Source: Hysterium pulicare CBS 123377 (lineage: Eukaryota; Ascomycota; Dothideomycetes; Hysteriales; Hysteriaceae). From it: a DNA stretch of 37,288 bases. Under the pieces are notes generated by a model. The model was given only the letters and a program-made list of their open reading frames with translations, ran no database searches and was not told the origin of the DNA. This document shows positions 1-37,288 of this stretch, piece by piece (the first letter of the stretch is position 1; each line of letters begins with the position of its first letter). Where the stretch lies: assembly GCA_000467715.1 (NCBI GenBank), contig AJFK01000352.1, positions 1 to 37,288 of the forward strand. Reading direction: 5' to 3'. A program made the position numbers and the translations under genes.

Positions 1-1449
1 TCTCAGATATCCGAGCTCTACTTCTTCATTATCGTCTAGTCCACCCACCCATGACCCTATAGTCATTCCCAATGGCTCAGGGAAGCTGCCACAGCTCACC
101 GAGGAACCAATTGAGCGCGACAACGACTACGACATGGTGGATGCTGAACGCGACTTGTCTTGCTCATGTAGGTCTTCGCATCAACCCACGTCGTCTCATA
201 TACTAATCTCCCTTTAGGTGATCCTGAAGCCTGTGAGCACAACAACCAGTCAGACCGTCGTTCACTCCTCGGTCTCGACTATGACCTCTCGGACAGCTTC
301 TATGATGGTGACTCGCAATATACTTCGCAACATACATCAAAGAGGCGGAGATCAGGCGATTCGCCCGTGGACACTATTGCCAACAAGATCGAGCACAGAT
401 TCCCCTCCATTTCACGAAAGTTACGTGACCGTAAGGGACAGCCCAGTCTTAAACCTACGAGTGCAACACCTTCCCGAGTTAATTCAACCCGCACTTCATC
501 CCTCACTAGCTCCACTCAGCAAAGTGTGAACCTCAGCGAGATGCAAGTTTCTCCCGCCCCTTCGGCGAGTACCGAGCGTTTGCATGGTTCGACCCCTTCA
601 TCTCCTGTCGACATTGGCCAGTCAAAGCATCAAGACCTCGAAGACAACCCTGTTGATCTCGAACGATTTGCATCCACTCCTTTATTGCCGCCAATGATGG
701 TCAAGTCTCGGATAGATGACCTTCCTACGGAATCACCACTTCAGTCTCCTACCGTCGCCGATAAATCCTTCTCCGTTGTAAACACACCTGTGGGCACCCC
801 TAAACTTCCCGTACTTGCAACTCCACCACTATCGTCGAAACCCTCAGTCTCATCATTCAAAGCATCGCGACCCGGACATCTGGTGCCGTCGTCCGAGATA
901 CCACCGATCTTCATTGCTGACCCTAACGATGAGTGGTCCATCAAACTTGGACATGCAAACTTTACCATATTCCCGGAACCGTACGTACCGGAAGTCTGTG
1001 ACGCTTCTGCGTGTCGACAATTGTTTGCAGACTGGGAACAAGCACGTCGCAACTTCACCAAACATCAAGTCCGGACGGGAGAACACTTCGGCGTTACCTC
1101 CAAAACGTACATGCTGACCGAGCAAAAGTGGAACGGAATCGATGCGTTGTGGAAAAAGAGTCATGACACCGCTCTTTCACGCGCTGCAGAAATCGGCCAC
1201 GAGCCAGCACCGTCGTCTCCGTCCGAACCAGCACCGCTCAGTAAGATGCCAACGCTAAACGACCCCAAGAGCGAGGGCAAGTTCCCGAAACTAGGAGACG
1301 AAGACATCGTTGGGCCCATGGTTCAAATTGCGTCACAGATCCAGAGGAGGCCATCCCGAAAACGTGCGTTTTTCAAGTTCTTTAGCGACATGAGGTTTCC
1401 CGGCGCCTTCCTCGGCCGCTCACCAGCGGGCCTGCGCGCCACCCGATGA
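1..1449 (+). CDS. Ser/Pro-rich conserved fungal protein, 5'-truncated by window edge
   Basis: The coding region is open at the window's left edge (frame starting at base 2) and continues through a 50-bp intron at 168-217 (GTAGGT donor, CTAAT branch, TTTAG acceptor) into an exon running from 218 to the stop ending at 1449. The junction codon is T|GT (Cys), giving DLSCSCDPEACEH across it. The first two thirds are low-complexity, rich in Ser, Pro and Thr, with a basic patch (KRRRSGDSP) and look disordered. The last part is more ordered, with FIADPNDEWSIKLGHANFTI, then WEQARRNFTKH and LTEQKWNGIDALWKK. It ends in a basic tail (RPSRKRAFFKFF). I recognise the general type of conserved Pezizomycotina protein but no functional domain. 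The true N-terminus lies outside the window. Confidence 0.75.
168..217 (+). other. Intron in the first gene
   Basis: GTAGGT donor, TACTAATC branch region and CCTTTAG acceptor. Removing these 50 bases joins two open frames that otherwise do not connect. The size matches the other introns in the window. Confidence 0.75.
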
Positions 1450-2934
1450 ATCATTCATCATTTTCGAAACGTCTTGTGTTGATATATCCCATTTTCCTGC
1501 GACTCTGTAACATCATCCCGTTACCCATGGATCACGAAGTACGAATTGTATGACCTGCTGATTCATTTTTGAGCTGGTGCTCCGTCCCAGCCTAGCCACT
1601 CCTTATTGGATCACGAATTCCTTTTGTTCAGCGATGTATAGAGCGAAGCTATTTTTCGCGGATGAGAAAGCGCAAGCATTACGATCATCACGCAGCGGGC
1701 TTATCAGCCAAAATTCTCTTTTGTTAAAAGGTCACACTGGACTTTATTCGGCGGCTATACCCTAATCCTTGACTTCTTATTTCGGGTTTCAAAATGGGCA
1801 AGCGCAGTCGCAGGGCATGAAAAGGTGTTTTAATTGTATAACTATAATTCGTCTATAGATCTGGACAGGGAAGGGGTTTAGGGGCAAATGGAAAACCTGG
1901 TAGGGTGTCGGGCTCACCCAGCCACAGCGGGAGCAATCCTGGATGTGGCTTTTTCTGGTGTTCAGATTATAGCTGGTAGCCATACATTATAAACACTTTG
2001 TTAAGCTGGTAACCAGTCGCATGCCTTGCATTATATTAGTGTTCCAACAATAGACTATAAAATCATACGAGAAACCAGATTTGGGACTGAAATCGAACGA
2101 TGCTCTTCACCAACGTTTCGCATACTCTAGTCGCATACTGAGATATCCGTTCACATGAGTCCTTTGGACTTCCTGCAGTGCCTCACACCCATTTTTCATG
2201 ACCGCACTTTTTTAGGCAATTTTGTATATTTGGTTTCCGGTTCTGGATTAGTGGATCGTCCAAGCAGTGAGACGTCGGTCATCCCTCGATCAACCGAAAT
2301 AGTCTCCTCAACTCAACTCCCAGCACTCCACAAACGCACAGCTGATCATTTTCTCCCTGAACACGTTCCGAGGTCGGCCTGTGGTTTTGAGAACATCTAA
2401 AGATGGAGTCAGTTGTTCGTGCCGACCTGCAGCATAGCGCCGATGTGGAATGCTTCACGAGATGGAGCGCAGTTCGGCCGGACAACACCTAGGTACTTTG
2501 ACTTGCTGCACATATGCTGTTGTTAGATATCCCCGAGGCCAGTCGCTGGGATATGCTTAACCATTCAACTCTACTGGCATCGGTAACGAGGACTAAAAAG
2601 CCTATGGGAATGTACAGTGCGTAGTACACTAGGCCCGCCTCCATGGGGCAGGCCGTACACATCCCTCTTTTCAAGAATCTCCGTCTCTTCCGCATCTAAT
2701 CTGCCCTCGAAAACAGTTTCGCGATAATCTCTAAATAGAGATAGGGAGTGGTTTCATCGTGGGAGATCACGAGGTTTAAGTATAATTAGCATTCGTCTGT
2801 ACTCTCATCTCGACTCCAAGCCACTTCATTCTTCTGGAACGTCGCTTACAAGCACGCTCTGCACGATCTTCTTTATTCAACTTCTTTCCTGCCAACAACG
2901 CCGTCTTTCTCGTCACTTGCAACCTTTATCCATC
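1450..2934. other. Intergenic, no supported gene
   Basis: About 1.5 kb separates the first gene from the monooxygenase relic. It holds only short open frames on either strand (up to about 80 codons) without recognisable motifs or convincing splice structure. I see no tRNA fold and no inverted-repeat element. The last 100 bases are pyrimidine-rich and resemble a 5' UTR in front of the relic's ATG at 2935. Confidence 0.5.
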
Positions 2935-4604
2935 ATGCCGAAGCCACAGTGTCACAGAAAGGATCTGTGGGCACAGGACTCGACGATTTGGCAGCGGCCA
3001 TAGGCATTGCGAGGGTGTGTCACAGGGTCACAATCATAGGGCAAGCTGCTGTGCTTGAAGAGGTAATACAGGAGCCTCTTTGCTGCCCTCGACTTACAAA
3101 TAAGCACAGGAACCACAGCGGGAGGCACAGAATTCCTCGTTCTGAAGGCCTTCATTTCGACTGACATGAAGGGATCGGCGCGCGGTTCTTGGAGTATCTC
3201 CAGCATACTGTGTGGTGGAGGCTGTGTACATGGCTTTACATGGCTTTAAGGCACGACGAGAACTCCATAATGCATGCTCTGTATGGAGACGAACAGAAAC
3301 TGCGGGGGACAAAGTCTTCGGCAGGTCATGAAATGTTTCACCTACTGCGGAGACGTCCTGTCGTGTTACCTTCGGCTGACACTGACTTCTAAATTCTTTC
3401 GCCACACAGATTGGCGCAGAGTTCGGGTACGTCACGCATACTTTTAGGCCTGGAGTCTGTGGGACGAAGATCGCCTCTGTTTCACTTTGGCCACGGGACT
3501 GGACGCTCAGGTCCTACAGAGACGGCGCCGTGTCCTCGAGTATCGAGCTTTCTGCCACAGATGCTTACGGCGCGCCATACTTGCATAGACATGGAGCCGA
3601 CTATCGCAGGATCGTAGCCGATGAGGCACGGAGGCTGGGCTTCCATGTCCGACTGGGCTGCGCGGTTACAGTGAGTGACTTCCAACGGGACTTCGAGGAT
3701 TATTGTCAAGGAGAAGCCGAACTTCCACATCAACTCACTGGATTTACGCCACTACTTGAGCGTCCTCGCCCACTTTCGTATTTATAGCTGCTGCAGTCAT
3801 AGCTAAGGATCTCACATTGCGCCATCGGACTCTGCTCATTCCAATAGGGCTAAAGAAGAGCCAGATACTGATCGCATTGCAGCTTATGACATTGGAGCCG
3901 ATGATTTGAAATCAGTATGTCAAGAAGCGCTGCTCAGCCACCCAGAACCTCCAAGACTGACTGGTGATCCCTCAAACTGCATAGCTCGTAGCTTCCTATG
4001 TGCTTCAACACGAAAACCTACGAGAGCTTTTTCACAACCTCTTCATCCATCGTTAGATGAGGTTAAGGGGGCACATGTCATTTGCTGTCTTCTTCAAGGC
4101 GATGATCTCTTCAACATCGTGCTGCTCTACTGACACAACCTGCCCGCACCCACCAGCACCCAGACTGCTGATATACGGGAGATGAAAGATCTCTTAGTGA
4201 AACTGATCCGAGGTTGAATATGCTGCTCAGCATCGTGCAAGAAAGCTGTGAGTGGTGGTTGCAAAAAGCAAGGAGATGTCAAGTTTACACTTCTCGGGGG
4301 CGCCTACCACATAACGATTCCTCACCTTGCATAAGATGTAGTTCTTGTTGCGTTCATGAAGAAGCTCGGGAATAAGTGGCAACTTAAAGATATCTTCGTT
4401 ATGGGCGAGAAGACGTATAAACAGCGTACTCGAAGAATCGTGAAGGGAGTACTGCGAAGAGGGACTCTGGCCAGTTCGAAAATGGCGAGATGCAACAGGA
4501 GGGAGAGATAGCTTGAAGGGCATCCCAATCCGTAAGCGAGCCCGGTATTCCAGGAATAGTGTCAGGGTACGATGCATATATGAGGAGGTTGGGCAGGCGT
4601 AGAG
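2935..4604 (+). pseudogene. FAD-dependent monooxygenase (salicylate hydroxylase-like) relic
   Basis: Pieces of a class A flavoprotein hydroxylase occur in the expected order but in shifting frames. (1) 2943-3062: degraded Rossmann/FAD-binding start GTGLDDLAAAIGIARVCHRV, where family members have GxGxxG, then a possible 47-bp intron 3063-3109. (2) About 3171-3215: ARFLEYLQHTV. (3) 3500-3700: LRSYRDGAV, AYGAPYLHRHGADYRRIVAD and EARRLGFHVRLGCAVT. (4) 3888-3960: DIGADDLKSVCQEALLSHPE, matching the family's GAD(G) region. (5) 4205-4280: DPRLNMLLSIVQESCEWWLQ. (6) 4281-4331: FTLLGGAYHITIPHLA then TAA, matching the second FAD-contact motif LLGDACHAxLPYLAQGA. (7) 4335-4480: helical segment with TYKQRTRRIVKG. 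(8) 4515-4604: GHPNP*ASPVFQE* and EEVGQA*. Stops sit where Trp is usual, consistent with G-to-A change. At least five frame changes and several stops make it non-functional. The living ancestor would have been an NAD(P)H- and FAD-dependent aromatic hydroxylase. Confidence 0.88.
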
Positions 4605-5397
4605 CATATATAAAGTGCGTTGGTTTCGTTTGACTTTTGGTAAGCATCAAAGCACAGCGAATCTTAATAAGGCGTAGAAACTGGAGCTTTTGTAACTACA
4701 TAGCCTATCTATATCTATACGATTTATGAGTTTGAGTTGGATACAGACAGAGGTTGGCTTATCTATAGTAGAAGCCTCCGTTCTGGGATACCATGATTCA
4801 AGAAGGACCGATTGCGAAATTAGTTCCCAAGGATACTCACCTTCTCCAATCTCGAGTCCTCAGCAACTGTGTTTGTGTGTGATTGGCATGTGCAGAACTT
4901 CTAGACATCAATTCATGGCCCAAGTACGGAGTAAGGCGTAGAGACGATACGAACTGCTGTTGGCGATGCTTTCATAAGGTAGGATTAGGTGATACGACGA
5001 TGGTGCTCGATGGAGTTCTAGCGGATTTGGAACGGCTGCCTCGCTAGCCCACGTCGGTTTCCTCATCGCATCAGCATGTGGCATCACTTGCCTGTACGTC
5101 AAGGCAATCACCCTCCAGCCACCTTCTTTTCCCCACCACATCAACAGTGACTCTGACATTCACTGTTTCTCTTCTTCTCTTCTTCGTCTTCTAGTACAAT
5201 ATTTTACAAGTCGTTCTTTCAGGATCCGTATCTCAATTCCAATCTGCGACGCTTGCGGACTGCCGACCACCGCGTCTTGATTACGGCTTCTTTGTTTCAC
5301 TCGACAACTTTTATAGACTACTTTACACCACTTCACCATTATTCCCATCGCTTGCGCATCCATATTACACCCAAACAAAGGCCCAACTACCGCCACC
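4605..5397. other. Intergenic / SOK1 upstream region
   Basis: There is no coding signal beyond short random frames. The last about 240 bases carry a pyrimidine-rich tract (around 5163-5192, CTT/TCT repeats) and end in GCCACCATGA, a good eukaryotic start context for the next gene. It is best read as promoter plus 5' UTR. Confidence 0.55.
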
Positions 5398-8301
5398 ATG
5401 AATGAAGCACTGTCCGACTCCGAGGCCGACATTTTGAACATGCAAACAAACGATGACATCCCGGAGGAATCCGACCTGATGCTATCAGACGACGCCGCGA
5501 ATGGCCAAATATATACACCACCGCCCAGGATAGCGGCACGCTTTTATCGCTCTTCGAATAATCGCCGAAAGTCCTCAGCTGCATCCTCCCGTCGCAACTC
5601 GATATCCTCAACTCATTCGCACCAGTCGAATCGCGCTTACCGGACCGGCTGCCAGAGCAATCATGTAGCCCAACACCTCCGCCGCGCATCCATACTCGAA
5701 AGTCGGAAGGCACGCTTGGCCGATAGAGCAGTTCATGCTGAGCAGGTCAGGTTGCGTGCTGCTCTCGTAAAGGCGACTCCGCGTGGCTCTAACAGCGAAG
5801 AGAGGGCCTTGGCGGCACAACAAGCCCGCGAACGGCATCTTGCACAAGTTGCGGCATCATGCGCCGAGGAGGTCCGACGAGCCAAAAAGGTGGCAGAGGA
5901 CATGAAAGAGCGAAAAGCTGCAGAAGAGCGCCGATATAGACTCGAAATGGAAGAGAAACTCGCAGAGGCGGAGAGGAGACGGCTAGAATACAAGCGGAAC
6001 TCTCGGAGGCCGAGGACTGCCAGTGTACCTGCCAATGACAATAAGAAACCTGCAACGCGTCCGGCTGTCTCTTCTGAAGACGCAGCGAAGAGGATTCAGG
6101 CTGCATGGAGGGCTAGGTGGAGGAAGTGCGTCGTTGAAGCCTGGTGGGACCTGGGACTATCAATTGACAAGGTGCACGATACTAGCTTTGAAGATATTAC
6201 GGCCATGCTAGCAGAAGAGAAGGTTTTGAAAACCACGGAGAAAATCATGTCGGTCTTCAGTTTGCTTCCTGAGGGGGACGCCACGCCTGTCGGAGCAGCC
6301 ATACGAACTTTCCTGAGCGCCTACCTAATTCTTGGCCATCCAGCCCATGTTCTAAGCAAGGATGGCGATCAAGAACAGGACCTGATCACCAAGGCAAAAG
6401 ATCTTATCATTTCTTTTGAATCTGCTTTGTCAAAGCTGACAGCGTACAATCACTACACACCAACTCCAACTCGACTGGAAACCGTACTGTTGGCCAATGG
6501 CGCTTTCGTCGCGGCGTTCAATGATTGGAAGGCGAGGGATTCATCGGCTCTCATTGAGACCATGGTCGCAACTTTCGTCAACCTAGACGCAATCTGGCAG
6601 AGCGTCAAGGATGAGACTGTCGATGAAGTTGCTAACGACTACAAAGTGGGGATTCGTGACAACCAAGTCATTCTACTCAGCAAGATCAGGAAATTGGCGG
6701 GTCCAGAAAGGGCCACCATGCTTATCCGAAAAGCTATTCGCGAGAGCAGAAGAGCGAGGCCGAAGAAGAAACCGGCTGGTGATGTCCGTCCTCGGATAGC
6801 GATCGAGTCCTCTTCCTCTCCTGAATCTTCTTCATCCGATGGAAAAACTGCGATGCAAGCTGAAGCCGCTTCACAGCTTGCAGAATCTCAGAAGACCGAG
6901 GTAGCTGAAGGATACCAAGCAAATTCTCTTTCAAAGGTGTTCTCGGTCGTGCCAAACAATCGTATTTTAGTTCATGAACTTGCGATCGATAAGGAATACC
7001 GCATCGATGCGTCACCGAATGCTAGTCTACGCACCGCACTTAACCGAGAAGTGTGTGAAAGCATGCGTAGAGGGTTTGAGAATGGTGAAGGGAATGCTTG
7101 GACTGTTGCTATGGCTGAGAACATCCGAGCGAAACTTCTCCGGCTGTTGAAGCCAGGAAATTCCATGCACACCCTTATATCGGAAGCCCTCGATGCTGGT
7201 CTGATCAGAACACAGTGCAACCAGGGTGTTTTCTCTTATGAGAAGTTCTTCTCCTTCATAGCATCGATTCTTCCTAAGCTGTGCGCCCCGTTCCGCGATG
7301 AAAAGGTCAAGGCTTTGGCAGACGACCTTCAAGAGGAGGGCGATCTCACGCAGATGATTGAGAAACTATTCAGACTCCTACATGTCATCGACCTTTTGTC
7401 TCTAGACTACTCCAATTTCCTCCTTATGAATGCGGCTCCAACGCTCATTAAAGAGGCCTCAGGCTACGAACAGCGTATGTTCGCCCAAGATCTCGAGGCT
7501 GGAACCATCACCCTTCAGAGGACTCGCCGATGGTGGAACAGCGCAGCAGTCAATACGCACACCGAAGCCGATCGTCGAGATCCTGCGAATCGTCCAACGC
7601 CGCAAAAGATCTACGCTCGCGGCCTCGTCGACTTGGCCATCGCGACGCCTCCGCTCCGCGATTCTGAAGTCCCAGAGACGCTCGAGCTAGACCGCTCTCG
7701 TTTGACGCGCATCCGCGCCGATGCCGTCCGTATCACTACCATTGGCGGTATCCTCCTCACTGCGAAGAACCTCCTCAAGCGTGACGTCCGCTCGCAGTGG
7801 AAGGCCGAAGCAAATCGTATGTGGGAGACGTTGAAAGACGGCTATCTGAAAGATGAGACCATGCCGACCAAGATCCTCTCCCTTCTTGAGTCTTCCCACG
7901 CCATGCCGCCTGCAACACGCACTCAACTCGCTTCCACAATCACCCGTCTACTCTCGCAAGCTCATGCCGGCAAAATCAACGATCCAGTCATGAAAGTCCT
8001 ATTCCAGCGTCTCAAGACGCACATCTTCAACCGCATCTCGGCATCCAGCTCCGGCGAGAGGGTCAGAGCTGCAAGCACAGCCACCGAAGGACTTGCAACG
8101 ACCGGTCTACCGGAGTTTATCGGACAGGTTGGAGAAATTGTAGAGACGCTGGGGAAGATTAGTGAGGTCGATAGGAAGAGTCATGGGATGTGGTATGAGC
8201 AGATCGCCGAAGAAATGGAGACTCTAGGCCAGGAAGCTGGGGAAGATGCGCCTTCAGAATCTAGTTCTCCCGTTGCCGAGGCGTCTGCGGAGTCTTTTTG
8301 A
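5398..8301 (+). CDS. SOK1: SOK1/TCP11-domain protein
   Basis: A single 967-residue open frame starts at an ATG in CCACCATGA context. In order: an acidic then Ser/Arg-rich N-terminus (1-130) containing three RRxS motifs (RRKS, RRNS, RRAS); a charged Ala/Glu/Arg coiled coil (about 135-205); an IQ-type helix AAKRIQAAWRARWRK (about 229-243); an acidic Ser linker near 470; then a long helical region (about 510-960) with WTVAMAENIRAKLLRLLKPG and FSYEKFFSFIASILPKLCAP. These are features of the T-complex protein 11 family. The yeast member Sok1 was found as a dosage suppressor of protein kinase A loss and is linked to cAMP signalling. The calmodulin-type IQ helix and PKA-type sites are read from sequence; their use is inference. 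No intron is needed. The gene converges on MLH3, with stops 515 bp apart. Confidence 0.88.
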   Translation: MNEALSDSEADILNMQTNDDIPEESDLMLSDDAANGQIYTPPPRIAARFYRSSNNRRKSSAASSRRNSISSTHSHQSNRAYRTGCQSNHVAQHLRRASILESRKARLADRAVHAEQVRLRAALVKATPRGSNSEERALAAQQARERHLAQVAASCAEEVRRAKKVAEDMKERKAAEERRYRLEMEEKLAEAERRRLEYKRNSRRPRTASVPANDNKKPATRPAVSSEDAAKRIQAAWRARWRKCVVEAWWDLGLSIDKVHDTSFEDITAMLAEEKVLKTTEKIMSVFSLLPEGDATPVGAAIRTFLSAYLILGHPAHVLSKDGDQEQDLITKAKDLIISFESALSKLTAYNHYTPTPTRLETVLLANGAFVAAFNDWKARDSSALIETMVATFVNLDAIWQSVKDETVDEVANDYKVGIRDNQVILLSKIRKLAGPERATMLIRKAIRESRRARPKKKPAGDVRPRIAIESSSSPESSSSDGKTAMQAEAASQLAESQKTEVAEGYQANSLSKVFSVVPNNRILVHELAIDKEYRIDASPNASLRTALNREVCESMRRGFENGEGNAWTVAMAENIRAKLLRLLKPGNSMHTLISEALDAGLIRTQCNQGVFSYEKFFSFIASILPKLCAPFRDEKVKALADDLQEEGDLTQMIEKLFRLLHVIDLLSLDYSNFLLMNAAPTLIKEASGYEQRMFAQDLEAGTITLQRTRRWWNSAAVNTHTEADRRDPANRPTPQKIYARGLVDLAIATPPLRDSEVPETLELDRSRLTRIRADAVRITTIGGILLTAKNLLKRDVRSQWKAEANRMWETLKDGYLKDETMPTKILSLLESSHAMPPATRTQLASTITRLLSQAHAGKINDPVMKVLFQRLKTHIFNRISASSSGERVRAASTATEGLATTGLPEFIGQVGEIVETLGKISEVDRKSHGMWYEQIAEEMETLGQEAGEDAPSESSSPVAEASAESF

Positions 8302-8816
8302 TGAGCTGTACTTCGTGTAGCAAATCAAGATAGACGATTGTTTTTCTCTTTTTCTCTTTTTCCTTTTGATACATCCTGATTCCCGCATTTTCGACTCTAT
8401 TCTCATGCATAGGCGTTCTTTGGGTGGGTGGGTTGGTTCGCTCCGTTCCATTGGGTTCAAGGCGGGATTGTGTGTTATAATTAATGAGCTCATGAGTATA
8501 TATGGCATTTGCATCTGTAGCATCTGCATTTGGGTTCTCTTTCCGGCTTGTCGGGCGTTTTAAGGCATGCCACGATACGGTATAAGATGTGGTGGACCGA
8601 ATCTTTTGAGTTTTGGTCAGTATGGCTGGTGATGGAATTGGTCAAATCCTTTTTCTTGCGAGAAATCTGTGTTATTATTTCCAAGGTTTTGTCTCCGACA
8701 TTTAAGAGCTAGCCTTTGATAAGGCAGGCTATAAATCGAGTCTGCATATTTTATATCAAATTGTTGAGAAGCTTGATGATATTGTGTATGTGAAAAATGC
8801 AATGTGGGTATCATAT
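8302..8816. other. Shared 3' flank of convergent SOK1 and MLH3
   Basis: This T-rich sequence between two convergent stop codons contains only short overlapping frames on both strands. It most likely holds the two 3' UTRs and poly(A) signals. I see no separate gene. Confidence 0.6.
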
Positions 8817-11800
8817 CTACAATTCCGAATCATCACCTTCCCTTGCTTTCCACTCCTTCCAAGCATCTACAAGACCGCTCCCTTTCCCCTTGACTTGCGC
8901 GCCTTCACCACCAAACCCAAACCCAAACCCAAACCCAAAAGCTTCATCCCCACCCCCCATCCCACCTCCACCTAAATCAACCAAAGGCACCATACTCGGT
9001 CTTCCATGCGCGCACATGAAAGGAAAAACACACCGCGCCAATTTCCGCACCAACTCCTCACATTCTTGCATCGTCAATGCATCGTTGAACATGATAGCGC
9101 TACGACAAGCGCGCGAATTCAATATGTCGATCAGACCTTGAGGGCAGGAACCTATACGTGAGAGCCAGGTATTCGACTCGGATTGTGGGATGTGAGAAAC
9201 GGGACGATGCGTGTTCTCCGATAGCTTCCAGATCTCGGAGCGGAGAAGGGTGAGGAGGAGGGCTGGGGAGGATTTGCAGCGTTCGGAGATGGTGGGCGGG
9301 AGAGTGGCGACTGAGAGGATCGTCTCGGTTTTCTCGGTTTTGTTGCGGTTGATTGAGGAGGATGGGTTGGAAATGGTGTTGATGTCGTAGAGGATGCCCC
9401 ATGCGGCGAACCTGGCGGCGTGGGTACGAAAGAGCTCCGATTCCTGGGATGATATCATGAATTGGAGTTGTTGGGGAAGAAGAATATAGTCGACGAGAGA
9501 TTGGTGCCCAAGCTTAGAGCGGTAGATAGGATGATCGGGCGATTTGGAAATGGGTGTGCAGAGCTCTGCGAGGAGAGATTCGATGCGGATACGTTCATCT
9601 GCGGCATGCTGGTCGACCAGAACGAGTAATTGCGTATTTGATTGGTCTGTTGTAGAAATGCCGGGCGCATTGGACATTTTCACAAGAATGAACTTCTTGT
9701 CTAATTGTGCGATGACTTGTGCTTTTTGGAGGCCTTGTTTTGAAAGTCGACTTGGTCCCAGTGTTGATGACGCCTCTTTGAAGGCTTTGTCTATATCAAT
9801 GCGGGAGCAGTGAACATGGCCAGGGCCTCTAACATCTGTATGGTCATCGGCACGTGATTCATCTAAGAATACTTGCGGTATCCGCTTCTCTGATGGCTTG
9901 AACACTGGGTTATCCCAATCTTGAAGAACTTCGCTTAGCCAAGAAGTGTTGGCCTCATTAGCTGTAGCTGCTCTAGATTTCGCATGAAGTCGGAGGGGTT
10001 TCTGGTAATCTGAAAGCGTTCGCACAGTGCTTGAAGCGGTAGGGCCAGATTGAGTTCGTGTTGGAGCCTTTGGCATAACACAACCTGTACGGGCGTTGAC
10101 TAGGAAAGTTTGCTTGCTTGTGGGATCAGTCCAAGTCACCGTCTCATCACAAGATCCATTAGGTGCATCGTTCAGAATGTCGGACGCCTCATTTTCTAAA
10201 GGTGGTGCGGAATCAGATGAGATGTTCGGCGGAAGGTTACGGTTAAGAGAGCTTCGTAGTAATGGCTCAACATTAAAAATTGTCGATGATTCAGTGCCAC
10301 GATTGTTCGCGTTGCTAGAGGCACGGAGAGGAGTAGCCTCAGGATCGCCGCTTTCGTCGTTGTAAACCTTCCCGCTATTCCAGAGCGTGTCATAGAATGC
10401 GGTTTTGCCAGACTTGATTCTACTCCACTCTGTAAACGGTTGATGCCCCAGCCGTCGGGGAGCATTGTTGGAAGTTGGCCGTAGTGGTCTCTTTCGCTTT
10501 CCATCCCCAAGCTTTGCAGAGTTTGTGCTAGGAGAGGGAGGGCTCAGTGTGCCATGAGCAGTCTTGCTACGCCCCAGAAACGATTGTAAACTTGGTGAAG
10601 ATGGACGGCTTTGCGCATCAGACCCGCTGGTAGAAGTAGACGCACTATTTGGCCCATCTTTCTTCGCTCTCCGTGTCCTGGGACGAAAGTGATGGACAGA
10701 AAGCCATTGTGTGATCATAGCATTCAGCACTTCAATCACAGCCTGCAAGTCGCCCTCTTTGTCCAGAACAGAATCTTCATAGACAGTGCGAAAAGGTTCA
10801 TCTTCGAAAGAAATGCGCAAACAGAACATCGGCCACCTGTCGATGCTTTTACGGGCACCATGCAGTTGGCGACGAGTATAACTACCGCTTTTGAATCGCT
10901 TGTCGTTCTCGCGACGATTCTTTTCGGCGTCGTCAATGTCGGACAGTTCCTCTACAGTACCAAAGCTGGAGAGATTAAAGATCCGGTTGACCTCATCGTA
11001 CAATTCATTATGACTAGCATCCGCACGCAAAGGCTGAATGCCAAAGGACAGGAATTGCACACGCTTGTTTGGTGATGGTTCAAGAGAAATGGCACCTTTG
11101 ATTGATATCCGCTTTGTAGAAGCCAATGCAGGAACCCAAGAGCTCCAGTCTTCATATGTAGTATATGAGGCCTGCGTCAAAACGCTCAGTATATGTGAGA
11201 GCTCAGTTGATCGAGGCCTGCTGATCTGTTCATCCCTAAGAGCAGCCGATGTTGCGGTTATTTGGCCATTCAAGTTGAGTGAGCTTCGATTTTCCGAGTC
11301 CCTCAGCTTGATTGATACGGGGTTTTTCCGCCAAGCTAAAAGAAGGCTCGTGGAGTCCCTCTTAATCCCTTCCCAAAGTCGGTCATGTTCCGCCTTATCT
11401 TCAAGTACCAAAGCTCTCTGCTTGACCCGCACAGGCATATTTCCAAACAGATTGCGGACCGTCACCCGAGTGCCATGCTCCTGAAAACTAATCGACTGGT
11501 GCAAAGGAGCAGGTATTTGCCTGTCTATTGCTTTGCAATGGTGGAAGGTCATGGTATTGTGCGATCGATACTCATGGTGATGAGAGGTGATGGTGAGGAG
11601 GGACATAGCGGCTAGTGAGGCGATAAACGTGCCATGACGCCCGAAATGCTCATCTTGACTGAAGTATCTGGAGGTGCCTGCGAGGAATAAGTCCCGATGA
11701 TTCAGGATTAAGGCACACAATTACTCACAATACATCTTTCCTAACCCCCCGTCATCTCGGAACTCTGAAGGTGGTATGCCCAGACCATTATCTTCAATCA

Positions 11801-12080
11801 CGCAGCCTCCACGGACAAAGTCTACAGTACCCTCGATCTTGGTAGCTCCGGCATCCAGGGCATTCTTGAGGAATTCTAGCACAACTCCAGAGAGGGAGAC
11901 GATGGCGGTTGACGATTTGATTTGGACGACAACCTCTTTAGGGAGAGGTAGTATAGTCCCTGGCGAATTGTCTTGAGCTACATTTCTGGCAGCAATGTCA
12001 CGTCTGCCATCGTTGACCAAGGTTGGATATGTCATGTAATTTTTCGTTACATGCGATAGCTCATGACATGCCACGGACAT
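8817..12080 (-). CDS. MLH3: DNA mismatch repair/meiotic endonuclease MLH3
   Basis: complement(join(8817..11677,11729..12080)), 1070 residues. The N-terminal GHKL ATPase shows LEFLKNALDAGATKIEG (motif I, Asn for Mg-ATP), IEDNGLGIPPSEF (motif II) and GGLGKMYC|TSRYFSQDEH across the intron, then GRHGTFIASLAAMSLLTITS in the position of the usual GFRGEAL motif. A long Ser-rich linker follows. The C-terminal domain has the metal-binding endonuclease motif DQHAADERIRIE (about 806-817), fitting DQHAx2Ex4E, and FPFMCAHGRPSMVPL (about 1000-1011). In yeast MLH3 pairs with MLH1 to make a latent nickase used in meiotic crossover resolution and some mismatch repair. The start is uncertain: Met1 (MSVACHELS) or Met16 (MTYPTLVND) precede the conserved LPKEVVVQIKSSTAI. 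A roughly 50-residue Gly-rich tail after the CAHGRPS motif includes an FG repeat. Confidence 0.93.
8911..8939. repeat. CCCAAA hexanucleotide microsatellite inside MLH3
   Basis: About five in-frame copies of CCCAAA (GGGTTT on the coding strand) encode FGFGFGFGFG near the MLH3 C-terminus. Being in multiples of six, copy-number slippage would keep the frame. Confidence 0.9.
11678..11728 (-). other. MLH3 intron
   Basis: This 51-bp intron has a GTGAGT donor and a CGCAG acceptor on the minus strand. It splits a Cys codon (T|GC) and joins GLGKMY to the following ATPase region in frame. Confidence 0.85.
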
Positions 12081-12635
12081 AGCTATCCTCCCTTCTTTTG
12101 AGAAGTATGTTAGGACAACAGCCGCTACTAGCCATAGCTGAGTTGCTAAGCTTATGGTGTTTTTAAACGCAAGTGAGTGTTCAAAAGGAGTGAATGTATA
12201 TGAGGTGGTTGGTACCTAAGCTTGGCATGACATGGCCACCAGGCCACTAGTGCTGCGGCGAGTCGGAGAAAGGACCCTGATGACTGAATGGTGCCCGGAT
12301 GCGGGATAGAGGCAGGCTTAGAGCTGCCTTAGCATTCGACCACCCCCATACTCCTCGACATCAACAACTCTAAACACGCCCATCATCATAGCCCAGCCTT
12401 GCCATTCTTACAGGCTGCCGTGTGCGCTAACATCTCTTTATTCACTCGTTCCAACACTCCTCCGAGTCCTTCCCTTCCGCCAGCTCTCCAGCCTCGTCAT
12501 CCTTCAATTTATTCCACGTGGAACACTCCCGAGCCTGTGAATATCCGCGAAGTACACCCGACGGACCAGTACTGGAAGAGCCGTTTGTAGTCTTGGGTTC
12601 TGTCATTCAACCACTATCCTAGTGTCCAACCTAGA
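12081..12635. other. Divergent promoter region between MLH3 and the next gene
   Basis: About 555 bp lie between two divergent start codons. The right half is C/T-rich and looks like the leader of the plus-strand gene. The 63-codon open frame at 12399-12590 has no recognisable content and probably belongs to that leader. Confidence 0.5.
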
Positions 12636-14018
12636 ATGGCTACTGCTGAGCCCGCCGCGAGGCCACATGGTACGTCTATTTGTACTTGTTTCTCTGCGCT
12701 TTGAGCATTGCTTCTTCCCTTGACCCATCCCTTTGCTTCATTGCGTCTAAACCGACTCCTTTTACTTTCGCGTCCATCCTGAGTTGATCAAAATACCATC
12801 TGACTCCTCATGTCGAAAGACCGTCACAGCCGCAAGCGGCCGTTCACTACATGGATGAAGCGACTTGCAAACCTCAAGAACTCGTCCTCCTCCGAGACAC
12901 CAAATGCCTCGAACAAGAAAAACAATGGGCCTTCACCGTCAAAGTCTAAGAAGTCCGCTCTGAAGAACAATCCCTACCCCGAATCTGGACACTTGCCCGA
13001 GGCCAACAACGGGCACCTCTCCTTTTCCAGTCCGGTCTCCCGTACAAATGATAGCTTCACGTCCGTTGAGGATCAAGATTCGGGACACCAGCGTACACTG
13101 GCGAAGAGCAATAAATCCACAGCGCCAACTGTCGCTACGAATCCCGAGACCGTACATTCGGAAACGGGACAGTCGAAGACTGGCACTGTGAACACAATGG
13201 GAGGCGGGAACAGCACCTTCTCTTCACCGAATCACTCCGATCGGTCTCTCACAACTACGCTCACAACGATCCAGTCAACAGCGCCCTCCGGTCTGTTGAC
13301 CCACCAGAATCATGGACAAAACGCAAATGCGGCGGCTCTCAATGGCACACCCGTACAGTTCTCCCATCAGTTCCCTACATCCCCACCTCCGTCCGCAATT
13401 CCTTCACATCTGGCCCCTCAATCCAATCCGCAAACGTACCAAGCCGCGACGGCAAACAACATGCTTACAGATAATGCGTCCATATTGACACTTGCATCTT
13501 CGTCCAAGCGTCGTCGACGACAATCACTCGATACAAATGCATCTGTTCGTGCTCTGGCACCTTCATCTGTATGGGGAGGTAGCAGAGAGTCACTCCCAAT
13601 TAGTGTGCTATCTGGCAATCCTGATAGCGCTACGATCTATAGCCCACAGGGCCGACCAAGTGTTGGTGGCTTGGCGACTGCAGAACGTGCAAGCTTGTAC
13701 TCCTCCTCTGGGGTTGCGGCACCCGTACTCAGTAGTGAACGTAATAGCTACTATGCCAAGCAGGGTGTGGATGGTGGAAGCGTTCGTAGCGGGTTGTTGG
13801 GGCATGGCAGGACGGACAGCATTACAGGAAGCATTGGAGCCACCGCTACAAGCCCACTGGCTAGTCCTAGAGAACCTAACATGCCTGGCAGAATGAATCG
13901 ACGAAGTTCGGAATGGAAGGACGCTGGGGAAGGAAGTGAGAATGGGGACGAAGGTGAATCCTCGCCAATGGTTATGGCTGAGGAAGTTGAGGGAAAGGGA
14001 AAGGAGCGAGCTGGCTGA
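12636..14018 (+). CDS. Disordered protein with basic N-terminal RHSRKR..WMKRL motif
   Basis: Preferred model is join(12636..12669,12820..14018), 410 residues. Exon 1 encodes MATAEPAARPH, the intron has a GTACGT donor, a CTGAC branch about 15 bp before the acceptor, and a GAAAG acceptor; the junction codon is G|AC (Asp). The alternative is an intronless start at the ATG of 12810 (MSKDRHSRKR). The conserved-looking part is RHSRKRPFTTWMKRLANLKN, a basic amphipathic stretch. The rest is Ser/Thr/Asn/Pro-rich and looks disordered, with a basic patch SSSKRRRRQS and an acidic tail. I recall fungal homologues carrying the database label 'Ca2+-modulated nonselective cation channel polycystin', but no membrane segment is visible here, so that label is not supported. 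No function is assigned. Confidence 0.75.
12670..12819 (+). other. Probable intron with CTGAC branch
   Basis: This 150-bp stretch from GTACGT to GAAAG has a CTGAC branch site at about 12800-12804. It is longer than the other introns, so the call is moderate. It removes the in-frame TGA at 12801 that lies upstream of the 12810 ATG. Confidence 0.5.
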
Positions 14019-14650
14019 GCAGAATCATTCAATTATAGCATTGTATCTGGAAAGAGAATAAGATGAGGCGTCTTGTGGGTTCTTCATCGGTCGACGTTTG
14101 CAAAGGGCAAGCATTGCATGGGTCACGTGGGCTGGGTACGTGATTTTGCTTATACCCTTGGACTTGCCAGGATGGCTACTCGATATTCTAATAACGAAAG
14201 GAGGATTGAGGAGTCTCAGCTGTGCATTGGAGCAAGCAAAGCATGTGATCTAATTTTATGTGAACCTGCCTTCACCGTCACTTTCGTTCGCTAGCGCCGT
14301 TTCCATGCTCTGGTTTCACTCAAGTCTACTTCCGCACCTCACCTCCATCTTTTTCTTCTTCAACCCTCACTCTTCTTTTCGACGCTTCGTTTCTTACTTC
14401 AAGATTTTCGGTTCCTGACAGTTGACGGTTGACGCCCTTGTGTCAGCCTGTCGATTCCTCGAAAGGTTTCCTGAGCTCTTTCCGAAAAGGTACACAGAAA
14501 AGCAACGTCAAGTCGTCTTCTTCTCTTGTTTCGCTCTGCACGTCCTCTCCCAAAGGACATACACTTGCTTTCTTTCTCTTCCACGCCTTTACCCTCCGTC
14601 CGAGGATCGCACAGTTTTGCCAGATTGTATTCATTTCGAACTCTGTCGAT
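14019..14650. other. Intergenic; leader of the BTB-like gene
   Basis: About 630 bp. The right half is very pyrimidine-rich (CTTCTTC-type tracts from about 14340), as expected of a fungal promoter/5' UTR. A GTCACGTGGG palindromic core sits at 14122-14131. The open frame of the next gene extends upstream to 14429 without an ATG better than 14651. Confidence 0.5.
14124..14129. promoter_or_regulatory. CACGTG palindrome upstream of the BTB-like gene
   Basis: GTCACGTGGG is the core bound by bHLH factors such as yeast Cbf1. It lies about 520 bp before the next start codon. A single hexamer match is weak evidence. Confidence 0.25.
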
Positions 14651-16158
14651 ATGCCCGCTACGGTCATTTCCGACACTTCTGCCTCGTTCGACTCCCGTCG
14701 TGAGGTGAGCCTCACTGAGACGCCGGACCTTACAATCCGTGTCATCGAGAACATGCTTCGAGATGGCATTGATGAGAGCGAGGCTCTAGCTATCGACCAA
14801 GTCACCGACTTTGCTGTCACTCGCAGCGAGCTCACTTCTCGCTCCCTTTATTTTTTGGTCCAGTCAGACGTGCAGCTTCGTAACGATCCCCATTCGCCCA
14901 TCATCACGTTGCAGTGCAGCTCTGTTGCCATCGAGCTCTGGCTGAGGGTCCTTCTTTGCGGTCAGGATCAGCTCCCGTCCAGCTTGTACGACATTTCAGT
15001 CAAAGACATCTATAATGTCATCGGCATCGGTAAAGACTTCGAGCTCTGCGATGGCGAGTTGCACATACTTAAGCCATTCTTCGCCAAATGGTATAATCTG
15101 AAAGTCAAGTACGAACAGCTTACGCCCTTGTTGGCGAAAACCCTGGCCTACCCGTGCTTCGTCTTCAACCACGCGGAAGGCTTCATGAAGGTCACGAAAT
15201 ACTTAGCCTATAATACCTGTATACATATTCAGGGTGTCAATCCAAGCGTTTACAAGGAGCTCACCTTGGACGACAATGTCTTCAGTGGTAAGTTCTTCAT
15301 ACAGTCCACTTATTCAACTCTGTTAATCCTCTGCTTGTAGGGCCAGCGAATTCTGCTCGCGACCATGTTAAGCAAATTCTTCATCGCGAGCTTTACGGGC
15401 CTATCGATCGTCTCCACAAAGCGAAATGTGCATGCCGTAAAGAGACAGCTTTTGACTACGAGGAATCTCTGATGCAAACCCTCGCTTGGCCCCTTGAGAA
15501 TGCATCCACGAATGCGTCCTTTACGACTCTCTTCAATCGTCTCAATGACTTTTCCTTCACCCCCAATACTACGGACTGCCACCCTCGTGGCTGCCTCCGG
15601 GACTACAAGAGCATCGTGCAGATTGCTTGCGCCAAGGCCTTCGATGACTTTGACGGTCTATGTCTTGATTGCATGCGCCGTAGCAAAGTCACGGAAAACA
15701 TCACCCCTGCTCAGTTTTGGCGACAGAATGCTCCGGTCAACAATTGTTGGGACGTCGGCTGCCGGTTCGGACACAGCCGTTCGACCTGGTTCTACAGTTG
15801 GATGGGTCCCTTGGATACTCGTATGCAGATTGTTGGGCACGTCAAAGCCATTCGGCAAGCTTTGAGGACCGCTACTCCCGAGCAACGCCCTGCCATTCTT
15901 GCCCGGGATAGAGCTGCTGCTGATCTTTTCCGCCCCCGTCGTGCTCGTCGCTACAGACCTCTCATTACGATTGCCGAAGAAGTTGAGGTCTTGACCATGC
16001 AGGAGCGTCGCTGGAATGGCGAGACTGTTGGTCCTCGTCCTCTCTTTGCTCTGCCTCCCGTTGGAGATAGTGACAAGGAGAATGACCAGACCACCGCCAA
16101 TACTAGCTTCAGCAGCGTTGAGGAGGAGGATTGGTTCTTCGATGCTGAAGAGAATTGA
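14651..16158 (+). CDS. BTB/POZ-like N-terminus with Cys-rich C-terminal region
   Basis: join(14651..15287,15341..16158), 484 residues. The 53-bp intron has a GTAAGT donor and TTGTAG acceptor; the split codon is G|GG. Residues about 20-120 read DLTIRVIENML, then FAVTRSELTSRSLYFLVQS and IITLQCSSVAIELWLRVLL. This is the spacing of a BTB fold (ligand-gene 'xVxRxxLxxxSxYF', then a strand and helix), but divergent. The second exon has clustered cysteines: KCACRKE, DCHPRGCLRDY, LCLDCMRRSK and NCWDVGCRFGHSRSTWFYSW, possibly zinc ligands. The tail is acidic with DKENDQ. I infer a protein-interaction role. The BTB assignment is tentative and I know no function for the Cys-rich part. Confidence 0.82.
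15288..15340 (+). other. Intron in the BTB-like gene
   Basis: GTAAGT donor, TTAAT region and TTGTAG acceptor, 53 bp. It restores the reading frame between the two halves. Confidence 0.85.
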
Positions 16159-17190
16159 GTGGATAGTAATTGGGCAGCATGTTATTCTAGGTTGTCTGGA
16201 GGAAGGATTGCTAATCTTCTGTGATGTCGGTGTCGGACTGTTGGTACCACCTGATGGTCCGAATATGATGCATGGATACTTGTCTACCGTAGCAGCAGCT
16301 GAAAAGTCTTGGCAACTGTCAAGGGCTTGACAAGGTAGATCATAATGAAAATAATATTTTCCCAATAAGTGTTCGTTCTTAAGGATGCAAGATGATTACA
16401 AGTAAGTAGTGAAGGGAGGGTATCGTGCTAAGCAAGAGTTCATAATCCTCTCGCATTATATTTACAAGACTTCTGCTTGGACAAATTTCCGCATACCCAC
16501 TTTACATCTGTCTATGCCCTAGAGTAAACCACCTAAAGGGCACTTAGCAGTCACGGTACCAACAAACCCAGCCTATACTTAAGGAACGAACCCCCAGGAC
16601 TCGAAGCGTTTTCACGCCAAACACCGGAATTCAATTCCCTATCACGATGAAGACGCTCAATATTATACACCTTCTCAATCCAGACGGAGTGAGGTTTTCC
16701 TACTAGTAGGAGTGAAGGTCGAACTATATACTTCAGATGGTTTACCGATCGACTTGAATAAAGTTTGAAGGAGGGGCTTTGTGACGAGGATCTAGGAAAT
16801 ATTGGATGATGGCCTTCTTGAAGTCACTTGATCTAGATTGGGACCTAGCAGTATGTCTTCAGATTGAAGTTGTTAAGATCAATGAAGTTGTGAAGCCTTG
16901 CTGAAATTAAGACTGGGCCTTGATGTTAGTCTGCAATCCCTCGCATCATATATCAGTGGCACATATATCAATCAGACCATGAAATTAGAATTTTCGGATC
17001 ATTCGCATCGCTTTATTCATACATAGGTGATTCAGCCAATAGAAATGCCCATCCTCGCATCTCTCATTTATGGATGGATGGTCCGATCATTCTAATGCCA
17101 AGGAGAAAAGTGATTATCCGTATTGCATACATTTCCGACGACTCGTCTAACGCCGATTCACCCCCGGCTTTCTATGACTGGAGAAAGCAT
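16159..17190. other. Intergenic, no supported gene
   Basis: About 1 kb between a plus-strand and a minus-strand stop codon (convergent genes). There are only short frames, no recognisable protein fragments and no tRNA fold. A palindrome TCCTACTAGTAGGA lies near 16697-16710. Confidence 0.5.
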
Positions 17191-17822
17191 TTAGTCAAAG
17201 GGGTTGGTGCGGGTTCCCCAGTAGACGAGGAACGTGCTAAGACCGACGGTCTCGAGAACGCGGGCAACAGCGCCGACGGCGATGGTATCGATAGGACGCT
17301 TCTCGGTGACGATTTGTGCGATGAGCTATCAAACCGTTAGCTTATATGCAATTGTTTCTTCATTAGTGCTGTGTACGTACGGAAGGAGCAGCGCTAGCCA
17401 TGAAGACCAAGCTACCGAGGTAAGCGGCACCCTTGTAGCTCAAAGTTCCCGTCGCATTGATGAGAGCGCCAACGCCATATGTCTGGATGGCTGAGCCGAG
17501 GATAGAGCTACCCCAGGTGGCAGCGGCAGTTGCAGCTTCCTTTGACTTGAAGAATTCTTCCTTGGAGTTGGCGGCTTGGGCCCGTCGGTAGGTGTCACCG
17601 AAGACGGGGCCGAGGACGGCAAGGGAGACGACGTGGTTGAAAACTGTGCCGAGGGCGATGGCCGAAGGCTTGACGGGAGGGAGGTCTTGTTGGGTGACGT
17701 TAGTAGAGTGATTGAGATGACATTGAGATGAATAAAGAGCTTTCGACGTCTGTTGTTTCAAGCCTTCATTGTCCGTTGATGAAGCAGAAAAAACGGGAAA
17801 ACCTACAGTGAAGAGTTGCCAT
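17191..17822 (-). CDS. DUF1761-type small membrane protein
   Basis: complement(join(17191..17325,17381..17685,17807..17822)), 151 residues. Exon 1 is only 16 bases (MATLH plus one base). Intron 1 (121 bp) has GTAGGT, a CTAAC branch and CAACAAG acceptor; intron 2 (55 bp) has GTACGT, GCTAACG branch and GATAG. The product starts MATLHYLPPVKPSAIALGTV and has four hydrophobic stretches: around FNHVVSLAVLGPVFG; ATWGSSILGSAIQTYGVGAL; YLGSLVFMASAAPS; and VGLSTFLVYWGT. The charged loop RRAQAANSKEEFFKSKE lies between the first two. Layout and the VFNHV..LGPVFGD motif fit the DUF1761 family of small integral membrane proteins of unknown function. An unspliced reading would give a 176-codon frame that lacks the C-terminal helix. 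It is divergent from the RING gene at 18584. Confidence 0.82.
17326..17380 (-). other. DUF1761 gene, second intron
   Basis: GTACGT donor, CTAAC branch and TGATAG acceptor on the minus strand. Phase 0, 55 bp. It joins MASAAPS to LIAQIVTEKRP. Confidence 0.8.
17686..17806 (-). other. DUF1761 gene, first intron
   Basis: GTAGGT donor directly after the 16-base first exon, CTACTAAC branch and CAACAAG acceptor, 121 bp. The split codon is T|AC. Confidence 0.7.
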
Positions 17823-18583
17823 TGTGATGGATGTGAAGTTCGAGGAAGAATTGGAGATGGAAGGACGAGTAGTTCAATTGGTGTGGATGGCAATTGGTGG
17901 TGGTTACTGAGAGACCAGGAATGCGAGGAGGTTTTTGTACCCGCCCTCTCATTCTGGACGATGATGGCCCGCCGCCTGACACAGTGACGTAACCAAGGCG
18001 ACGCCCCTAGCTGGCCCTTCTGCCAACTTCACTTTCGCGACCTGGCCCTCCACGGGCCATCATGCGTCCATCATCGACATGGCTAGGATAGAAAAGGGTT
18101 AATAGTGCCCACTTGCATGCGCTCTCCTTTGTGCGATTTGGCCTGCACCTCTCAAACCACATTTTCCATCTCCTTCCACATGTTGAGATGGAGATTCCAG
18201 GCACGTCATTGTTTGGCCGTGCCAAGAACACCCGGTCTGTGCGCAAACCACACGCAACTACACGTGACTGCCCAACGTCAAACCTTCTCTCCAACCCAGT
18301 AACCAAACAATCATCTTGCCCTCAGAGGCGGCCCTTTCACGCTCTTCATGTCCAGAGCGTCTACTGTTGATCACGACTGGCTGTAGATGCCAGAGTACTG
18401 ACACATTTAGGGTTGAGGATTAACAAAAGCGTTCCCCTAGAGACAGGTGGCTATCTGCTTGTCGCACAACAGCTTCAAGTCAGGTCTACTCCACTCATTC
18501 GAACAGGCTCTTTCGACGTGATTTTGATGTTTACCTTCTTCCATTATTTGACCAACCATCTACGGCACCAGCAAGCGTCTGCA
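17823..18583. other. Divergent promoter between DUF1761 and RING genes
   Basis: 761 bp between divergent starts. It contains a CACGTGAC core at 18261-18268. The open frame of the RING gene extends upstream to 18413 without an ATG in better agreement with its paralogue. No separate gene is seen. Confidence 0.5.
18261..18266. promoter_or_regulatory. CACGTG palindrome in divergent promoter
   Basis: CACGTGAC is the classic Cbf1/bHLH core, about 320 bp before the RING gene start. It could serve either divergent gene. Supported by the motif only. Confidence 0.25.
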
Positions 18584-19540
18584 ATGAACGACCAGAACGC
18601 TTTCCAAAATCAGGATGACTTCTTTGCCAGAGGTCTAAGAAACGAAGATCATCTATGCGGAATCTGCCTCGAGCCATATGATGAAAACCACCCTCCAGCC
18701 GTATTTACGTCGGATTGCATGCACGTCTTTGGCCGGCCCTGCATCGAACGATTTCTGTTATCCAATGTTGCAAATTCGAACCGATGCCCGAAATGTCGAC
18801 GCGTTTTATATCAGGCTGCAGCAAAAGAATACTCAGAGGATGATCTCGGATCAGAGGGTCTGGATTCAGACATGGATGACTCTCTTGATGACGAAGATTC
18901 CCTTGGGTCTGAGGATGATGATGATGACGATGACGATGAAGATATGGATGGATCTGATGATGAGGATTCAGACAGTGATGGCGAGGATCAAGACCCCATG
19001 GAACTCGAAGAGCACCTGCAGCGAGAGCATCCCGGTCAACACCCGTACGCCCATCCCACCTTGCCGAGTACGATCATATTTGACGATCAAGTCATCGGGC
19101 TGAGCAGTTCCACTCCAAGGCGCGAGCGGATCACCAAGTTCACATCGAATCTATGGAGCAGGACATGGTTCTTCTACAAAGATCTCATGGAAGACAGACG
19201 TGCTTTCTGGGAAGCCAATTTCCTCGAGTACGAGGCTATCATTCAACTGTTGCATCCACGTCCAAAACCCTATAACCTCTGTGCGGTCGATACCTATCCC
19301 TTTTGCGTGATGGTCGGAATTGCATCGAAGATGGTAGAGATGCATTATTGGAGGAAGAGGAAGGAAGACTTACCACGAATGCGCAGAGATGTCTTTGTAC
19401 GGGAGGTAGAGACTGCGTATGAGGATTGGAGGGATCTGCATACGGGCAAGAACGACCGCAAATTATTGTTCTTTGATCCCGCCGAGTGGAAGCGAGACAT
19501 CGCACAGTTTTCAGGAGACACTATGGTTCCGATGGTATGA
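18584..19540 (+). CDS. RING-like protein with acidic tract (paralogue A)
   Basis: 318 residues, intronless. Start chosen because MNDQNAFQNQDDF places the first zinc ligand at Cys25, exactly as in the paralogue downstream. The RING-like ligands are C25, C28, C45, H47, C53, C68 and C71; the position where classical RINGs have the fifth ligand is Gly50 (CMHVFGRPCIERF). A long Asp/Glu/Ser tract (about 85-145) follows, encoded partly by GAT repeats. Then HPYAHPTLPSTIIFDD and a helical C-terminal domain with TYPFCVMVGIASKMVEM and AYEDWRDLH. RING proteins usually act as ubiquitin ligases; with an altered site this is only a possibility. Confidence 0.8.
   Translation: MNDQNAFQNQDDFFARGLRNEDHLCGICLEPYDENHPPAVFTSDCMHVFGRPCIERFLLSNVANSNRCPKCRRVLYQAAAKEYSEDDLGSEGLDSDMDDSLDDEDSLGSEDDDDDDDDEDMDGSDDEDSDSDGEDQDPMELEEHLQREHPGQHPYAHPTLPSTIIFDDQVIGLSSSTPRRERITKFTSNLWSRTWFFYKDLMEDRRAFWEANFLEYEAIIQLLHPRPKPYNLCAVDTYPFCVMVGIASKMVEMHYWRKRKEDLPRMRRDVFVREVETAYEDWRDLHTGKNDRKLLFFDPAEWKRDIAQFSGDTMVPMV
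18911..18948 (+). repeat. GAT/GAC triplet-rich tract coding for Asp
   Basis: An imperfect run of GAT and GAC codons gives eight consecutive Asp residues inside the acidic region of RING paralogue A. Such triplet runs change length by slippage without breaking the frame. Confidence 0.8.
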
Positions 19541-20330
19541 CCACGTTGTCTTTCTGAGGCAAACTCTTCTTCAGCCAATCCTCGCAGGCCCATCTGACAA
19601 ACATCGACGTTATGGCAGGGGAATCGACACCGGAAATTACGAAATAGTTCCACGACAAGTGCATATACTACACGATGGTCTTATGGGAAGTCCAGATGGG
19701 TAGAATGTTGCAGGTATATCTTGACGCTCAACGCATAGTCCGAGCCCTCCCGGACAGAGGAGTGGGAAATCGTTTCGGCAGCGATATCCTTAACTTCAAA
19801 ATTTGTCGTTTAGTGTTGTGCTTTGATGAACCCTTCATGTAGCTTAACCTACGACATACCTCTATCGAGCAACATATCTTAGTGCACTACTAAAAGGCTC
19901 TCCAAGCGAGGCATCCTCATTGATATCAAATCGATGCCGCTTCAACATTCACCGCTGCACTGTGAATTCAGTCTTGGGGAAGTGATTTGACTGAAGTGAA
20001 ATGGCAATCCATCCTTGACCGCTATGCAAACATACACGTTGTGACATTTCCAGCAAGTTCCACTTTTCCAGTTACTGGTTTATTTGTCCATTGATTTCGT
20101 CCTCCTAGAACCGACGGAGAAGGTGAATGAGAAAGTGAAAAAAAAGCGAAAAGTTAGAGTCACCAGATGGCGAGACCGACATGGAAGGCTTAGCTTTCGC
20201 CGTAAATTCACCTACGAGCATCCATATTCACTTTGTAATACTACCATGTTCTTCACTCTGCAAAATCAACTGCTTTGCCAACCAACCGACTCGCACGCTC
20301 CGCCACTCACTTTCACCACACTTCCAAGGA
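19541..20330. other. Spacer between the two RING paralogues
   Basis: 790 bp. No third RING copy or protein remnant was seen. The reading frame of paralogue B is open back to about 20181, but the first Met that aligns with paralogue A is 20331. The purine-rich patch GTGAAAAAAAAGCG near 20130 precedes the leader. Confidence 0.5.
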
Positions 20331-21077
20331 ATGGACGACGTCACGAAACTACCCTCCAAAGATGACTTTGTATCCAACAATATCGTCGACCTCGAACTCC
20401 AGTGTGGCATTTGCCAGGAAGCTTTCTGCAGCACCCATGTCCCAGTCTACTTCACCGGACCGACGGCTTGCAGACATATATTCGGACGGCAGTGCATTGA
20501 GAAGTGGTTCTCCATGAAACGTGACAACGCCAACACATGCCCGAACTGTCGTGCCGTTCTCTTCGCGCCCCAGGCCGCGCAAGAAACCAACTTTCCTTTT
20601 GCCTTCTCTCTCCATCCGCAGCCGTATCCCCCGTTCCCAACACCGCCACCGGCCCCACTGGGTCGACATCCATATGCGCATCCGGATATGCCAGGCGTCA
20701 TTAGCTACGACGGACACTTGATCAAGCCAACCTACGCCACGCCTTCGATCCAGGAACTCCGCTGGTTCTTGGAACAGCTGGATGATGAGCTCAGCCCACG
20801 GAAGTGGCACAACGTGCTCGTGTCCGAGGAGGAAGCGGCATTGGAGCGCGTCGTTGAGGATCTTGTGCCTCATGAGCATCCTGAGAATCTGAAGCTGCTT
20901 GAGATATATCCCTTTGAGACGTATTTGAGCGTTGCGAAGAACATGTTGCGGAGGAACCGCGAATTGGGTGTTAGGGAGTGGTCGGATACGCGGGGGGGTA
21001 GGTATGTGGTGAGGTTGCAGGTTGCTTATGATACGTGGAGGGTGCGTAGTGAAGGGAGGCTCGATGCTGAGCTTTAG
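20331..21077 (+). CDS. RING-like protein (paralogue B)
   Basis: 248 residues, intronless. MDDVTKLPSKDDF places the first ligand at Cys25, as in paralogue A. Ligands are C25, C28, C47, H49, C55, C70 and C73 with Gly52 in place of the fifth classical ligand (CRHIFGRQCIEKWF). After a Pro-rich linker comes HPYAHPDMPGVISYDG, matching paralogue A, then a helical domain with IYPFETYLSVAKNMLRRN and VAYDTWRVR. It lacks the acidic tract of paralogue A. The two genes are head-to-tail, 790 bp apart, and derive from an old tandem duplication. Molecular role unknown; ubiquitin-related function is possible. Confidence 0.82.
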   Translation: MDDVTKLPSKDDFVSNNIVDLELQCGICQEAFCSTHVPVYFTGPTACRHIFGRQCIEKWFSMKRDNANTCPNCRAVLFAPQAAQETNFPFAFSLHPQPYPPFPTPPPAPLGRHPYAHPDMPGVISYDGHLIKPTYATPSIQELRWFLEQLDDELSPRKWHNVLVSEEEAALERVVEDLVPHEHPENLKLLEIYPFETYLSVAKNMLRRNRELGVREWSDTRGGRYVVRLQVAYDTWRVRSEGRLDAEL

Positions 21078-21916
21078 GATTTATGGGTAGATAGGACGTG
21101 AGTTGTTGGAAAGGTAGTAAAAAGGGTTTTAGTGACCATGGGGGTGTCTATGAGGTAAGGCACCTATCTTTATTTACAGATTCTATTCCCTTGTCTACCA
21201 CATTTCGTCTTCTAAAGTTAGAAGTTCTTCATTTCTCTCTTCCTTAAAGTTATTGTGAACATCACCATCAGCCGAAGAAAGCCATGCCACTTTGGATGAC
21301 TGTTACACCGTAACAGCGAGGATGCCCCGAAGGGTTTGCAAAAACGACCGACCCTTGCCTGCGCATATCAAGGTTGTCGCCGTATACTGAGCAATTCGAC
21401 CTCTGCGATATACATTGAATGGGTATTCCCACCGCAAGAGCCGCCCATATCGGTGTCTTGTGGTTAACCCAATTAAAGGTAGGGAGAAAAATTGATACTA
21501 CCAAAAGCCCTGTATTACTTAGATATAAAGTCTGACAACCATCAATAATCAAGTCGAAAGGGATTATTCATCATGACTAAATTAAATGGATATACAATAA
21601 GAAATCTATTCCGAATACTCAAACAAGGTAGATCGTGTGAATGCCAAAAATATCTCAAACAAAAAACACAGTGCCGCTCGAAAGGGTATCTTCTAATCTC
21701 TAGAACTCTAGGCATCCACGATGTAAATAAATCCGCCCTGCAATGTAAGAAAGGGATTAATGCCTATGGACGAGCATAATGTAAGCTCGAGTAGCTTCTA
21801 TAGGCAAGGGATAACCGAAAATGGGGGCATAAAGGGAGAAAAAAGGCTGTCGATGCGAAAGTAGACCCCTTGTATTTCTAGAGAGTCCAAACCATCTGTT
21901 GGGCAGATTTAGCGAT
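21078..21916. other. Intergenic, no supported gene
   Basis: About 840 bp between convergent genes. It is AT-richer than the flanking coding regions and holds only short frames (under 95 codons) lacking recognisable motifs. No RNA gene was recognised. Confidence 0.5.
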
Positions 21917-23719
21917 TTATCCAGAACCTGAAGGTGGAGTAATCTCTACGGCTGGTCCCATGGGTGCGATTATGGGAGACGAGTCTTCTCGTGAATTCCC
22001 CTCCCCTCTTGGCGGGGTCTCTGCCCAATCATCAGGCAAGGCCCTCGGCATTTTCTTGAACAAATCGATATTCTTGAACTCCGTAGTCGCAGTCGGGAAA
22101 TCTGCGTCGGTCTTCTTGGTGATTTTATCCAAGGCCGGGAAGAAATCTCCAATCTTCGGGCGTTTAGTCGGCTCTACCACGAACAGGCCTAGCACGAGGT
22201 CGAGAAAAGCCCTTATTCTCCCAGTACAATTGTTGTGGTCGGAGAGTTCAACTGCCTGCACTACTACTGCAGGCCTTAAACAGGAATTGCAGGCATCTTT
22301 TTGGTAAAAGAAACGGTCGTCCTCGACGGCCCGATCTCGTAGAACTCGGCCGAATCTTTCTTTGCTGAATCGATTCAATCCTGATTTGCTAAAAAAGGTC
22401 CACACCAAGAGCTCCATGTACACACAACCAAGCGACCACATGTCGTATGGACGAGATGTTCCGCCAAAGTATCCCTCTGGTGCAGCGGTGGTTGGAGTTC
22501 CTATCTTCGTCTCGGTTTGATGGCTGATCATATTGCTGTTGCCGCTTTTTTTGATCATGTTCGCTATGGTTCCGCACCCAAAGTCTGACAGACGCCAAAT
22601 GTTGGCGTAGTATAAAATGTTCTCTAGCTTGATGTCGTGATGGTATCCTGTCTTGGCGTCTTCGGGTTTCAGGCTTTGGCCGGACTGATTGACCAGATGT
22701 ACAGTGCGAACGGCTGCAGCGAGTCCCCGGGCTTGGTTCAAAAAACTATCGACATTTTCAACTACCAATGGTAGCGGCTCGTTTTTGTTGATATAGTCGG
22801 ATAGATTACCATCAGCAAGTGGAAAGAGCATGTAGTAGCGTTCTTCGTGATTCCAGCTGGACAAGCAAGTGACTATGAATGTATGATCTAGATCTTTGAT
22901 ATTGTTTTGGAAAGCTCTTTCTCTGTCGAAGACGTACTGAGCGAACTTCCTATCTCGGAAAACTTTCATCGCAAAGAGGTCTCCATCCTTGATACAGGTT
23001 AGTCAAATCATATCACAGATTATTCGTATGGAACAGTTTACCTTGCTAAAACTATGGTGTTCCGAATGAACCCGAACAACGTAGACTTCGCTGAAGGCGC
23101 CCTTCCCACAGATACCCTTTTCCTTATCGTAACTTATCGGTATTGTCCAGTCGGATGTCCATTCCTTGTGCTCGTTGGGATTGAAAAATGCCACCAAGAA
23201 CTGGGACTGGTTGGGTATGAAATGAGTTGAAAGCTCTTGCTTCTGTCTTGAATTAAGACCTAATCCATTCACACGGTCCTTGTTCAGGGGAAGTGCATTG
23301 TCCGTGATGCCATGGTCGATAAGCACTTTTAAGATGTCAACGGACATATTGCAATAGGCCCATATTGCAAATACCGTACGCGAAGTGCTATGCAACGTTG
23401 TGATCGTAGCGTCCTTCTCTTGTTCGCTCTGTAATCTCAGTTTAGATTTACTAATGGTCCTGCAGATAAGTTCTTTTGATGTGAACATCTGTAGGGCGTT
23501 TGCTGGAAAGAAATTTCGCTCCGCACCTCCAAAGTTTGACGTAATAAGCGCTTTCTCCATTACATCGTAAAGATCGGCCATATAGCTTTCAAAATCATGC
23601 GACTCCAGGGTAGTCGCCTCAAAGGCTGGAGTTAACGGCCAATCTGGGGGAGGTTCGCGACGATGCTGTTCCTGATTGGGTATCGGATTCATGACTTCGA
23701 CTTGTTGCACTTTCGTCAA
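21917..23719 (-). CDS. Protein kinase with uncharacterised N-terminal region
   Basis: complement(join(21917..22987,23042..23719)), 582 residues. The intron is 54 bp with GTAAAC donor, GACTAACC branch and CAAG acceptor, phase 0. The kinase domain starts at about 203: GKGAFSEVYVV (Gly loop), FAMKVFRDRKF with catalytic Lys234, HHDIKLENIL (catalytic loop, Asp344, Lys346, Asn349; His replaces Arg of HRD), SDFGCG (Asp361) and TAAPEGYFGG with PYDMWSLGCVYMELL. All key catalytic residues are present, so it is probably active. The first about 200 residues have no domain I know, and the C-terminus is Pro/Ser-rich. Such kinases with private N-termini are common in expanded mould families. Target unknown. 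It sits next to a CorA-like gene on the same strand. Confidence 0.88.
22988..23041 (-). other. Kinase gene intron
   Basis: 54 bp, GTAAAC donor, CTAAC branch 11 bp before the CAAG acceptor. It links the Gly-loop exon to the exon carrying the catalytic Lys, in frame (HHSFSK|DGDLFAMK). Confidence 0.85.
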
Positions 23720-24327
23720 TGTGGCCTTGCCCAGGTAGAGATGACGGTCTCAGGGGTGTCATGCACCTAATTGCGTAGTATTCCACGGTTATGGTCCTAG
23801 CGACCTCAAGCGTAACTAACTAGAGGTTGAATATATAGATCGACAAGCTGGGGCATCCTGTAGGCTGGCAAGAGCCTCAGCATGTAATGCACATCAGGCA
23901 TAATCGTCCTTCACTTGCACTGCCTTTGAGACGTCACGCCTGACGCCCAATTTCGCCAAGGCGATCTTACGAATGATTCCAATTGATTGGAGATGCCGGA
24001 ATGCGTGTACGTTGTTTTGGCCTTTTATTGATGATGTTCTGTTGCCTCGTTCGTATGAAGAGCCCAATTCGCTCGGTAAAGGTCCAATAGCCATACCACA
24101 GGTAGTGAAGGACGTTTGAACAGCGATCAGCCAGCACATCGAAGTCGTGACTGTGGCTATGTTGACAGGGCAGACTGATACGTGGATTTTCGCAAGGCAA
24201 ACAGTTGGAAAAGACTGTAAATATGCCTCGTAGCACTAATTCTACGCTGTTCTCTGGATACCTGGGTGATGTCGCCTGTCTAGGCTGATCCAGTTAGACC
24301 TGCTTTACTTGAATGCCTCCTGCTGTA
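23720..24327. other. Intergenic, no supported gene
   Basis: 608 bp between two minus-strand genes. It contains overlapping 80-90-codon minus-strand frames without recognised motifs or consistent splice sites. It probably includes the 5' flank of the kinase gene and the 3' flank of the CorA-like gene. Confidence 0.45.
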
Positions 24328-26522
24328 TCAACGCTCGCAGTCAGTTTGCCTTCTGCTTCGGAATTTTGGTAAGAAATCTTTCGTTCGTCGGGCATTAAAA
24401 GATATCCTCGCCCAGTTGTGATGATATGGATTGCCAGACGAGTTGCGATGGTCTTCTGGGGGGCGATTTCGTTTAATATCGGCGCGGATGCTTTTCAAGC
24501 TCCAAACATACCACGCAGCTAAAGTTAAAATTGTCAAGGGGACTGATACGGCAAAGAACAGCCACCAGTTAGTGATGAGATGTACGTTGATAGAATCTCC
24601 AGATTCGGAGCCCTTTTGGGTAACAAATTGGGTCGAGAAGAAGTTCTATCTCGCAAATTAGTTGCATAAACAAAGTGGCTTGGTAGAGACTCAGGGCAAA
24701 TCTCACCGATACTACGCTACACGGGAGATAGACGAGAGTGATGATGGTCAAAACTCTCACGCTGGAAGAATCTCGGCTCCCCTTTTCCGCAATAGTGCGC
24801 ATTACAGCGCCCTCCTCTTGAGACTGCTTCTCAAGTGACTCCAAGGCAGACACTTGACTATTCAGGGCTGCCACCTGCATCTCCAACGCATGTTCATTCT
24901 GACTTTGGAGCAAAGAGATTATCTGCAAATTGTGCATGTGAGTGATCGATTTCCTAGTTACGAGGGGATGTAACTTACAAGCTTCTTGGTATTCTGGATT
25001 TTCGAAAAAAGTGCCTCCACCTTCTTACGAGTATATTTAATTTCTTTTGACTTTTCTTGCAGAGCCAAGGTAATTGGATCATGACCAGAATTTAAGATGG
25101 GGTCATTTGTGCTGGCTACATAGAATTGGAATTGTTCATATGCCTCAAAAAGGGCCATAGCCGTATCCAACGTTGAATCAAGAATGAGCAAAAGGTCAAC
25201 AGCTTGATCCTCTAGCTGTTGCAGCGTCTTGTGATCTTCTGTATCTATCAAATGGATATTGTCCGAATCATCAAGTAGAGCTTTGTTAGACTGGTTTGCA
25301 AAATTAGAGGGGAACCTTTCAGAGTCTCCAACAAACTTGCCTGGTCTGCAGTCCTCTTGTTCAGATCGATAATGTAAGTTCTCCAGCTCGCGACTGCCGT
25401 ATCGAGAAGTATGATGTGGATTTCGAACGGATTTGTTCTGGCTAGATCCGAGACGTCCTTGGAATAATCGTCTAACCGAACTTCCATGCGCTGGGTATTT
25501 CCTAAGAATAGCCAAGTGGGGCCTTCTTCACTGCGACACGGAAGATTGTAATGGTGATAGATAGCTATTTGTCGAATAGACCATGGGAATTTCCCCCGGC
25601 GGTTTGTAAATTCGACAAAGCGTAGGACATAAGCACATTCTTCCCCACCCTTAGCACATAACAAGAGAGTAAAGTCATTTAGTGGGAGCATACCAAAACC
25701 GCCATACATGCTATCTCTAGTCGCACGAATATGTCTGAACTTCAGCGATGGGGGTCCAACTTCATGCTCGCTGGATTTAACACCAAAGCCGATAAGGTAT
25801 CCACTCAATTTTGGAAAAACTTGCAAGCATTTGGTTAAGCCCTCAAATAGTTCCCAGGTTACCTGTAAACGGCTATAGGAGTGCCTTTGTCGAATAAAGC
25901 TTGAAAATTTGGTTATTACAATGCTGAGAATTGAGCCGAAGGAGTCTTACAAAACACGAAAAAATCTCTTCGTTCTCTAGACTTCTGAATTAGAAGTGGC
26001 CATAGTAAGGAAAGAAAACGGTGGCTAGCTCACCTTTTCTATCCTCTTCAAGCTGGTTATGTCGCTTGCTCGTTCTACATTGAATCTTGCATCACAGTCG
26101 TACTTGGGTGGCTGATCCTCGTCGGAAACTCCGCCGAAAATTGATCTTGCATCGCCATCGTCAGCGTCATTGTTCCCATCCGGTCTCGATTCTAACCCAT
26201 TAGCTAAGACAGGAAGATCGTCTACCAAAGTTGACGAGAGCACGCTCCACTCAGCATCTTCTTCATTAGGTTCATGGTGGGCTTGTTTCTCGAATGTGGA
26301 ACTTTCCCTGTTATCGCTCCATACCTCCACTTGGGATCGCCCCGGGTTAGACTCGAATATAAGCTCAAATGATTTCTGAAAATATTCGTCTGAAGGTGGG
26401 CTGCACTCGTAAAACAAAGTTCGGGTGAACGCGTCTGATGTTTGCATTGTAGCGTTTTGAGCGTGAACGACGGGATCACTGCTCCTCGAAGATCGGAGCT
26501 TAGAGTTGGAAGCTGTCATCAT
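24328..26522 (-). CDS. CorA-like fungal membrane protein
   Basis: complement(join(24328..24645,24707..24922,24979..25290,25341..25899,25951..25976,26034..26522)), 639 residues. The N-terminal 160 residues are acidic/polar. Exons 2-3 rebuild RFFRVFFIRQRHSYSRLQVT, a motif I associate with mould CorA-like proteins. A long helical region follows, ending in SALESLEKQSQEEGAVMRT. Then come two C-terminal membrane helices: VRVLTIITLVYLPCSVVS (about 517-534) and NWWLFFAVSVPLTILTLAAW (about 560-579), followed by a basic tail. This is the 2-TM-GxN topology of CorA Mg2+ transporters, but the canonical GMN after the first helix is absent (NFFSTQFV instead), so Mg2+ transport cannot be assumed. Exon 2 is only 26 bases. 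The exon 3/4 junction is uncertain: a GC-AG intron 25291-25340 or a GT-AG intron 25281-25336; both keep frame. Confidence 0.82.
24646..24706 (-). other. CorA-like gene, intron 5
   Basis: 61 bp, GTGAGA donor, CTAAT branch and GATAG acceptor, phase 0. It lies exactly at the end of the first membrane helix and joins CSVVS to NFFSTQF. Confidence 0.8.
24923..24978 (-). other. CorA-like gene, intron 4
   Basis: 56 bp, GTAAGT donor and TTTGCAG acceptor, phase 0. It joins NTKKL to IISLLQSQNE. Confidence 0.85.
25291..25340 (-). other. CorA-like gene, intron 3 (possible GC-AG intron)
   Basis: The frame must change here. The best-looking option is a 50-bp intron with the GC donor CAG|GCAAGT, a CTAAT branch and AACCAG acceptor. 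The alternative is GTTTGT..ACAAAG (25281-25336) with a weaker donor. Confidence 0.5.
25900..25950 (-). other. CorA-like gene, intron 2
   Basis: 51 bp, GTAAGA donor and TTCAAG acceptor, phase 2. It joins RVF to FIRQRHSYSRLQ. Confidence 0.7.
25977..26033 (-). other. CorA-like gene, intron 1
   Basis: 57 bp, GTGAGC donor, CTAAT branch and GTCTAG acceptor, phase 0. The acceptor could also be nine bases further (AACGAAG) without changing frame. Confidence 0.6.
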
Positions 26523-27486
26523 TTTATGATTGGAGGGTTAGAGACCTCAGTCATCACCGTAAGCATTGCGTTATTGCCGTGAATCTTTTGCGAAGTCGAT
26601 GAGGATGTGAGGCAGTCTAAAGGCAGACCTAACACGTCAATGACACAGGACCACATTTTGGCGACTTGCCTTATGCAGTGTGCCTTGCTTCCTATTGACC
26701 GGAATATGCGCAAAACATGGGACTGCGTCCTATCAAACCTAGCAGTCAAGAGGTAGCCTTAATTTGTAGCCAAGATAATATTTTGATGCTCGACAAAGGC
26801 AATGCTATTTTTGATCAGGCGTCAAATGAGATGTTCGAGAGCATGAAAATTCTCTTCTTAGTTTTGGCTGTTTCGTTGGCACGGCGTTGGCCGATCACCT
26901 CCAATCAATCGTGGGGCGTCTCCAACTTTCCGCCACATTTCTTGAGGGTTTTTCGCCTAATGGGTTCATTAGACAGAGTTGTAATGTTTGATTGATGCGA
27001 CATCCCGTAATATGCCAGTAGCATTGAGGCAATAATGAAGGTTGAAGGTCCACTTTTATGGGTGGTGGGAGTCGCCAATGGGAAACGGTGTCAGCCTCGC
27101 AACCGGTGAAACTTTTTGGGCACGGCCCGATGGCACTGCATTCGATCTTGTGAGATGTGCAGGCATCTCGGAAGTTCACCAGCGAGTATTTAAAGTGTCA
27201 CATGACCAATCTACATGGCCCCGAGATGTGTCTCGGCCTTCATTGTTTGTGTTGCACGGCTGCAAGACATCGGCAATGAAGCTTTCGTTGTACCTGTACC
27301 ACGGTATTAGCAATACAACTTTCGGATGATGCGTGAACTAAGCGTAGCAGGGAACGTGTAGTTCCGGGGATGAGACGTGGCACTTTCTCGCCTCAGAACA
27401 AGCTCGAGGTTTTACTTATCACTACTCAGGCGAGGCATTCATGGCGGTGTGCGTGAGCCCAAGTTGCCCGTACCGCCACGACCAAG
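26523..27486. other. Intergenic, divergent region
   Basis: About 960 bp between the CorA-like start and the next plus-strand start. Opposite-strand frames of about 90 codons overlap each other at 26717-27179, and neither shows motifs or codon character that would support a gene. Confidence 0.5.
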
Positions 27487-27767
27487 ATGCCCTCACAAAT
27501 CATTGATGATCGCTATGTTGATGAAGAAAAGCTCTATCAACTCTTAGTAAAGAAGTTTGGAAGAGGAAATTTCAAAATTCGGGTACGTACATGATTTGAG
27601 TCATTTTAAGTGAGCTCTGGATAACTTTAGTTGGTTTAGTACAAATTCAATAAATGGTATATAGAAGCACCAGAGCTTCTTGATGAGGTACGAGATAGTC
27701 AGATGTTTCCTTTCACTTGTCCCCGACAAAACAGAGCAGCCTGGCCAGAGTGGTTGGATGCAAGTAA
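27487..27767 (+). CDS. Tentative tiny three-exon gene
   Basis: join(27487..27582,27640..27687,27735..27767), 58 residues. Exon 1 reads MPSQIIDDRYVDEEKLYQLL then VKKFGRGNFKIR up to a GTACGT donor. After a 57-bp intron (TAAC branch, GGTTTAG acceptor), exon 2 reads YKFNKWYIEAPELLDE, followed by a GTACGA donor, a 47-bp intron with ACAG acceptor, and a short last exon SSLARVVGCK. The coherent helix followed by a strand-like W-Y-I-x-A-P segment across a well-formed first intron argues for a real gene. The last exon is the weakest part. No function recognised. Confidence 0.42.
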
Positions 27768-28663
27768 CACGAAGAGGCTGCTGCTTTATATATGCCACAA
27801 TGGCTGCCTAGAACGAGCCTGACAGAACATAGGATACCCTCGAGCAGGTGGAGATCCAGTTCGCTTGAAGATTATATGGGTGGAGAACGCGAGGAACGAC
27901 ACGTGCTGTGGCAAGAAATGGGTTGCGGGTCGTGCGCAGGGATGGTTGACCGCTCCATTGAGTATAGTGTGATCTACCACCAAAGTTTATCAATTCATTA
28001 AGAGAGAATGCCATCAACAATGTATTGTTGTAGTTGTACAACACGTCTGATCATGTATGAAGCAACCTTGGAAGTTCGACTGTTCGAACGGTAATATTTC
28101 GGGCGTGAGCTACCCAGAATTGCATCATACTATCATATCAAGAAGGAACCATGAATCTAAGACAGTCTGGGAGAATCGGGTCATCAAGCACCCGACGAAC
28201 TTTTCCATTCCATGTAGCCATCCCTAGAAGTGCTCCAAGATCGAGAGCAATGGCAGCATGCGTAGTGTACACTATAAGAACGTAATCCGTGAACCCGTGT
28301 ACTAGATCCCCATAGCTTTTCCGTGCCTCGCAACCCAAAAGAAAACCTCGAGGCAGAATCGAGATAACCCTACATCATCAGTGGATAAGGAGCTCGAAGC
28401 CTCTAATGACAGATGGCCGAACAATAGTCAAAAGTATGTAGGTGAAGGAACGAGCACGGGAAAAAGCCAAGCCCTGTGAGAAAACGGGCCAGAAAAGGTG
28501 TCGGACAAACACAAACATTGCTGTGTCGTTCTCCAGAAACAACGGACTGACCCTTGAAAGATATATATGACACGGCCAGCCAGCCAGCCAAAAGAATCAC
28601 TCATATCCTCTGTTCAAAGGAGAAATTAGCAATCATCATTACATCTCCCATATCAAATATTCG
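27768..28663. other. Intergenic, no supported gene
   Basis: About 900 bp. Only short frames of about 65 codons are present. A small tandem repeat GCCAGCCAGCCAGCCA lies near 28573-28588. It probably includes the 3' UTR of the following minus-strand gene. Confidence 0.5.
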
Positions 28664-30256
28664 TCATCGTCTCTCTCGCTGCAAGCGCTCGACACGCTCA
28701 GCAAGCGGAGGTGCCAGACCGGCAGAGATCCAGAAATCCTCTGGGATATCATCTCTGCGGGCCAACCTCTCCAACACACTCCTCATCTGCTCCAACTCTG
28801 CCAAATCATCCTCAGCTGCTTCGAGGCGCCGGATGATGTCGCGATCATCGGTAGGTGAGCGATTAGCGCGGGTATCTTCACGTGGACCAGCCGGTGAAGT
28901 AAATGAATAGTAATTACGAACGAAGCGACTGGCATCGCGTGAGCGATCGCGCAGAACACGAGAATAGCGGAAAGGGTTTCGTGATGGGGGTTCATCGGTG
29001 ATCCAAGACCCCATACGGGATGGAGCTCCTGTCGGCCTGATTTCGTGGACTTCGATGTCGTCGGGTTCAGTGTCTTCGGCCGTGTCCTCGTCCGACGTAT
29101 CGCAGAGTTGATTGAGCGCCCGGCTCTGAGATTCGTACCGTGATGGGACAGTGAGATGGGTACGTGAGGAGGATGCAGAATTAGAAAGTGAACTGCCAGA
29201 CCGCGAGCTAGGATGCGAGTTTGAGAAGGATGCAGATGCTGCGGCAGAAGCGAACGACGAGTCGGCGGTAGGAGGAAGTGGGTCAGGAGCGACTGTGCTG
29301 AGCATGGTTTCCCAATGGCCATCAACCGGGCTGAGGCTGCGGTCACGATCGCCTAGACCGTCCACCGTAGTAGCTGGGCTCCAAGACTCGCGGAGAGAGC
29401 TTGAGGGTAGGGGACCATCTGCGATAGTGCGACGTCCCATTCTCCGGAGCGGAGGAAAGCCAACCGCATTGTTGTCACCGCTATCATCTTCGGATTCTTC
29501 GATGATCATGAATTCGTTCCTAGATGGGAGCAGAGGAGCTCTCTCTCCATCCCTTGACCGGGGCCTCGAAGACGGTCTTGTAGGTCGAAGTCTACCCACA
29601 TTTGTGTCCAAAAATTCGTCAATCTGCGCATCTCGTGTTCTAGAATATCCTGCTGGCGCAAAGTTGGGCGTATAGGCAGGAAGCTCCCGCGAGACCTCAC
29701 CGAATGCTCTCGGAGGAGACCTTAGCGATTGCAGAGGCGGAAGAGTTGGAGCACGCTCGCGATCGGGCGACTGAAAGCTCCTCGGTCTCGTATCCTCTCT
29801 AAATGCAGCTTGGACTAGTGCTCGATCGTATTCATGTTCCCGCGCATAGTTCCGGGATTCAGGAACTGGCGGAGGAGCAGCTCGTGGTCGGGTATGAGAT
29901 CGCGGGTCGTTTCCGTTGCTCAGGATATTTGTGACTGCGAGAAGATACTGGTTGCTTGGTCTAGGAGATCTTCTCGGCTGCAAAGTGCCACTGATGGGGG
30001 CAAGTGCGTCCCCGGATCTTCGAGCGCGTCGGGGTATGCCGGGGGAACGCCTCCGGCGAATGGGTGAGCGCGAAGGTGCGTTCAAATCTACTTTGATTGC
30101 ATCTTTGGAGTCAACAGGAGAAGGAGCACGCCAGACTCTGATGCGATGGTGTCAGTTGATGATGCGCAAAGTCCTGTTGCGGCGAGGCTGAAGCGCGAAA
30201 GCGCCGCGCAAAGCAAACAAGGACTCCGAGAGGCGGGAAACTTACGGAAGACCCAT
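28664..30256 (-). CDS. Arg/Ser-rich conserved fungal protein (MGLPVWR start)
   Basis: complement(join(28664..30137,30246..30256)), 494 residues. The long open frame has no ATG at its 5' end. An 11-base first exon (ATG GGT CTT CC) spliced through a 108-bp intron (GTAAGT donor, CTGAC branch, CATCAG acceptor) gives MGLPVWRAPSPVDSKDA and keeps frame. The protein is rich in Arg, Ser and Pro and mostly disordered. Conserved-looking islands are SPVDGHWETMLSTVAPD (centre), SDEDTAEDTEPDDIEVHE (acidic) and a C-terminal helix pair ending LARRDDIPEDFWISAGL and LAERVERLQRERR. I recognise this as a conserved type in moulds but know no function. It is divergent from FOL3. Confidence 0.8.
30138..30245 (-). 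other. Intron after 11-base first exon
   Basis: GTAAGT donor, AACTGACAC branch and CATCAG acceptor, 108 bp, phase 2 (CC|A). It supplies the only plausible ATG for the downstream frame. Confidence 0.7.
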
Positions 30257-30964
30257 TTTCGGTATCGCAAAGAGAAAAACAAAAGTATTAGGGTATATGT
30301 TGAGTGAGAGGAGATTCCACAACGAAAAAGAGGGGAGAGGGGAGATGTTTGTGTGTTGACAGATTTAGCAGGCTGATGATGGGGATGTGGAGGCCTGAGG
30401 AAGTTGAAGAATGGGGAGGCGAAAAGAGACAATCGCGCAAGGCAGCCAATCCGGATAAGGGAACTAGTGGTCCCGCCACAATGTGCGCTTTAACGATGCT
30501 GGCTCTCAGCTATGCTGGCACTCCGCTACAAAGTTGAAAATTCGTTGAAATTGAAGTTTAATGTTGATATTGAAGCTCTTCGATCAAGAAACATATTTCT
30601 AAAGTTCTGGTCTCGATCTTCTTCCGAGAGAACTATCCAGTCGCGTCCTTCGCTTCAGGACGACTTGACAGCCACGGCAGCCAAAGAGCCCTGGCACAGA
30701 TAGGCGGTTGGAGCAGCAACGCTTATTCTGGCGGCCACTACTCGACGGGTCATCGGTTTAGGCTACGGGCTCTGCATGCCATCTCGTCTCCCTGCTCCTC
30801 CGCCAGCCAGCCGTTTTTCTGACTCACCGCCCGTCTAAACATCTATCTGCAGGTACCGCAGCGCAGTTTATGACTCTCCGTTTCAAAACAATTCTCCTCT
30901 GCTTGCCTGGCGCCGTCAAAACCAATGCTCCCGCTAATCCGCTAAGCATTTCCCCAGCAACACC
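30257..30964. other. Divergent promoter between Arg/Ser-rich gene and FOL3
   Basis: 708 bp between divergent starts. It contains an upstream ORF next to FOL3 (listed separately). Nothing else is recognisable. Confidence 0.5.
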
Positions 30965-30968
30965 ATGA
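30870..30968 (+). other. Upstream ORF overlapping FOL3 start by ATGA
   Basis: ATG at 30870 opens 32 codons (MTLRFKTILLCLPGAVKTNA at the start) and its TGA overlaps the FOL3 ATG in the sequence ATGA. It could regulate FOL3 translation by termination-reinitiation. Alternatively its basic/hydrophobic character resembles a mitochondrial leader that an unseen splice could fuse. It may also be chance. Confidence 0.35.
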
Positions 30969-32611
30969 TCCAGCCCGGTCTTGAGCGCATCGGCCTTCTC
31001 CTGAAAAACACCCCGTTGCCGTGGAAGGCTATCCATGTTGCTGGCACGAACGGGAAGGGCACCATATGCGCCTTTGCCGCCAGGCTGCTAACGCGGAGGA
31101 CCATCAAGTGTGGCCGTTTTACATCCCCGCATATCATCAACAGGTATGCGTGCCGTCACGTGCACTGGTGGACTCTAGAGCTGCAGCTAACGACAATCTG
31201 AAGATGGGACTGTATTGAGATCAACGATTCACCTATTGCAGAACAACTTTTCCGAGAGGTTGAGGCTGACGTTCTCAAACGAAACGAGGCGGAACAGATC
31301 AAAGCCTCCGAATTCGAGATTCTGACTGCAACTGCCTTCGAAATCTTCACTAAAATGAAGGTTCAGGTTGGCGTTGTGGAAGTCGGTATGGGTGGCAAAC
31401 TCGACGCTACCAACATACTGAAGTCGCCCTTGGTAACCGTCATATCCAAGATCGGACTTGATCATCAAGGCTGGCTGGGTAATACCGTCGAAGAAATAGC
31501 AAGGCAAAAAGCTGGCATCTTCAAACCTGGAGTCCCACGTGTTATTGACCCGTCAAACCCACCCAATGTAATGGCAGCTCTTGAAGAGGTTGCACGAGAA
31601 GTGGGCGCCGGACCATTAGTGACCCCGGATCAGATAGATGCCGACTTCACGGACAATAAACTATGGAGGAAGACCACCGAATCTTGGCCTTCTTTTAAGA
31701 AAAACAACGTCGAATGTGCATGCACCGCGGTGGATTTGGCTTGCAAACAATTAAGCCTGCCTCCACTCAAACCTCGCAAAATGCTACAGGGGCTAAAGAA
31801 CAAAGTCATCCCGGGTCGTTTGCAAAAATTAAAATTTAAACCCGTCACTGGGCCCGCTGGAAACGTTCTTCTTGACGGTGCTCATAATGCAGACTCCGCG
31901 CGAGCGCTTGGGGCGTACGTTAATGAAAGGCTACGAAAGAATCGCGCCAATGCATCAGACACTGGTATTACCTGGGTCCTCGCCATGAGTGACGGAAAAG
32001 ACGCGAGGGAGATACTCAGACCGCTACTTCGGAGGGGGGATAAAGTTGTGACAGTTGAATTCGGCCCTGTCGATGGTATGCCGTGGGTAAAACCAATGTC
32101 TTCCGCCAAGCTACTCGATCTGGCCCGCGAACAAGCTTCACTGGAGTGCGCTTATGATTGTAAGGATGACGTTTTAGCCGCGCTGTTTTTGGGCCAGAAA
32201 GTGGCGAAACATAGGCCTATGGTCATAGCTGGCAGTTTATATCTGGCCGGGGATGTTCTTCGAATTAAGGCAGGGTACCGGGAGCATGTCGACATGTCAA
32301 AGATGAAGAGTAAAGAAAGTGGACGAGCAGAAACGGATAAAGAAACATCAATAGAGGCGTGGAAGGTCGAGAACAAGCTATTGAACACATTGAAGAGAGA
32401 GAAATGGGTAAATGAGCGGAAGGAGAAAGATTCGAAGGAGGCTTCGGCATCCGAAAAGCTATTTCCATTTATAAGGAAGGGGAAGATATGGACCGACGAG
32501 GAAAGGGAAATAGAACGAAGGGCGGAAGACTCGATGCTGGCTTCCGAGCCTGAACAGCTATATCCATTTATAAGGAAAGGGATGGTTCGTCGAAATACTA
32601 TAGGACTATAA
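30965..32611 (+). CDS. FOL3: Dihydrofolate synthase (Mur-ligase fold) with extended tail
   Basis: join(30965..31143,31204..32611), 528 residues. It ligates glutamate to dihydropteroate to make dihydrofolate (EC 6.3.2.12). Seen: MIQPGLERIGLLLKNTPLPW, the P-loop HVAGTNGKGT (about 25-33), FTSPHIINR|WDCIEIND across the intron, EVGMGGKLDATNIL, KIGLDHQGWLGNT, the C-domain LLDGAHNADSARALG (about 282-296), GPVDGMPWVKPM and IAGSLYLAGDVLRI. Start and these motifs align with yeast Fol3 rather than the polyglutamylating Met7. Yeast Fol3 ends shortly after LLRI; here about 110 charged residues follow, containing an internal repeat (KLFPFIRKGK and QLYPFIRKGM). The gene converges on the PKD/papain gene with 103 bp between stops. 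Confidence 0.92.
31144..31203 (+). other. FOL3 intron
   Basis: 60 bp, GTATGC donor, GCTAACG branch and CTGAAG acceptor. The split codon is AG|A. It restores the conserved substrate-binding region. Confidence 0.88.
32440..32582 (+). repeat. Near-direct repeat in the FOL3 tail
   Basis: The 44-base segment at 32440-32483 recurs at 32539-32582 with about eight mismatches, a 99-base (33-codon) period. A third, more diverged copy may start near 32369 (ENKLLNTLKREKW). The repeat builds the charged C-terminal extension. Confidence 0.75.
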
Positions 32612-32714
32612 TTTAGACTGGACCTATGTAAGCTCAAGACTCCCCATCCTCGCACACAGACTTCCCGCGCCGCATCGGAACGAACAACCATCTGATCTCC
32701 CCCAAATCTCCATC

Positions 32715-35700
32715 TCAAGACACCATATTTTTAACAGTAAACACAACATTAGCATCATCATTATTCTCATTCAAAAACGCCTGTCTCCCCGTCGTTCCAT
32801 CCTGCTCCAAACTAAAGGCCCCCGGAACCCAATTCTGGTGATGTAGATTAAAGCTCCACCAAACCTTGACACTTCGATCCGGATTCAAGTCAACATTCAG
32901 GCGAAAAATGCCCTTCGCATCCTCAACCTCCTTTTCCAACACGGTTTCTCCGTGCGTACGACCCGGCATGAGGCGAAATTCTTGATGAAATGGTAAATCG
33001 CCCACTTTATTGGTGATATGAAACGGCCAGACGGAGTAGGTGTAATGAACATGGATATTGCCGTCGATGATGACTGTGCGCCTTTCCTCGGGTGGCAGCT
33101 GGAGTACGACGTCTGTGGTGAGTTTGGCGCCTTCTAGATCAACGGTGACATTTGCCTGCAGGAAGATGTTGTTTTGGTATTTGCTCGCTTTGAGGACGTA
33201 TCGACCGTACGGCACGTCGGTGAAAACGTAGTGGCCTGCTGGATCCGTGTAGGATAGCCTGCCGTCGTATAGCTCGATGCGCACGCCAGATAGAGGCTGC
33301 CCTTCGAAGCGTACGATGCCGTCGAGGGCGCCTTTGAGTTGGACGGTGTGCCATTTACTCACGGTTACGGTTGCAAACATTGGCTCGACGTAGTTGACGG
33401 GCTCGACGGAGCCGTAGGGGCCAGCATTGGGCGCGTCGGGTCCATCCCACATCAAGATGTTGTCTGGGCTTACTGCATTGGCGTCAATAGTATCCTTCCA
33501 TTTGTCGTCCCTATCAGCCGTGACGGTTATGTCTCGGGCAAAAGAGTTGAGGATCTCGTTGCTGATGTTCGTTGCCGTCTTCGTAAAGAACTCGAAGATA
33601 CCCGGCTCTTGATCTCTGGCTTGGTCGTATATTTTATCGTGTAGCCAATCCGCCGCTTTTCTGCGCTCGGCAGCATTGTAGAGGAACAGACCATCCGGTG
33701 TGTGTGGCCCGAGCCTAGCTCCAGCTTGTATCTGCGCATCGCTGAGGTCCGCCGCTTTAGTTTCAGGGCCGCTGCCAGAGAGTTGCATGCCATTCTTTTT
33801 CATCATGTACCAAATGAAGCTTGAGCACACTCCTGGCGAGGTTCCCTGACCCCATTTGGCCTCTGGGCCCGCGAGAGAGAAGTTGACAATGGTAGGGTCG
33901 GTGTAGCAGTAGAACCTGTAGTGGAATTTTCCTGTATGTGCGAACGCGTCGTTGGCTACCACCTTCAATTTCTCTCGAACCACATCCGTTTCATTCAATG
34001 GCTTTACAACAAGCGGAGGTATAACGTGCCATTTCCCTGCAATTGTAGCCCCAGACGCTGCGGCATCAAAGCCCTAGATTGCAATGAGCCAACAGTACGA
34101 ACGATGTTATTGAAGTAACCTACCTGGATATTATATTTCTTCCCGTTTTCTGGGTCAGTAAACGGCTCACCGTGAACGCTATTCTCGACAGTCTGGGTAA
34201 CTGCTCCTGGCCAGCCAAACTTCACAACATCAGGGCGGAACCCGTCTGTTGGCTGACCGAAAGAACCGTCGGGGTAATCCATCATACGATCTTCACTAGC
34301 CGTGCAATGTGTTACCTGATCGAAATTCCTTGTCATGATACCGCTATGACTATAAAATTGCGGATAGTCGACCTGGGTCAGCAGTCCACCGATCAATCCA
34401 TTACCACCAGGCGAGAGAACCGCATCTCCTTTATGTGCATTCGCAAAACGCCCAGGGAGTTGCAGCGTTCTTGTCTCCTGGGTTGCTTGGCAAAACGTAT
34501 TGGGGGGAATGTTGTCTGGTAAGTTATCTGGGTCACATTCGCCGCCTTCCACAATGGGTGAGGTAACATCCCTACGAACAATCCCGTGTGGAAGCGTAAT
34601 ATCGTTTGGAAGTGTGATATCGTGTGGGAGCGTGATATCGTGAGGAAGAGTGATATCGTGGGGGATAATGACCTGCGGAAGCTGCCGACCACCAAGAATG
34701 GTGTGTAGTTGATTGCTGAGCTGTGGGCGCAGAGTTCCTATTTGCCGAAAGATCGGAGGATCGACTAAATCATGAAGCTGAGACATCGTCAAGACACCTC
34801 TTGAGTTCCTCTCCAGAATGGTCGACATTTGTTGTAGGATGGGCGTGTTAGTCGCCAGTATTAGGCCTTTGCTGGAGCGCTGGTTGGGACTGAGGTCGAA
34901 CAAGCAATTCGTACGAACTGTCTCTCCGCTAGGTCCCTTGCCGATGAAATAAATAACGAAACCGATGCTGTCTTTCGGAACGCTAGAGAAGGGAACATCT
35001 ACTCCAATTGACCAGATCGATTTATCGGGAACAGTGATAGGCGCAGCAAGTTGTTGAAGAGGACCGAGGCTGTTTGATTCTCTTTCGAACTGCTGCAAAG
35101 GGATGAGTCGGCGATGCGTCAAAGTGATCGAGCGTGGTTCAGGATTTGTGACGTTCATTCGACCAGTGAAGCCCGTATCAGTCCTTCGAGCGAATCCAAT
35201 TGGCTCTGATTTAGGATGCAGTTCATTTCGAGAGCGTTTGAGCATGCCGTACGCATTTGTGAATGTCAGAGTTCTTGTAACTGTTTTTTTCCCGTTCGCA
35301 GTAACAGCGACATCAAAACTTTGATGCTCTACAAGAGGATCCAAAGCGTTTGTGTAGTCATGGTAAACATTGGGAGCTATAGTTTGAAGTTCAACTCCAT
35401 CACCAAAGCTCCAATGATACTGTGCCCGTTCTCCTGCTTTTGGAAGGGTCAGATTAGGCAACAAGAAAATGGATCTGCTCTTCATCGCGTCCGTTGCTGG
35501 GTGTAAATCCAATTGCGACTTCTCTCCGACCCCAAAAGCAACTACATTCTGCTTTTGCGGGAGATGGCCGACTTGCAACATTGGAGTGCCAACAATAGGC
35601 CACTTGAAGTCCGCAATCGAAGATGTTGGGCCTGCAGTGTGCAGAGACTCTGGGTTTTGTTCGTCAACTGGTTCCGCGGAAGCTGTCGGTGATACAGAGC

Positions 35701-35965
35701 TGGGAGGCGCAGGAGCTTTGACGTCTACAAAGGCTTCGGTATATTCTACGCCCTGAGGGCCAATTGCGTGGACGCGAATAACGTTCTTTCCCTCAACATT
35801 AAATTGTACGTAGCGTCTGAAGGTTGGAACCCCATCGATACGGACGGTGTGGGCATACTTTGGGTCAAAGGTCTGACCTGATGCGGGATGGGCTTCGATG
35901 AGTACGCTCTCTCCAATAGCTGGGTTGGTGGGAGTGCAGGACACCTGACCCAGAATTCTCGACAT
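32715..35965 (-). CDS. PKD / permuted-papain (YiiX, C92-like) / carboxypeptidase-regulatory-like protein
   Basis: complement(join(32715..34073,34124..35965)), 1066 residues. Domains in order: beta-sandwich start (1-85); PKD-type fold about 165-235 with YHWSFGDG and NVYHDY; second beta-rich region about 240-380; hexapeptide repeats (LPHDIT) about 434-464; a permuted papain domain with GDAVLS (513), YSHSGIM (His540) and, beyond the intron, GTSPGVCSSFIWYMM (Cys697), the His-before-Cys order of the YaeF/YiiX family; then about 860-930 a carboxypeptidase-regulatory-like domain (GIVRFEGQPLSGVRIELYDG, TDPAGHYVFTDVPYGRYVLK); and a beta-rich C-terminus. Likely a cysteine peptidase or amidase/acyltransferase. 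There is no signal peptide at MSRILGQVSC, so it may be cytosolic or exported unconventionally. This mix is familiar from bacteria, so ancient transfer is possible. Confidence 0.8.
34074..34123 (-). other. Intron in the PKD/papain gene
   Basis: 50 bp, GTAGGT donor, AATCTAG acceptor, phase 0. Removing it joins KKYNIQ to GFDAAASGATIAGKWHVIPP, linking the His half and the Cys half of the papain domain into one protein. Confidence 0.85.
34583..34667 (-). repeat. 18-bp tandem repeat encoding LPHDIT
   Basis: About five imperfect 18-base units (plus-strand core GTGATATCGTG) encode HDITLP/NDITLP hexapeptides, ending in LPHGIV. It lies between the second beta region and the papain domain as a probable spacer or beta-repeat. 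Confidence 0.9.
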
Positions 35966-37288
35966 TGTCAGACAATAGCGGAGACTTGCCTATAATCCAG
36001 TGAGCAGGATATATTCGAAAGGGTCAGTGAAATGCTTACAATGAACTCTAAAAAGGTGGATAATTTGGACTGGGCCTTTGGAAGAAAAGGGGAAACTGTT
36101 GTTTGAGTTTCAGAGAAAGAGATAGCTGAGACTGAGCCTGAAGAGGAGAAGGAGCGAGCAACTTTATATCTGGGCGAGACTGATATCTTGCTGAAATCTC
36201 ATTGAAGCCGTTGGTATGATGCTCGTCAGCCGGGTTTCGATCTACCCGATTTCTTTGCACCATGGACGTATAGGAATAAAGCATTTTCTACCAAGACAAG
36301 TAGTGAGAACGGGCTAGACCAACGAGATATTGAGTTATGTCGCGATCTGGAGATTCTGTGCATCTGATCACATCTTGGCAAGCCAGATGATAAATTGTGA
36401 GCTCCTACCTCAGTTCACGAAGTAGGATGGGTAATATTGGAGTCCCTCCCTTCACTATTCTTTGGCTCGGATCAACTTTAGGCATTGAAACTATCACCGT
36501 CCCTTGCTCTCCTGATTAATGACATCGCGACTAGAAGCGTGATAAACCCAGCGAATTTACATGAAACTCGTTTTGCTTCTATCTCGTGCAAATGTCTAGG
36601 AGCCAAGATCGAGGTTCGGTTGGCGTTTCTTCGCTCGCTCGAGATTGATTCAGCTGCCTTGGCGTAGAACAAGCTGAAGGTCATACGTTTCTTTTTGACT
36701 CCAGATTCGCGTAGAAGTTGACTATGGAATCGGGATACTTACCAGTGATTTGCCATGATTGTTGAACCAAGAGTCTGGGTAGACCGTGGGCTTTTGAGGA
36801 AAGGATCGAGATACACTACGTGTAAGGTTTAGCCAAGGCTCATCGAGAGAAATCGTACTAGCTATGAACGTGCCCAATGAGTGTCCCTGGTATGATTGTT
36901 AGCCATGTCAAATCGAAGTAAACTTGCTGCCTGAGATAAGGTGACAGCAAATCTGGAGTAGGCCTTTCAAGCTTCCGTGCTTTGCTGGAACAGCCACGTT
37001 CATGCTCCATGAAGCACGGCGCTATAGCACCGATTTAAAACTACTACGAATGGTGATTGCGTTTGATGAGTATCAAATCCATTAAATGCACAGGAGAGTT
37101 TTCAAATACAAGGAGGTCCAGTTTGAAATGGTCCCACAGAAAAGAAATGTCAAATCTACTATTGAGTGATGATACATCAATGGAGAATTAGAACTCAGGC
37201 TTAGAATATATAACACAGAAACAATGAGTTGACGGTTAGGAGGAGTACACTGAAGAAAGACGAGCATATTAGCTTGATTGTGTAATCA
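35966..37288. other. Right flank, no supported gene
   Basis: About 1.3 kb. It begins with the probable promoter of the minus-strand PKD/papain gene. The remainder is AT-rich with frames below 80 codons, no motifs and no RNA gene that I can recognise. Confidence 0.5.

What the first reader, a model, noticed from the sequence alone, without database searches (positions are those of the whole stretch)
32715..35965. PKD + permuted papain + carboxypeptidase-regulatory-like protein: bacterial-style architecture in a fungal gene
The 1066-residue product joins a PKD fold (WSFGDG), hexapeptide repeats, a His-first/Cys-later papain-like domain (YSHSGIM, then GVCSSF) and a CarboxypepD-regulatory-like domain. 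I know this combination mainly from bacterial multidomain proteins. A spliceosomal intron separates the catalytic His half from the Cys half, so if acquired it has been domesticated. The absence of a visible signal peptide is odd for such domains. It is the strongest candidate here for an undescribed enzyme.
Basis: partly seen in the sequence, partly recalled or inferred. Interest (0 to 1): 0.75.

Follow-up and report, generated by a model that had tools for sequence, protein, structure and literature searches.

The report
Bacterial-type cysteine enzyme in a fungus
A mould carries, with its own added intron, an intact gene of likely bacterial ancestry for a large multi-domain enzyme whose active site resembles that of bacterial lipid-related cysteine enzymes, and whose family, found in many bacterial phyla, has no known function yet.

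Summary
Window 35965..32715 (minus strand) encodes 1066 residues; a 50-nt GT..AG intron sits where intronless relatives have nothing. The host is a Dothideomycete near Lepidopterella (one protein). Relatives occur at 29 bacterial loci in 11 phyla, 18 of them spanning nearly the whole protein, and in three other named fungi. No Pfam or NCBIfam model covers the catalytic region. His540, His553 and Cys697 are invariant in 108 of 108 aligned relatives. Profile comparison ties both halves, in permuted order, to the YiiX/YaeF (Peptidase_C92) family above all column shuffles; the His half only narrowly. A confident AlphaFold model of a close relative fits, but catalytic distances could not be measured. 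So: a new family of permuted NlpC/P60 thiol enzymes with Ig/PKD-like and transthyretin-like modules, taken over by fungi. A lipid-acyl substrate is likely by family, not shown. Missing signal peptides are a family habit; the hexapeptide repeats are a linker. The number of transfers is open, because the nearest relatives are unnamed metagenome proteins.

The parts
32715..35965 (-). whole gene, 1066-residue protein (start codon 35965..35963, stop 32717..32715)
   Evidence: no second copy found in the genome
34124..35965 (-). exon 1 (residues 1-614)
34074..34123 (-). spliceosomal intron, 50 nt, GTAGGT..CTAG, between the His half and the Cys half
   Evidence: spliced product aligns without insertion to intronless relatives; no RNA evidence
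32715..34073 (-). exon 2 (residues 615-1066 and stop)
35714..35965 (-). residues 1-84, Ig-like N-terminal domain, no signal peptide
35246..35437 (-). residues about 177-240, PKD-like domain with WSFGDG
34880..35227 (-). residues about 247-362, second beta-sandwich
34577..34663 (-). residues 435-463, (PHDITL)n linker; period 18 nt
   Evidence: variable among relatives
34124..34546 (-). catalytic core, His half (residues 474-614) with Cys477/Cys492 pair, GD motif 513-514, His540 (34348..34346), His553 (34309..34307)
33426..34073 (-). catalytic core, Cys half (residues 615-830) with Tyr666 (33920..33918) and Tyr671, Cys697 (33827..33825), helical stretch after the Cys helix, invariant Ser-Pro at 816-817
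33093..33338 (-). residues 860-941, carboxypeptidase regulatory (transthyretin-like) domain
32718..33080 (-). residues 946-1066, C-terminal beta-rich domain of unknown kind
   Evidence: strands 932-1049 of P0001; present in relatives

Best explanation
This is an intact gene that an ascomycete ancestor took from bacteria and that then gained an intron. The protein is a modular enzyme: Ig/PKD-like beta-sandwiches, a linker, a circularly permuted NlpC/P60 (papain-like) thiol domain with a helical stretch after the Cys helix, a transthyretin-like domain and a C-terminal beta domain. Cys697, activated by His540 and helped by His553, attacks an acyl carbonyl and forms an acyl-thioester; a neighbouring conserved Tyr (666 or 671) would face the carbonyl. 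The thioester is released by water (hydrolase) or passed on (acyltransferase). By family, the acyl group more likely comes from a lipid, lipoprotein or acylated amino acid than from a peptide. The beta modules would hold the enzyme on a surface or polymer. Shown here: gene, intron-shaped insertion, architecture, invariant residues, relation to YiiX/YaeF, wide bacterial distribution. Inferred: splicing, catalysis, substrate, place of action, direction of transfer.
For: Gene and intron. Same contig: Tcp11, RING-finger and kinase frames over Pfam cut-offs, a frame with weak MutL-type matches; Tcp11 85% identical to Lepidopterella palustris; G+C of the gene region 0.50-0.52, contig 0.45-0.55. Relatives of matching length and domain order; 29 bacterial loci in 11 phyla, of which 18 match from residue 8 or earlier to 945 or later. 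H540, H553, C697, C477, C492, S816, P817 invariant in 108 of 108; H540, H553, C697 kept in 19 of 19 loci read, of 29. Profile comparison with nine C92 proteins including E. coli YiiX and YaeF: Cys half score 39.7 (HHalign probability 86%) against at most 20.2 in 150 column shuffles; His half 27.6 (probability 17%) against at most 25.7; each aligned to the matching half, H540 on the His of YSH, H553 on the Glu of YiiX's FEA, C697 on the Cys. C92 scores above the NlpC/P60, LRAT and Lnb_N sets for both halves. Model of P0001 from 108 sequences, mean pLDDT 86.4, pTM 0.83: His513 on a strand, His526 on the next, Cys676 at the first residue of a helix, as in the superfamily core (PMC3142127 sections 7 and 8). 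Lipid leaning of permuted members: fatty acid in YiiX and hydrophobic S1 pocket (PMC3142127 abstract and discussion); phospholipase activity of Tox-Act1 (PMC12994826, passages).
Against: No Pfam or NCBIfam model reaches the catalytic region of the window protein and C92 is not among the 11 families that match any of 24 members at E <= 0.02. A first comparison with other gap settings was weak (local probability 9%, E 0.0035; global 0.8%). The His half barely exceeds the shuffles, and the stretch after the Cys half gave no sensible match. Fold searches did not reach the catalytic region. The third residue is His, as in canonical peptidoglycan peptidases, not the Glu of YiiX. The profile alignment puts YiiX's active-site Tyr on His665, not on Tyr666, so the fourth residue is unresolved. 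No signal peptide, though the modules are of extracellular type. The closest relatives are unnamed.
Confidence: 0.63

Rival explanations
1. The enzyme is a peptidase of the NlpC/P60 kind that cuts bacterial cell-wall peptides, kept by the fungus against bacteria or to feed on them.
For: Third catalytic residue is His553, as in the canonical Cys-His-His set of YkfC (PMC3142127 section 8); the Cys half also matches canonical NlpC/P60 above all 100 shuffles (score 30.6); PKD and Ig-like modules often bind polymers (recalled).
Against: The order of the halves is permuted and C92 scores higher for both halves; the His half does not stand out against NlpC/P60 (14 of 100 shuffles reach it); the S1 site of YiiX was judged unsuited to a peptide (PMC3142127 discussion).
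Confidence: 0.2
2. The fungi hold a relic or non-catalytic protein that uses the fold only for binding.
For: No known role; the window branch is long (0.51, 0.67); the three other fungal gene models lack C-terminal stretches.
Against: The window frame is intact over 1066 residues; His540, His553 and Cys697 equivalents are present in the window protein, P0014, P0015 and P0017.
Confidence: 0.1
3. The gene moved between kingdoms more than once: separate donors gave it to Dothideomycetes and to Chaetothyriales.
For: A clade of the four fungal rows alone is rejected (p-AU 2e-5); Exophiala groups with unnamed P0011 and P0021 (100/100).
Against: The rows that break up the fungi are unnamed and may themselves be fungal: P0028, on a contig of 16.5 kb, loses homology right after a conserved stretch and runs into an unrelated tail, as an unspliced intron would make it (inference from the protein alone). 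Window plus Cryoendolithus and Rachicladosporium as one clade is not rejected (p-AU 0.29).
Confidence: 0.3
4. Bacterial contamination or a chimaeric contig end.
For: The gene is the last large frame on the contig, 1.3 kb from its end; the adjoining frame 31355-32611 matches no Pfam family and was not tested for fungal origin.
Against: It holds an intron-shaped insertion, its composition is that of the contig, fungal genes lie on the same contig and other sequenced fungi have relatives.
Confidence: 0.03

Closest known systems
Peptidase_C92 / YaeF-YiiX family (Pfam PF05708), permuted NlpC/P60
   Same: His-first, Cys-later order; GD motif, YSHxG, CS at the start of a helix; both halves align
   Different: Third residue His instead of Glu; core of about 350 residues against about 200 for whole YiiX; PF05708 not among families matching any of 24 members at E <= 0.02; fused to PKD/Ig-like and transthyretin-like modules
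Tox-Act1 and TseH, secreted permuted NlpC/P60 proteins of bacteria
   Same: Permuted thiol fold in bacteria; Tox-Act1 shown to cut phospholipids (PMC12994826, passages)
   Different: That paper describes conflict-system gene contexts; here no neighbour is shared across bacterial families and none of 10 neighbours scanned is a secretion component. No sequence comparison with them was made.
LRAT / PLAAT lipid acyltransferases
   Same: Permuted; Cys-His-His arrangement (recalled for PLAAT)
   Different: No clear profile match: 7 of 100 (His half) and 2 of 100 (Cys half) shuffles reach the score, with a thin set of five, two of which look canonical
Canonical NlpC/P60 peptidoglycan peptidases (PF00877)
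   Same: Cys half aligns above shuffles; Cys-His-His triad
   Different: Order of halves reversed; His half not above shuffles
Bacterial PKD + CarboxypepD_reg hypothetical proteins (Fontibacillus, Paenibacillus, Rugamonas, Andreprevotia and others)
   Same: Direct relatives of like length and architecture
   Different: Open in one frame, no intron; function equally unknown

Membership tests
Permuted NlpC/P60 superfamily | His half before Cys half | tested here: met
   Each half aligns to the matching half of C92 in that order, above 150 of 150 shuffles, the His half narrowly
Permuted NlpC/P60 superfamily | Invariant Cys and His | tested here: met
   108 of 108; 19 of 19 loci read, of 29
Permuted NlpC/P60 superfamily | Conserved polar third residue | tested here: met
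   His553 in 108 of 108, aligned to the Glu of YiiX
Permuted NlpC/P60 superfamily | Conserved active-site Tyr before the Cys helix | tested here: inconclusive
   Tyr666 in 107 of 108 and Tyr671 in 108 of 108, but the profile alignment puts YiiX's Tyr on the adjacent His665
Permuted NlpC/P60 superfamily | Cys and His close together in the fold | tested here: inconclusive
   Model confident and secondary structure fitting, but no coordinates available; fold searches did not reach this region
Peptidase_C92 (PF05708) | Score over the Pfam cut-off | tested here: not met
   Not listed for the window protein at E <= 1 nor for any of 24 members at E <= 0.02
Peptidase_C92 (PF05708) | Glu as third catalytic residue | tested here: not met
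   His in 108 of 108
Permuted NlpC/P60 superfamily | Hydrophobic S1 pocket / lipid activity | not testable with these tools
   needs coordinates or an assay
Canonical NlpC/P60 (PF00877) | Cys half first | tested here: not met
   Cys697 lies after His540; no PF00877 match listed
Carboxypeptidase regulatory-like domain | Profile and fold match | tested here: met
PKD domain | Profile match with W-x-FGDG | tested here: met
   PKD_4 in 16 and PKD in 14 of 24 members at E <= 0.02, best 7.6e-7; window protein alone E 0.04

The most novel reading that the evidence does not exclude
A previously undescribed family of lipid-acting thiol enzymes, spread through at least 11 bacterial phyla and built for work outside the cell (invariant Cys pair, Ig/PKD and transthyretin-like modules) yet mostly lacking a signal peptide, has been taken over by ascomycetes and is used by them against, or to digest, neighbouring microbes; it leaves the cell by an unconventional route in both kingdoms.
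Probability: 0.2. Interest if true: 0.68.

Novelty: new variant of a known kind. Interest (0 to 1): 0.5.

Why it matters
It defines a catalytic domain that Pfam does not cover, ties it to a superfamily with testable lipid chemistry, and gives an example of a large bacterial-type multidomain enzyme that fungi kept whole and gave an intron. The residues to mutate, and cultured bacterial hosts for gene removal, are in hand.

Tried and rejected
Prediction of P0001 without an alignment gave a useless model (pLDDT 32); it used one of two jobs by oversight, so the catalytic domain could not be folded alone. Foldseek on PDB and on viral models and VIA-align returned matches of beta domains; no C92 structure is in the rows shown, which says little since other domains filled them. 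A profile search of solved structures by sequence hit only the transthyretin-like and PKD parts. PADLOC found nothing in 5 proteins and PHROGs nothing in 6. Phage records hold no relative of P0040, plasmid records none of P0100. PF05708 in the host fungus: no match in six frames.

Gene context: close relatives among Oxalobacteraceae share many neighbours; of these a BTAD-type regulator (BTAD domain over cut-off in L005) recurs downstream in 8 loci. Outside that family no neighbour is shared next to the gene. Two loose clusters (numbers 1 and 11) recur in 8 and 5 loci at other distances and were not identified. Ten neighbours scanned, one from each of 10 loci, are unlike each other: PLP enzyme, AraC regulator, apiosidase-like, solute-binding protein, biotin carboxylase, two permeases, BTAD, two without match. 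Context does not reveal function. Five locus genes were first called on the wrong strand and read correctly.

The invariant Ser-Pro at 816-817 resembles the SP motif of C92 tails by eye, but the profile alignment did not place it there, so I do not claim it. Papers: the searches showed no title or abstract start that describes this family; they cover open-licence PMC papers only, and I saw the listings, not the papers, apart from the two cited.

Rows dropped before counts: one search listed 120 of 195 hits. A1 holds the window and 23 of those 120; A2 holds 108 of them. The tree uses 50 of the 120 and 13 of 29 loci, that uses 28 of the 120 and 3 of 29 loci. One search uses 19 of 29 loci. The genome scan used two peptide patterns, so it is not exhaustive. 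The 149 proteins are 120 listed and 29 locus proteins, with some duplicates and fragments; 12 passed the hydropathy mark and I judged two of them (L022, L028) to be signal peptides by eye. In the third protein search (43 proteins) simple patterns found HxG in 40 and CS in 36; whether the rest are fragments was not checked.

Full report
Gene. On the minus strand two long frames, 35965..34004 and 33998..32715, join into 1066 residues without a stop when a 50-nt stretch, 34123..34074, that begins GTAGGT and ends CTAG is removed. The residues on either side (YNIQ/GFDAAA) align gap-free with P0001 (WNLQGFDASA), which is open in one frame, so the stretch is an insertion of exactly intron form. No RNA data were available. 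A search of the 37.2-Mb genome in six frames found only these two exons. The same contig carries Tcp11, RING-finger and kinase frames and one with weak MutL-type matches; its Tcp11 is 85% identical to that of Lepidopterella palustris, so the host is, by this one protein, a Dothideomycete of that neighbourhood. G+C of the gene region (0.50-0.52) is within the contig's range (0.45-0.55).

Relatives. A search with residues 480-1066 found 195 proteins at E <= 0.001, of which 120 are listed. The best is P0001, 58% identical over the whole query, 1052 residues, unnamed. Named ones in the list are fungal (Cryoendolithus antarcticus, Rachicladosporium sp., Exophiala xenobiotica) or bacterial. A pattern-based scan of one genome for each of 84,980 bacterial and archaeal species gave 29 bacterial loci in 11 phyla; 18 of the 29 matches run from residue 8 or earlier to 945 or later, the rest are partial or differ in architecture, such as L022 with a thioredoxin-like domain in front. 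A further branch of shorter proteins, one from Bacillus thuringiensis, came from a search with a core profile (43 proteins).

Tree. In a quick tree of 64 rows the window and the three named fungi fall in one set of 10 rows with six unnamed metagenome proteins (SH-aLRT 100); named bacteria of many phyla lie on other branches. In a careful tree of 32 rows the window, the other fungi, P0001, P0002, P0011, P0021 and P0028 form a 9-row clade (98/98) inside a 12-row clade (100/100). The four fungal rows alone as one clade are rejected (p-AU 2e-5); the three Dothideomycete rows are not (p-AU 0.29). If the unnamed rows are bacterial there were several transfers; if they are fungal, one may suffice. 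P0028, on a 16.5-kb contig, loses homology right after a conserved stretch and runs into an unrelated tail, which looks like a read-through into an intron and hints that it is fungal. The direction from bacteria to fungi follows from breadth, 11 phyla against a few ascomycetes, and is an inference.

Enzyme. His540, His553 and Cys697 are invariant in 108 of 108 relatives; Tyr671 too, Tyr666 in 107; the pair Cys477/Cys492 in 108, which suggests a disulphide and so an oxidising place of work (inference). Nineteen of 29 bacterial loci were read at these sites and all keep His540, His553 and Cys697. No Pfam or NCBIfam model covers this region. A first profile comparison was weak (local probability 9%, E 0.0035). 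With columns filled in at least half of the rows it gave probability 57%, E 1e-4; by halves, Cys half score 39.7, probability 86% (150 shuffles: maximum 20.2), His half 27.6, probability 17% (maximum 25.7), with H540 on the His of YSH, H553 on the Glu of YiiX and C697 on its Cys; YiiX's active-site Tyr falls on His665, beside Tyr666, so the fourth residue is open. Against canonical NlpC/P60 only the Cys half stands out (30.6, 0 of 100 shuffles; His half 14 of 100). Against LRAT 2 of 100 (Cys) and 7 of 100 (His) shuffles reach the score, against Lnb_N 8 and 43; the sets differ in size and the LRAT set is thin and impure. The AlphaFold model of P0001 from 108 sequences (pLDDT 86.4, pTM 0.83) has the order of elements of the superfamily core described in PMC3142127 (sections 7 and 8): His513 on a strand, His526 on the next, Cys676 at the first residue of a helix. 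I could not measure distances, and the fold searches matched only the beta domains.

Function. Permuted members are lipid-leaning: a fatty acid sits in YiiX and the S1 pocket is hydrophobic (PMC3142127, abstract and discussion), and Tox-Act1 cuts phospholipids (PMC12994826, passages). I therefore expect Cys697 to form an acyl-thioester from a lipid or acylated amino-acid substrate. A peptidoglycan peptidase remains the main rival, because the third residue is His. The Ig/PKD-like and transthyretin-like modules suggest contact with polymers or surfaces.

Secretion. A crude hydropathy count over 120 listed proteins and 29 locus proteins (with duplicates and fragments) flagged 12, of which only L022 and L028 look like signal peptides; P0253 of the shorter branch also seems to have one by eye. 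None of 10 neighbouring genes scanned is a secretion component; the remaining neighbours were not annotated.

Verdict. A real, intact, domesticated gene of likely bacterial ancestry; a new family within the permuted NlpC/P60 superfamily; chemistry likely acyl transfer or hydrolysis; biological role open.

Noticed in passing
L003-L007, L018, L019, L021, downstream of the family gene: In 8 Oxalobacteraceae loci a protein of about 1060-1140 residues follows the gene (a few frames further on in L003); in L005 it holds a BTAD regulator domain and, by eye, an ATPase-like N-terminal part.
   Followed up: partly
L022:8360-12787: The Phycisphaerales member carries an AhpC/TSA thioredoxin-like domain in front of the core and a signal-peptide-like start.
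   Followed up: no
P0280: A 619-residue metagenome protein combines a piece of the core with glyoxalase and GNAT acetyltransferase domains; it may be a gene-calling fusion.
   Followed up: no
P0241-P0283: A second branch of shorter proteins, many 760-820 residues long, one of them in Bacillus thuringiensis (P0247), shares the core; of 8 proteins scanned none matches a PKD family.
   Followed up: partly
window 18413-19540 and 20181-21077, plus strand: Two neighbouring RING-finger protein frames on the same strand.
   Followed up: no
window 31355-32611, plus strand: The frame next to the finding (418 residues, about 100 bases away) matches no Pfam family.
   Followed up: no
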